A DNA stretch of 51,189 nucleotides from Acidobacteriaceae bacterium. GTDB lineage: Bacteria; Acidobacteriota; Terriglobia; Terriglobales; Acidobacteriaceae. This document shows, one piece after another, positions 1 to 51,189 of the stretch. The notes beneath the pieces are model-generated. The model was not told the DNA's origin, ran no database searches, and saw only the letters and a program-made list of their open reading frames with translations. Each line of letters opens with the position of its first letter. The stretch's first letter is position 1. The position numbers were made by a program, and so were the translations under genes. The stretch spans positions 83,113 through 134,301 of the forward strand of contig PLHQ01000012.1 in the NCBI GenBank assembly GCA_003138975.1. The letters run 5' to 3'.

Positions 1-102
1 TCACCACGGAGGCACTGAGACACGGAGAACCTCGTTCTTGCCACGGATTCACAAGGATAAGGCGAAGAAGGAGATGTCTTCCAATTGGTCGAGCCTGGGG
101 TG
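1..102. repeat. Degenerate CACGGA-type intergenic repeat
   Basis: The first 35 bases contain closely spaced variants of a CACGGAG/CACTGAG word, followed by another CCACGGAT near base 41. No gene reads through this stretch convincingly. Similar CACGGAGG-rich intergenic tracts are, from memory, frequent in acidobacterial genomes. It lies just past the stop of the minus-strand DnaC-like gene, so it could be part of that gene's 3' region. I cannot see how far it extends beyond the window edge. Confidence 0.3.
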
Positions 103-894
103 TTACCGAAAGCTGGCGCTCTTGACTTGTTGGCGGAAATCTGTGCCCTCCATCGTAACGATGCGGCACATCTCATGCAGCCGGGAACGCATGCGATCAC
201 CGATTCGATCGCCCAGCGTCTCTCTCTCCGCCGCATATTTGGCGGCTTCAGAGCTTCGGCTGCTTACGTTGCCCAGGCGCTGGCGTTCGGCGAGATTAGG
301 GTAGTTCGTTGTGATGATGGTCGTGCGATTGTCGTTATACCGAGTGTTCAGGATGAGGCTTACCGTATCCCATACCCAATCTGTGGGCTTGACCGCGCCG
401 AGTTCGTCCAACGCCAAGACCTCGGTCTCGAATACGGGCCGAAGCACGTCCAATTCTGTCGTTTTGACGGTATCGTTGTACGAGTTCTGTATCTGCTTCA
501 GCAACTCTCGGTAATCGTAGAACAGACACGCAATCCCTTTGCTAAGGATGAGTTCCTTAATAATCCCGACCGCCAGATGGGTCTTGCCTACACCAATCGT
601 GCCGATCAGCAGCAGACCGGTCTTATCGACTGGGTACTCTTCCACGAACTTGCAGGCAGCCATACGAGCTGGAGCCAGCGAACGATGCAAACCGTCGAAT
701 TCAAAAGTCCTGAGTTCGCAATGTTCGTAACGTGCTGGTATGCGTGCGGCCGCTAGCAAAGTCTGGTTCCGCGCGCGCAGCTGGCAATCGCAACGCGTAA
801 CCCGACGGTCTCGGGGCGCACTAGGGACAGCTGGAAGCGTCTTCCATCCCGTGCCCTCGCAAAGAGGGCAAACCTCCGCGGCGGTTCTGATCAC
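103..894 (-). CDS. DnaC/IstB-like AAA+ ATPase with N-terminal zinc-finger motif
   Basis: Likely a replicative-helicase-loader type AAA+ ATPase (DnaC/DnaI/IstB clan). Near the N-terminus a CPLCEGTGW motif is followed by RCDC, a four-cysteine zinc-binding pattern typical of DnaC-like loaders. A Walker A motif (GTIGVGKTHLA) and a Walker B (VLALDELGA) follow, then a sensor-like TTNYP. I chose the GTG at 894 because AAGG sits a few bases upstream and the protein then begins just before the zinc motif (263 aa). An open frame continues upstream to 1065 but that part has no domain character. No transposase is adjacent, which argues for a host loader rather than an IS21 IstB. The precise partner cannot be told from sequence. 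Confidence 0.8.
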   Translation of the reverse strand: MIRTAAEVCPLCEGTGWKTLPAVPSAPRDRRVTRCDCQLRARNQTLLAAARIPARYEHCELRTFEFDGLHRSLAPARMAACKFVEEYPVDKTGLLLIGTIGVGKTHLAVGIIKELILSKGIACLFYDYRELLKQIQNSYNDTVKTTELDVLRPVFETEVLALDELGAVKPTDWVWDTVSLILNTRYNDNRTTIITTNYPNLAERQRLGNVSSRSSEAAKYAAERETLGDRIGDRMRSRLHEMCRIVTMEGTDFRQQVKSASFR

Positions 895-1125
895 ATTCAA
901 CCTTCGAAAACCTTTCTTCGAGAAAACTTTGTCGTCTGACTTTGCACCCAAACGCTCGATTCCCGCAAGTGTCAAAGGCCAGAGTCCTGTGCACAACCTG
1001 TGAAGGCGCGACGACGGCTGTGGAGGGACGAGGAAAACTGCTCCCGGGTACCCCAAAACCCTCACCCTCCGCCCTGATCCGGGACCAGGGGGTACGAAAC
1101 AGGCTTCGGGAGCGGATTTTCACAG

Positions 1126-1155
1126 TTGACATTCTCTACGGAGAGAGGAGAATAC
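1126..1155 (+). promoter_or_regulatory. Candidate sigma70-type promoter for the HU gene
   Basis: A perfect TTGACA at 1126-1131 is followed after 18 bases by GAATAC at 1150-1155, a fair -10 match. The HU start codon lies about 90 bases downstream, giving a moderate leader. The -10 is imperfect, so this is a suggestion only. Confidence 0.4.
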
Positions 1156-1242
1156 CTCCCGTCAGGTTTCCCAACTCAGACACGAGCTTTTTTGTCCTCC
1201 CGGTATTGTGCTGGGTATGAACGAGACCTGCGAGGAGAAACT

Positions 1243-1521
1243 ATGAATAAAGCCGATCTGGTTGACAAGATCTCTGGCGCTTGCGAAATCAGCAAGGCGC
1301 AGGCTACAACTGCGATTGACACTGCTGTGAGCAGCATTACTGGGGCGTTGCGCAAAGGGGATCGGGTAGCTCTGATAGGCTTCGGCACTTTCTCGATATC
1401 GCAGAGAAAGGCGCGGAACGGGCGCAATCCGCAGACTGGCGCCACTATCAAGATCGCTGCCCGCAAGGTCGCGAAGTTTTCCCCTGGGGCCGAACTGAAG
1501 AAAGCTGTTAACAAAAAGTAA
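1243..1521 (+). CDS. hup: HU family DNA-binding protein
   Basis: A 92-aa histone-like nucleoid protein that binds and bends DNA as a dimer. It begins MNKADLVDKIS, the standard HU N-terminus. It carries the GFGTF turn and the RNGRNPQTG segment that forms the start of the DNA-gripping beta arm, and ends with a Lys-rich helix. The length equals the usual HU length (about 90 aa). GAGGAG sits 6-11 bases before the ATG, which fixes the start even though the frame is open upstream. The gene stands alone, with a candidate promoter before it and a strong intrinsic terminator after it, so it is probably a monocistronic, highly expressed unit. Confidence 0.95.
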   Translation: MNKADLVDKISGACEISKAQATTAIDTAVSSITGALRKGDRVALIGFGTFSISQRKARNGRNPQTGATIKIAARKVAKFSPGAELKKAVNKK

Positions 1522-1542
1522 GACCGAGAAATTTGCATCACG

Positions 1543-1573
1543 AAAACGGCAGGGGGTCGGCCCTGCCGTTTTT
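1543..1573 (+). terminator. Rho-independent terminator after HU gene
   Basis: The 12-base arm AAAACGGCAGGG (1543-1554) pairs with CCCTGCCGTTTT (1561-1572) around a short loop and runs into a T tract. It lies 20 bases after the HU stop and 50 bases before ruvA, so it separates the two transcripts. The A-rich foot also makes it potentially bidirectional. Confidence 0.9.
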
Positions 1574-1622
1574 CCTGCTCGCTGGAACGAGCGAAACTTC
1601 CTGCGGCTACAATGGCCTGAAC

Positions 1623-2213
1623 ATGATTGCCCATCTGCGCGGAAGATTGTTGTCCAAGCATCCAAACCAGGTTGTGGTTGAAACGGCCGGCGTTGGCTAT
1701 GAAATCAACATCAGTGTGCCCACTTTTTCCGAGTTGCCCGCCAATGGCTCGGAAGTCGCGCTTCACATTTACACACATGTGCGGGAGGACTTGATTGCAC
1801 TCTACGGATTTCTCCGGCCCGCCGAGAAGCAATTGTTTGAGAAGTTGATCACCGTGAGCGGCATCGGACCGAAGCTCGCCATCACCATTCTGAGCGGCAT
1901 GGCCGCGAACGAAATGGCGGGTGCAATCCGGGGCAATGATCTGGCTCGGCTGACGAAAATTCCTGGCATCGGGAAGAAAACTGCCGAACGCATGGTGCTC
2001 GAACTGCGGGACAAACTACCCGAAGCCGTGGGGACTTCCACGCTTGCCGCTCCTGCAATGAGTGCAATGGAACAGGATGTTCTGTCTGCGTTGCTGAACC
2101 TGGGCTATCAGCGACCCGCAGCCGAGAAAGCACTGGCGGGTGTGGTCAAGAACGGGAAGAGCAGTTCATTCGATGCGATGTTCCGGGATGCGCTTGCCGG
2201 GCTTTCGAAGTGA
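1623..2213 (+). CDS. ruvA: Holliday junction branch migration protein RuvA
   Basis: RuvA binds four-way DNA junctions as a tetramer and loads the RuvB motor for branch migration. The 196-aa product begins MIAHLRGRLL, the typical RuvA start. It has the OB-fold domain I (about residues 1-65), two helix-hairpin-helix motifs (SGIGPKLA and PGIGKKTA) in domain II, and a C-terminal RuvB-contacting domain ending in ALAGLSK. Length matches the family (about 190-205). I chose the ATG at 1623 because it gives the conserved N-terminus; the frame extends upstream into the HU terminator. No ruvB or ruvC is seen in this window. Confidence 0.95.
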   Translation: MIAHLRGRLLSKHPNQVVVETAGVGYEINISVPTFSELPANGSEVALHIYTHVREDLIALYGFLRPAEKQLFEKLITVSGIGPKLAITILSGMAANEMAGAIRGNDLARLTKIPGIGKKTAERMVLELRDKLPEAVGTSTLAAPAMSAMEQDVLSALLNLGYQRPAAEKALAGVVKNGKSSSFDAMFRDALAGLSK

Positions 2214-2267
2214 TACAGAAACTTAACAAGTTTTGTCCGCAGTGTTGCATCCTAGGGTCGATATTGG

Positions 2268-2555
2268 CTAGACCCAGTCCGAAATAGAGTTATTGGCGTC
2301 CTCTGAGTCACCCTGTTTTTCTTGTCTCTTCCGGCCAGCTTGGTTCTGTTGGCTTTGTTGCTTCCCACTTTCTTCATGTGCCCCCAGTTTCACAATGCAG
2401 TCTTCTCCGGAATCAGTCTCTCCGGCCAGTTCCGAGGCAAACTCCAGCAGCTTCCTTCTGGTGCACTCAACTTCTCGTTTGGCGGCGGCCTTCTCCGCCG
2501 CGTAGAGAGCATCCATTTGAACGTTCGCATTGATCTGGTTGGGGTGAATGTGCAT
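2268..2555 (-). CDS. Small charged conserved-type hypothetical protein
   Basis: A 95-aa protein of unknown function. A strong Shine-Dalgarno (AAAGGAGGA) sits about 6 bases before the ATG at 2555, one of the best in the window, which supports it as a real gene. The N-terminal half looks like an alpha-helical segment rich in Ala, Lys, Arg and Glu (about residues 14-45). The C-terminal 40 residues are Gln/Lys/Glu-rich and probably disordered. There is no signal peptide or membrane segment. I recall similar small proteins beginning with an I-x-PNQ-x-N pattern in acidobacterial genomes, but this is memory and not a search. It is transcribed divergently from the HpnI-like gene. Confidence 0.65.
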   Translation of the reverse strand: MHIHPNQINANVQMDALYAAEKAAAKREVECTRRKLLEFASELAGETDSGEDCIVKLGAHEESGKQQSQQNQAGRKRQEKQGDSEDANNSISDWV

Positions 2556-2892
2556 GGCTGTCCTCCTTTCGTATGCAGACTCCGCTCAGCCGCCGGGCCT
2601 GGCACTGGCAGCAGCCGCAAACTCGTCATTTCGCGCCACGGAACCTTGGAGTGTCATTGAGCAATCGGCGTGCCGAACAGAGTGCGTGCGAGCTGAGGCG
2701 AGCCACAAGTGCTACAAGATCCGTTTCCTTAGAGTCTTCCGAGTTTCATTAGGAAGAAGAACGTGCGCCTTACGCCTGTGCCGAACGGAAATGTATAGTG
2801 TGAGTTGCTGTTCTGATGGTCAGCAGGTGTATTCGCACCGGTTAATTGACGGTGCGGCCGACGACGGTTCTATTGAGGACAATGCAAATTTG
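2556..2892. other. Divergent intergenic region
   Basis: A 337-base gap between the small minus-strand gene and the plus-strand glycosyltransferase. The minus-strand gene's ribosome-binding site lies at its left edge, and a candidate plus-strand promoter at 2846-2874. A reading frame is open through the gap but lacks coding character. No RNA gene or riboswitch fold is evident. Confidence 0.5.
2846..2874 (+). promoter_or_regulatory. Candidate promoter for HpnI-like gene
   Basis: TTGACG (2846-2851), a 17-base spacer and TCTATT (2869-2874) resemble a sigma70 promoter. It would give a very short leader before the ATG at 2893. Visual match only. Confidence 0.3.
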
Positions 2893-4083
2893 ATGTGGCT
2901 GATTTTATATTCCGTTTTGGGTGTGGCCGTAATAGGTACTTTGTCTTCGGCTGTGTTTCTTGGCCTCGCGGCGGTGGGAGTCATTCGATTTCACGCGGAC
3001 GCGCGCAGACAGCTTCATTCCGTTCCCGACGATGCGCACCTTCCTCCAGTCTCCGTGCTCAAGCCAGTACACGGTTTGGAAGCGCAACTCAAGGAGAACA
3101 TCGAAAGCTTTTTCCGGCAAGATTATCCCGACTACGAAATTCTGTTTGCTGCGGACGAAGCGAACGATCCAGCGCTCGAAGTGGTACGGGAAGTTAGCAC
3201 CCGCTATCCGCACATCCGCACTCGTATTCTGGTGACTGGAACGCCGTGGCCCAATCCGGTGGTATACGCCTTTCACTGCATGGCAGAGGCGGCTGCGCAC
3301 GAAATTCTGGTCACGACGGATAGCGACGTAGAGGTTGACGCACGTTATCTGCGAGAAATCGTGCCGCCCTTGCTCGACCCGCAGGTGGGCATGGTAACGT
3401 GCGTTTATCGCGGCAAGAATGCTGCGGGATTCTTCTCCGGGCTCACGGCCGTCGGCATGTCGGTGGAAATGACGGCCGGAGTGCTGGTGGCGAATCTGCT
3501 CGAAGGAATGAAGTTCGGGTTAGGTCCAACCACCGTGGTGCGCAAGGATTCACTAGCAAGCATTGGCGGTTACACTGCGCTGCGGGATTATATTGCTTAC
3601 GATTTCGCCATTGGCAACCTGATCGCGAAGGCGGGCTACCGCGTCGTGCTGTCGAGGCACGTCATCGATCATGTGGTGAACCAGAAGTCGTTCCGCCACA
3701 TGTGGCAAAACCAGCTGCGCTGGGCGCAAACCACGCGCTATTCTCGTCCCAAAGGCCACTTCGGAAGTGGACTCATCTTCGCCATGCCCTACGGTCTGCT
3801 CGGATTCGTCGCGGCAGGTTTACTGGGACACTGGGGAATTGGAGCGATTCTGCTGGGGATAGCGGTGCTAAACCGCCTGGCCGAAGCATGGCTTATAGGC
3901 TGGACAGTGGTTCGAGATCGGAAAATACGGCGCGCGCCGTGGCTTTATCCGCTGCGCGACGTACTCGGTTTTGCTGTATGGTTCGCCAGTTATTTGAAGT
4001 TACGCTATGTGTGGCGCGACAGCCGCTTCGAATTGAAGGGAACGCGAATTGCGCTCCGTCAGTCATCTTCGGATCGAAGTTAG
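2893..4083 (+). CDS. hpnI: HpnI/ceramide-glucosyltransferase-like GT21 glycosyltransferase
   Basis: A 396-aa membrane glycosyltransferase. It starts with a transmembrane helix (residues 3-28). A GT-A domain follows with VSVLKPVHG, the DYPDYEILF strand, a TTDSDVEVD metal/sugar motif, GPTTVVRKDSL and QNQLRW, the QxxRW signature. At least two further membrane helices lie near the C-terminus (about 295-345). This order fits GT21 enzymes such as HpnI, which adds N-acetylglucosamine to bacteriohopanetetrol, and ceramide glucosyltransferase. The length matches HpnI (about 390). No other hopanoid gene is adjacent, and the heptose operon starts only 55 bases downstream, so an LPS or glycolipid role is possible. 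The ATG at 2893 was chosen because it begins the membrane helix. Confidence 0.75.
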   Translation: MWLILYSVLGVAVIGTLSSAVFLGLAAVGVIRFHADARRQLHSVPDDAHLPPVSVLKPVHGLEAQLKENIESFFRQDYPDYEILFAADEANDPALEVVREVSTRYPHIRTRILVTGTPWPNPVVYAFHCMAEAAAHEILVTTDSDVEVDARYLREIVPPLLDPQVGMVTCVYRGKNAAGFFSGLTAVGMSVEMTAGVLVANLLEGMKFGLGPTTVVRKDSLASIGGYTALRDYIAYDFAIGNLIAKAGYRVVLSRHVIDHVVNQKSFRHMWQNQLRWAQTTRYSRPKGHFGSGLIFAMPYGLLGFVAAGLLGHWGIGAILLGIAVLNRLAEAWLIGWTVVRDRKIRRAPWLYPLRDVLGFAVWFASYLKLRYVWRDSRFELKGTRIALRQSSSDRS

Positions 4084-4138
4084 CGGACTTTCTTTAAACA
4101 TTTGAAAATCTGTTTCCTTCTCTCAGTGGGAGGTTCGA

Positions 4139-5095
4139 TTGCGGGTTTTCGTTACGGGTGCGGCTGGGTTTATCGGCAGCAATATGGTCGATCGACTGCT
4201 TTCCACAGGTCACAGCGTCGTTGGATTCGATAACATGTCCACCGGACAGCAGCGCTTTCTGCAAAGCGCCGCTAACCATCCTCAGTTTATTTTTCATAAG
4301 GCAGATTTACTCGACCGCAAGAATCTGTCACAAGCCATGGAGGGAGCGGAACTCGTAGTCCATTTCGCCGCCAATGCCGACGTACGTTTTGGAACCGATC
4401 ATCCCCGCAAGGATCTGGATCAAAATACGATCGCAACCTGGAACGTGCTGGAGGCCATGCGTGAGCAAGGCTGCAAGCGGATCGTGTTTTCTTCAACTGG
4501 ATCGGTATATGGAGAGCCAAATGTTTTTCCGACGCCAGAGACGTGTCCTTTTCCCATTCAGACCTCCTTTTACGGCGCATCCAAACTGGCAGCGGAAGGT
4601 CTGATCCATGCCTATTGCGAAGGATTCGGCCTGCAAGGCTACATTTTTCGATTTGTGTCGATCCTGGGGGAGCGGTACACGCATGGACACGTATTCGATT
4701 TTTACCAGCAGCTTGCCGAGCATCCGGAACATCTTCATGTGTTGGGCAACGGCCATCAGAAAAAATCGTATTTGTATGTGCAGGATTGCATCGCCGCTAT
4801 TCTTACTGCCATCGACAGAGCGGATGGTAGGGTGAACATCTTCAATCTGGGGACGGACGAATATTGCGAGGTCAACGATTCTATCGCCTGGATTTGTGAG
4901 CATCTCGGTCTGCATCCGAAGTTGACGTACTCAGGCGGCGACCGCGGCTGGGTCGGGGATAGTCCATTTATCCTGCTGGACTGCTCGCGCATCCGCGCCC
5001 TGGGTTGGCGGCCGCGACTGGGTATACGAGAGGCGGTCTTGGCCACAATCAAATTCGTGAGTGCAGACGCCGCAGCGGTGAAGACGGAGTTGTGA
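4139..5095 (+). CDS. NAD-dependent sugar-nucleotide epimerase/dehydratase (extended SDR)
   Basis: A 318-aa extended short-chain dehydrogenase acting on a nucleotide sugar. The Rossmann motif GAAGFIG is at residues 7-13, a FAANADV segment near 76-82, catalytic SST at 118-120 and YGASK (Tyr145, Lys149). The start is TTG at 4139, preceded by a good GGGAGG. It is the first gene of the heptose operon; the next gene begins 51 bases on. UDP-glucose 4-epimerase-like proteins act on many substrates. From context I infer a nucleotide-activated heptose or its derivative, but the substrate is not readable from sequence. It is not an obvious HldD (ADP-heptose 6-epimerase). Confidence 0.8.
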   Translation: MRVFVTGAAGFIGSNMVDRLLSTGHSVVGFDNMSTGQQRFLQSAANHPQFIFHKADLLDRKNLSQAMEGAELVVHFAANADVRFGTDHPRKDLDQNTIATWNVLEAMREQGCKRIVFSSTGSVYGEPNVFPTPETCPFPIQTSFYGASKLAAEGLIHAYCEGFGLQGYIFRFVSILGERYTHGHVFDFYQQLAEHPEHLHVLGNGHQKKSYLYVQDCIAAILTAIDRADGRVNIFNLGTDEYCEVNDSIAWICEHLGLHPKLTYSGGDRGWVGDSPFILLDCSRIRALGWRPRLGIREAVLATIKFVSADAAAVKTEL

Positions 5096-5146
5096 GGTCC
5101 GGAACTTAGATACGCTATACTTACCGGCCTCTAGGGAACCCATCGT

Positions 5147-6130
5147 TTGATCATCACACGAAGTCCGTTGCGAATTTCATTGGGTGGAGGAGGCACCGAT
5201 CTTCCCTCGTACTACCGGAAGCACGGAGGCTTTGTACTCTCCGCTGCAATCAATCGATACGTCTACATCACGATCAACGAGGCGTTTCGCCCGCGGATCA
5301 TCTTGAAGTACTCAAAGCTGGAAGATGTGGAGCGTTGGGAGGAAATTCAGCATCCCATCATTCGGGAAGCGCTGCAGTTGACCGGGGTGACGGGACCGTA
5401 CCTCGAGATTGTCAGCCTCTCCGACATCCCCGCCGGTACAGGCTTGGGTTCGTCTGGGAGCTTTACGACCGCGCTGCTGCGGGCGCTGCACACCATGAAA
5501 CGGAATTTTGTGCCTCCGCAGGAATTGGCGGAGCAGGCCTGTCACATCGAAATCGATTTACTGAAGGAACCGGTCGGCAAGCAAGATCAGTACATCGCGG
5601 CATTTGGCGGGATCACTTGTTTCGAGTTTCTGCCAGACGACCGTGTGGTTGCGGAGCCTTTGAAGATTGCCTCTGAGACCTTGGCTAATCTCGAGGATAG
5701 TTTGCTGCTGTTCTTCACTGGAGCATCGCGCTCGGCGGCAGAAGTTTTGCGCGATCAAGATACGCGGACCCGCGAGAACGCCAGCGAGATGCTGGAGAAT
5801 CTGCACTTCACCAAGCAACTGGGGCACGAGAGCCGGGACGCGCTGCTGGCGGGCGATCTGCGCGAGTTTGCTGCACTCATGCACGTGCATTGGGAGCACA
5901 AGAAGAAGCGGTCTCCAGGGATGAGCAGCGGATTCATTGATGAAATGTATGATTTGGCGCGCGCCCACGGATCACTTGGCGGCAAACTGATCGGCGCCGG
6001 TGGTGGGGGATTTCTGCTGCTCTACACTGAGGACAAAACTCGTCTTCGATCTGCCATGCGAAGCGCCGGATTGCGCGAGGTGCGGTTGCAGTTTGACTTC
6101 AGCGGAACTTCGGTTCTAGCGCATTCCTAG
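5147..6130 (+). CDS. hddA: GHMP kinase, HddA-type D-glycero-alpha-D-manno-heptose-7-phosphate 1-kinase
   Basis: A 327-aa GHMP-family sugar kinase. It begins MIITRSPLRISLGGGGTD, the start characteristic of HddA and related sugar-1-kinases. The ATP-binding PAGTGLGSSGS loop is at residues 95-105, followed by the KEPVGKQDQY segment and the C-terminal GKLIGAGGGGF motif near 279-289. In the known GDP-heptose pathway HddA phosphorylates C1 of heptose 7-phosphate in the alpha configuration. The start is TTG at 5147, with no better start available. It is followed after 5 bases by the nucleotidyltransferase gene and then by the GmhA-GmhB fusion, the partners expected for this pathway. An L-fucose-kinase-like role is possible but fits the neighbours less well. 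Confidence 0.85.
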   Translation: MIITRSPLRISLGGGGTDLPSYYRKHGGFVLSAAINRYVYITINEAFRPRIILKYSKLEDVERWEEIQHPIIREALQLTGVTGPYLEIVSLSDIPAGTGLGSSGSFTTALLRALHTMKRNFVPPQELAEQACHIEIDLLKEPVGKQDQYIAAFGGITCFEFLPDDRVVAEPLKIASETLANLEDSLLLFFTGASRSAAEVLRDQDTRTRENASEMLENLHFTKQLGHESRDALLAGDLREFAALMHVHWEHKKKRSPGMSSGFIDEMYDLARAHGSLGGKLIGAGGGGFLLLYTEDKTRLRSAMRSAGLREVRLQFDFSGTSVLAHS

Positions 6131-6135
6131 AAACC

Positions 6136-6837
6136 ATGCTACCTATGGCCATACTTGCCGGCGGCTTGGCAACGCGCCTGGGAGCGCTGACGGCAAAAGT
6201 TCCGAAGTCACTGGTCCAAATAGGCGGCGAACCGTTTGTGGCGCACCAATTGCGGCTCCTGCAAACCAGCGGCATCCAACAAGTAATCCTGTGCGTCGGT
6301 CATCTGGGTGAGATGATTGAGGACGCCGTCGGCGATGGCAGCGCTTTCGGAGTGAAGGTCGAGTATTCCTACGATGGGAAAACGCTGTTGGGCACGGCTG
6401 GAGCAATCAGAAGCGCTCTACCGAAGCTGGGAGAACGTTTCTTCGCGATGTATGGCGATTCGTATCTGGCCTGCGACTATGCCGCGATTGAGAAGGAATT
6501 CTTGCAAAGCGGGAAGCTGGGCCTGATGACGATATTCCGTAACGACGGGCAGTGGGATGCCAGCAATGTGGAATTTGAAGCGGGGCGCATACAGGCTTAC
6601 AACAAGAAGAGTCGCACTTCCCCTATGCGTTATATCGATTATGGGTTGGGAGTTTTTCGGGCGGAAGCTTTTGTCAGAACGGGGACGATGGACCTGGCCG
6701 ACGTTTATACAGAGCTTCTCCAGAGCGGGGAGTTGGCCGCCGTGGAAGTGCATGAGCGCTTTTATGAAATAGGTTCGCCAGCAGGATTGAAACAGATGAC
6801 GAGTTTCTTGAGCCGACGAGGAGCCCTGCGGAAATGA
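6136..6837 (+). CDS. hddC: Sugar-1-phosphate nucleotidyltransferase, HddC-type
   Basis: A 233-aa NTP-transferase with the signature LAGGLATRL (residues 7-15), PKSL and a MYGDSY metal-binding motif. It has the short length of HddC/WcbM-type enzymes that make GDP-D-glycero-alpha-D-manno-heptose. Placed directly after the HddA-type kinase, it would activate heptose 1-phosphate with a nucleotide. GTP is inferred from the family and the alpha-kinase neighbour; ATP or CTP cannot be excluded by eye. Its stop codon overlaps the next start by four bases (ATGA), so translation is probably coupled. Confidence 0.82.
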   Translation: MLPMAILAGGLATRLGALTAKVPKSLVQIGGEPFVAHQLRLLQTSGIQQVILCVGHLGEMIEDAVGDGSAFGVKVEYSYDGKTLLGTAGAIRSALPKLGERFFAMYGDSYLACDYAAIEKEFLQSGKLGLMTIFRNDGQWDASNVEFEAGRIQAYNKKSRTSPMRYIDYGLGVFRAEAFVRTGTMDLADVYTELLQSGELAAVEVHERFYEIGSPAGLKQMTSFLSRRGALRK

Positions 6838-8012
6838 GCAGCCGCAGCTTTCATAGGGCAAGCTTTGCCGAGGATTTTCTCGCCGAGGCAAGCGAGATCA
6901 TAGCGAAGCTGGATGTGGCGAGTATTGAAAAAGCTGCCGGACTGCTCGCTGGCACTCGCGCCGCGGGCGGCCGCCTGTTTATTCTCGGAGTGGGCGGAAG
7001 CGCGGCCAATGCTTCGCATGCCGTCAATGACTTTCGCAAGATTGCGGGCATCGAGGCTTACGCGCCCACGGACAACGTATCGGAGCTGACTGCACGCACG
7101 AACGATGAAGGCTGGAGTTCGATCTTCGATAGCTGGCTGCGCACGAGCCGACTGCGCGCCGACGATTTGCTGCTGATTTTCTCGGTTGGTGGTGGAAACG
7201 TTGAGCAAAACATAAGCCCGAACCTGGTTGCCGCTCTGAAGTATGCGAAGTCGGTCGGCGCAAGAATCATCGGCATCGTTGGCCGCGACGGCGGTTATAC
7301 CGCAACCGTTGCCGATGCTTGCGTGCTGATTCCCACGGTGAATCCTGCGCACACTACTCCGCATACTGAAGCTTTCCAGGCGGTTGTCTGGCATCTGCTG
7401 GTTTCGCATCCGGCGATAAAGATTCAGGCGACGAAATGGGAATCGATGGGGCCGGGCGGCAAACGGCGCGCCGTCTTCCTTGACCGCGACGGCGTTATCA
7501 ACCGGGCTTTTGTTCGAGAAGGCAAGCCGTTTCCGCCGCCCACGCCACAAGAATTGGAAATACTTCCCGATGTTCCAAAAGCGTTGCAGGACTTGAAGTC
7601 ACACGGCTATGAATTGCTGGTTGTGACCAACCAGCCCGATGTCGGGCGAGGAAAGCAGTCACGCCAGGCGCTTGACGCGATGCATCAGGCTCTATCCGCA
7701 CGTCTTCCGCTCGACGATATCCTCGTGTGTTGCCACACCGATCAGGACAAGTGTGACTGCCGCAAACCCTTGCCGGGAATGCTTCTCGACGCGGCGCGGA
7801 AGCATAACATCGATCTACCGGCCAGCTTTATGGTTGGCGACCGATGGCGCGACATCGAGGCCGGTTATAATGCAGGATGTAGGACCATTCTTATCGATTA
7901 CGGCTATTCGGAGAGACCTCCAGACCGTGTTCCCGACTTGCGCGTAGGGTCTCTCCGCGAAGCGGCTGACTGGATCATCCGTTCCACGCCAAAAGGAGCG
8001 CATCCCGCATGA
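6834..8012 (+). CDS. gmhA-gmhB: Fused sedoheptulose-7-P isomerase (GmhA) and heptose-bisphosphate phosphatase (GmhB)
   Basis: A 392-aa two-domain enzyme. Residues 1-205 are a SIS domain like GmhA, with GVGGSAANASHAV at 52-64 and a second phosphosugar loop FSVGGGN at 116-122. GmhA converts sedoheptulose 7-phosphate to heptose 7-phosphate. Residues 211-390 are a HAD phosphatase like GmhB: FLDRDGVIN (nucleophile Asp217, acid Asp219), VVTNQ, and zinc ligands in the pattern Cys299-x-His301 and Cys307-x-Cys309, then KPLPG and VGDRWRDIEAG. GmhB removes the C7 phosphate from heptose 1,7-bisphosphate. The join is continuous in frame across MGPGGKRR with no frameshift. The gene overlaps both neighbours by four bases. 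In most bacteria the two enzymes are separate. Confidence 0.87.
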   Translation: MSSRSFHRASFAEDFLAEASEIIAKLDVASIEKAAGLLAGTRAAGGRLFILGVGGSAANASHAVNDFRKIAGIEAYAPTDNVSELTARTNDEGWSSIFDSWLRTSRLRADDLLLIFSVGGGNVEQNISPNLVAALKYAKSVGARIIGIVGRDGGYTATVADACVLIPTVNPAHTTPHTEAFQAVVWHLLVSHPAIKIQATKWESMGPGGKRRAVFLDRDGVINRAFVREGKPFPPPTPQELEILPDVPKALQDLKSHGYELLVVTNQPDVGRGKQSRQALDAMHQALSARLPLDDILVCCHTDQDKCDCRKPLPGMLLDAARKHNIDLPASFMVGDRWRDIEAGYNAGCRTILIDYGYSERPPDRVPDLRVGSLREAADWIIRSTPKGAHPA

Positions 8013-8761
8013 AGGCTGTGTCCGACTTGCGCATACAAATCTTCGCGGACGGGGCTGACAAGGCCAGCATCCTCGAGCTATACCGCCAGCCTTATATCAA
8101 AGGTTTCACAACCAATCCCACCTTGATGCGAGCCACAGGAGTTACGGATTATCAGCAGTTTGCGCTGGATCTGCTGGCAACCATTCAAGACCGTCCGATC
8201 TCGTTTGAAGTGTTTGCCGATGAAGAACCGGAGATGGAGGAGCAGGCCCGGCACATTGCGGCTTGGAGTGAGAATGTCTTCGTCAAGATCCCTGTGATGA
8301 ACACAAACGGAGCGTCTACGTACGATCTAGTCAGGCGGCTTTCCGGCGAAGGAATTCAATTGAACGTGACCGCGCTGCTCACGCTGGAGCAGGTGCGGGA
8401 TGTTTGCGCGGCACTCCAGGGCAACGCGCCCGCCTACGTTTCCGTATTTGCCGGCCGTATCGCCGACACCGGCCGCGATCCTGTGCCCCTAATGCGCGAA
8501 GCGGTGGCCATTGTCAACGACGCGAACGCTCAACTCATGTGGGCCAGTCCGCGGGAACTGCTCAACGTTTTTCAGGCAGACGAGATTGGGTGCCACGTCA
8601 TTACGGCGACGACTGACATTCTGAAGAAACTTCCTCTCGTGGGTAAAGACCTGCATGGGTTCTCGCAGGAAACGGTGCAAATGTTCCGGAGGGATGCGGT
8701 GATGTCAGGCTACTCTCTGCCAACTGCGAAGCAGGGAGTTTCTGTAGTCTCCCGCCGCTAG
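8009..8761 (+). CDS. tal: Transaldolase / fructose-6-phosphate-aldolase family protein
   Basis: A 250-aa class I aldolase of the small transaldolase (TalC/FSA-like) family. It has FADGADKASI near the N-terminus, GFTTNPTL at 32-39, and the Schiff-base lysine in VFVKIP (Lys93). Later elements are LNVTALLTLEQ, YVSVFAGRIADTG and the ATTDILKKL stretch. It overlaps the GmhA-GmhB fusion by ATGA and closes the operon. Transaldolases transfer a dihydroxyacetone unit and can form sedoheptulose 7-phosphate from fructose 6-phosphate and erythrose 4-phosphate. Context therefore suggests it feeds the heptose pathway. An aldolase acting on another sugar phosphate is the alternative. Its stop shares a CTAG palindrome with the convergent gene. 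Confidence 0.87.
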   Translation: MKAVSDLRIQIFADGADKASILELYRQPYIKGFTTNPTLMRATGVTDYQQFALDLLATIQDRPISFEVFADEEPEMEEQARHIAAWSENVFVKIPVMNTNGASTYDLVRRLSGEGIQLNVTALLTLEQVRDVCAALQGNAPAYVSVFAGRIADTGRDPVPLMREAVAIVNDANAQLMWASPRELLNVFQADEIGCHVITATTDILKKLPLVGKDLHGFSQETVQMFRRDAVMSGYSLPTAKQGVSVVSRR

Positions 8762-10590
8762 GGATGGTTAGTAAAGATCACTTTGCCTGACATTTCGCTG
8801 GCTATGTGCAGCCGTCCCGGCAGCAGCGCTTCCACTTTCGCGCGTTCGTGCTGCGGTACAAAAAGAAAAACTCGCTCGTTCGAATTCCACGCCCGCAGCA
8901 GTCCCTGATCGTCCAGAAAAATACGCGGAGCATCGGGATATGTGGATCCCCACCACATGGAAGTCGTGTTTCCATTGACTAGTTCAAGCGGCCGCCTCAA
9001 GTAGAACAATAGCGACGAGCCAAACGACTGATCGCCGTAAATCATCACGCGGTCGGTGGGCTTTAGTTCAGGAGCGATTTCCCGGGCCATGCTTCGCGAT
9101 CCAAGGAAAGGATCGAAGCGTACCAGAGCGATGTGTGCTGCGATCAGGAACACTGCCATGGTGATGGCAGTTGTCCACGTTGCGGCGAGTTGTGCGCCGC
9201 GCCGCCGCAGCCAGAATGCAAAGGCCGGCCCTATCAGCAGGACAATGGCAGCCAGAATTGCCGGGAGGCGCAGCGCAGCGAAAGATTCCCCCGTCAGATC
9301 GAGCATATGTCCCATCGAAAGCGTTTCGGCTTGAAGGTTCGGTTTAGCGAGCACAGTGCCAATGTCGGGCACGAATGGAATGTGGCGTGAGTTCCACAGC
9401 CCTGCTGCCAGCACGGCCGAAATAGCTATGCAGATCAGCGCAAGTACCCCCGAGGTCCACAGAAGCCAGCGCCGCGAACCCGACTCTTCGTCATTTGCGA
9501 GCCTCGCGGCAATCAGCAACAGGATCGGGAAGTAGGCCGGAAACGTGTAGTACTCCTGATTGGTGGAGAACGAGAAAAAGACAAGCGTCACTCCGGCCCA
9601 GGCCAGGCAGAGTAATTCGGTTCTGGAGCGGAAGTTCAGCGGTGGCCGGGGTATCTTGGCTGCACCCAGCTTGCGGCGTGCCATCCACTCTGCAATCGGA
9701 CGCCGCAGGGCCACTGGCAGGTAAAAACTCCAGGGGAACAGCCACACAAGGTGTAGGGTCCAATAGAGGGAATTGGTCTGTTTGTTGTAGTCCTTTGGAA
9801 TGCGCTTGCCCAGGAAGCGCATAAAGTGTTCGTTCACGAAGTAGAACCAGAAGAAGTGTGGATTACGGATGCCCGCGAGCAAGTGCCAGGGGGCGGCAAT
9901 CGCCAGGAAGAGCAGCGTGCCGGTGAAGAGACGGAACTCGTGCCAGCGCCTCCACTCGCCGCTGACTGCAACGTATAGCAGCAAGGCCAATCCGACGACG
10001 ACGATGGCGAGCAGTCCCTTGGTGAGTACCGCCAGCGCCATGCAGGCGTAGCCGCCATACCAGCGCCAGGCATAGGTGTCTTCCAGGCCCGTGGCGAAAA
10101 AGTAGAATGACGCGGCAATGAAAAAACTGAGAATGGCTTCCGGGATCAGGATTCGCGTGAAGAGATAGCACCCCGCCGCTGTTGCAACGAACAGTCCCGC
10201 GTAAACCGCGGCGCGATCGCCGAAAGCACGACGTCCCCAGCGCAAGGCCAGTACCACAAGAAACAACATAGACAGCGCAACCGGCAAGTGCGCGGCGAAT
10301 TCATTCGTGCCAAAGAAGAAGTAGCACAAAGAAACTGCCCAGTACATCAGCGGAGCTTTTTCCAGGTAGCGGTTGCCATTTATTTTCAGCGTCACGAAGT
10401 TGTGCGTGACGTGCATTTCGCGCGCGGCCTCCGCGTGAGTTGAGTCCGCATCGTCCTGCATCCCGGGCGAAAAGAGTGATCCGACATACACCACGGCGAA
10501 TAGAAGCAGGACACCTACGATCTGTGTATTCCTGATCGCTGTGGACCGTGCTGAAGGTGCGGAGCTTGAGGCCGGGCTTTTCGTTGTCAA
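8758..10590 (-). CDS. ArnT/PMT-like polytopic glycosyltransferase
   Basis: A 610-aa integral membrane GT-C enzyme of the ArnT/PMT_2 type. These transfer a sugar from a polyprenyl-phosphate donor to a periplasmic acceptor such as lipid A or protein. The first membrane helix (about residues 24-42) leads into a periplasmic loop with the acidic pair in MQDDADS and HAEAAREM, followed by YLEKAPLMYW, the typical first-loop signature. About a dozen hydrophobic segments follow, then a soluble C-terminal domain (about 500-610). The start is TTG at 10590 with a GAGGA upstream. Convergent to the heptose operon, it may decorate the envelope, but its donor and acceptor are unknown. Confidence 0.82.
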   Translation of the reverse strand: MTTKSPASSSAPSARSTAIRNTQIVGVLLLFAVVYVGSLFSPGMQDDADSTHAEAAREMHVTHNFVTLKINGNRYLEKAPLMYWAVSLCYFFFGTNEFAAHLPVALSMLFLVVLALRWGRRAFGDRAAVYAGLFVATAAGCYLFTRILIPEAILSFFIAASFYFFATGLEDTYAWRWYGGYACMALAVLTKGLLAIVVVGLALLLYVAVSGEWRRWHEFRLFTGTLLFLAIAAPWHLLAGIRNPHFFWFYFVNEHFMRFLGKRIPKDYNKQTNSLYWTLHLVWLFPWSFYLPVALRRPIAEWMARRKLGAAKIPRPPLNFRSRTELLCLAWAGVTLVFFSFSTNQEYYTFPAYFPILLLIAARLANDEESGSRRWLLWTSGVLALICIAISAVLAAGLWNSRHIPFVPDIGTVLAKPNLQAETLSMGHMLDLTGESFAALRLPAILAAIVLLIGPAFAFWLRRRGAQLAATWTTAITMAVFLIAAHIALVRFDPFLGSRSMAREIAPELKPTDRVMIYGDQSFGSSLLFYLRRPLELVNGNTTSMWWGSTYPDAPRIFLDDQGLLRAWNSNERVFLFVPQHERAKVEALLPGRLHIASEMSGKVIFTNHP

Positions 10591-10743
10591 CTGGACACAG
10601 TCCTCGAATCAAACGCCAACACCATAGGGGCAACACTTTGACGCAAGAACGCTATACCTGAATCTATCATCCAGCCAAGTCTCCCTGGAGGAGTGGAGAC
10701 ATCCTTCCCCGATGCTTCATTATTCCTATGTTAAACTGCGAGT

Positions 10744-13020
10744 TTGAGTGCAACAAAAACTCTCTCCATCTGCCAAGAGCGGGAGCACGTGGTGCGTTCG
10801 TCTTTCTGCCTTTATTGCTTTGTAATCCTACTTGTCTTTCCTTGCTGTGCGGCCGTGCCCACCGACTACTACAACCACGTGGTGTTCGATAACAGCATTA
10901 CGCCTGATTATTACTACTACAGCAGCGGGAGGGCGGTATTTCCCAGCACAATCGAACTATTGTCTGGCGCGCTTCCTGTGGAAAAGAAGAACTTCTTCAC
11001 TGCCCCGAATGCTCTGCGCCTGCATTGGCGTTCGGTGGCGGGTGGAAGTTGGGAAACAGAGTTGCGAGTGGTCAGCATGCGCAACCGGTTGACGGATTTC
11101 CGCGGCGACACGCTCTACATGTGGTGCTATTCGCCGGAAGCGATTCCTGCTGCCGATTTGCCCTTCATACAATTGGAAGACGAGGAGCACGATTTCACAG
11201 CACCGGTAAAGCTCGACAGCATCTCCGGCGACGTGCCCGCAAAACGTTGGTTTCAGGTCAGGCTACCGCTCAGCGAGTTTGAGACTGCCTCTGTCCATCC
11301 CTTTCAGGCACGTGACCTTCACAGCCTGTACTTCAGTCAGGGTGCTGCGGACGACACGCCTCGAACATTAATCATCGACGAGATCAAGATCGACGACCGG
11401 ACCGTGGCTACGCCCGTGGCCCCTGAGGTGAGGAGTGCTCCTCGATCGCCTAAGAATGTACAAGCCAAAGGCTACGATCGTCATATCGACATCAGTTGGG
11501 ATCCGGTTACAGAGGGTGATCTGCAAAGCTACGCCATCTATCGCTCGATAGGAAAGCACAAGTTCCAACCCATCGGTATTCAGAGTGCGGACATCAATCG
11601 CTACACTGACTTCATTGGGCGTTCAGGAGTGACCGCAACGTACCGGGTTAAGGCAGTCGATCGATCTTACCGCCAGTCCGCTCTTTCCGGAGCAGCGACC
11701 GCGTCCACGAGAGAGTTGTCCGACGATGAATTGCTCACCATGTTGCAGGAAGCCTGCTTTCGTTATTACTGGGAAGGAGCTCATCCGATGGCGGGGGCGA
11801 CGCTCGAAAACGTTCCCGGAGATGAGCGCATCGTTGCGACGGGTGCCAGCGGATTCGGCATCATGGCGCTCATCGTGGGAGTGGATCGGGGGTTCATTAC
11901 CCGAGAGCAAGGCATCGAACGTCTCACGAAGATCTTGGATTTTCTGGATAAAACTCAACGCTATCACGGCGCCTGGGCTCACTTCTTAAATGGCAACACG
12001 GCGCAGACCATGTTGGTGTTCGGCATGTTTGATAATGGCGGCGATCTGGTGGAAACATCGTTTTTACTGGAAGGATTGTTGGCCGCCCGCCAGTACTTTA
12101 AGGGCGATGGTGAAGCCGGCCAAAGTCTCTATCGGAGAATTACCCAGCTTTGGGAAACCGTCGAGTGGGATTGGTATCGGCGTTCTCCTCAAAACAACGC
12201 GCTGTTGTGGCATTGGTCTTCGCAGTGGTCCTGGTTCATCGATCACCGGCTGACCGGATTCAACGAAACCATGATCACTTACCTGCTGGCCATTGCATCG
12301 CCCACGCATGGGGTGCCAGCTAGCCTTTATTACACGGGCTGGGCAGGACAGTCGGAAGCGGCAATTGCATACCGCAGCGGGTGGTCGGGTTCCAACGAAG
12401 GAGATCGCTATTCAAACGGCCACACCTACTTCGGCATCAAGCTCGACGTGGGCGTCGGTACCGGAGGGCCGTTATTCTTCACACAATATTCGTTCATGGG
12501 CTTCGATCCTCGCGGCATCCACGATCGGTACACCGATTACTTTGACAATAACCGCAATCTCGCGCTCATCGATCAGGCTTACTGCGAATCGAATCCTGGC
12601 CACTTCCAAGGCTATAGTGCTGATGATTGGGGCCTGACGGCAAGCGACGATCAGTTAGGTTATTTAGCCCACGCTCCCGACCGTGCGACCGACAATGGCA
12701 CGATCACCCCGACCGGCGCACTCTCTTCGTTTCCCTACACGCCAGAGGCCTCAATGGCGGCGCTCAAGTTTTTCTATCGCCAACTCGGAGACCGGCTTTG
12801 GGGAGTTTACGGACCACGCGACGCCTTCAACTTAACGCAGAACTGGTTTTCGCCCGTGTACATGGGGCTCGACCAAGCCCCGATCGTGGTCATGGTGGAA
12901 AATTATCGCACCGGGTTGATCTGGAAATTGTTTATGTCCAATCCGGAGATCCAACCGATGTTGGACAAGATCGGCTTTCAGCCGGACAACGCTGCGAAGG
13001 CGTCCCTCCCCTCGCACTAG
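10744..13020 (+). CDS. Secreted FN3 plus glucoamylase-like (GH144-type) glycoside hydrolase
   Basis: A large exported protein (758 aa from TTG at 10744). A GTG at 10789, with GGGAG just upstream, is an equally likely start and places the signal peptide ([18 protein letters not shown]) at the true N-terminus. An N-terminal beta-sandwich region (about 45-215) follows, then a fibronectin type III domain (about 228-322), then a C-terminal glucoamylase-like domain (about 327-750) containing [34 protein letters not shown] and WGLTASD. This domain resembles the GH144 endo-beta-1,2-glucanases and the glycoamylase part of cyclic beta-1,2-glucan synthases. Substrate is inferred, not shown. It is transcribed divergently from the ArnT-like gene and is alone on its strand. 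Confidence 0.8.
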
Positions 13021-13035
13021 CGTCCTGATCACGCC

Positions 13036-14424
13036 TCACTTTCCGATACAGAACCTGCTGAAGATCAAGTTGAGGATGTCATCGGCAGTGGTAGCGCCGG
13101 TGATAGCGTCGAGTGGCCCAAGGGCGTTGTAGAGATCGAGTAGCAGCATCTCGTGCGGAATCCTGGCCCCTATCGCGCCAGTAGCGGCGTCAAGCGCCGC
13201 GAGTGAGTCTTTTACCAATCCCTGATGGCGAGCATTTGTGAGGAAGCCAGCTTCGGCCTGAGCTCCCGTTTCGCCGCCGATGTGGCGCAGAATTTCGCTG
13301 CGTAGTTTGGCGACGCCCTCGCCCGTCAGGGCAGAGGCGTAGATGAGGGGCTGGGACTGCCCGCCGGTGGCCGGCTTCCGGGCTCCGACTCGTAGATCGC
13401 ATTTGTTCCCCACAACGATGGCCGGACGACTCTGTGTTTGCCGCAGCAGTTCCTCGTCTTCCACTGAGGCTGGCTGCGAAGCGTCCAGAACAACCAGCAC
13501 CAAATCGGCGTCAGCTAATGCTTCCATGGATTTCCGAATGCCGATAGACTCTGCTTCGTCAAGTGCCTGCCTAATTCCAGCGGTGTCGACAAGCTGGATC
13601 GGAATGCCACCGATGGCGACGCTTTCACTCACCAGATCGCGCGTGGTTCCGGGAGTCGCCGTAACGATGGCGCGCTCGCGCTCGACGAGGCGGTTGAAGA
13701 GACTGGACTTGCCTACGTTGGGTCGTCCGACAATCGCGAGCGTCAATCCTTCATGCACGATCTTTCCGTAAGCGAAGGTTGCGGCAAGCTGCTCGAGCGG
13801 CTGGTGCACCGCGGAGATCCGTTCGAGAATGACAGCATCGGGAAGGACGGAGACGTCGTCTTCGGCAAAATCGATACCAGCTTCGAGCACAGCGATCAAC
13901 TCGACCAGTTTCCGTTTGACTGGCTGCAAGCGCTTGGAAAGCGCGCCCTCAAGCTGCTGGGCGGCGATCTTCGCCTGGTAAAGAGTCTGCGAGTCGATCA
14001 GGTCGCGCACGGCTTCGGCTTGGGTGAGATCGATGCGCCCATTCAGAAACGCGCGCATGGTGAACTCGCCAGGCTCGGCGAGGCGCGCCCCAGCAGCAAT
14101 GCACATCTCGACGATATGCCGCAGCACCACCGGAGAGCCGTGTGCCGCAATCTCGATGATGTCGTCCGTGGTATAAGAGTGCGGTTTCGGGAAGTAAGTG
14201 ACGACCACTTCGTCGATCCGGCATGCTTCTTCGCGAGATAGGGCGTCCGCACTTCTCGGTTCTACCAACTCCCCGAAAACTGCCCTGCCTGGCTCCATCT
14301 CATGTCTCAGCCGCAACATTGGCTCGGCGATCTGGCGAGCTTGCGGTCCGGCAAGCCGCACCACCCCAATTCCGCCCCGACCCGGCGGAGTCGCAATGGC
14401 GACGATAGTGTCGTCGATATTCAC
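13036..14424 (-). CDS. mnmE: tRNA uridine-5-carboxymethylaminomethyl modification GTPase MnmE
   Basis: MnmE works with MnmG to modify U34 of certain tRNAs. From GTG at 14424 the product is 462 aa, close to the usual 450-465, and starts with [19 protein letters not shown], the conserved N-terminal folate-binding domain. The G domain carries G1 GRPNVGKS (233-240), the TTRD loop, G3 DTAG (280-283) and NKCD. The protein ends in FCIGK, the invariant C-terminal CxGK motif. An in-frame ATG-like extension upstream adds residues not conserved in the family, hence the GTG choice. The partner gene mnmG is present about 5.4 kb away on the same strand. Confidence 0.95.
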
Positions 14425-14523
14425 GGGGCGATTGTAGCGGTTAAACTGGTGCAACAACCAGCGGCCGAATATGCGTGTGGAAGAAATTCGCGGCCGGAAG
14501 AACTCACAGCGAGGGCCAGAAAT

Positions 14524-15027
14524 TTGTCAGTCGCCGACGAACTGTTGAAAGCCAATGAACAATTTGTAAAGAACTACAACCTGGGAGATCTGGCGGTGCG
14601 GCCGCGGCGACGGTTGGCCGTCCTCGCCTGCATGGATTCCAGGATCCTGTTTGAACGCTGCCTGGGATTGAAGCCAGGAGACGCACACATGATTCGCAAT
14701 GCCGGAGGGATCGCCACCGAAGATGCGTTACGCTCGCTCATCGTCTCGCATCACCTGCTTGACACGCAGGAGTTCATCATCATCAACCACACCGACTGCG
14801 GATTGCTGAAAGTTCGGGAAGACGAACTCAAGACTAGGCTGGCGAAAAAGATGGGCACCGGCGCGGGTGCGCCTGCCCACTTCCATGCGTTTGATGATCT
14901 GGAAGAGAACGTCCGGGAGCAACTACGCCGCGTGAAGTCCCATCCCTGGATCCCGAAGCACATCCCGGTGCGCGGTTTTGTCTACGACGTGAAAACCGGC
15001 GCACTCAGCGAAGTTGAGGCCGCTTGA
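14524..15027 (+). CDS. Beta-class carbonic anhydrase
   Basis: A 167-aa zinc enzyme interconverting CO2 and bicarbonate. Zinc ligands are Cys36 in ACMDSRI, with the Asp38/Arg40 dyad, and His89 and Cys92 in INHTDCG. The [14 protein letters not shown] segment is typical of the compact beta-type carbonic anhydrases of bacteria. The start is TTG at 14524, with GAGGG 9-13 bases before it; an open frame upstream overlaps the divergent mnmE and is not conserved. It converges on the TPR-thioredoxin gene with only 6 bases between stops. Confidence 0.9.
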
Positions 15028-15033
15028 GAATTC

Positions 15034-15951
15034 CTATCGCGCAACGACCTTCTCAATCTCCGTCTTCAGCTGGTCGTAAGACAAAGCTCCCGGATGGTAC
15101 ATCGCGACCTTGCCCGCGCGGTCAAGCAGCACAATCGTAGGCGTTGTCGAAGCGCCATACACGTCGAAGTTGTACTTGCTGATAGGGACTGGCATGTCCA
15201 GCAGTCCGGCGTAGAAGCGATGGCGTACTGCGTCGATGTAAGCGAGTTCATCACTAGCCGAGGCATTCTCCACCTGCGCCGTATAGCCGTAAAGCCGGGT
15301 TGGACCGAGGACGGTCAATCCCTTGGGCGCAAATTCGGAGCGCAGTTGGGTGATAATAGGCGCTTCCGCTTTGCAATCGCCACACCAGTGTGCCCAGAAA
15401 AACAGCAACACCGGCGAACCCTTCAGCTGGGCAAGCACCGGGGGCTTCGATCCCAAAAATTGCTCGGAGCGAAGCGCAGGCGCTGGCCGGCCCTCGAACG
15501 AAAGCAAATTCAAGTTTTTCTGCAGGCGTGCCCGGATCGAAGTGTTGCCATACGTGCGCAGTGCGGTCTGCAAAACTGCGACGGCTTGGTCACGCTGCCC
15601 GCGAGCCGCCAGCACTTGCGACTGTACTTCAATCGCCGCGCCCAGTCCGATCGGCAGGTGCGGTTCGGAATCGAGAGGACGCTGCTTGAGTTGCTCCAGC
15701 GCCAAAGCTTTTGTTTGTTTGGCGTAATCGTTGGCTTGGCCGTAATCGCCATTACTGAGAGCTGAGCGCGCCATCCATGAGTAGGCTTCGACATATTCAG
15801 CGGTGACGCCGTTCTTGGCGACGTAGGACTTGAGGTACAAGTCGGCTGCAGTGAAACTATGTTGCGCCAAAGCGCCGCGGACATCCTCCACCACGCCCGC
15901 CCATGCCGGACTTACCAGAATAGTCAGGATCAGAAGCTTGCGGAAATGCAT
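15034..15951 (-). CDS. Exported TPR plus TlpA-like thioredoxin protein
   Basis: A 305-aa periplasmic protein. A signal peptide (residues 1-18, ending AWA) precedes a helical region resembling tetratricopeptide repeats (about 20-150). A TlpA/ResA-type thioredoxin fold follows, with WCGDC (Cys190 and Cys193) after FFWAH and a TTPTIVLLDRAG cis-proline strand. TlpA-like proteins reduce disulfides in the periplasm, for example in cytochrome c maturation. No cytochrome gene is adjacent, so the target is unknown. The GxDC variant of the CxxC motif is acceptable for this family. Confidence 0.85.
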   Translation of the reverse strand: MHFRKLLILTILVSPAWAGVVEDVRGALAQHSFTAADLYLKSYVAKNGVTAEYVEAYSWMARSALSNGDYGQANDYAKQTKALALEQLKQRPLDSEPHLPIGLGAAIEVQSQVLAARGQRDQAVAVLQTALRTYGNTSIRARLQKNLNLLSFEGRPAPALRSEQFLGSKPPVLAQLKGSPVLLFFWAHWCGDCKAEAPIITQLRSEFAPKGLTVLGPTRLYGYTAQVENASASDELAYIDAVRHRFYAGLLDMPVPISKYNFDVYGASTTPTIVLLDRAGKVAMYHPGALSYDQLKTEIEKVVAR

Positions 15952-16242
15952 ATCCTAGATAATACAGTTTTTGAGGGTGCCCTTTGCTTCCGGACAAGTC
16001 CTGGTCCCCAGAATCGGCCGGTTCCGCGAGGATCTTGTAAGTTACTGAGGGTAAGGTGCTTACATGTGAAGTAAAAGAAAACTTGTAGCTATTTTGAGGC
16101 ACTTGAAATACAATCTGCTTGCGTTTGACTTTAGAGTTTTTCGCAGTACCCAGTTTCTCCGCTTACCAGCGCGTGACCTGCCTGCAGAAGAACCCTTCCA
16201 AAGTTTCAGCGCTATATCACAACAAAGGAACATTGCAACACC
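15952..16242. other. Intergenic region with long cold-shock gene leader
   Basis: A 291-base gap between the divergent thioredoxin and cold-shock genes. Cold-shock mRNAs often have long structured 5' leaders, and the AT-rich stretch from about 16070 to 16140 would suit a promoter and leader. I could not settle on -35/-10 boxes. A ribosome-binding AAAGGAA at 16225-16231 lies 11 bases before the start codon. Confidence 0.4.
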
Positions 16243-16443
16243 ATGGAAACAGGAACAGTGAAGTGGTTTAACGACGCCAAAGGCTACGGTTTCATCAGCC
16301 GCCAGAACGGCGAGGACGTATTTGTGCACTTCTCGGCCATTCAGGCGAGCGGCTTCCGCAGCCTGCAGGAAGGTCAGCAGGTACAGTTTGACGTGGTCAA
16401 AGGCCCCAAGGGCTGGCAGGCCGAGAACGTGAAGGGTGCCTAA
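16243..16443 (+). CDS. cspA: Cold-shock protein, CspA family
   Basis: A 66-aa single cold-shock domain that binds single-stranded RNA and DNA and acts as an RNA chaperone. It begins [19 protein letters not shown] with RNP1 (KGYGFIS) and has RNP2 (VFVHF), both complete. Length is typical (65-70 aa). It has a clear ribosome-binding site and its own terminator, so it is monocistronic. Cold induction is plausible from the long leader but not shown; some CspA paralogues are constitutive. Confidence 0.95.
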
Positions 16444-16467
16444 ACCACTTCGCAACTAACAATTCGC

Positions 16468-16502
16468 AAAAAGGGCGACCAGAGATGGTCGCCTTTTATT
16501 TT
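16468..16502 (+). terminator. Rho-independent terminator after cspA
   Basis: AAAGGGCGACC pairs with GGTCGCCTTTT around a 6-base loop and is followed by ATTTT. It starts 25 bases after the cspA stop. Confidence 0.88.
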
Positions 16503-16601
16503 GGGGATTGAGCAATTGAGTGAGGGTAATTGAAAATCGACGAGATGCCCGGCCTATGCTTTTCAATTGCCCAATGACCCGACTACAAAATGACGCAATT
16601 T

Positions 16602-19328
16602 CTACGGTCGGGCGTCGCGAATCAGAACCACATCCGCGTCCGTATGGCCGCGAACCAAAGCCAACTGCTTGCCGTCAAACGACCAGTGGAAATCGAAAAT
16701 ATGTTCGGAAGTGAAATCCGTAATCTGTTTGCCTTTGGAACCATCAAGTGGCTGTAACCATAGGTTGTCGACACCATTATCGCGCACCGGATAAATCACC
16801 CCTTTGCCGTCGCGTGAAAAATGCAGCAGGCCAAAGCGCGAGCGTTCGAACTCCAGCAACTTCGCGGCCTTACCGCCCTCCGTTTCCACCACGGCCAGCA
16901 TTTCTTTGTGCTCTCCGGAATGTTCCAGCGTGGGAAATGCGGCGAGTTTCCCATCGGGCGAGACATCAAAAGCGCCGGAGACCGGCGACTCCGAAATGAC
17001 TTGCGAGGCTCCGCCATCGATCGGCACTTTGGCCAGTTTCCGTTCTCCGTCGTGCTCCATGAAGAACACCCACTTGCCGTCCTTCGAGCACACTGGATTC
17101 GTGTCGAGCTTGCCATTCGTAATCTGCTTGAAATTGCTCCCCGTATCCATGCGCCAGATGTTTTGCACGCCGCTCTGAAATCTCACAAAGACGATGGCAC
17201 CCCCTTCACCGCAAGCCCACGGGGCGCCGCTTACTGCCTGACCCGGAATCACCGTCCTGTTGCCCGTTGTCGGGTCGATCAGATTGAGCACGTTCGCCTT
17301 GTCGGAAATCAACTGGTTCTCCGGCGTCCAGGTGAAGTTGGTGTCGGCGTCGGCTGGCGTGACCTGTCGCACCTGCGCCGCCTGCACCCCAGTGGGCATC
17401 ACCTGCAAATTCCAGCGGCTCTCATTCTGCACCGTGGCGAGAATGTGTCCGCTGCTCGCGACGCTAAGATCAGAGTAACTATTTGTATCGCGCGTGACCG
17501 GAGAATACATGCCCTTGGGATAGGAAACGAAACCGATTTGCGTGCGGGCGAAATTGGAGCTTTGTTCGCGCCCCAGGACCAGCACGCCGCTGCCGTCGGG
17601 CAGCCAGGAGGGCTTGTCGAAGATGCGCTGGTTGCTGCTGAAGAAAGCCTTACGCTGTCCCGTGGTTGCATCCACCGCTACTAACCGGATCAATCCATTC
17701 GCCACGTCGAGCATTTGGCCAACAATAATCTTTCCGTCAGGCGACCACGCGGGTTGGTACAAAGCGTCGCTGGTAGGGCCGCTGCTCAGCGCTCTTTCGT
17801 CTCCACCCTCCACCGAACGGACAATGAGCCGGTACTTGCCAGGATCCGGGTTGTCGTAGCGCATAAAGGCAAACCGTTTCCCGTCCGGTGAAAAAGTAAT
17901 GTTGGTATCCACATCGGCTGCGAGCTTCTGCGGATTACCCCCCAATAGCGCAGACCGGTACAAAAACTTCAGCTCCGGATTTCCCGGATCGCTGCGTACA
18001 AAATAGAAATAGTTTCCGTCCGGGGAGAAGCGCAGGCCGTTGTAATACACGTCCGCCGGAGGCTGCACCTGAGTGTTGCTGTTGGTAGGCACATTCCTCA
18101 GCCTGAGACTAGCCAGCCCGTTTTTTCTGGTCAGGCTTAGGATGTACTTGCCATCTGGCGAGATGGCGGCGAGTACCGCGTCGCCAGTGTCGGTCACCCT
18201 GGTGACAGAAATATCCTGGAACGGAGCCGAGCGGCTACGGGTGAAGTAAGCATAGATTCCGCAAGCGGCCCCTGCCAACAGCAGCAATACGATTCCCGCC
18301 GTAACTCCGGTGTTGAGTTTGTATTGCCGCGCAACGGAGATCGCAGCGGAACTTACGGAAGGGCGCTGGACCGAAGACTCTGCGGCGTTGACCGCCGAGG
18401 AGGACGCAACAACGAAGACTGCAGGAGCGCTGATAGAAGCCGCCTGCGCGGACTTGCGGCCGGATTCCGTGTCTCGCTTCAACCGTTTCAGGTCTCCGCG
18501 CAGATCGCCGGCCGAGTGATAGCGCAAGTCACGGTCTTTTTCCAAAGCCTTCCCAATGATTTCATCCAGTTTGGGCGGCAGCGTGGAATTCAGTTGCAGC
18601 GCCGGTACCGGGTCGAGTTCAAGAATCGCGTGAAAAACTACCGCCGATGTTGCGCCGGAAAACGGCAAGCGCCCTGTTGCCATCTGATAGATCACGACGC
18701 CTAAAGAAAACAGATCCGTACGCGCGTCCAATTCTTCGCCGCGCGCTTGCTCTGGGGACATATAAGCGATGGTGCCAACAGTCGCGCCCGGACTGGTGAG
18801 ATGCAACGGTCCCGGTGAATCCTGCGTTGCTCCAATGGTTTCCATCGTCAACTCAGGACGCGCCAGCTTGGCGAGGCCGAAATCGAGAACTTTCACCTGT
18901 CCGCGCTGAGTAATAAATATGTTCGCAGGTTTGATGTCGCGATGGATAATTCCTTTGGCGTGCGCGGCCTCGAGCGCGTCTGACAACTGAATACACCACT
19001 CCAGCAGGCGATCCACCGGCACCGCCCCGGCGCTCAAGCGACGGTCCAGAGTCTCGCCCTCCAGCAGCTCCATGGCGATAAACGACTGGTCTCCAGCCTT
19101 TTCAACCGCGTAGATCGTGCAGATGTTGGGATGGCTTAGCGCCGAAGCAGTGCGGGCCTCAAGTAAAAAACGGTCCAGCGCATTTTGATCGCTCGATAGT
19201 TGCGATGGCAGGAATTTCAGCGCGACACGGCGGCCCAGATCAAGGTCTTCAGCTTCGTAGACCACTCCCATTCCACCGCTTCCTAGTTGGCTGGTGATGC
19301 GGTAATGCGAAATGGTCTGGCCGATCAT
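16602..19328 (-). CDS. Membrane Ser/Thr protein kinase with TolB/WD40-like beta-propeller
   Basis: A 908-aa PknB-type kinase. The kinase domain (about 8-280) has the GSGGMGVVYEAED glycine loop, Lys38 in VALKFL, Glu57, HRDIKPAN (catalytic Asp131) and DFGLA (Asp149), plus APE-like SPEQARGE, so it should be active. An Ala/Ser-rich linker leads to one transmembrane helix (about 341-362). The exported part (about 370-905) is built of repeats with FSPDGKR, ISPDGKY and SPDGKI motifs, typical of PD40/TolB propellers. This architecture is very common in Acidobacteriota. The ligand is unknown. It follows a STAS-protein gene by 76 bases on the same strand, and the two might be co-transcribed after mnmG. 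Confidence 0.9.
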   Translation of the reverse strand: MIGQTISHYRITSQLGSGGMGVVYEAEDLDLGRRVALKFLPSQLSSDQNALDRFLLEARTASALSHPNICTIYAVEKAGDQSFIAMELLEGETLDRRLSAGAVPVDRLLEWCIQLSDALEAAHAKGIIHRDIKPANIFITQRGQVKVLDFGLAKLARPELTMETIGATQDSPGPLHLTSPGATVGTIAYMSPEQARGEELDARTDLFSLGVVIYQMATGRLPFSGATSAVVFHAILELDPVPALQLNSTLPPKLDEIIGKALEKDRDLRYHSAGDLRGDLKRLKRDTESGRKSAQAASISAPAVFVVASSSAVNAAESSVQRPSVSSAAISVARQYKLNTGVTAGIVLLLLAGAACGIYAYFTRSRSAPFQDISVTRVTDTGDAVLAAISPDGKYILSLTRKNGLASLRLRNVPTNSNTQVQPPADVYYNGLRFSPDGNYFYFVRSDPGNPELKFLYRSALLGGNPQKLAADVDTNITFSPDGKRFAFMRYDNPDPGKYRLIVRSVEGGDERALSSGPTSDALYQPAWSPDGKIIVGQMLDVANGLIRLVAVDATTGQRKAFFSSNQRIFDKPSWLPDGSGVLVLGREQSSNFARTQIGFVSYPKGMYSPVTRDTNSYSDLSVASSGHILATVQNESRWNLQVMPTGVQAAQVRQVTPADADTNFTWTPENQLISDKANVLNLIDPTTGNRTVIPGQAVSGAPWACGEGGAIVFVRFQSGVQNIWRMDTGSNFKQITNGKLDTNPVCSKDGKWVFFMEHDGERKLAKVPIDGGASQVISESPVSGAFDVSPDGKLAAFPTLEHSGEHKEMLAVVETEGGKAAKLLEFERSRFGLLHFSRDGKGVIYPVRDNGVDNLWLQPLDGSKGKQITDFTSEHIFDFHWSFDGKQLALVRGHTDADVVLIRDARP

Positions 19329-19404
19329 GGATGGATTGAGCGGGAAAACTTATCTTAGGAGGGATGAGAAAGGCAGTCAAACTGTAACGACTGAAAGCCC
19401 GTAG

Positions 19405-19752
19405 CTATGCAGGGGACGCTTGTTCCGCTGCGTTAACGGAGTCGAAGAAGCGAAAGAACTGCTCGACCCGCGTGACTTTGAGGGCGTTGTGGATACGCTC
19501 GCTCACGCCCACCAGCGCCAGGCTCCGCCCGTTATTCTGGCGCGTGACGTACGCTCCCACCAGCGCCCCAATGCCAGCCGAATCCACATATGGGACATTG
19601 CTGAAATCAATGATCAGCGAGCGCGAGGTATCGGCCCGCACCGTGGCCTGAAACTGAAACATCGTTGTCATCACCAGCGGCCCTTCCAACTGCAAAACAC
19701 GCTGTCCCGGCTGCGCTCCGGGGTGATCGTCAATGTGAAGAGAATCTTGCAT
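19405..19752 (-). CDS. STAS-domain anti-sigma-factor antagonist-like protein
   Basis: A 115-aa single STAS domain of the SpoIIAA/RsbV type. The central LIIDFSNVPYVDSAGIGAL contains the conserved DSxG motif, with Ser58 the usual phosphorylation site. Such proteins switch partner by phosphorylation, typically by an RsbW-like kinase. No anti-sigma kinase or sigma factor gene is adjacent. The Ser/Thr kinase gene lies directly downstream, which makes it a candidate regulator, but this is inference. The N-terminal HIDDHPGAQPGQ extension is slightly long for the family. Confidence 0.85.
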   Translation of the reverse strand: MQDSLHIDDHPGAQPGQRVLQLEGPLVMTTMFQFQATVRADTSRSLIIDFSNVPYVDSAGIGALVGAYVTRQNNGRSLALVGVSERIHNALKVTRVEQFFRFFDSVNAAEQASPA

Positions 19753-19829
19753 GGCGGAAATATTAACCTCTGAGTAATATTTGATTGTTAACGCAGTATT
19801 AATTTCCGTCCGATCATAGGGCTTGGCTC

Positions 19830-21857
19830 CTAGATGGCCGCCGCTTGCTCGCGGCGTCGCGCCTGGATTTCAATATAGACATTGACCAACGAAACCGCCG
19901 CTGGCGTCACTCCAGGAATGCGCGAAGCTTGGGCCAGCGTTCGCGGCTGCACATGGGTGAGCTTTTCCTGCATTTCGCGCGAGAGGCCGCTCACCGAGTG
20001 ATAGTCGAACCAGCCAGGAATCGACCGTTGCTCCGACTTCTTCATTCGTTCCATGGAGCGCTGCTGTTGCAGCAGATAGCCCTCGTACTTGATTTCGGTT
20101 TCCACTGACTTGAGTTCGTTGCGCAACTCCGATGAAATTAAAACCGAAGATGGCGTGCAACTATTCCGAGCGAAGAATTCCGGCATCACTTCCTTGAGGA
20201 CCGGAACGAGCTGCTCGATTGTGATCTCGGGACGCTTAAGCAGTTGCGCATAAGTTTGTCCGAGTGCCAAACTCCACTCATTTCCTGTGAGCTGCCCGTC
20301 GAGCATTGCGCTCGTTAGCTTCGTCTTCTCCAGAAGCTGCTTCAGCTTTTCCAGCCGCTGCTGCTTGGCTTGAAAATCGCCCCAGGCTTCATCGGAGATC
20401 AATCCCACGCGGCGGCCGTGTGGCGTGATCCGGCGATCGGCGTTGTCGATGCGAAGATGCAGGCGGAATTCCGCTCGCGACGTGAACATTCGGTAGGGCT
20501 CGTTGGTGCCCTTTGAAATCAAGTCGTCGATCAGGATCCCTGTGTAAGCTTCGGTGCGGTCGAGGATCAGCGGGGGCTGCGCCTTCACTTTCAAGGCCGC
20601 GTTGATGCCCGCCATCAGGCCCTGGCAGGCGGCTTCTTCGTAGCCGGAGGTGCCATTGATCTGGCCGGCAAGAAACAGGCTGGCGATCTTCTTCGTTTCC
20701 AAAGTGCGCTGCAGTTCCGTCGGATCAATCGAGTCGTACTCGATGGCGTAGCCGGGACGCAGCATCTCGGCGCTTTCGAGACCGGGGACTGATTTCAAAA
20801 TGGCGAGCTGCACTTCCACTGGCAGCGACGTGCTCATGCCATTGACGTAGATCTCGTGCGTGTTCAAGCCTTCGGGCTCAAGGTAAAGCTGGTGCATCTC
20901 CTTGTCGGGAAACTTGACGATCTTGTCTTCGATCGACGGGCAATAGCGCGGCCCGATCGACTGGATCTGCCCGCTATACATCGGCGAGCGGTGCACGTTC
21001 TCGCGGATGATGCGGTGCGTTTCGGGCGAGGTCCATGCGATGTAGCAAGGAACTTGCGAGTCGTGATGCGCCACGCGCTTGGTGCGGAAGCTGAATGGAG
21101 TCGGGTCGGCATCGCCCGGTTGCACTGTGAAGCGCGACCAGTCGATGGTGCGTCCGTCAAGACGAGGCGGCGTTCCCGTCTTCAGCCGGCAGCCGCGCAG
21201 ACCGAGCTTCTTCAGGGACTCACCGAGCAAAACTGCATTCGGTTCCCCGGAACGTCCGGCAGGATACTGCTGCTCGCCGCAGTGGATCAGTCCATTGAGA
21301 AAAGTCCCCGTTGTAATGATCACAGCTCGCGCGCCCACAGTGCGGCCATCGCGCAGGCGAATGCCGAGAATCCGGCGTGGGTTCTCAGTTCTCAGTTCTC
21401 GCTTCTCAGTTAAATCCGCTTCGCCGCCTTGCTGGGAGCTGAAAGCTAACGGCTGACAGGTCTCTTCCACAATCAACCCTGCCACTTCCGCCTGCTTGAT
21501 CTTCAGATTCGGCTGCGACTCCAGCACTTCGCGCATCTTGAGGCGGTAGGCTTGCTTGTCGCACTGAGCGCGCGGTGACCACACGGCCGGGCCTCGCGAA
21601 GTGTTCAACAGACGAAATTGGATGCCGACCGCGTCCGTGATCTCGCCCATGATGCCACCAAGCGCGTCGACTTCGCGGACCAGGTGTCCCTTCGCGATGC
21701 CGCCGATAGCGGGGTTGCAGGACATCTGCGCGATCAGGTCGACGTTCAGCGTGTAGAGAGCGGTCTTCAGTCCCATGCGCGCGGCGGCCATCGCGGCCTC
21801 GCATCCGGCATGGCCGGCGCCAACCACAACTACGTCGAATTGTTCCGTGAACTGCAT
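19830..21857 (-). CDS. mnmG: tRNA uridine-5-carboxymethylaminomethyl synthesis enzyme MnmG
   Basis: The FAD-dependent partner of MnmE in U34 tRNA modification. It begins with the FAD-binding [14 protein letters not shown] motif and has [22 protein letters not shown] and [14 protein letters not shown], all MnmG signatures, and a C-terminal helical tail with [10 protein letters not shown]. At 675 aa it is about 45 residues longer than the E. coli enzyme. Part of the excess is an odd insertion at about residues 133-161, between EE and [11 protein letters not shown], encoded by a run of seven-base CTGAGAA units. The reading frame stays open, so the protein is probably functional. It is upstream of the STAS and kinase genes on the same strand. 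Confidence 0.94.
21382..21409 (-). repeat. Tandem CTGAGAA heptamers inside mnmG
   Basis: Read on the coding (minus) strand, four consecutive seven-base units follow the pattern CTGAGAA, the second being GCGAGAA. They lie within the extra segment of mnmG. Sixteen bases of this tract (21386-21401) recur exactly at 24102-24117 in opposite orientation relative to the plus strand. Confidence 0.75.
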
Positions 21858-22032
21858 CTTTGAAACGATTTAGTGGGACGATTTAATCCTGATCCTATGG
21901 CGTTCCCAGCTTTTGCCGCGGCCCTTCTGCTTTCATTCTAACAAGTTGGCCGTGTTCGTGATCCCAGTCACTTGCCGCCCTTCGGGCTGGACCGTATAGT
22001 AGGGATTCACACCGGAAGCGAGGGAGGCAATC

Positions 22033-22734
22033 ATGAATAGCATTCAGTTCTTCGAGCAACTGGAGGCATCGATCGCCAGGTACGACTTGCTTTGCCATCC
22101 GTTCTACCGGGCATGGGCAGCGGGTGAGTTGACGCGCGAAGATCTGCGCGAATATGCCCGCCATTACTACCATCACGTCCAAGCGTTTCCCTGCTATCTG
22201 GCCGAGTTTGCGCTTCGTCTGGATGAAGGGGAACTCAGGAGAGCGGTTCTGGCCAATATGTGCGACGAGAAGGGTGCCGTGGGCAAATCAGGGAAGGAAG
22301 CTGTGCCCCACTCTGAGCTTTGGCTCGATTTTGCCGAAGGCATAGGATCGAGACGAGACATGCAATGGCACCTGCCGGTCAAGCAGATCGGGGAACTGAT
22401 GAGATACTTTCACAGCGTGGCCAGTGAAGGCACGGCGGAACAGGCGTTGGCCGCGTTTTATGTCTACGAATCTCAGGTGCCCAAGGTGGCCAAGGAAAAA
22501 GAACGCGGGCTGCGCGAAATGTACGGCGCCGACGACAAGACCTGCGGCTACTTCGCGCTGCACGCGACAGCTGATATTTACCACGCAAATGTTTGGCGCG
22601 AGCAATTGGAGAAACGCATCGTGGCAAAACCGGAAACGGCGGACGCGGCCCTGGATGCGGCCGAGAACGCAGCCCGAATGTTGTGGCAAGCTCTGGATGG
22701 CATTGAGGCGGCGCGGATGACGTGCGCGGTGTGA
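22033..22734 (+). CDS. CADD-family heme-oxygenase-like diiron protein, putative p-aminobenzoate synthase
   Basis: A 233-aa all-helical protein of the TenA/PqqC-like fold, closest by eye to CADD. CADD makes p-aminobenzoate for folate from one of its own tyrosines, using a dimetal site and a lysine as amino donor. Candidate metal ligands are Glu79, His93, Glu146, His177, Asp181 and His184 (motif HATADIYH). Tyr25 (HPFY) and Lys156 fall at the spacing expected for the sacrificial Tyr27 and Lys152 of Chlamydia CADD, as I remember them. AGGGAGG lies a few bases before the ATG. Between Glu79 and His93 the loop is longer than I recall for CADD. A PqqC role is unlikely because no other pqq gene is present. 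Confidence 0.75.
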   Translation: MNSIQFFEQLEASIARYDLLCHPFYRAWAAGELTREDLREYARHYYHHVQAFPCYLAEFALRLDEGELRRAVLANMCDEKGAVGKSGKEAVPHSELWLDFAEGIGSRRDMQWHLPVKQIGELMRYFHSVASEGTAEQALAAFYVYESQVPKVAKEKERGLREMYGADDKTCGYFALHATADIYHANVWREQLEKRIVAKPETADAALDAAENAARMLWQALDGIEAARMTCAV

Positions 22735-22757
22735 TCCGGCGGGGTCGTCAGCATCGT

Positions 22758-22800
22758 GAGCCAATGATTTCTGCGGGGCGTTTCCCGCAATCATTGGCTC
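22758..22800. terminator. Long hairpin after the CADD-like gene
   Basis: GAGCCAATGATT (22758-22769) and AATCATTGGCTC (22789-22800) form a perfect 12-bp stem, and an inner GCGGG/CCCGC extends it. No T tract follows directly, so it may be a transcript-end hairpin or a palindromic repeat element. It separates two co-directional genes. Confidence 0.6.
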
Positions 22801-22841
22801 TTCGCCGCTAGAGTCTGGAAGGAAAAACAAGCAAGATCAGC

Positions 22842-23237
22842 ATGGTGAAGGAGATTCCCATCGGGGCGCGCGGTGAGGCCAGCGAAACTGTCGAGTTCAA
22901 GCATACGTTGACCGCGCATCACCCCGAATTGCCGCTGGTTTATTCCACTCCCGATATGATCCGCCTGATGGAGACCGCGGCTTTTCATGCGTTGCAACCC
23001 TACTGCGAAGGCGACGAGATTACCGTGGGGACTTCGATCAACATTCAGCACCGCGCGGCGAGCGGCATAGGCACCCACATGCAAGCCACAGCTGTGCTGG
23101 AGTTGTTCGACGGTCGCTTCTACGTGCTGCGCGTAAGCGCACGCGACGATGCGCGTGAAATTGGCAGCGGCACAGTCGGCCGCGCAGTGGTGAGTATGGG
23201 ACAGTTTGTTGAGAAGATGAAGAACGGGAGCCGCTAG
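22842..23237 (+). CDS. Hotdog-fold thioesterase, FlK-like
   Basis: A 131-aa acyl-CoA thioesterase of the fluoroacetyl-CoA thioesterase (FlK-like) group. STPDMIRLMETAA (Thr/Ser and Glu) and VGTSINIQHRAAS (His) give the Thr-Glu-His set typical of the family. The rest is a single hotdog fold ending in a short charged tail. Most such homologues hydrolyse undefined small acyl-CoAs; fluoroacetate resistance should not be assumed. A GAAGGA lies somewhat far upstream (about 17 bases), so the start could be one codon or two further on. It precedes the PEP-mutase-family gene by 19 bases and they may be co-transcribed. Confidence 0.8.
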   Translation: MVKEIPIGARGEASETVEFKHTLTAHHPELPLVYSTPDMIRLMETAAFHALQPYCEGDEITVGTSINIQHRAASGIGTHMQATAVLELFDGRFYVLRVSARDDAREIGSGTVGRAVVSMGQFVEKMKNGSR

Positions 23238-23256
23238 TCGCATCCAATTCCTTGAT

Positions 23257-24111
23257 ATGCCCCTACCCGACCTGGAGCAAAAGAACAAAGCAAAGGCCTT
23301 CCTCGCCATGCACTCCGGTGGCGATCCTTTGCTGCTTCCCAACGTGTGGGACGTCGCCAGCGCTCGCATCGTCGAAGAGGCAGGCTTTCCTGCCCTGGCA
23401 ACAACCAGCGCAGGCGTGGCATTTTCTCTTGGCTATCCAGATGGGCAGAAGATTCACAAAGACCGCATGATGGCGACAATAGCCCGCATCGCACTGGCCG
23501 TGAAGGTACCCGTTACCGCCGACGTCGAATCAGGATACGGGAACGACCCGGAAGCCGTGGCGCGGACCGCGCGTGCCGTGATTATGGGTGGGGCGATTGG
23601 CTTAAACCTCGAAGACGCAACCGGCGATCGGGAGCGGCCGCTCTTAGATTTGTCCGTGGAAGTGGAGAAGATTCGAGCGGTTCGTGATACTGCGGACAAG
23701 TTCGATGTTGCCTTGGTGATTAATGCCCGGACCGATGTTTATCTCCTGCAAGGGGGCGAACCCTCGAGCCGCTATGACGAGACCATCCGTCGCCTGAGTG
23801 CCTACCGCGACGCCGGCGCCGATTGCGTGTTCGCGCCCGGTCTTAAGGAGGTGACCACGATCAAACGACTGGTTGCCGATTTGAAGTGCCCGGTGAACAT
23901 TCTCGCCGGGCCGGGGTCGCCATCTGTGCGAGAACTGCAAGCGCTCGGCGTGGCACGAGTGAGCCTCGGTTCCGGCCCAATGCGTGCCACCCTGGGCACC
24001 CTGCGCCGTATCGCCGCAGAAATGAAAACAAGCGGCACCTACGAATTGTTGGCAGATGCGCCCGCCCACTCCGAAATCAATCAATTGCTGAAGACTGCGG
24101 TCGAGAACTGA
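23257..24111 (+). CDS. Isocitrate lyase/PEP mutase family protein
   Basis: A 284-aa TIM-barrel enzyme of the ICL/PEP-mutase superfamily, which cleaves or forms C-C or C-P bonds next to a carboxylate using Mg2+. Visible are NVWDVASARIVEEAG, a TTSAGVA strand, VTADVESGYG (Asp89 and Glu91, metal and substrate binding) and GLNLEDATGD, then INARTDVYL. The KKCGH loop of true isocitrate lyase is absent. This group includes 2-methylisocitrate lyases, oxaloacetate hydrolases and uncharacterised proteins, so I leave the substrate open. Its stop codon overlaps the apparent CTG start of the next gene. Confidence 0.85.
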   Translation: MPLPDLEQKNKAKAFLAMHSGGDPLLLPNVWDVASARIVEEAGFPALATTSAGVAFSLGYPDGQKIHKDRMMATIARIALAVKVPVTADVESGYGNDPEAVARTARAVIMGGAIGLNLEDATGDRERPLLDLSVEVEKIRAVRDTADKFDVALVINARTDVYLLQGGEPSSRYDETIRRLSAYRDAGADCVFAPGLKEVTTIKRLVADLKCPVNILAGPGSPSVRELQALGVARVSLGSGPMRATLGTLRRIAAEMKTSGTYELLADAPAHSEINQLLKTAVEN

Positions 24112-24117
24112 GAACTG
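24102..24117 (+). repeat. Copy of the mnmG CTGAGAA tract at a gene junction
   Basis: Sixteen bases, CGAGAACTGAGAACTG, identical to the coding-strand tract in mnmG. They span the stop of the PEP-mutase-family gene and the apparent start of the YfcE-like gene. Confidence 0.7.
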
Positions 24118-24587
24118 GCATCCTCATCGGCGTCATCTCCGATACCCACGGCCTGCTGCGCCCAGAAGCAATCGAAGCTCTGCGCGGATCGGATCGCATC
24201 ATCCATGCCGGCGACGTGGGCGCGCCAGAGATCGTCGAAACTCTTTCTGCTATTGCCCCAGTCACCGCCATCCGCGGCAACATCGACAAGGGCGCGTGGG
24301 CACTGAAGTTGCCGCTGACCGAAGTCCTCGAAGTGGCGGGCATTTCCATCTACGTGCTGCACGATCTGGCGCAGTTGAATCTCAAACCGAAACCTGCCGG
24401 ATTCACCGTCGTAGTCAGCGGTCACAGCCACGTTCCCAAACAGGAGTTGTGCGACGGGGTGCTCTATTTCAACCCCGGCAGCGCCGGACCAAGACGCTTC
24501 AAACTTCCTGTGAGCGTGGGCAAATTAATCTGGGACGATGGTGGCGTGCGGAGCGAACTATTTCCACTGGCGGTGAGCCAGTCCTGA
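24108..24587 (+). CDS. YfcE/MJ0936-type metallophosphoesterase
   Basis: A small calcineurin-like phosphodiesterase of about 159 aa. It has GVISDTHGLL (metal-binding Asp and His), HAGDVGAPEI, IRGNID, and SGHSHVPK with the NPGSAG ending, the full set for the YfcE family. These enzymes hydrolyse phosphodiesters in vitro; the natural substrate is usually unknown. No ATG, GTG or TTG is available in frame near the conserved start. The CTG at 24108 overlaps the upstream stop as CTGA, in the manner of coupled ATGA overlaps, and gives MRTGILIGVISDTHG. An ATT at 24084 is the other option. The start codon therefore lies within a repeat tract. Confidence 0.82.
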   Translation: MRTGILIGVISDTHGLLRPEAIEALRGSDRIIHAGDVGAPEIVETLSAIAPVTAIRGNIDKGAWALKLPLTEVLEVAGISIYVLHDLAQLNLKPKPAGFTVVVSGHSHVPKQELCDGVLYFNPGSAGPRRFKLPVSVGKLIWDDGGVRSELFPLAVSQS

Positions 24588-24622
24588 ATGCTGATCTCGC
24601 ACCGTTGCTACAATCGCAAACA

Positions 24623-25732
24623 ATGTCCATTGAGTTCATAGTCGGGGACCGCGCCGGCGCGGCCCGCGCTGGTCGCTTGGTCACGCCCCATGGAGAGATC
24701 GAAACTCCCGTGTTTATGCCCGTAGGCACCGCCGCCACGGTCAAAGCCGTCTCGCAGGATGTTCTCGAAGAACTCGGGGTCCAGATTCTTCTCGGCAATA
24801 CTTATCACCTCTATCTGCGGCCGGGAGTCGAGACCGTCCGCCACCTCGGAGGCCTGCACGGATTCATGGCCTGGCCGCGGGCGATCCTGACTGATTCCGG
24901 CGGCTTCCAGGTTTTCAGCCTGAACGAACTTCGCAAAGTCACCGACGAGGGCGTGACGTTTCGCTCGCATCACGATGGCTCCTCGCATTTTTTCAGCCCG
25001 GAGAGCGCCATGGCCGCGCAGATCGGACTCGGCGCTGACATCATCATGGCGTTCGATGAGTGCACGGAATATCCTGCCGATCGCGCCCGCACGCAGGCCT
25101 CGATGGAATTGACCTTGCGCTGGGCGGAGCGCAGCAAGAAATATTTTGAGGAGCGCAAGCATGAGGTGCCGTGGGGTAGCGCGGACTCGACACAGTCGCT
25201 CTTCGGGATAGTCCAGGGCGGCATGGATCTGGCTCTCAGAAAGGAATCTGCCGAGCGCACGATCGAGATCGGTTTCCTCGGATATGCCATTGGAGGGCTC
25301 AGCGTTGGTGAGCCTCGGGAGCGGACTCGCGAGGTCGTCGAAGCGACTCTCGAACACCTTCCTGCCGACAAGCCGCGCTACTTAATGGGGGTGGGTACTC
25401 CCGACGAGATCGTTGAGTACGCGAGCCTCGGCGTCGATATGATGGATTGCGTCTTGCCCACACGGGCGGCGCGCCATGGCCTGCTCTTCACTTCGGAGGG
25501 AAAAATTTCAATCAAGCAGGCGCGCTTTGCCCAGGATGCCGGCCCGCTCGACCCCACTTGCCTCTGCCGGGTCTGCCAGCGCTATTCCCGGGCGTATCTG
25601 CGGCACCTTTATGCTTCGAATGAAGTGCTGGCTCAGGTCTTAAATACCCTGCACAACCTGAGTTTCTACCTTGACACTATGCGGCGGGTGCGTCATTCTA
25701 TTCGACTTGGGGAAGAGTCCCGTTCTTTCTAG
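24623..25732 (+). CDS. tgt: tRNA-guanine transglycosylase (queuine tRNA-ribosyltransferase)
   Basis: Tgt exchanges G34 for the queuosine precursor preQ1 in tRNAs with GUN anticodons. The 369-aa length is usual. Motifs are TPVFMPVGTAATVKA, LTDSGGFQVFSL, GIVQGG, GGLSVGEP, MMDCVLPTRAARHG with the nucleophilic Asp, and the zinc site CLCRVC followed by a His in the last part. ATG at 24623 gives the conserved start; the frame is open upstream across the YfcE-like gene but is not conserved there. Genes for yajC and secD follow, the classical tgt-yajC-secDF order known in many bacteria, though here a 204-base gap precedes yajC. Confidence 0.95.
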   Translation: MSIEFIVGDRAGAARAGRLVTPHGEIETPVFMPVGTAATVKAVSQDVLEELGVQILLGNTYHLYLRPGVETVRHLGGLHGFMAWPRAILTDSGGFQVFSLNELRKVTDEGVTFRSHHDGSSHFFSPESAMAAQIGLGADIIMAFDECTEYPADRARTQASMELTLRWAERSKKYFEERKHEVPWGSADSTQSLFGIVQGGMDLALRKESAERTIEIGFLGYAIGGLSVGEPRERTREVVEATLEHLPADKPRYLMGVGTPDEIVEYASLGVDMMDCVLPTRAARHGLLFTSEGKISIKQARFAQDAGPLDPTCLCRVCQRYSRAYLRHLYASNEVLAQVLNTLHNLSFYLDTMRRVRHSIRLGEESRSF

Positions 25733-25936
25733 CGCTTGGTCTCAACCGAAACCGTAGACCTCTCTGGAAAGACCTTCCCGGATTCAAGCCTGAGCAGTGG
25801 ATGGTCCGGCCGGAATCGATCGGCACTCCCGTCGTGAAATGACAGGGCCGTGGTGAGTGTAGGCATGGGCGGTTGTTCGCGGATCGGTTCCAGGAGCGCG
25901 GTTATGTAGGTGAGAGAGTCTGGTGAACGTACTTAG

Positions 25937-26260
25937 ATGAACACGCATTTTCTCTTGGCGGTGCAGGCTGGTGGCGGGATGGGGTGGTTGAGCGTCGCCC
26001 CGCTCATCTTCATATTTGCGATCTTTTATTTTCTGCTGATCCTGCCTCAGCAGCGTCGTCAGAAGAAATGGACGGCCATGCTGGATGGCCTTAAAACCGG
26101 AGATAAGGTCGTGACCAGCGGCGGGTTGCGCGGAACGATCATGGCGCTCAAGGATGATAGCGTTCACCTGCGCGTTCCTCCTAATAATCTCGTGCTGGAA
26201 GTGACCAAGGCCTCCGTGACCCAGGTCACGACCACGGAGGAAGAGGCTAAGACCAAGTAA
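25937..26260 (+). CDS. yajC: Preprotein translocase subunit YajC
   Basis: A 107-aa accessory subunit of the SecDF complex. One N-terminal transmembrane helix (about 20-38, ending FLLILPQQRRQKKW) is followed by a cytoplasmic domain with LKTGDKVVTSGGLRGTI, the signature of the family. Length is typical. secD begins within 40 bases downstream. The residues before the helix (MNTHFLLAVQAGGG) are normal for acidobacterial and related YajC proteins. Confidence 0.95.
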   Translation: MNTHFLLAVQAGGGMGWLSVAPLIFIFAIFYFLLILPQQRRQKKWTAMLDGLKTGDKVVTSGGLRGTIMALKDDSVHLRVPPNNLVLEVTKASVTQVTTTEEEAKTK

Positions 26261-26297
26261 TTGCGGTACAACCTGATTTTTGGACTTTAAGTTTTCC

Positions 26298-27914
26298 ATG
26301 AATAAGAATCTTCTTTGGCAGTTGGTACTCATCGTCGGAGTCCTGCTCGTATTTTTGTTCGGGATCTTCGGCATTCCTCAGAGCTTTTCGGGCCAGGGCT
26401 TGCTCGCATCCATGACCAACCGCATTCATCTTGGTCTGGATTTGCGCGGCGGAACCCACCTGATCCTGCAAGTCCAGGTGAATGACGCGATCAATGTAGA
26501 TTCCGACAATGCGGTCGAAATTCTCAAGGAGGAGCTCAACAAGCGCAAGATAGCCTTCGCGGATATCACGAAGCCTGACCCGCAGAATAATCCGGATCGC
26601 ATTGTTCTGAAGGGTGTTCCGGCAGACTCGCGCAAAGATCTGCTGGATATCGCCAACGATCGCCTGCCTGAATACAATCTGACTTCGGGAGCGGAGAACA
26701 CTTGGGCTCTGGCCATGAAGCCGCAGATCCTCAGCGATCTGAAAAACAAGGCTGTGACCCAGGCCATCGAGACCATCCGCAACCGCATTGACTCGCTGGG
26801 CGTGAGTGAGCCAACCATTCAAGAGCACGGCCTCGGCCAGTACCAGATTCTAGTGCAGTTGCCCGGCGTTGACGATCCGGCGCGCGTGAAGGACATTATG
26901 CAGTCCACCGCCATGCTTGAGATCAAACAGGTATTGGGCGGACCGTATCCCAGCGAGCAGGCTGCCATGCAGGATAAGGGCGGCGTTTTGCCGCCGGATG
27001 CGATTCTGCTGCCGGGGCATGGTGCTCCCGGAACTCCTTCAGGCGACCAATCCTGGTATCTGGTGTCGCGCGTGTCCGCAGTGAGAGGAAAAGATCTGCG
27101 GGATGCCCAGCCTAGCACCGATCAGAACGGTCAGCCGAACGTGCGATTCCAGCTAACCGGCGAGGGCGGGCAGCGCTTCTATAACTTCACCTCCGCGCAT
27201 GTGGGCGACAGTCTGGCCGTAGTCCTCGACAACAAAGTTCAGGAAGTCGCGAACATCAAAGAGGCCATTCGCGATACCGGGGAGATCAGCGGTGGCAGCA
27301 TGAACCAGCAGCAGGCCAAGGATCTATCGATGATCCTGCGCTCGGGCGCGCTGCCAGCGGGCATTAAGTATCTGGAAGAGCGCACGGTCGGGCCGTCGCT
27401 GGGCACGGATTCGATCCGCGCCGGCGTTCGGGCGGCGGTTGTCGGTATGCTTGCCGTGCTGATCTTCATGCTCATCTACTACCGTGCGGCAGGCATCAAT
27501 GCTGACGTCGCGCTATTGCTGAACCTCGTCATCCTGCTTGGCTTCATGGGCTACTTCGAGGCCGTGTTGACCTTGCCGGGGATTGCCGGGGTCATCCTTA
27601 CGGTCGGCATGGGCGTGGACTCCAATGTGCTAATTTTTGAGCGCATTCGGGAAGAGTTGAGAAACGGCAAGACGCCGCCATCCGCTGTAGATCAGGGTTT
27701 CAGCCACGCCTGGGTCACTATCGTGGACACCCACGTCACTACCATTGTTTCGGCGGCAATTTTGTTCCTGTTCGGAACCGGGCCGGTGAAGGGGTTTGCG
27801 GTCACACTCACCTTCGGTCTGCTGGCGAATTTGTTCACCGCCGTATTCGTGTCCCGCGTGATCTTTGACTGGATCCTGAGTCGCAAGCAGCGTGGCGAAG
27901 CGTTGAGCATTTAG
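26298..27914 (+). CDS. secD: Protein translocase subunit SecD
   Basis: SecD, with SecF, uses the proton gradient to help pull proteins across the inner membrane. From ATG at 26298 it has 538 aa; an in-frame TTG at 26280 adds six residues and cannot be excluded. It has a first membrane helix (about 6-25), then GLDLRGGTHLILQV, a large periplasmic region (about 55-370), and five C-terminal membrane helices with GMGVDSNVLIFERIREELRNGK, a SecD/RND signature. secF follows after 90 bases. This length is normal for separate, unfused SecD. Confidence 0.95.
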   Translation: MNKNLLWQLVLIVGVLLVFLFGIFGIPQSFSGQGLLASMTNRIHLGLDLRGGTHLILQVQVNDAINVDSDNAVEILKEELNKRKIAFADITKPDPQNNPDRIVLKGVPADSRKDLLDIANDRLPEYNLTSGAENTWALAMKPQILSDLKNKAVTQAIETIRNRIDSLGVSEPTIQEHGLGQYQILVQLPGVDDPARVKDIMQSTAMLEIKQVLGGPYPSEQAAMQDKGGVLPPDAILLPGHGAPGTPSGDQSWYLVSRVSAVRGKDLRDAQPSTDQNGQPNVRFQLTGEGGQRFYNFTSAHVGDSLAVVLDNKVQEVANIKEAIRDTGEISGGSMNQQQAKDLSMILRSGALPAGIKYLEERTVGPSLGTDSIRAGVRAAVVGMLAVLIFMLIYYRAAGINADVALLLNLVILLGFMGYFEAVLTLPGIAGVILTVGMGVDSNVLIFERIREELRNGKTPPSAVDQGFSHAWVTIVDTHVTTIVSAAILFLFGTGPVKGFAVTLTFGLLANLFTAVFVSRVIFDWILSRKQRGEALSI

Positions 27915-28004
27915 CAGTTCTGGTTTCCGGTGAGCACGCACCAGAAACAGGAAACGAGAGATTTAGATTGAGAAGTCATACGTGGATAAGGGGCTAAACA
28001 ACCG

Positions 28005-29180
28005 GTGGAGTTCTTTCGCAATACCAACATAGATTTTCTCGGGAAGAAGTGGTATTTTCTTGCCTTCTCACTCGTGTTCAGTGTGGCGGGTATATTCTCG
28101 ATGTTGTTCTGGCATGGCATCCCGTACGGCGTGGACTTCCGCGGCGGCACTCTGGTATATGTGAAGTTCTCGCACACGCCAAACGACAACGCGCTGCGGG
28201 CAGCCATGGACCGCGCCGGTCTGCACAACGCGAAGATTCAGCGCTATGACCAGCCTTCCAATAACGAAGTGCTGATCGACCTCGACGTGCAGGAAACCAG
28301 CGAGCAGGCGCTGGACCGGGGCAAAACTCAGATCATCAACACGCTGGAGACGAACGCCCCGGCGGGCAAGGCGGATCTGAACAATGCCAGTTCTTTGGCC
28401 ATTCAGAATTACTTGATGGACAAAGATCCGATGCACTTGGGCTCGGATGCCGACCAGAAATATACCCAGCAAGCGCAGGCAATTGTGAATGCTCGGGACA
28501 AGGGGCAAGGCGGCGTGCTGAGTTCGCTCGATCAGTTAAAAGGTCCGGTCGATCCAGCAGTGGTGGCTTCTCTGCCAGATGGCTTTTTCTTGTCGGATTT
28601 CAGCGTCCGCAACGTTGAGATCGTTGGGCCGCAAGTGGGCGCACAGTTGCGAAGGCAAGCCTTGCTCGCGACGGCTTATTCGCTGGCGGGAATGCTGATC
28701 TACCTCGGGTTCCGCTTTGAATGGATATACGGCGTCGCGGCCGTGGTCACGGTGTTTCACGATACCTTGATTACCGTGGGCGCGTTCTCGCTGCTCAACA
28801 AAGACATTTCTCTCACCGTGATCGCTGCCATTCTGACCTTGATTGGTTACTCGAATAACGACACGATCGTGGTATTTGACCGCATCCGGGAAAACATTAA
28901 ACTCATGCGGCGCGAGAAGCTGTCGGAAGTCGTTAACCGCAGCATCAACCAAACCTTAAGTCGAACCATCTTGACAGCCGGCCTAACCTTCCTTACCGTA
29001 CTTGCACTCTATTTGTTCGGCGGCGAGGTGCTTCGCGGGTTCAGCCTCGCACTGGTAATCGGCATCTTAATTGGGACGTATTCGTCGATCGCAATTGCGG
29101 CTCCGATCTTAGTGGCTTATCAGGATTGGCGGATCAATAAAGGCAAAAGGCCCATGGCCACGCCGGTCCGGACTAAATGA
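28005..29180 (+). CDS. secF: Protein translocase subunit SecF
   Basis: The 391-aa partner of SecD. It starts at GTG 28005 as MEFFRNTNIDFLGKKWYFL, with an amphipathic start and first membrane helix, and has GVDFRGGTLVYV. C-terminal helices contain LIGYSNNDTIVVFDRIREN, the SecF signature. The periplasmic loop between about 60 and 200 is rather long, with extra charged sequence (about 115-185) compared with E. coli SecF (about 320 aa); this explains the greater length. A terminator-like hairpin follows. Confidence 0.94.
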   Translation: MEFFRNTNIDFLGKKWYFLAFSLVFSVAGIFSMLFWHGIPYGVDFRGGTLVYVKFSHTPNDNALRAAMDRAGLHNAKIQRYDQPSNNEVLIDLDVQETSEQALDRGKTQIINTLETNAPAGKADLNNASSLAIQNYLMDKDPMHLGSDADQKYTQQAQAIVNARDKGQGGVLSSLDQLKGPVDPAVVASLPDGFFLSDFSVRNVEIVGPQVGAQLRRQALLATAYSLAGMLIYLGFRFEWIYGVAAVVTVFHDTLITVGAFSLLNKDISLTVIAAILTLIGYSNNDTIVVFDRIRENIKLMRREKLSEVVNRSINQTLSRTILTAGLTFLTVLALYLFGGEVLRGFSLALVIGILIGTYSSIAIAAPILVAYQDWRINKGKRPMATPVRTK

Positions 29181-29197
29181 TTGTCTGATCGCGTTGC

Positions 29198-29226
29198 AGG
29201 CGTTTTTGCGGTACGCCTTTGTTTGC
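29198..29226 (+). terminator. Terminator-like hairpin after secF
   Basis: AGGCGT (29198-29203) pairs with ACGCCT (29213-29218) and TTGTTT follows. The stem is short. The outer bases GTTGCA and GCAAC might extend it imperfectly. It lies 18 bases after the secF stop. Confidence 0.5.
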
Positions 29227-29348
29227 AACAGTTTTCACGGCCGGGAAGGGCTTGGCTGGCCAGTCTTGGCAATGGAATCGATTTCGGGAGCAAAGGGTAA
29301 TCGGTCGGTGTCTAAGTTTACGTAGGCTCTAAAGTGGGGAGAACAATT

Positions 29349-30086
29349 ATGTTTGAAGATAGCCTTCTGGAATCCGGTGGCAGGCTCAAGACGAAGCGGG
29401 GACGGACAACGACCTTAGCGATCGTTATCGAGATAGGTTTGATCGGCATCATGGTTTTGATGCCCCTCATCTTCACCGAAGCCCTGCCCAAGCAACAGTT
29501 GATGACTTTCCTTGTGGCACCTCCGCCGCCACCACCTCCGCCACCCCCGGCTGCCGCGCCGGTGCACGTGGTGCACCAGATTCAGACCGACATCGTGAAC
29601 GGGGCGCTGCGCACGCCTACCAAGATTCCGCAAAAAATTCAGATGATCAAGGAAGACGAGGCCCCACCGGCGATGGCATCCTCTGGTGTGGTCGGTGGCG
29701 TTCCGGGAGGCATTCCCGGTGGCCAGATGGGTGGCGTAATTGGCGGGATCATCAGTTCCACGCCTGTCGCCGTGCCTAAGGTCGCTGCCCCGCAACGCGT
29801 GCGGGTTTCCCAAGGCGTCTCGCAAGGCCTCCTGATCCGCAAGGTCAACCCGACGTACCCGCCTCTGGCGCGACAGGCTCGCATTTCGGGAACGGTTATA
29901 CTCCGGGCTGTGATCAGCAAGGATGGTTCCATCGAAAACCTCTCACTGGTAAGCGGGCATCCTATGTTGGCTCCCGCGGCCATCGACGCCGTGAAGCAGT
30001 GGAAGTACAAGCCATATCTGCTCAACGGCGAACCCGTGGAAGTCGATACCGAAGTACAAGTTAACTTCACTCTTGCCGGAGGCTAG
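29349..30086 (+). CDS. tonB: TonB family energy transducer
   Basis: A 245-aa protein linking the inner-membrane ExbB-ExbD motor to outer-membrane receptors. After a charged cytoplasmic start there is one membrane helix (about 24-43), then a run of ten prolines near 60. A Gly-rich segment with repeated GGxPGG-like turns (about 110-140) follows. The C-terminal TonB domain has VNPTYPPLARQARISGTVILRAVI and a WKYKPYLLNGEPVEVDT ending. GGGGAG precedes the ATG at 29349; the ORF could begin five codons earlier at GTG. exbB and two exbD genes follow, as expected for its partners. Confidence 0.93.
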   Translation: MFEDSLLESGGRLKTKRGRTTTLAIVIEIGLIGIMVLMPLIFTEALPKQQLMTFLVAPPPPPPPPPPAAAPVHVVHQIQTDIVNGALRTPTKIPQKIQMIKEDEAPPAMASSGVVGGVPGGIPGGQMGGVIGGIISSTPVAVPKVAAPQRVRVSQGVSQGLLIRKVNPTYPPLARQARISGTVILRAVISKDGSIENLSLVSGHPMLAPAAIDAVKQWKYKPYLLNGEPVEVDTEVQVNFTLAGG

Positions 30087-30335
30087 ATCCCGGCTGGTGT
30101 GGCGAGGAACGCGTGACGCAGTGGTTGTGACGCAGCAACGTTAGAAAGTGACAGCGGAATGGCCCTCCCTTCCCGCCCAATTACGGTGGCCGGGAGAGTC
30201 CGTTCGGGAGGCCGGTCGGCGCACCTTTCAGCGCTGAAGTGTGAGCGCGACTACGACTTTCTGCGGTCGTGCTCTTGCGCAGTGTGTAAATCTCGCATCA
30301 AAGTCTAAGAAGTTCCGAGGAGGGAAAAGCAACTC
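30087..30335 (+). other. Leader between tonB and exbB
   Basis: A 249-base gap with no gene. GAGCGCGAC (30243-30251) and GTCGTGCTC (30266-30274) form a 9-bp stem with one G-T pair and a 14-base loop. There is no T tract, so it looks more like a leader structure than a terminator. A good ribosome-binding AGGAGGG precedes the exbB ATG by about 10 bases. Confidence 0.35.
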
Positions 30336-31094
30336 ATGTTAGCTAACTTTGCAGTAGTAGCTCTCAATCATGTTCCCCGGGTAGCTGCCTGGATTGTGCA
30401 AGAAGGTGGCGCAGTGGGGTGGGACCCGATTTCGCTCTGGAGGCAGATGGGTATCATTGCGAAGATCGTGGTCATCATCCTGTTCATCATGTCAGGCTGG
30501 TCGATCGGAGTCATGATTGATCGTGCTATGGCATACAACGCGGCCCGCAAGCAGTCTCGCGCCTTCGCTCCAGCAGTTGCCGGAGCTCTGCGCGATGGCC
30601 GCATCGACGAGGCCATCAAGGTTGCCGAGCGCAACAAAAAGAGCCATCTGGCCAAGGTCGTAACCGCTGGCTTGATGGAATTCAAAGCCCACCAGGATAG
30701 CCCCGGCGCCATCCCCGGTGAGACCATTGAAGCCTCCAAGCGCGCTCTCGAGCGCACCGAAGCCATCGTCCACGCCGAACTCAAGCGCGGACTCGGCGGT
30801 CTGGCCACCATTGGTTCAACGGCCCCGTTCGTGGGACTGTTCGGCACGGTGATGGGCATTCTGAACGCCTTCAAAGGTATTTCTGAGCAGAAGGCTACTG
30901 GTCTGGGTGCGGTCGCAGGCGGCATTTCGGAAGCGCTGGTAACCACGGCTTTCGGGCTGCTCGTGGCCATCCCCGCCGTTATGATGTTCAACTACCTGAC
31001 CGGGCGCGTCGAAGCGTTCGATGTGGAGATGGACAATTCGTCGAGCGAACTGATCGACTACTTCCTGAAGCGGCGGGACGTTCGCCGTTCCTAA
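30336..31094 (+). CDS. exbB: MotA/TolQ/ExbB proton channel family protein
   Basis: A 252-aa ion-channel subunit energising TonB or Tol. Three membrane helices are visible: about 40-62 (IIAKIVVIILFIMSGWSIGV), about 147-175 (LATIGSTAPFVGLFGTVMGI, the ExbB/TolQ signature), and about 190-220. The cytoplasmic loop between the first two is charged, as usual. AGGAGG supports the ATG at 30336. It sits between tonB and two exbD genes. Confidence 0.93.
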   Translation: MLANFAVVALNHVPRVAAWIVQEGGAVGWDPISLWRQMGIIAKIVVIILFIMSGWSIGVMIDRAMAYNAARKQSRAFAPAVAGALRDGRIDEAIKVAERNKKSHLAKVVTAGLMEFKAHQDSPGAIPGETIEASKRALERTEAIVHAELKRGLGGLATIGSTAPFVGLFGTVMGILNAFKGISEQKATGLGAVAGGISEALVTTAFGLLVAIPAVMMFNYLTGRVEAFDVEMDNSSSELIDYFLKRRDVRRS

Positions 31095-31214
31095 GGTTCG
31101 TCCGCTCTAGCTGTCGGACCTCCGCTGTGAGTTGCTTGTCCGGCGCCGGGATCAATCCTGGCGCCGGCCCTCCTGACTCTCGCGGAACACTTGGAAGTAC
31201 TGGAGATTCACGCT

Positions 31215-31685
31215 ATGGCAATCGCAAAACGAAACGAAGGCGCCAAGGTCAACTCCGACATCAATGTAACTCCGATGGTGGATGTGATGCTGGTGCTGCT
31301 GATTATCTTCATGGTGATCACGCCCATGTTGCAGAAGGGTATCAGCGTGGATATGGCCAAGGTAAACAATCCCACGCCGATGGCCGATGCAGACAAGGAA
31401 GACGCTCTGCTGGTGTCCGTGATGCGCGATGGAACCGTCTACTTCGGCGCCGATAAGGTTGCAGTAGACAGCTTGACGGGCAAAGTGAAGGATCGCCTGG
31501 CCAATCGCACAGACAAGCGCGTCTACGTGAAGGCAGATGCCCGCGCCCACTTCGGCAACGTGGTCCAGGTTGTCGACGGCGTACGCGCTGCCGGTGTGGA
31601 CGATTTGGGCTTGCTCACCGACCAGAGAAAGAGCACTCCAAGCGCTCCAAACACCCCACCCGCCGCTGCGGCGCCTGGGCAATAG
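31215..31685 (+). CDS. exbD: ExbD/TolR family biopolymer transport protein (first copy)
   Basis: A 156-aa protein with a single membrane anchor. SDINVTPMVDVMLVLLIIFMV contains the conserved Asp of the proton path, followed by a periplasmic domain. The tail is Pro/Ala-rich (APNTPPAAAAPG). GGAG lies 9 bases before the ATG at 31215. A second exbD gene starts 10 bases after its stop. Confidence 0.93.
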   Translation: MAIAKRNEGAKVNSDINVTPMVDVMLVLLIIFMVITPMLQKGISVDMAKVNNPTPMADADKEDALLVSVMRDGTVYFGADKVAVDSLTGKVKDRLANRTDKRVYVKADARAHFGNVVQVVDGVRAAGVDDLGLLTDQRKSTPSAPNTPPAAAAPGQ

Positions 31686-31695
31686 GAGATCGACT

Positions 31696-32136
31696 ATGAG
31701 TATGGCAGTTGGAACGGGCGGAGGCCAAAGCGCAAATATTAACGTGACTCCGCTCATTGACGTGCTACTGGTGCTGCTCATCATTTTCATGGTGATCACG
31801 CCGCTGACGCCGAAAGGTTTGGACGCGCTGGTGCCTCAGCCGCCCCCGCCCAACGCACCCAAGAACAACACACCCGACCGCACGATTGTGGTGCAGCTCA
31901 TCGATCGTGGCCCCGGCCAGGAACCCGGCTTGAAGATCAATCAGGAAGATGCTACCTGGGACAATCTGCAGGGACGTCTGGCTGATATCTACAAAACTCG
32001 CGCCGAGAAAGTCATGTTTGTGAAGGGCGATGACCCAATCCCCTTCGCCGACGTGGCCAACGTGATCGATATCGCGCACGCCGCCGGAGTTGATAAGGTC
32101 GGTCTGATTACGGCGAAAATCGAAGCGGGCGGCTAG
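31696..32136 (+). CDS. exbD: ExbD/TolR family biopolymer transport protein (second copy)
   Basis: A 146-aa ExbD paralogue with NVTPLIDVLLVLLIIFMVI, the membrane helix carrying the conserved Asp, and a PQPPPPNAPKN linker before the periplasmic domain. A clear AGGAG overlaps the previous gene's stop and sets its start. The two copies differ well outside the helix, so they may form a mixed dimer or serve different TonB-like partners. Confidence 0.93.
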   Translation: MSMAVGTGGGQSANINVTPLIDVLLVLLIIFMVITPLTPKGLDALVPQPPPPNAPKNNTPDRTIVVQLIDRGPGQEPGLKINQEDATWDNLQGRLADIYKTRAEKVMFVKGDDPIPFADVANVIDIAHAAGVDKVGLITAKIEAGG

Positions 32137-32288
32137 ACACAGGTCCGAGTTTTAAGGAAGCGCCCGGACGCCGCCTATCGCATTGAGCCGAGCACGGGGG
32201 CCCCGGTTCCCATGCCGTGTGCTGCCAGCGCTTGTCAAATTGCTGTCTCTGGGCCTACGATGCTGTGGCAAGGGAGACTGATACCGCA

Positions 32289-33125
32289 ATGAATAAATCT
32301 ATTCGACTGCTTTCGCTGGCGGCCGCTGTGCTGGCGATCCTTTCTTCCGTGGGCTGCAGCAAACTGCGCGCCCGCGACCAACTGAACAAGGGCGTCACCG
32401 CCTACAAAAACGCCAAGTTTGAAGAGGCGATTGACCACTTCCAACAAAGCGTTGCCCTGGATCCCACTCTGATTAACGCCAAAATGTATTTGGCTACGGC
32501 CTTCGCGCAGCAATACATTCCCGGCGCCGATACGCCGGATAACAACAAAATGGCGGAACAGGCCATTGAGCAATACCAGCACGTGCTCGAGATGAATCCG
32601 GCGCGCGATCAGAAAGTGAACGCCGCCAAGGGTATCGCCTACCTTTACCTGAACATGAAGAAGTTTGACGACGCCAAAAAGTATTACCGCATGGCCGCCG
32701 ATATCGACCCCAACGATCCCGAACCTTACTACTCGGTGGGCGTTATCGACTGGACAGCCTGCTACCAGCCGCGCATGGAAGAGCGCGCCAAACTTGGCAT
32801 GAAGCCGGATGAGAATCTAAACCCCAAGAACAAAGATCAGAAAAAGGTTTGCTCCGAATTGAAGGAGAAAAATGGCCCGCTGATTCAGGAAGGCATCGAC
32901 AGCCTGAACACGGCGATCAAGCTTCGTCCAGATTACGACGACGCTATGGCCTATCTGAACTTGATGTACCGCGAGAGGGCCGACGTGGAATGCGACGACC
33001 TCGCCGCTCGTCAGGAAGATCTGAAGACCGCCGACCACTGGGTCGACGAGACTTTAAGCACCAAGAAAGCCAAAGCCGAGAAGCAGCCCGGAACGCAAGG
33101 CATCACCTTGGATCAGCCGAAATAG
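32289..33125 (+). CDS. Tetratricopeptide-repeat lipoprotein
   Basis: A 278-aa predicted lipoprotein. The signal sequence ends in LSSVGC with Cys23 as the lipidation site. TPR-like repeats follow: LNKGVTAYKNAKFEEAIDHF and AKMYLATAFAQQY, then YLYLNMKKFDDAKKYY, with a further repeat before the charged, probably disordered tail. It follows the ExbD pair on the same strand after a 152-base gap. It might support the assembly or use of the TonB system, but no direct link is visible. GGGAG precedes the ATG. Confidence 0.85.
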   Translation: MNKSIRLLSLAAAVLAILSSVGCSKLRARDQLNKGVTAYKNAKFEEAIDHFQQSVALDPTLINAKMYLATAFAQQYIPGADTPDNNKMAEQAIEQYQHVLEMNPARDQKVNAAKGIAYLYLNMKKFDDAKKYYRMAADIDPNDPEPYYSVGVIDWTACYQPRMEERAKLGMKPDENLNPKNKDQKKVCSELKEKNGPLIQEGIDSLNTAIKLRPDYDDAMAYLNLMYRERADVECDDLAARQEDLKTADHWVDETLSTKKAKAEKQPGTQGITLDQPK

Positions 33126-33179
33126 TCCGGGATTGACTGGGCACGGGTTTGAAATCCTAATCGTGTAGCGGCGGGAACG

Positions 33180-33205
33180 GCCCACGGGCAAGCCGTGGGC
33201 TGTTT
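33180..33205. terminator. Hairpin between convergent genes
   Basis: GCCCACGG (33180-33187) pairs with CCGTGGGC (33193-33200) around GCAAG, and is followed by TGTTTG. It sits between the TPR lipoprotein gene and the convergent membrane glycosyltransferase gene, so it could end either transcript. The same kind of CCCACGG hairpin is frequent in acidobacterial intergenic DNA, as I recall. Confidence 0.6.
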
Positions 33206-33318
33206 GATGCGACCTTATCCCAGCACGAGTGACCGCAGAAACTAATCCCAATCCCATGTTACAACTCCCCTCCCGCGCCAAGCGGTTCTTCTTGAGATTC
33301 CACCCGCAGCTGGCCAAG

Positions 33319-34890
33319 TCAAGGTCTGCTGTAGAGTCTCAATTCGACCTGGGGGAATTTCGCCCGCTCGACTCGTGGAAACGACTCGCAGAGAGTCTGA
33401 TTGAGCATCAGCGTAGTGGCATCGGGGTAGCCGGGAGTTCCGTTGCTCATGAGGACGAGCCACACCCGCGAGTAGTGGCTCGGTGCCGAGTGCAGGAAGT
33501 CGCTGATGGGCTTGCCGGTGAAGTCACGATAGTCGAGGCGATAGCCGTGACGTGGATAGATAATTTCCGGACCAGCAGCAACCTCCTGTGGCGACGTGAT
33601 CGCGCGAATCGACTTGAAAAATTCGTATGGTACGCGTGCCTCTGCAATGTGAAACAGAATGGCATCGCCCGGTTGCGCGTGGTCGAGGACGTAGTATGCT
33701 GCAGCCTCCGAGCCGTCGCGCTCAAGATCGAAATCGTGATCGTAATAAGAGAGCGTTCCTTGCAGAGAAAGTAGCAGCATGGCCGCAAGGCTCGCGGCCA
33801 TGAGCCACGATCTCGGCAGCTTCGCAAGACCAGCCGACGCCAGAATCATCAGCGCCGGCAGGCAGAAGATGAAGTAGCGTCCCAGAAAAATTGGACGCGC
33901 CAGCGACAACAGCAGCGTCAGAGCCACCGGAAAGAGCAGCCAGATCAGCAGAAAGCGGAGACGCCAGACGTTCCATTTGATATCGGTGCACCGAAACGTC
34001 CGCATCACCTTTTCTAGCGGCATGATCGCAGCCACGCAAGCGGCCGCGTAAAGCAGCAACAGAACGACTCCATCGTTGCCTGAAATATGTTCTGCAAAAT
34101 CCACCAAGTCGTGAAGCCCAGGCCGTTGAATCCACCGGATAGGCCCGGCGCCAGTCTTGGCCGCGAAGATCATCAACGGCAACGATGCAAAGCCAATCCA
34201 GATCCAGGAGCGCCGCAGGGCATGAAAGCAAAGGCGTTCCCGCGTTCGATCCCCCCCGGGTACTGCCAACCAATGCGCTGCCAGCAACAACAAGCCATAG
34301 AGGTGCGCGTAGACCGCGAGAACACTGGCGAGAACATATCCCACGCGGTTCCCGCGAGACGGATTCCGCAAGACTGCGACGAGGAATCCGCTTGAGATCG
34401 TAGCCAGCAGCACAAACAGCGAGTAGCTGCGTGCCTCTTGCGCGTAACGAATGTGATAGGCGTTGAGACTCATCAGCGCGACCGAAAGCAGAGCCACGCG
34501 CCGGTCAAACAGCTTGCCGGCAAGCCAGAAAATGGCAGGCAAAGTTGCGAGAGAAATGATCACCGACAAGCTGCGAATAAAAAATGGACCGGAGCCAAAA
34601 TCCAACCACCCTCGCAGCAGCAGGTAGTATAGCGACATATTCGCTTCGCGCCGCCACAGTAGTCGCCCCAAGTCATGCCAGCTAAGGCGGGCGACCTCCA
34701 CGCTAAAGCACTCATCAAACCAGAAGGGTTTGCGCACGAGAAACAGAAATCGCAATACCGCAGCGGCTGCAGCCAGCAAGGCTAGCGTGAACACTGAAGC
34801 GCGTGTCCAGAGCGGCGGCGCAGAGCGAGCGTGCAGCGATTGGCCTGCGTCATCGTTCACGGTGTCTACGGCCATTTTCGAAGGCAGCAT
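33319..34890 (-). CDS. Polytopic GT-C glycosyltransferase, PMT_2-like
   Basis: A 523-aa integral membrane protein of the dolichol-phosphate-mannose mannosyltransferase-like superfamily. After the first helix (about 29-49) the loop KPFWFDECFSVEVA contains the acidic DE typical of the first periplasmic loop, and about ten further hydrophobic segments follow. AYHIRYAQEARSYSLF is a motif often seen in this group. The C-terminal 130 residues are soluble and end in LYSRP. The ATG at 34890 was preferred to an upstream in-frame start because the extra residues are not membrane-like; a further ATG lies five codons in. A DPM1-like gene is transcribed divergently next to it. Substrate unknown. Confidence 0.8.
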   Translation of the reverse strand: MLPSKMAVDTVNDDAGQSLHARSAPPLWTRASVFTLALLAAAAAVLRFLFLVRKPFWFDECFSVEVARLSWHDLGRLLWRREANMSLYYLLLRGWLDFGSGPFFIRSLSVIISLATLPAIFWLAGKLFDRRVALLSVALMSLNAYHIRYAQEARSYSLFVLLATISSGFLVAVLRNPSRGNRVGYVLASVLAVYAHLYGLLLLAAHWLAVPGGDRTRERLCFHALRRSWIWIGFASLPLMIFAAKTGAGPIRWIQRPGLHDLVDFAEHISGNDGVVLLLLYAAACVAAIMPLEKVMRTFRCTDIKWNVWRLRFLLIWLLFPVALTLLLSLARPIFLGRYFIFCLPALMILASAGLAKLPRSWLMAASLAAMLLLSLQGTLSYYDHDFDLERDGSEAAAYYVLDHAQPGDAILFHIAEARVPYEFFKSIRAITSPQEVAAGPEIIYPRHGYRLDYRDFTGKPISDFLHSAPSHYSRVWLVLMSNGTPGYPDATTLMLNQTLCESFPRVERAKFPQVELRLYSRP

Positions 34891-34967
34891 GGTGGATCTT
34901 GGCGCAAGTGTGCGGAATCCAAATGATATTATGCTAAGAATAGCCCACAATTAAGCGGGCTTTCTGC

Positions 34968-35810
34968 ATGGCGGGTTTTCGTATGACGAGTGTAGCGTCC
35001 TTGGAGGCGTCGCCGAGTAGCCGCGCGGTCGCCGAGGGTGACCGGTGGGCGGGATGCGTGTCTGTAATTGTGCCCGTCTACAACGAGGCGGCCCACCTGG
35101 ACGAGTTGCTGCAGGCCATCCATGCTTCGCCAGTGAAGAAAGAGATCGTCATCGTGGATGATGGTTCCACCGACGGAACGCGCGAGAAACTCCAAGCTAT
35201 GCCGCTAGCCGATGATGTAACTGTAGCCTTCCACGGGAAGAATTGCGGCAAAGGCGCAGCCATACGCACGGCGCTCGAATACGCTCGTGGGGAATACGTT
35301 CTGATTCAGGATTCAGATCTCGAATATAATCCGCAGGACTATCCTGCCCTGCTGCGGCCTTTGGAACGGCTTGAGTCGAACGTTGTCTACGGCGTGCGCC
35401 CGGACCGTCCGGAACGCGGACTGCGATTTTTCCTGGGCGCAAAACTTTTGACGCATCTCGCCAATGTGCTTTATGGTGCGGGCATCCACGACGAGGCGAC
35501 CTGTTACAAAGTTTTTCGGCGATCGTTGATTGCGCAAATTCAACTGGATTGCCACCGTTTCGAGTTTTGTCCTGAAGTGACTGCGAAGCTGTGTCGCATG
35601 GGTGAGAAGATCGCTGAGGTGCCGATCAGTTACTCGCCGCGCTCGGCGGGAGAAGGCAAGAAGATTCGTCATTCGGATGGCTGGCTGGCTATCTGGACGC
35701 TACTGCGCTACCGCTTCAGTCGCAGCGCACGATGGGCAAAGGCAGCCACGGCGGAAGCCAAACTGCAATCGCCATTTCGCGTGAGTTCCGTTCGCCTGCC
35801 GCCGGAATGA
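34968..35810 (+). CDS. GT2 glycosyltransferase, polyprenyl-phosphate sugar synthase-like (DPM1-like)
   Basis: A 280-aa soluble-type GT2 enzyme. VSVIVPVYNEAAHLDELL begins the catalytic domain, followed by IVDDGSTDGT, the GKGAAIRTALEYA segment and DSDLEYNPQDY, the DxD metal motif. These are the hallmarks of DPM1-like enzymes that make polyprenyl-phosphate-mannose or -glucose. The first 25 residues are weakly conserved; ATGs at 34968 and 34983 are both possible. It lies between two polytopic glycosyltransferase genes that could consume its product. Confidence 0.85.
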   Translation: MAGFRMTSVASLEASPSSRAVAEGDRWAGCVSVIVPVYNEAAHLDELLQAIHASPVKKEIVIVDDGSTDGTREKLQAMPLADDVTVAFHGKNCGKGAAIRTALEYARGEYVLIQDSDLEYNPQDYPALLRPLERLESNVVYGVRPDRPERGLRFFLGAKLLTHLANVLYGAGIHDEATCYKVFRRSLIAQIQLDCHRFEFCPEVTAKLCRMGEKIAEVPISYSPRSAGEGKKIRHSDGWLAIWTLLRYRFSRSARWAKAATAEAKLQSPFRVSSVRLPPE

Positions 35811-35863
35811 CAAGTAGCACTCTTTGTTAGCCGCGGTTCGTTCCCCTGATACACTTCCGCTCG

Positions 35864-37147
35864 ATGGAAAAACCATCTCCGCCGCCGATTCCCAAGTCTG
35901 TGTTCTGGCTTGTACTGTGGTCGTTTGTTCTGCAGGTGGCGATGATCGGCGTGTTTCGCGAATATCGCACGCGCCCGCAAGAAGATCACTTCGCCTTTGG
36001 GTGGGAGATGGGGCGCATCGCTCGTTCCGTCGCTCTGGGACGAGGCTTCAGCAATCCTTACGGCAGCAATACCGGCCCGACGGCGTGGGAGCCTCCGCTT
36101 TATCCGTACCTGATGGCCGGAGTCTTCAAGCTCTTCGGCATTTATACCTATGCTTCGGCATGGGTCCTGCTGATGATCAACAGTCTCTTCGCCGCGCTTA
36201 CGACCCTTCCGATTTTTCTGATCGCTCGCAGAACATTCGGCGAGCGCGTTGCGGTCTGGTCGGCGTGGGGATGGGCGCTCAATCCTTACATATGGTATTG
36301 GTCGATTCACTGGATTTGGGACACGACGTTTACGCCCCTCGTGCTCAGTCTGATCTTTCTGGTCGCTCTGGAACTGCAGGAGTGGAGCGCATTAAAAGGG
36401 TGGGTGATATTCGCGTGCCTATGGGGCGTGGGTGCGCTGGCAAATCCGTCGATGCTCGCGTTCCTGCCGTTGTGTGGGCTCTGGATATGGCGCCAGCGAT
36501 TCAAGAACGGGCTGCCTTCGTTCGCTGGCATCGCGCTGTCGTCCGCGATTTTTTTGGTTGTGCTCTCGCCGTGGCTTGTCAGGAACTATGAAGTGTTCGG
36601 ACGATTTGTTTTTCTACGAGATGATTTCGGGCTTCAGTTTCGCCTGGGCAATTCGAAAGGCGCGGAGGGCATGCTGATGGCCTACCTTCAGCCCAATCTC
36701 AACAAGCTTGAGTTTGAGAAGTTCCAACGCATGGGCGAACTAGCCTATGCGGAAGACTGTAAGCGGTTGGCCTTCGGATGGGTCCGGGAAAATCCCGGCC
36801 GCTTCGCCGTAATCAGCCTGAAGAGATTCTTCTACTACTGGAACGGCGTACCCAAACCTAGCGACAGCCGTGCTCTGTGGGACTTTCGCAGTTCGTTGTT
36901 TCTGGCGGGGTCGGTGCTAGCTGTCTGGGGGGTGGGTCGAGCGGTGCGCCAGAAGGTGTGCGGGGCTTGGCTTTTTGCGGGACTGATCCTGACCTACCCG
37001 ACGACTTATTATTTTGTGTTTCCGCACGCGCGCTACCGTCACCCCATTGAGCCTGAGTTGGTTATTCTGGCAGTATTCTTGCTGCTGCAAGCTGGGAAGC
37101 GACCTCGTCCTCAATTAGCCGATGCAGCGACTTCCCCAACGGGCTGA
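35864..37147 (+). CDS. Polytopic GT-C glycosyltransferase-like membrane protein
   Basis: A 427-aa membrane protein. A first helix (about 12-30) is followed by a periplasmic loop with HFAFGWEMGRIARSVALG and the PTAWEPPLYPYL motif. About ten more hydrophobic segments follow, including WALNPYIWYWSIHWIWDT. The overall form resembles GT-C/ArnT-like transferases, but the loop lacks a clear double acid and the length is short. It starts 53 bases after the GT2 gene and is likely in the same operon. A hairpin follows its stop. Donor and acceptor are unknown. Confidence 0.75.
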   Translation: MEKPSPPPIPKSVFWLVLWSFVLQVAMIGVFREYRTRPQEDHFAFGWEMGRIARSVALGRGFSNPYGSNTGPTAWEPPLYPYLMAGVFKLFGIYTYASAWVLLMINSLFAALTTLPIFLIARRTFGERVAVWSAWGWALNPYIWYWSIHWIWDTTFTPLVLSLIFLVALELQEWSALKGWVIFACLWGVGALANPSMLAFLPLCGLWIWRQRFKNGLPSFAGIALSSAIFLVVLSPWLVRNYEVFGRFVFLRDDFGLQFRLGNSKGAEGMLMAYLQPNLNKLEFEKFQRMGELAYAEDCKRLAFGWVRENPGRFAVISLKRFFYYWNGVPKPSDSRALWDFRSSLFLAGSVLAVWGVGRAVRQKVCGAWLFAGLILTYPTTYYFVFPHARYRHPIEPELVILAVFLLLQAGKRPRPQLADAATSPTG

Positions 37148-37157
37148 AGCCCATTTT
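37141..37157 (+). terminator. Hairpin with T tract at the end of the glycosyltransferase operon
   Basis: GGGCT and AGCCC (37141-37152) form a very short stem over the stop codon, followed by ATTTTT. It resembles an intrinsic terminator, although the stem is minimal. Confidence 0.45.
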
Positions 37158-37177
37158 TCTTCCTCGCCTGATGGGGT

Positions 37178-37197
37178 GGCACGATCTAAGTCGTGCC
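37178..37197. repeat. GGCACGA...TCGTGCC palindrome
   Basis: A 7-bp stem around a six-base loop in the gap before the biotin carboxylase gene. Similar GGCACGA hairpins are common intergenic elements in Acidobacteriota, from memory. Function unknown. Confidence 0.5.
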
Positions 37198-37320
37198 CTG
37201 CCCGAAAGTTATTCTGGTTACACTGATATGTGATCCAGCTGAGTAGAAGAAGACGTGCGCTGCCGGCGTGGAATCTCCGGTAGAATCGTGAGTTCGTCGA
37301 ATCAGTTCGCGGGCACCCCG

Positions 37321-38841
37321 ATGTTCAAGAAAATTCTCATCGCCAACCGAGGTGAGATTGCTGTGCGCGTGCTGCGCGCGTGCCACGAGATGGGCATTGC
37401 CGCGGTGGTGGTCTATTCAGACGTCGATCGGGCCGCGCTGCATGTGCGCAAGGCGGATGAGGCTTATCCCATCGGCGCCGCAGCCGCATCTGAATCGTAT
37501 CTGAACATTCCCAAAATTCTCGACGTCGCGCGGCGGTCCGGCGCCGATGCCGTCCATCCCGGCTACGGATTTCTTTCGGAGAATGCGACGTTCGCGCAGG
37601 CATGCGTCGATGCGGGAGTGAAATTCATCGGGCCAACCGCAGCCGCGATGAATGCGATGGGATCTAAGACGCGTGCACGGCAAGCCATGGAGAAGGTGGG
37701 AGTGCCGTTCGTGCCAGGTACTTCGCACGGCGTGGAGTCGTACGAGGAAGCGGCGGAGGTGGCTGGGAGAATCGGCTATCCGGTGATGTTGAAGGCTGCA
37801 GCGGGTGGGGGCGGCAAAGGCATGCGGCTGGTGCACGCACCCGAGCAACTGAAGTCGTCACTGGAAGCGGCTCGCAGCGAGGCGGAACGGTCATTCGGTG
37901 ACAGCGAAGTTTACATCGAGAGGGCAATCATCAATCCGCGGCACATCGAGATGCAGGTGCTGGCCGACGAACATGGCAGCATGGTTTATCTCGGGGAGCG
38001 CGAGTGCTCGCTGCAGCGCCGCCATCAAAAAGTCCTGGAAGAAGCCCCCTCGCCGATCGTCGATCCTGACATGCGGCGCAGGATGGGCGAAGTCGCGGTG
38101 CGCGTGGCACAGGCGGCGGCATACACCAACGCGGGGACGGTGGAGTTCCTCGTCGATGAGCAGAAGAATTTTTATTTCCTGGAGATGAACACAAGGTTGC
38201 AGGTGGAGCATCCGGTGACGGAGTTGATCACCGGGCTGGATCTGGTTCACTTGCAGATCCGCATTGCAGCCGGGGAGAAGCTTCCGTTCGCGCAAGAGGA
38301 TGTGCGCATCCGCGGCCATGCCATCGAGTGCCGCATTTACGCGGAGGATCCCGACAACAATTATTTTCCCAGCCCGGGCAAGATCACTCTGCTGTTGGCG
38401 CCTTCGGGGCCGGGTATCCGGCGCGACAGTGGGATGTACGAGGGTTGGAACGTGCCGATTGACTACGATCCGCTGCTGGCTAAGCTGATCGGATACGGCA
38501 CGAATCGCGATCAGGCCATCTCGCGACTCACGCGAGCTCTCAGCGAATATTTTGTGGGGGGGATCAAGACGAACATTTCGTTGTTCCGTCGTATCCTGCG
38601 CGACGCGGATTTTCGTGCGGCCAAACTTGATACCGGATTTCTCGATCGAATGTTGAAGCGGAGTGAAGATAAGGCGGTGGATGCAAGAGCGGCGGAGGTG
38701 GCTGCTATTGCCGCAGGTATGTTCGCCGCACTCAGCTCAACCGCGCCTGGCCTGGGCAACGGCGCGGCTGGCAGAGGTACGGAGGGTGACAAGGCTGCTT
38801 CGAACTGGAAGAGTGCCAGTCGCCGGGAGGCACTACGGTGA
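37321..38841 (+). CDS. accC: Acyl-CoA/acetyl-CoA carboxylase, biotin carboxylase subunit
   Basis: A 506-aa ATP-grasp enzyme that carboxylates biotin with bicarbonate and ATP. It begins MFKKILIANRGEIAVRVLRA, has YGFLSENA, the glycine-rich KAAAGGGGKGMRLV, and EMNTRLQVEHPVTE with catalytic residues. The C-terminal domain contains CRIYAEDP and YDPLLAKLI. AccC proper is about 450 aa; the last 50 residues here are Ala/Gly-rich and look like the start of the region that continues in alpha subunits of propionyl- or methylcrotonyl-CoA carboxylases. ATG at 37321 is preferred to the longer frame. The biotin carrier gene follows after 43 bases in another frame. No carboxyltransferase gene is adjacent. 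Confidence 0.93.
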   Translation: MFKKILIANRGEIAVRVLRACHEMGIAAVVVYSDVDRAALHVRKADEAYPIGAAAASESYLNIPKILDVARRSGADAVHPGYGFLSENATFAQACVDAGVKFIGPTAAAMNAMGSKTRARQAMEKVGVPFVPGTSHGVESYEEAAEVAGRIGYPVMLKAAAGGGGKGMRLVHAPEQLKSSLEAARSEAERSFGDSEVYIERAIINPRHIEMQVLADEHGSMVYLGERECSLQRRHQKVLEEAPSPIVDPDMRRRMGEVAVRVAQAAAYTNAGTVEFLVDEQKNFYFLEMNTRLQVEHPVTELITGLDLVHLQIRIAAGEKLPFAQEDVRIRGHAIECRIYAEDPDNNYFPSPGKITLLLAPSGPGIRRDSGMYEGWNVPIDYDPLLAKLIGYGTNRDQAISRLTRALSEYFVGGIKTNISLFRRILRDADFRAAKLDTGFLDRMLKRSEDKAVDARAAEVAAIAAGMFAALSSTAPGLGNGAAGRGTEGDKAASNWKSASRREALR

Positions 38842-38853
38842 GGTCACCTGCGA

Positions 38854-38877
38854 CTGGCAACTGACCGCTGGCAACTG
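38854..38877 (+). repeat. CTGGCAACTG direct repeats between carboxylase halves
   Basis: CTGGCAACTG occurs at 38854-38863 and again at 38868-38877, in the 43-base gap between the biotin carboxylase stop and the carrier start. The word resembles other short tandem tracts seen in this window. Confidence 0.7.
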
Positions 38878-38884
38878 GTTTCTC

Positions 38885-39379
38885 ATGCTCTACGACGTAA
38901 CCATCGACGGCAAGAATTACCGGCTTGACCTTGACCGTGCCGACGGGCGCTGGTCCTGCCGTCTTGACGGGCGGGAGTTGGAGGTTGATGCCGTTCTGGC
39001 GCGCCCCGATGTGCTTTCGCTTCGCATCGGGAACAGCGCGTATGAGATCAAGTCTGAACGAGTGGCAAACGATTTGCACTTGTGGGTAGGCAGTACGCGG
39101 TTTGCCGCGGAAGTTCGCGATCCGCGCTCCCTGCGCGGCCGCACCCGGGCTGGGGACGATCACGGTCCGAAAAAGATCGTCGCTCCGATGCCTGGCAAGG
39201 TGGTGCGCCTGCTGGTACGTGACGGAGACGAAGTGGAATTGGGTGCCGGTGTGGCCGTGGTGGAGGCGATGAAGATGCAGAACGAAATCAAATCGCCGAA
39301 GAGAGGGACCGTCAAGAAGATTCTCGTGAGCGAGGGCGCGGCTGTGAACGCGGGCGACGTGCTCGCGATCATAGAGTGA
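38885..39379 (+). CDS. Biotin/lipoyl carrier domain protein of a carboxylase
   Basis: A 164-aa protein. The C-terminal 75 residues are a biotinyl domain, with APMPGKVVRLLV and VVEAMKMQNEI, in which Lys130 would carry biotin. The N-terminal 90 residues (VTIDGKNYRLDL) form a beta-rich region like the BT-domain or linker region of alpha subunits rather than AccB. ATG at 38885 gives the natural start; the frame is open upstream but in the wrong register for the carboxylase gene. Together with that gene (506 plus 164 aa) it makes up the length of a fused carboxylase alpha subunit. Confidence 0.87.
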   Translation: MLYDVTIDGKNYRLDLDRADGRWSCRLDGRELEVDAVLARPDVLSLRIGNSAYEIKSERVANDLHLWVGSTRFAAEVRDPRSLRGRTRAGDDHGPKKIVAPMPGKVVRLLVRDGDEVELGAGVAVVEAMKMQNEIKSPKRGTVKKILVSEGAAVNAGDVLAIIE

Positions 39380-39417
39380 GTTGGTCGGCCGGCAACAGCG
39401 ACTTTCCGGCCCTTACC

Positions 39418-40482
39418 CTATTTCATCAACCCGTTGCTATCCAGTATTTTCTTGGCGTAGTAATTCTCGACTTTGGCGGAATCGCGCAGCAGTTCGTAGT
39501 ACGCGGCTTTCAGCAATTGCTCGCGCCGGTCATGAAGTTGCGAGCGGATGGCCTGCTGGACGCGCGGATCGGACAAGTCCCGCTGCCCCGCCGGCTCTTT
39601 CGATACCAGCTTTACAATGCGAAATCCTACCGCTTGCTTGTTCGCGGGGTTCACCACAGTGATGATCGGACTGTACTGACCAGGCTTCAGCTTCATCACG
39701 GTATCGCGCGTGCCGGGATCGGTGTTGCGCAGCGAGGACTCGGGAACGGTTCCCAGATCACCGCCGTTGCCGGAAGTTTCCGGATCCTCAGAATAGTTCA
39801 TGGCCAGTGTGGCGAAGTCGTCGCCGCTGTCCAGTCGGTTGTTAATCATCTGAATCTTCTTGCGGGCGTCGGCCTCGTTCTGCGCCTTGTTGTTTTGGTT
39901 GTGGACCTGGGGATTGGGTGTAGGAGTGATGAAGATCTGGGCCAGGTGGTATTGCGGTTCGATGAGGTTGAACTCGGATTTGTGCGCGGCGAAATAGTCG
40001 TTGATGTCCTGATCGGTAACGTTAATCTTCGAGGACACTTCCTTGTTCATCACTTTTTCGACGGTGATGGAGCGGCGGATATCGCGCTTGAAGTCTTCCA
40101 GCGTGATTTTTTTTTCTTTCAGCCGCTGATCGAATTCCTCCTGAGTGTAGGGAGACTTGATCTCGTTGAGCTTGCGGTCGACCTCTTCCTCGGTGGCCAG
40201 CAGACCGAGCTTTTCGGCGCGGCGCATGACCATCTCGTCATCAATCAACTGGCGCAGAATGTTGAGGCGGAGGATGGTGGCTTGTTCGCCTGCGGGCGCT
40301 TGCTGGGCGCTGGCCACCTGGTTGTCATAGTACTTGTCCACATCGGAGCGGAAGATTTTGCGGCCATCCACGGTGGCCATCACATCCCCGCTTACTTGCG
40401 ATTTGCAGCCCACTAGCGTTGCCAGCAAAACGGCAGCCGTGAGCAGTGCCGTTAGCCGGAAGAATCCCGGATTGTTTTTCAA
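39418..40482 (-). CDS. surA: SurA-like peptidyl-prolyl isomerase/chaperone, lipoprotein
   Basis: A 354-aa periplasmic foldase. The signal sequence ends in LVGC (Cys26), so it should be a lipoprotein, unlike E. coli SurA. A SurA-N-type helical region (about 35-180) has INILRQLIDDEMV-like helix motifs. One parvulin domain (about 190-310) follows with HLAQIFI, SGNGGDLGTVPES and GFRIVKLV. The start is TTG at 40482, with GGAGAG upstream. It is last in the lptD-larE-dsbA-like-surA series on the minus strand, 58 bases after the dsbA-like gene. SurA homologues help fold outer-membrane barrels. Confidence 0.85.
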   Translation of the reverse strand: MKNNPGFFRLTALLTAAVLLATLVGCKSQVSGDVMATVDGRKIFRSDVDKYYDNQVASAQQAPAGEQATILRLNILRQLIDDEMVMRRAEKLGLLATEEEVDRKLNEIKSPYTQEEFDQRLKEKKITLEDFKRDIRRSITVEKVMNKEVSSKINVTDQDINDYFAAHKSEFNLIEPQYHLAQIFITPTPNPQVHNQNNKAQNEADARKKIQMINNRLDSGDDFATLAMNYSEDPETSGNGGDLGTVPESSLRNTDPGTRDTVMKLKPGQYSPIITVVNPANKQAVGFRIVKLVSKEPAGQRDLSDPRVQQAIRSQLHDRREQLLKAAYYELLRDSAKVENYYAKKILDSNGLMK

Positions 40483-40540
40483 AGAGTCTCTCTCCTAAAC
40501 TTTGGTCTGCACCGCCGCCGAATCTCCCTGCTTTGAGTAA

Positions 40541-41485
40541 TCACCTTGCGGCTGGCGCTGTCGACGCGGCCGCATGGTCGGGTACAGGCAGATTGGCATC
40601 TTTCAGGGCGCGATCCAGCGCGGCGCGCAGCTCGCTTGGAGGCACAGCACCGTCGATTTTCTCACCATTGACGAATAACGTGGGCGTAGCTTCCACGCCA
40701 ATCCCGTCCGCCTCTTTCATGGATGCCTTCACCGCGCTATCATCCTGCGCCTTGATGCAAGACTGCAACTTAACTGTGTCCACGTTATGCTTCTGGCCCT
40801 GCAACATAGTGAGCCGGTCGAGCGCCTCCATTCGCGCTCCCGGAGTCTTTTCGTTGCTCACCTCGTGCTGATTGGCGTGAATGTAGTCGGCGAAATCCCA
40901 GTAGGCATTGGTGTTCTGTGCGGCCAGACAGTTCGCGTCCACGGCGGCGTGCGTCGCCCAGGGATGGATTTCTACCAGCGGGTAATCTTTGTAAACGAAG
41001 GTGATGCGGTCGCCATACTCTTTGAGAATTCCCGGAAATAATTCCTGGTGCATGCGCGAGCAGAACGGACACTCGAAGTCGTCGAAGTTGACCACTACGA
41101 CCTTGGATGATTTCGCTCCTCGCGTGGGTCGTCCCGCGACATCGATCTTACTCATGGTGTCGGCGTATGGATCTTTGTTCAGGTCGAACTTAACCATGCG
41201 CATCATGGAGGAATGGTCTTTGGAAACCAGAAACTTGAGATCCTGTTTCTTTTCGCCGCCGTCGATGGTCACGACCACGGAGTCATAGTTGGGAAAATCC
41301 GGGCTGGGTGAGGCAGGCCCTACCAACACTTTAAGGTCAGCCGGAACTTTGTAGTAGGAACGGACTTGGCGCTCGATCTTTTGGGCTAGCTCGGGGGAAA
41401 CGGTTTGGGCAGCACAGCCGAGACAAATGACCAGTAGCAGAAGAAAAGAGCGTCGAAATAGGGTCACTAAGAACCGCCTGAACAT
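40541..41485 (-). CDS. DsbA-like thiol-disulfide oxidoreductase
   Basis: A 314-aa exported thioredoxin-fold protein (DsbA/Thioredoxin_4). The hydrophobic start (about 13-24) ends in CLGC, so it may be a lipoprotein. A mixed alpha-beta N-terminal domain precedes VVVVNFDDFECPFCSRMHQEL with the active-site CPFC (Cys139, Cys142). EATPTLFVNG carries the cis-proline. The helical insertion between them is typical. DsbA introduces disulfides into periplasmic proteins; some relatives are reductases or isomerases. Between lptD-larE and the surA-like gene it fits an envelope-folding group. Confidence 0.85.
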   Translation of the reverse strand: MFRRFLVTLFRRSFLLLLVICLGCAAQTVSPELAQKIERQVRSYYKVPADLKVLVGPASPSPDFPNYDSVVVTIDGGEKKQDLKFLVSKDHSSMMRMVKFDLNKDPYADTMSKIDVAGRPTRGAKSSKVVVVNFDDFECPFCSRMHQELFPGILKEYGDRITFVYKDYPLVEIHPWATHAAVDANCLAAQNTNAYWDFADYIHANQHEVSNEKTPGARMEALDRLTMLQGQKHNVDTVKLQSCIKAQDDSAVKASMKEADGIGVEATPTLFVNGEKIDGAVPPSELRAALDRALKDANLPVPDHAAASTAPAAR

Positions 41486-41583
41486 TTACGGGTTAAAAGT
41501 TGATTATCTCATAGCGCCGGAGAGGCGGAGAAAGTAAGGATGCTGGAGGTCAGCATCCATGCGGTAACCGAACGCGGGTATTC

Positions 41584-42441
41584 TCAGCCAGTTCGCCGGA
41601 GCAAAGCCTCTGGCGCGAGCAAAGTATTCATGGAGCCGGAACGGAAGCCCTCCAGATCGAGAGTGACAAACTTGAAACCCAGCGCCTTGAAAATGTTGGC
41701 GAACTTCGCCGCCATGGCGGGATCGAGGGCGCGGTTTAATTCCTCGCAGGCAATTTCAAGGCGGACGATTTCGCCATGATGGCGCACGCGGACCTGGCGG
41801 AAGCCCATGGCTCGGAGGGCATCTTCGCCCTTTTCCACGACCGCCAGAGCCTCGCGCGTAACCGGGCGCCCATATTCAATGCGGGACGAAAGGCAAGCCG
41901 AAGCGGGCTTGTCCCAGACGCGCAGTCCAGCGTCGCGAGCCAGGGCGCGAACCTCGTCCTTGGTCAGGCCGGCATCGAGAAGAGGAGCCACGACGTGGTG
42001 ATTGGCCGCTGCTTTCTGGCCGGGACGGAAATCGTCCTGGTCGTTCAAGTTGACGCCATAAGCGATGGCGTCGAAGCAGCGCGCCTGACGCAGTTCTTCC
42101 ATCAGCGTGAAGAGTTCATCTTTGCAAAAGAAACAGCGCTGCGAATCGTTGCGGATGTACTCCGGGCGATCAAGTTCTGAGGTCGCGACTACTTCCAGCG
42201 GGATGGCTTGCTCCCGGGCAAACGCGATTGCGTCAGAGAATTGGGTGCGGGCGAGGCTGGGAGAGTCGGCGATGATCGCCAGCATTTTATCTCCAACAGC
42301 CTGGCGGGCAGCCCAAGCCAGGTAAGCGGAATCGACGCCGCCGGAATAGGCGACGAGGACGCTTCCTAGTCTACTCAGGCTCGCTTGTAGCAGAGCGCTC
42401 TTGGATGCAAGATCATTCGTCACTGCGAACACAGGCGTCAT
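41584..42441 (-). CDS. larE: ATP-dependent sacrificial sulfur transferase LarE-like
   Basis: A 285-aa PP-loop protein. AYSGGVDSAYLAWAA (PP-loop) begins the ATP-pyrophosphatase domain. RCFFCKDELF contributes Cys103 and Cys106, and PASACLSSRIEYGR contains Cys183 in the position of the sacrificial cysteine of Lactobacillus LarE. Some LarE proteins with three cysteines are reported to use a [4Fe-4S] cluster; this sequence fits that type by pattern, but I rely on memory. LarE sulfurates the nickel-pincer cofactor precursor made by LarB. larB, larC and larA are not in this window. It lies between lptD and the dsbA-like gene, all on the minus strand. Confidence 0.88.
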   Translation of the reverse strand: MTPVFAVTNDLASKSALLQASLSRLGSVLVAYSGGVDSAYLAWAARQAVGDKMLAIIADSPSLARTQFSDAIAFAREQAIPLEVVATSELDRPEYIRNDSQRCFFCKDELFTLMEELRQARCFDAIAYGVNLNDQDDFRPGQKAAANHHVVAPLLDAGLTKDEVRALARDAGLRVWDKPASACLSSRIEYGRPVTREALAVVEKGEDALRAMGFRQVRVRHHGEIVRLEIACEELNRALDPAMAAKFANIFKALGFKFVTLDLEGFRSGSMNTLLAPEALLRRTG

Positions 42442-42491
42442 GTTACCAGACTTAGATGCGTTCGCGACTTACCGCGGCGCCGCGAAAATTG

Positions 42492-45026
42492 TTAATACAG
42501 CCGTCCCTGCTGCCGCAAACTTCCGAAACCGCCAATGTTCGCCAACGTGAAATTGAAGAGGAAGAGATTTTCGTTGCGCACATTGGCAACCGTGTAACTA
42601 CGATACTCCAACGTCATGCCGCAGCAATCCCAATTGTAGGTGGCCTGCGCGCTGACGAACTGAAGTTGGTTGACATTCGCGTCGAAGCCAAAACTACCCG
42701 CGGCGCTGAAGCCGCGCCTGTTAGCGCTGCCGTATCCCAAGGCCGCGCGAAATTGGTTGAAGCGCGCGGGCTCGGCCGAACCGGAAGGCGAAGTTGCGGT
42801 TTGCCCGGGTATCTGCAGAATTGCATCGCCCCCGCCCATGGTCACCTGACCGATGTGATAGTTGAGCAGAAGCGTGCTGGCGTTGATCCGATGGTTTTGG
42901 AAGTCGTAATCCATGTCCCATTCCGCGTCCGTGCGTGCGCTGGTTTCCACCCGCAAACGGGAAACCAGGGGCGAGAGATGGCGCGGCTCGGTGAGAAACG
43001 CGATTCCTGTGAGGTCGGCGGTGGTGGTGAACACGTTGCGCTGACCGGGAATCAGGGCCCCGCCGAATGTGGGATCGAGGAAGTATTTCTGGGCCAGCTC
43101 CCAGGTCACGACCTCGCGCACCGGCGGGCCTGGCTGACACGCGGGACCCGCCAGCGGATTGGTATGCTGCCAGGGGACGGTCGATTCCGGCGCCGCGCCT
43201 CCCACCGTGAGAGCTGACATGATTTTGCTGCAATCCTCCGGCTGATTCGAAGTTCGCTTGGCGTAGAGCCGGGTTACGAACCCATACTCAACTTCGTGGG
43301 TATCGGTGAGGATATCGCGCTCGTCGAATTTGAGAACATTCCCGAAGTTGTTTACGCCGGTTACAAAGCGGTAGACGGCGCGCGGCTCGATCACATGCTT
43401 CCATTTTCTCCCCAGGAATTCTTTGTCGAAGACGCGCTCAAGTGAAGGGGGGCGTAATTCCACAGCCGTCTCCAAGGCGTGGCGGTCGATTGGATCGTCG
43501 ACGGCCTGTCCTGGGTTTTCGCCATTCTCTCCAACCAGCCTTTGCGTGTAATAGGTTTCATGCAAGGTCAGATCTGGACGCAGAGACCATCCTCGGAACA
43601 ACAGCGGCAAGGAAATCTCCGGGTTTAGGTCGAATCGGCCGAGCAGATTTGCCGTGCGGAAAGCCGGGATGCATGACTGAAACGAGCCCACGGTCGAACA
43701 TTGTTCCGGTTCGCTGCGTGACAGGCCGGCGGTCGAGGCGTCGAAGGACCAGTAAAGCGGCGTGCGCCCCATTTTTTGGTCTACACCGGAAAAGTCAAAA
43801 CTCGGGGTGTGCAGTATGGTGATCACCTGTCCCGGAGTGGTGCTCAGAAAGTTCTGGTAACGCTCCGCAAATCCGTTCATGCTGATGCCATCGGCGGACT
43901 TGGACAAAAACGCCTGCGATTTCACTTCGGAATAAACCGCCTGGCTGAAGACTTCGTTGAAGGCTAGGCGAAAGAGAAATGAACTCAAGTAGTCGATGTT
44001 GGTAACGCCACGGAAACCGTCGATGTTTCCGGCAGCGTTCAGGCGGACGTTCTCGCCGCCTTCTTTGAGTGGAGGCGTGCCAATGCCCCGGTCAACCACT
44101 CCGAAGTAGTTCAGGTCGACATAGGAAGTTTCGCTGGGCCGGACCCGGAACTCGCCCCGCTGCGACCCTCCGCGCAGGGAAAAGTACTCGCCACCCACGG
44201 TGGCATCCATCATGCGGTTGATGACCCAGTAGTAAGCATCGCCCACCATGTAGCCATTGGTGGAAGAGTGCCCTACCGACGGCATCAGAAACCCGGACTG
44301 GCGGGACTCCTTTTCCACGGGATGAGTTGCGTATGGAAAATACAGCATCGGAATGCCATGCAGGTCGAAGGTACTGCGGTAGATTTTGGCATTGCCGCCC
44401 ACATCCACAATCACTTTGCGCGCGTCGAATTGCCACTTGGGATGCGGCAACTCGCAAGTGGTGATGGTGCCGTCGTAAACCAGGTAGTGATCGGGGCTGG
44501 TTTTTTCGACGACTTTGCCGGTAAAGGCGAAAGGGGCGGTCGAGGTCAGGATTACTCGGTTGGCGCGAAAGCGCAGGCCAGTGGTTCCGGTCACATCGTA
44601 AAATTTGCCGGTTTCAAGCGCGAAGTTGTAAGTGCCGTGCGAGGCCCGAATGTGATCGTCGTTGGGACCGCCATCGAGTGCAAAATGTCCGCTGGCGGTT
44701 GCTTCGTTGGTGTCGGAGTTGAAAGTCGCTTCGTCGGACTTCAAAACGTAAGTTTCGTAATAGATTTCAACGGCGCCGTGCAACTTATAGACGTCGCCAT
44801 CTCTTTCTTGCTGGATGGCGCAGACTGTGGGGTGGTTGTTGGATTGTTCCGCGAACGCGCGGCCGCAAGGGGTAGTCGCAGCGTCTGCCGATTTTTCGGG
44901 CGTAACGGCAGCGTGCGTCGCCGAAGAAGAATTCGCAGGCGGCAACTGGCTGGTAACTAACGGCGGGACGAGAAGCAGGTGACAAAGCAGCGCCGCCGTG
45001 ATAAGGAATCTGTTGCGAAGAGTCAT
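42492..45026 (-). CDS. lptD: LPS-assembly protein LptD
   Basis: An 844-aa outer-membrane protein that inserts LPS in the outer leaflet with LptE. A signal peptide (about 1-26) is followed by a low-complexity segment, an OstA/LptA-like N-terminal domain (about 75-200; YKLHGAVEIYYETYVLKSDEA), and a large beta-barrel domain (about 230-840) with alternating aromatic strands. Cys54 and Cys69 lie before the OstA domain, and a vicinal Cys801-Cys802 lies in the last barrel strands (YNWDCCGMTLEYRSY), as in the disulfide-bonded E. coli LptD. ATG at 45026 is favoured; TTG at 45050 is open too. larE follows after 50 bases. No lptE is seen here. Confidence 0.92.
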   Translation of the reverse strand: MTLRNRFLITAALLCHLLLVPPLVTSQLPPANSSSATHAAVTPEKSADAATTPCGRAFAEQSNNHPTVCAIQQERDGDVYKLHGAVEIYYETYVLKSDEATFNSDTNEATASGHFALDGGPNDDHIRASHGTYNFALETGKFYDVTGTTGLRFRANRVILTSTAPFAFTGKVVEKTSPDHYLVYDGTITTCELPHPKWQFDARKVIVDVGGNAKIYRSTFDLHGIPMLYFPYATHPVEKESRQSGFLMPSVGHSSTNGYMVGDAYYWVINRMMDATVGGEYFSLRGGSQRGEFRVRPSETSYVDLNYFGVVDRGIGTPPLKEGGENVRLNAAGNIDGFRGVTNIDYLSSFLFRLAFNEVFSQAVYSEVKSQAFLSKSADGISMNGFAERYQNFLSTTPGQVITILHTPSFDFSGVDQKMGRTPLYWSFDASTAGLSRSEPEQCSTVGSFQSCIPAFRTANLLGRFDLNPEISLPLLFRGWSLRPDLTLHETYYTQRLVGENGENPGQAVDDPIDRHALETAVELRPPSLERVFDKEFLGRKWKHVIEPRAVYRFVTGVNNFGNVLKFDERDILTDTHEVEYGFVTRLYAKRTSNQPEDCSKIMSALTVGGAAPESTVPWQHTNPLAGPACQPGPPVREVVTWELAQKYFLDPTFGGALIPGQRNVFTTTADLTGIAFLTEPRHLSPLVSRLRVETSARTDAEWDMDYDFQNHRINASTLLLNYHIGQVTMGGGDAILQIPGQTATSPSGSAEPARFNQFRAALGYGSANRRGFSAAGSFGFDANVNQLQFVSAQATYNWDCCGMTLEYRSYTVANVRNENLFLFNFTLANIGGFGSLRQQGRLY

Positions 45027-45221
45027 CGGAAGAAGATCATCGGAACGCAATCATCCGAAGCGCACGAAAGAAGCGCTCGGACGCTTCTAGCGGCAGCAGT
45101 CGTCGTGAAGTTAGCACGGCTGTGCCTCACGAGGCAAAGGCGTTCGGTGGGTTGGATTCTATCGTGTCCTTCGCGGTTATCCGGTTGGCGGCGACTTCTG
45201 GTGATCTCATAAGATTTGTTC

Positions 45222-46433
45222 ATGCCTTGTTCGCTTTGTGGTGACATCTGCCGGTGCTCTTCCGAGGAGGGTCCCACACCTCCGCCGCGTTGGCTTGCAG
45301 AGCCCGAGGCGGGTCCCGATGCGGAATCTTCGGCCACATCGCCGAAAGAGCAGGGATCTTGCGAGCCCAGTCCCCCATTAGCCACCGAAATTGCCTTGCC
45401 CAGCACTGGCAGTGGGGGTGCGCCTGAAGATTCTTCGGCGTGGCGTCAGGAAGTGGCTGCGCGGCTGAACCGTTATCAATCGCGGCGCAAGCCGCGTCCA
45501 CCTCGTTACCCATCGCTGCGTTTGCGCTTCGAGGGAAATAACCTAGCTGGCAGAGCCAATGGCGTTTCGGCTGAGTCGTCCGCTTTTCCACAGGTGCCGG
45601 TCTCCAACCAAGCCTTGGCGTTAGACGAGTTCACCACGGGCGCTGCCGCTTCGGTGGCCGACCCGTTGGCGCTACAGGGGACGCAAGCCGATCAGGAGAC
45701 CTCAGCATTCCCTCATGCCGACGAAATTCCTAGTCATGCGGCGGCGAGCGCGGCCCCGACCGCGGCTGCCATCACAGCCCCAGCCACGGCTCCAGTTACA
45801 GCAAAGATTATCGAGTTTCCGCGCTCCTGGACTCCGCCTCCGGTTCCGCTCGACGAATTGGCAGAGCCGGTCATAACCCGTCCTCGCATTCTGGAGGCGC
45901 CGGAGGTTGTTCCACCGCCCCCCGCACTTGGCGGAATCACGATTGAACCTGCCCAACAGCCTGAGTTGGAGAAACGGCCGGGTATCGACATTCCGCTGCA
46001 GGGTGGGCCAGTCGCGCGGCGGCTGCTATCCGCCCTCATCGACGCCGTCATCATCGCCGCGGCCGGTGCACTCTTCGGCTTTATTTTCTGGAAGTTGACC
46101 GCGATCCGGCCGCCGCGATTTCAGATGATTGGCTTAATGGCTGGACTAAGCAGCCTATTCTGGGCGGCCTACCAATACTTGCTCGTGGTCTACGCAGGCA
46201 CCACACTGGGGCTGCGTCTGGCACGACTTGAACTCACCTGCTTCGATGGGAGCCCGGCTAGCCGACGGCTCCGCCGCTGGCGCGTACTGGCATCCTATCT
46301 CTCGGCCGTTTCTCTTGGCATGGGATACGGCTGGGTTTTCCTCGACGAAGACTCGCTCTGCTGGCACGACCGCATTACCCATACGTACCTCGCGCCGAAG
46401 AATCGTGGGCGCACCTCCACCACACGTGGCTGA
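45222..46433 (+). CDS. RDD-family membrane protein with Cys-rich N-terminus
   Basis: A 403-aa protein of unknown function. It begins MPCSLCGDICRCSSEE, a cluster of four cysteines suggesting a metal site, followed by a long Ala/Pro/Ser-rich, probably disordered region (about 20-255). The RDD domain (about 265-395) has RRLLSALIDAVIIAAAGALF, further hydrophobic segments and AGTTLGLRLARLEL and WHDRITHTYL, the family's signatures. ATG at 45222 is preferred to TTG at 45216 by base context. RDD proteins include putative transporters, but most are uncharacterised. It diverges from lptD. Confidence 0.8.
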   Translation: MPCSLCGDICRCSSEEGPTPPPRWLAEPEAGPDAESSATSPKEQGSCEPSPPLATEIALPSTGSGGAPEDSSAWRQEVAARLNRYQSRRKPRPPRYPSLRLRFEGNNLAGRANGVSAESSAFPQVPVSNQALALDEFTTGAAASVADPLALQGTQADQETSAFPHADEIPSHAAASAAPTAAAITAPATAPVTAKIIEFPRSWTPPPVPLDELAEPVITRPRILEAPEVVPPPPALGGITIEPAQQPELEKRPGIDIPLQGGPVARRLLSALIDAVIIAAAGALFGFIFWKLTAIRPPRFQMIGLMAGLSSLFWAAYQYLLVVYAGTTLGLRLARLELTCFDGSPASRRLRRWRVLASYLSAVSLGMGYGWVFLDEDSLCWHDRITHTYLAPKNRGRTSTTRG

Positions 46434-46545
46434 CTAGCAGCTAACTAATCGCCACGTTTTCGCTTTAGCCCGAGTGCGCCGGGCTCCCTAGGCTGTGCTA
46501 TCTTCAAAGTTTATCTGCATCTGCGGTCAGGCATTCCTCTGAAGC

Positions 46546-48780
46546 ATGGCTACATCCCTTGAAGGCTCCAAACCGGCCATAAAGGTCTTCGTCGCCACCA
46601 CGGTGATGTTGACCTTCATCTCGTTCTGGCGAGCCTCCGCCATCGTTCTCTCCGACCTCGCATCTTCGGCTTACTACGCCGGGGGCGACGCCGAAAAGGT
46701 AATCGGCAAAAGCGCTCCCTGGTTCATTCTCGGCGTCATGCTGTTCAGTTATGCCGTGCGGGCTCTCTACATCGAATCGAGCAGCATGTTCGTGCGTGGC
46801 GGCGTTTATCGCGTCGTCAAAGAGGCCATGGGCGGAACCCTGGCCAAATTCTCGGTATCGGCGCTACTTTTCGACTACGTGCTGACCGGGCCGATTAGCG
46901 CAGTATCCGCCGGGCAATACCTGGCAGGCTTTATCAAGGACATGGGCTTGTACCTGCACCGTCCTTTGCACTTTTCTGACGACCACTTCGCCGCCGGCTT
47001 GGGGGTGATCGTGGTGGCTTACTTCTGGTGGAAGAACACGCAGGGCATGCACGAGTCCAGCCAGAAGGCATTGCAGATCATGGTGATCACCACTGTCATG
47101 GTGGTGATTCTGCTGGTCTGGTGCACCATCACAGTTTTGCGTGCGCCCATCCAGTTGCCGCCGAACCCCCTGCATGCGGGGGTGATTCCGCTGAACAAGG
47201 AATCGCTGGGATGGCTGAACGGAACCTGGTTTGGACACATCACCTGGATCATTCTTTTCGTGGGCTTCGGTCATTCCGTGCTGGCCATGAGTGGCGAAGA
47301 GACCCTGGCGCAGGTCAATCGCGAGATCGAACATCCCAAGCTGAAGAATCTGGAGAAGACCGGGCTGGTGATCTTCATCTACAGCCTGCTGTTTACGTCG
47401 CTGGTTTCCTTCTTCGCGGTGATGATTATCCCCGACAAGGTCCGGCCCGACTACTTCGCGAACCTGATCGGGGGCATCGCCATGTATCTGGCGGGGCCGC
47501 AGAGTCTGAAGCTGCTTTTCCATGCCTTCGTGGTCTTGGTGGGCGTGCTGATTCTGGCGGGCGCGCAGAATACTTCCATCGTGGGAGCGAATGGGGTTCT
47601 GAATCGCGTGGCGGAAGACGGTGTGCTCACCAGCTGGTTCCAGAAGCCGCACCACCGCTTCGGAACCAGTTACCGGATCATTAATTTGATCGTTGGCCTG
47701 CAGTTGCTCACGATCGTGCTCAGTCTGGGAAACGTGTACGTGCTCGCGGCGCTCTACGCGTTCGGCGTGATCTGGAGCTTCGCCATGAAGTCCATCGCCG
47801 TGCTGGTGCTGCGCTTCACCGAGCCGGGGAATCGGGCATGGAAAGTGCCGGGTAACCTCCACATTGGCAAGACCGAAGTTCCGGTGGGATTAATCCTCAT
47901 TTCCGCGGTCCTCCTGATCACGGCGGTTGTCAATCTGTTTACCAAGTACGAGGCCACTATCGCCGGAGTAATCTTCAGCGGCGTATTCTTCACCATCTTC
48001 ACGCTTTCCGAGCGCCATGTTGCTAGGGAGCGCCACGGCAAACCGGAGCAACTCGATCAGTTCCGTGTTTATGGCAACCAGGAATTGGGCAGCGGCGCAA
48101 TGGGCGTGCGGCCAGGAAATATCCTGGTCGCGGTGCGCGATCCGCGCAATCTGTATTACTTACGCCAAGTGCTGGCCCACACAAATGTCGGCAAGCAAGA
48201 TGTGGTCGTCATGAGCGCCCGCTTGTACCATCGCGAGCCCAGCTTCGGCGGCGGCTCGGTCATGGAGGCCAGCCAGGTTTTCGACCACTACGAGCAGGAA
48301 CTTTTCACCGCCGCCGTGGCCGTTGCCGAGAAAGAAGGCAAGCCGATCTCTCTTCTGGTGGTCCCGGCGACGGACGTGTTTGAAGCCATCATGGTGACTG
48401 CGCAGCGGTTGGACTCCACTCGAGTCATCTGCGGGCTTTCTAATAAGCTATCGGCCGACGAGCAAGCCAAGCTCACCGGGGATGCCTGGGAGCGCATGCC
48501 CGAGCCCCGTCCCCGCCTGACCTTGGAAGTCTGCGCTCCCGACGGGACAGTGCGCGAGTACGCGATTGGGCCGCACAATCCGCGCCTTCGACCTCAGGAC
48601 GTGGAACTTATGCACAAGCTCTGGCTCGACATCACGACCGATCCCAAATACGCGGGAGCGCACCATTACCACATCGTGGCGCTGGCCTTGGAAGAATTGC
48701 GGCGGGAGATGAGCACGGAGCAGCGGGCCGAGCTTTTGCAAAAACTGCAAGAAGAGATGCGGCGCTCCGAGCCCAACTGA
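46546..48780 (+). CDS. APC-superfamily permease with C-terminal soluble domain
   Basis: A 744-aa transporter. Residues 10-490 hold about 12 membrane helices, with features of amino-acid permeases: LDLASSAYYAGG-like early segment, GPISAVSAGQYLAG, MSGEETLAQVNREIEHP and later AGAQNTSIVGANG. From about residue 515 on, a 225-residue hydrophilic region follows (NILVAVRDPRNLYYLRQVL, SLLVVPATDVFEAIMV, then GLSNKLSADEQ). Its beta-alpha pattern resembles a universal-stress-protein-like nucleotide-binding domain. Together this resembles uncharacterised acidobacterial permeases. Substrate unknown. It converges with the TIGR01777 gene, with 3 bases between stops. Confidence 0.8.
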   Translation: MATSLEGSKPAIKVFVATTVMLTFISFWRASAIVLSDLASSAYYAGGDAEKVIGKSAPWFILGVMLFSYAVRALYIESSSMFVRGGVYRVVKEAMGGTLAKFSVSALLFDYVLTGPISAVSAGQYLAGFIKDMGLYLHRPLHFSDDHFAAGLGVIVVAYFWWKNTQGMHESSQKALQIMVITTVMVVILLVWCTITVLRAPIQLPPNPLHAGVIPLNKESLGWLNGTWFGHITWIILFVGFGHSVLAMSGEETLAQVNREIEHPKLKNLEKTGLVIFIYSLLFTSLVSFFAVMIIPDKVRPDYFANLIGGIAMYLAGPQSLKLLFHAFVVLVGVLILAGAQNTSIVGANGVLNRVAEDGVLTSWFQKPHHRFGTSYRIINLIVGLQLLTIVLSLGNVYVLAALYAFGVIWSFAMKSIAVLVLRFTEPGNRAWKVPGNLHIGKTEVPVGLILISAVLLITAVVNLFTKYEATIAGVIFSGVFFTIFTLSERHVARERHGKPEQLDQFRVYGNQELGSGAMGVRPGNILVAVRDPRNLYYLRQVLAHTNVGKQDVVVMSARLYHREPSFGGGSVMEASQVFDHYEQELFTAAVAVAEKEGKPISLLVVPATDVFEAIMVTAQRLDSTRVICGLSNKLSADEQAKLTGDAWERMPEPRPRLTLEVCAPDGTVREYAIGPHNPRLRPQDVELMHKLWLDITTDPKYAGAHHYHIVALALEELRREMSTEQRAELLQKLQEEMRRSEPN

Positions 48781-48783
48781 GTA

Positions 48784-49680
48784 TCAGCCGCCTAGAATCG
48801 CCTTCAGCGACGCTCTCAGTTCGCGAAAACGAAACGGATATCCGCTCGAGATCAGCTTACTCGCCTCGACTTTCTGGCTTCCGAGCAGCAGTTCTTCCCC
48901 CATTTCTCCAAACGCAAGCTTTACGGCGAACGCCGGCAAGGGCAAAATTGCCGGACGCGACAGTACGCTGGCCAGCGTTGTAGCGAACTCCGTGTTCCTG
49001 ACTGGCTTGGGTGCGACCAGGTTCACGGGTCCCTGAATCAAGTCGTTTTTCAAAATGTGGTGGATCGCGCCCACCATGTCCCGTACATCAATCCAGCTCA
49101 TCCATTGCTGACCGTTCCCGGTACGGCCGCCGAGGCCGACCTTGAAAGGCGGCAGCATGGCTCCGAGCGCGCCACCCTTCGGGCTGAGCACAATGCCTAT
49201 CCTGACATGAGCTGTGCGAATATCGGCCTGCACGGCGGGAGTGGTCGCTTCTTCCCAGTCCTGGCAAACCTCGGCGAGAAATCCCGTACCAGGTGCGCTC
49301 TCTTCGCGCAATGTTTCATCGCCGCGGTTGCCGTAGTAGCCGATTGCGGACCCGCAAACGAAAACCTTTGGCTTGTCTTCCGCTTGCGCCAGAGCCGACG
49401 CCAGGTTGAATGTGCCGACCACACGGCTGTCTCGAATCTTCGACTTCTTGGCCGCAGTCCATCGTCCAAAAATGCCTTCGCCTGCAAGGTGAATCACGGC
49501 GTCGAAGCCGGATACCGTCTGGGGAGCAATTGGCACGGACGGATCCCATGGGATCTGATCCTCGCTGCTCGCTGTGCCACGCACCAACCGGACGACGGAA
49601 CATCCGCTGGTACGGAGGGAAGGAAGAAGGGCGGCCCCAATCGGCCCGGAAACCCCGCTGACAAGGATTCTGGAATTCAT
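48784..49680 (-). CDS. TIGR01777-type NAD(P)-dependent epimerase (YfcH-like)
   Basis: A 298-aa SDR-type protein. ILVSGVSGPIGAALL is the Rossmann glycine motif. VIHLAGEGIFGRWTAAKKSKIRDSRV and SAIGYYGNRGDE are typical of the YfcH/TIGR01777 family, including the GYYGxxGD motif in place of the YxxxK of classic SDRs. The C-terminal DUF1731-like region contains RFRELRASLKAIL. The enzymatic role of this family is poorly known. The ATG start at 49680 gives the expected N-terminus; length is usual (about 295-300). Confidence 0.9.
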   Translation of the reverse strand: MNSRILVSGVSGPIGAALLPSLRTSGCSVVRLVRGTASSEDQIPWDPSVPIAPQTVSGFDAVIHLAGEGIFGRWTAAKKSKIRDSRVVGTFNLASALAQAEDKPKVFVCGSAIGYYGNRGDETLREESAPGTGFLAEVCQDWEEATTPAVQADIRTAHVRIGIVLSPKGGALGAMLPPFKVGLGGRTGNGQQWMSWIDVRDMVGAIHHILKNDLIQGPVNLVAPKPVRNTEFATTLASVLSRPAILPLPAFAVKLAFGEMGEELLLGSQKVEASKLISSGYPFRFRELRASLKAILGG

Positions 49681-49884
49681 GATTGCAGATTGTCACTCTA
49701 CCAGTTCACGGAGCGGACGACCAAATGCGGATCGATGGAGGAGGAACCGTCGTGCTCGCGGGGCGACCCCGCCACAGAGTTGGCGTCAAACGCCTATCCG
49801 CCTCAAATCACTTGATTTACCCTTGTGAGAGCAATCACTGCGAGGGTCGGGCATTCAGACTATCGTAATTTGCAGGTGGTTACC

Positions 49885-50097
49885 ATGGTTGAGACATCTC
49901 TTGGGGCACAATACCTGAAAGCCGCTCTCGCCCGGTGGCGAGTGGCGAACCCATGGGGCAATCATATCCCTTGGGAAGAAATACCGCTGCGTTACAGACG
50001 TGAAATCGAGCAATCGGCGCGGTGGGCGGTAGCGAAAAGTAATCCCGTAAGCCCGGCCGAAGGCGTCGTCCGAGAAATCGATGAACTGGCCGCCTGA
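49885..50097 (+). CDS. Small hypothetical protein
   Basis: A 70-aa product from ATG 49885, with AGGTGG about 6 bases upstream. It is rich in Trp and Arg (ALARWRVANPWGNHIPWEEI) and has a possible C-terminal helix. There is no signal peptide. I do not recognise a family. An earlier start at 49825 is open but lacks a ribosome-binding site. Coding status is moderate, based on its reading frame and the Shine-Dalgarno. Confidence 0.45.
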   Translation: MVETSLGAQYLKAALARWRVANPWGNHIPWEEIPLRYRREIEQSARWAVAKSNPVSPAEGVVREIDELAA

Positions 50098-50285
50098 AGC
50101 GGCCTCCTCAAAGTCTGGTCTGCTAACTCACCAGAAACGCATTATTCTTTCTTGCGCGCACAGCCTAGTCACTAAGTGCTATCGCCTGATAGAGTCGAAC
50201 CATCCTTTTGAGGGATCTTTCGTTAGGACCAAGGTCGTTAAATGGGGGAGTCCAGTGAGACATCTCTTTCCCTCCAAAACTTGCA

Positions 50286-50748
50286 CTACGGGTGGGGCCA
50301 CTCTGGCAGACTAGCGGGTAATTCGAAACCGCCGTGCTGGCGCAGCAGATCCGCTATGTCCTTGTAGCCCCTCTTGTCAGCGTAAAGCAAAAGCGTCGCT
50401 CCATTGTGCGTTTTGGCATTGACGTCGGCCTTGTTGGCCAGCAACAGTTCCGCAACGTTCTTGTAGCCCTTAATTGCCGCCCACTGCAAAGGCGTTGTAC
50501 CCCTCGCTGGTCTTGGCGTTTGCGTCGGCCTTATTGGCTAGCAGCAATTCCGCAACGTCGCTTTGGCCGCTGAAGGCCGCGGCGTGTAAAGGCGTATTGC
50601 CTCTGCGGTCCGTGCTGAAAACTAGATCGGGATTGTGTTTGAGCAACGCTTGGACCCTTGCCAAGTCGCCATTCCCAGCTGCCTCACGAATCTCGCCACT
50701 CCCCACGACATTCCTAGAGCATGAGCAGACGAGTCCGATCCAAACCAA
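50286..50748 (-). pseudogene. Ankyrin-repeat protein gene broken by one-base frameshift
   Basis: Two overlapping minus-strand frames together encode an ankyrin protein. The first (from TTG at 50748) has VWIGLVCSCSRN, lipoprotein-like, then repeats with GNTPLHAAAFSGQSDVAELL and NAKTSEG. The second continues LQWAAIKGYKNVAELL and THNGATLLLYADKRGYKDIADLLRQHGG. Dropping one C from CCCC at 50500-50503 joins them as NAKTSEGTTPLQWAA, a normal ankyrin register. So either a real frameshift or a homopolymer error in the sequence has split the gene. The N-terminal signal also runs upstream of any good start codon (AAASLLAL before VWIG). It may therefore be damaged at both places. Confidence 0.8.
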
Positions 50749-51189
50749 TGCGAGCAGGGAGGCGGCGGCGCGTGGGCAATTGGGAAGTATCCAAGACGGT
50801 TAAAGAAAGAGCACACTTTTGTGGATCTCACAATCCCACAGAGTATATCGAAGCCAATGCAGCACGACACGCTCACCACGAAAAACGCGACCACCGTGCG
50901 TGTCATTCTCTCGGTATATGGTCGAGCTGTTCAAACCGGGAAAGGGTCAACTGGCGATAAATCGGTAGTGTCTTAACTCAGTAAGACACTACCGAAAAAT
51001 CGCCATTTCACTCACCACCAGCTTGGATAAAATGCACTCCCAGCCCTCTCTATGTTTGAGATCCAAGTCTGGAAGTCTGTCCAAACTAACCTCACCCTTG
51101 AACAAGCGCCGGCGTGAGATGCGACGGTGTCCTCCGGCACTAGCGACCGTGACGCTCCTCACAGATTTCGCCCTCCGCCAAGGTCTAAC
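50749..51189. other. Gene-poor end of the window
   Basis: 441 bases after the start of the broken ankyrin gene. I see no convincing gene. The main content is the 54-nt palindrome at 50952-51005; the last 180 bases show nothing recognisable. Confidence 0.5.
50952..51005. repeat. 54-nt near-perfect palindrome
   Basis: The inner arms TCGGTAGTGTCTTA (50962-50975) and TAAGACACTACCGA (50982-50995) pair perfectly over 14 bp around the loop ACTCAG. After a symmetric AAA/AAA bulge, outer arms TGGCGAT (50952-50958) and ATCGCCA (50999-51005) also pair. It resembles two abutted inverted terminal repeats or a small MITE-like remnant. No transposase gene is nearby. A transcription terminator is less likely given the symmetric outer arms. 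Confidence 0.75.

Follow-up and report, generated by a model that had tools for sequence, protein, structure and literature searches.

The window analysed here, a stretch of 51,189 nucleotides from an Acidobacteriaceae bacterium (contig PLHQ01000012.1), carries on its plus strand (positions 4139-8761) an operon that, on balance, probably makes a nucleotide-activated octose by the route of the lincosamides; this assignment draws on analogy between enzyme activities. The ORF list and Pfam gave five packed ORFs with six enzyme domains (Table 1). The window frames are uninterrupted from start to stop, and ORFs overlap by the four bases ATGA at the last two junctions of the operon (starts at 6834 and 8009). 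The ORF calls and Pfam thus agree with the first-pass annotation on coordinates, close packing and the families of the enzymes. That annotation had, however, counted five genes plus an SDR, while the SDR is itself one of the five ORFs and the SIS and HAD domains, together providing two of the six activities, are fused in one protein of 392 aa (N-terminal SIS of ~198 aa, C-terminal HAD of ~187 aa). The SDR gene begins with TTG, preceded by GGGAGG, and the best solved relative of its product is 3ehe, named UDP-glucose 4-epimerase (296.8 bits).

Table 1. Features of the operon and of the gene upstream of it; positions refer to the window.
Feature	Position	Strand	Evidence or remark
HpnI-like membrane glycosyltransferase (GT21)	2893..4083	+	TIGR03472 309.4 bits; candidate user of the sugar nucleotide
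Extended SDR, 4-epimerase-like (LmbM-like role)	4139..5095	+	Pfam Epimerase 2.5e-50
GHMP sugar 1-kinase (HddA/LmbP-like role)	5147..6130	+	GHMP N 9e-13, C 2e-10
Sugar-1-phosphate nucleotidyltransferase (LmbO-like role)	6136..6837	+	NTP_transferase 3e-17
Fused SIS aldose-ketose isomerase and GmhB-type HAD phosphatase	6834..8012	+	SIS_2 2e-12, Hydrolase_like 4.5e-14
Dedicated transaldolase (LmbR-like role)	8009..8761	+	Pfam TAL_FSA 3e-41; TIGR02134 329.3 bits

Transaldolase, isomerase, kinase, phosphatase, nucleotidyltransferase and epimerase are encoded in one cluster, and these are the activities used by the lincomycin octose pathway. In lincomycin biosynthesis, the thiooctose set includes LmbR, N, P, K, O and M according to tables in PMC12945683 and PMC4351081, with LmbL, LmbZ and LmbS acting after them, and LmbR is reported, in a paper citing the original work (PMC5854111), to form an octulose phosphate from ribose 5-phosphate and either fructose 6-phosphate or sedoheptulose 7-phosphate. 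By analogy, we infer the substrates and products of the following scheme. With fructose 6- or sedoheptulose 7-phosphate as donor and ribose 5-phosphate as acceptor, the transaldolase would transfer three carbons to yield octulose 8-phosphate, which the SIS domain would convert to octose 8-phosphate. The GHMP kinase would then phosphorylate C1, the fused HAD domain would remove the 8-phosphate, and the nucleotidyltransferase would attach the nucleotide, presumably as GDP if it resembles LmbO in this respect. LmbM acts at C4, and epimerisation by the SDR, probably likewise at C4, would lead to an NDP-galacto-type octose. A literature search retrieved no such octose pathway outside lincosamide producers, and no solved structure named LmbR was found.

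The transaldolase carries much of this argument. It exceeds the cut-off of TIGR02134 (281.95 bits), and nothing else in the genome matches this class; a second, longer transaldolase is encoded on another contig (C107). A kinase with at least 56% identity was present in 22 of 249 genomes, 21 of which were carried forward (G179 was excluded, though it has a transaldolase). A transaldolase of the TIGR02134 class was found in 20 of these 21 genomes and in none of 25 hand-picked comparison genomes, 46 of the 249 genomes being covered in total; the exception, G145, has the kinase set without it, which speaks against the octose reading. A Fisher value calculated in the analysis takes no account of common descent. 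The first-pass annotation had assigned the operon to GDP-alpha-heptose synthesis. However, the published GDP-heptose route is described in PMC10680097 as a set of four enzymes that starts from sedoheptulose 7-phosphate, and therefore leaves a dedicated transaldolase unexplained. The hddA/hddC literature found made no mention of a transaldolase among the matches listed. A heptose route, in which the SIS-HAD fusion might in addition feed the ADP-heptose branch, would account for the gene if the enzyme simply made sedoheptulose 7-phosphate, and the annotation of TIGR02134, a model named for a staphylococcal transaldolase, is that of a general transaldolase; taking all evidence together, we regard this route as possible but unlikely. 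A search for literature on the transaldolase of a Lawsonia plasmid found nothing, and on two Streptomyces plasmids (H28 and H117) a transaldolase or a kinase occurs in other settings.

Comparison with family models bears on the heptose route from both sides. The nearest named families of the kinase and the SIS domain are heptose enzymes: HddA is the top-scoring named model for the kinase, whose best solved relative, 3k85, is named heptose kinase (182 bits); of the four solved kinases closest to it, two in all bear this name. Heptose bisphosphate phosphatases also rank high for the HAD domain. However, no heptose equivalog cut-off was reached, neither by the kinase (HddA, NF049969: 165.8 bits, cut-off 600) nor by the nucleotidyltransferase (HddC, NF049965: 68.9 bits, cut-off 300) or the HAD domain (GmhB, NF050049: 66.5 of 250 bits; PRK08942: 127.2 of 178), although these cut-offs are strict, since the RfaE1 and RfaE2 of this genome likewise score below theirs. 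The nucleotidyltransferase, for which a comparison with homologues had been suggested, proved nearer to MurU (110.8 bits) than to HddC but stayed under both cut-offs, so that GTP is no more than a candidate substrate. The general chemistry put forward in the first-pass annotation, i.e. conversion of a ketose phosphate to an aldose phosphate followed by a 1-kinase, a phosphatase, a nucleotidyltransferase and an epimerase, fits the families found, and its suggestion that the extra epimerase step could give a new sugar was a fair guess. The specific GDP-heptose claim was not supported, as no heptose equivalog cut-off was reached, the SIS domain falls into a class of its own and the transaldolase is left unaccounted for.

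By its sequence, the SIS domain of the cassette is assigned to a class separate from GmhA. With 52.6 bits, the window protein remains far below the cut-off of the GmhA equivalog TIGR00441 (209 bits), and the cassette proteins form a discrete class scoring 46-59 bits with the gmhA model in all 21 cassette genomes. The 11 proteins showing the GmhA pattern E65/Q172/H175 scored 182-202 bits, which is also below that cut-off. An alignment of the window protein with 64 of the 66 proteins from SIS-bearing loci (those passing a coverage filter) revealed an insertion of six residues following the STSGN loop, which all 65 cassette proteins have and none of 21 others shows. Instead of the GmhA pattern, the cassette proteins have D65 and E172 in 65/65 and Q175 in 62/65 cases. 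For GmhA of B. pseudomallei, PMC5705639 describes the corresponding Q175E protein as inactive. E172 alone was rejected as an argument against GmhA activity: a third SIS class carries E as well (8 proteins among the 20 used for comparison, which were chosen from a larger set), and the residue is thus a class mark only. A separate GmhA-type protein is encoded in 9 of the 21 kinase-bearing genomes tested, which also argues against the heptose route.

The insertion and the class-wide motifs would likewise suit a related alternative, namely that the enzymes follow the same logic with a different ketose phosphate, be it a further stereoisomer of C7, C8 or C9 size or a branched sugar, and lead to a different NDP-sugar. 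They suggest a specialised substrate without naming it, and the oxidoreductases of the full cassettes described below imply further modification. Yet the lincosamides are the sole precedent combining all six activities that the literature search found, and we judge a different ketose to be a good deal less probable than the octose.

The absence of an HldE-type enzyme, noted in the first-pass annotation, was confirmed for the operon, which also lacks RfaE1 and RfaE2, but it does not extend to the genome: RfaE1-like, RfaE2-like and GT9 heptosyltransferase-like genes are clustered on contig C152. No other gmhA-type SIS was found in this genome, and the fused HAD domain alone scores above the TIGR01656 cut-off there, so that the fusion might serve heptose synthesis. 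However, a genome of the same genus (G242), in which no gmhA-type SIS exceeds 24 bits and neither the kinase nor the SIS nor the transaldolase of the cassette is present, retains GT9-RfaE2-RfaE1-LpxK, indicating that this locus is independent of the cassette SIS there. A role of the SIS-HAD fusion as a plain GmhA/GmhB substitute for the LPS core was rejected on this ground; such a substitution in the source genome alone is possible.

Conservation of the operon was assessed in the best 80 of 108 loci with kinase homologues, in which the kinase is 59-96% identical and whose record titles span several phyla. Genes were scored anywhere within the fetched stretch, at identity thresholds that exclude distant forms such as planctomycete transaldolases at 25-27%. 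Under these terms, kinase, nucleotidyltransferase, SIS, HAD and transaldolase occurred together at 44 of the 60 loci for which 3.5 kb or more of downstream sequence was available. Kinase and nucleotidyltransferase without the other three were seen at 6 of the 60, which counts against the octose reading. SIS and HAD form a single ORF at 13 of 80 loci. Given the kinase conservation and the shared gene content, the operon is far beyond chance. Fuller loci additionally carry genes for an NDP-sugar dehydrogenase (L) and for an oxidoreductase of the Gfo/Idh/MocA type (Z); all nine genes were present at 12 of 53 well-flanked loci, and in one order on two Rhizobium megaplasmids. The idea that the second "SDR" of the relatives is a true SDR was rejected, because Pfam identified the one tested as Gfo/Idh/MocA and the single-linkage cluster had mixed families. 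At 14 of the 53 loci, L and Z are missing along with the short-chain dehydrogenase, and such compact forms could point to a degenerate operon whose members no longer share a pathway. This is very improbable, as the window frames are open, many residues including typical family motifs are at least 95% conserved (52-80 sequences per protein), and transaldolase and kinase are linked in 20 of 21 genomes. The cassette occurs in many Gram-negative groups, with glycosyltransferases nearby at several examined loci.

In the window, the gene upstream of the operon encodes a membrane glycosyltransferase. Its ORF was listed as 2548-4083; alignment with homologues begins only around residue 114, which places the likely start near 2893. 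The protein resembles the hopanoid glycosyltransferase HpnI, falling just short of the TIGR03472 cut-off (310 bits). It was discarded as the HpnI of this genome, since a clear HpnI (372.7 bits) is encoded on contig C188, and is therefore a paralogue with a distribution of its own. Orthologues (at least 59% identity) occur in 5 of the 21 cassette genomes and in 0 of the 25 others tested; G048 has it at a separate locus, adjacent to an SDR of 87% identity. In the compact form, this enzyme may transfer the octose to a putative lipid acceptor. A bolder picture, which we offer as speculation and think improbable, is that the octose pathway is an old, widespread and mobile surface module of Gram-negative bacteria, that the HpnI-like enzyme makes an octose lipid (hopanoid or ceramide) here, and that the lincosamide sugar is a later use. 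We know of no class of octose-bearing hopanoid or ceramide glycolipids.

If the octose assignment is correct, activated octoses are not limited to lincosamide producers but represent a common, unrecognised building block of acidobacteria, planctomycetes, verrucomicrobia, proteobacteria and further groups, and the genes for them would at present be read as heptose genes. It would also provide enzymes with which rare sugar nucleotides of higher carbon number could be made, and an account of how the lincomycin sugar arose that can be tested. Annotation would gain a simple rule, namely to look for a transaldolase of the TIGR02134 class next to an HddA-like kinase and a SIS protein of the class with the insertion.

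Among known systems, the GDP-heptose pathway shares the families of kinase, isomerase and phosphatase with the operon, but differs by the distance of the window proteins from the equivalogs, the separate SIS class, the MurU-leaning nucleotidyltransferase and the extra dedicated transaldolase. The ADP-heptose pathway (GmhA, HldE or RfaE1/RfaE2, GmhB, HldD) has SIS and HAD activities in common with it, whereas RfaE1, RfaE2 and GT9 lie elsewhere in this genome and are also present in the cassette-free genome of the same genus. The lincosamide pathway of Streptomyces differs in that its isomerase is fused to a carrier domain in LmbN, according to PMC12945683, and not to the phosphatase, and in that the window operon has neither L nor Z, and no LmbS-type aminotransferase among its ORFs and the scanned neighbours. 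It nevertheless shares all six enzyme activities with the operon, and counterparts of L and Z are present in the fuller relatives.

By family and linkage, it is well supported that the operon at 4139-8761 encodes a route to an activated higher-carbon sugar. It consists of five packed ORFs that specify six activities, as SIS isomerase and HAD phosphatase are one fused ORF. The last two ORF junctions are 4-base overlaps, and the G+C content of the operon is like that of the window (0.561 vs. 0.572).

Coordinates of the operon, its convergent neighbor and further loci mentioned in the text
Feature	Position	Strand
Extended SDR	4139-5095	+
GHMP kinase	5147-6130	+
Nucleotidyltransferase	6136-6837	+
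SIS isomerase fused to GmhB-type HAD phosphatase, single ORF (392 aa)	6834-8012	+
Small transaldolase	8009-8761	+
PMT_2/ArnT-like glycosyltransferase	8758-10590	-
LPS-core locus, contig C152	L005:7356-12366	
ORF matching HAD + nucleotidyltransferase, Rhizobium plasmid	L098:6704-9001	
ORF matching HAD + nucleotidyltransferase, Lawsonia plasmid	L104:7678-8970	
Transaldolase, Streptomyces sp. 3211 plasmid	L099:17986-18696	
Tandem HpnI-like glycosyltransferases, genome G128	L140:3534-5936	

Relatives of this cassette were found by a scan with the kinase, and the best 80 of 108 loci (59-96% identical) were kept. Their record titles name Acidobacteria, Planctomycetes, Verrucomicrobia, Alpha-, Gamma- and Deltaproteobacteria, Chloroflexi, Nitrospirae, Cyanobacteria and others. 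In 60 of these 80 loci, the downstream sequence spans 3.5 kb or more; all 60 carry the nucleotidyltransferase, 52 the SIS, 52 the HAD and 46 the transaldolase gene; all four are present in 44, while SIS, HAD and transaldolase are all absent from the fetched stretch in six. The SIS-HAD fusion occurs in 13 of the 80. For the 53 loci with flanking sequence on either side, we counted the SDR in 40, a Gfo/Idh/MocA oxidoreductase in 38, a short-chain dehydrogenase in 34 and, at a strict threshold, an NDP-sugar dehydrogenase in 19; all nine genes are found in 12. Two Rhizobium megaplasmids (L096, L105) carry the nine in an order that they share, and a Lawsonia plasmid carries eight, without the SDR. 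At some loci the neighborhood includes genes for glycosyltransferases and methyltransferases and one for an ABC-transporter ATPase, consistent with surface glycans.

The PMT_2/ArnT-like glycosyltransferase gene converges on the transaldolase gene with a 4-base overlap; its neighbor cluster was found in 4 of the best 80 of 108 loci. Other arrangements occur on further plasmids. On that of Azospirillum sp. B510 (L101), a 39%-identical kinase neighbors an epimerase gene, a NUDIX gene and a split transketolase pair; the logic may be similar, with transketolase replacing transaldolase. The L098 and L104 ORFs, whose adjoining kinases are ~43% identical, apparently represent another fusion in a sister pathway. 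Next to the L099 transaldolase (52% identical) are genes for a D-arabinono-1,4-lactone oxidase and a sugar phosphatase, and the annotation of that fetched stretch lists no kinase gene.

The operon proteins were scored with NCBIfam models against curated cut-offs. Kinase (HddA, 165.8 bits, cut-off 600), SIS (GmhA, 52.6, cut-off 209), nucleotidyltransferase (HddC, 68.9, cut-off 300) and HAD (GmhB, 66.5, cut-off 250, and 127.2, cut-off 178) all stayed below the heptose thresholds. A low score alone is not decisive, because RfaE1 (285 bits, cut-off 345) and RfaE2 (169 bits, cut-off 181.5) of the same genome also fall short. Only the transaldolase exceeded an equivalog cut-off (TIGR02134, 329 bits, cut-off 282). 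For the nucleotidyltransferase, MurU outscored HddC (110.8 vs. 68.9 bits), and the SDR is closest to 3ehe, named UDP-glucose 4-epimerase (297 bits). Judged by sequence, the operon proteins do not appear to be the standard heptose enzymes. Two of the four closest solved kinases bear the name heptose kinase and the others that of putative sugar kinase, which is evidence of family and not of substrate. A heptose, as the first-pass annotation had proposed in its GDP-alpha form, is a possible but rather unlikely product; a sugar of yet another kind seems more improbable still.

Among 249 scanned genomes of the class, 22 carry the kinase at ≥56% identity, and 21 of these were tested alongside 25 others picked by hand. 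Transaldolase of the cassette class (at least 50% identity) was present in 20 of the 21 kinase genomes, G145 being the exception, and in none of the 25 others. Cassette-class SIS (46-59 bits to gmhA) was detected in all 21, in 18 on the contig of the kinase, and no SIS match in this range was found among the 25. In nine of the 21, a further protein shows the E65/Q172/H175 pattern of GmhA (184-202 bits); seven have a third SIS class in its place (D/E/H, 120-128 bits), G048 has a D/Q/Q protein (121 bits), three show 106-119-bit matches known by score only, outside the alignment, and the genome of the window (G000) has no additional gmhA-type SIS.

Aligning 65 cassette SIS domains with 21 others (20 class proteins plus E. 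coli GmhA) revealed that the STSGN loop is followed by a 6-residue insertion in 65/65 vs. 0/21. All 65 also have a shortened stretch near residues 66-76 and possess D65 and E172. In B. pseudomallei GmhA, the corresponding Q175E variant is termed inactive (PMC5705639). The third class (L116-L119, L121-L124; 108-128 bits; D65, E172, H175) is distinct from GmhA and from the cassette SIS. Since it has E there too, E172 is counted here as a class mark and no proof of substrate.

G000 (223 contigs, 98.6% complete, 3.1% contamination) carries an LPS-core locus on C152 with GT9, split RfaE2-like and RfaE1-like, LpxK and KdtA-like genes. The earlier statement that no HldE-type enzyme is present is therefore true of the operon but not of the genome. 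Likewise, a second, longer transaldolase on contig C107 means that the operon copy is not the sole one. No gmhA-type SIS besides that of the window was found in G000; its other two SIS_2 matches scored over the cut-offs of different families, at 253 bits (cut-off 135) for a sugar isomerase domain protein of the PRK02947 type and at 332 bits (cut-off 302) for an N-acetylmuramic acid 6-phosphate etherase. Only the fused HAD passed the TIGR01656 cut-off. G242, of the same genus, has neither cassette nor a gmhA-type SIS above 24 bits and retains GT9-RfaE2-RfaE1-LpxK, which is therefore independent of the cassette SIS there. Apart from the window SIS of G000, no gmhA-type isomerase was found for this ADP-heptose/LPS-core branch in either genome.

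An HpnI-like GT21 gene terminates 55 bases upstream of the SDR gene. Close orthologues (≥59%) occur in 5 of 21 cassette genomes vs. 0 of 25 others: directly after the transaldolase in G122 and G161, 3 kb off beside an SDR of just 40% identity in G128, and in G048 on a separate contig, adjoining an 87%-identical SDR. Against linkage, GT21 is found inside the fetched stretch at just 7 of the best 80 of 108 loci, and at 6 of the 14 well-flanked compact ones, and a better-scoring HpnI of G000 is located elsewhere. Seen in few genomes, this pattern suggests that glycosyltransferase and SDR work as a module alongside the core. G128 also has a tandem pair of HpnI-like glycosyltransferases (343.2 and 306.7 bits) next to an SDR.

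The Campylobacter GDP-heptose route is described as starting from sedoheptulose 7-phosphate and using four enzymes (PMC10680097). LmbR of the lincomycin pathway reportedly converts F6P or S7P plus R5P to an octulose (PMC5854111). Given the dedicated, co-inherited transaldolase and the gene-set match with the lincosamide pathway, we lean towards an octose as the probable product. A literature search, mostly at the level of titles and abstract openings and covering few subscription papers, returned no such pathway outside lincosamide producers, which is weak evidence of absence. Lincomycin eight-carbon sugar genes encode transaldolase (R), isomerase (N), kinase (P), phosphatase (K), guanylyltransferase (O), epimerase (M), dehydrogenase (L), oxidoreductase (Z) and aminotransferase (S) (PMC12945683; PMC4351081). 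By family, the window holds counterparts of R, N, P, K, O and M, and fuller relatives of the cassette add L and Z.
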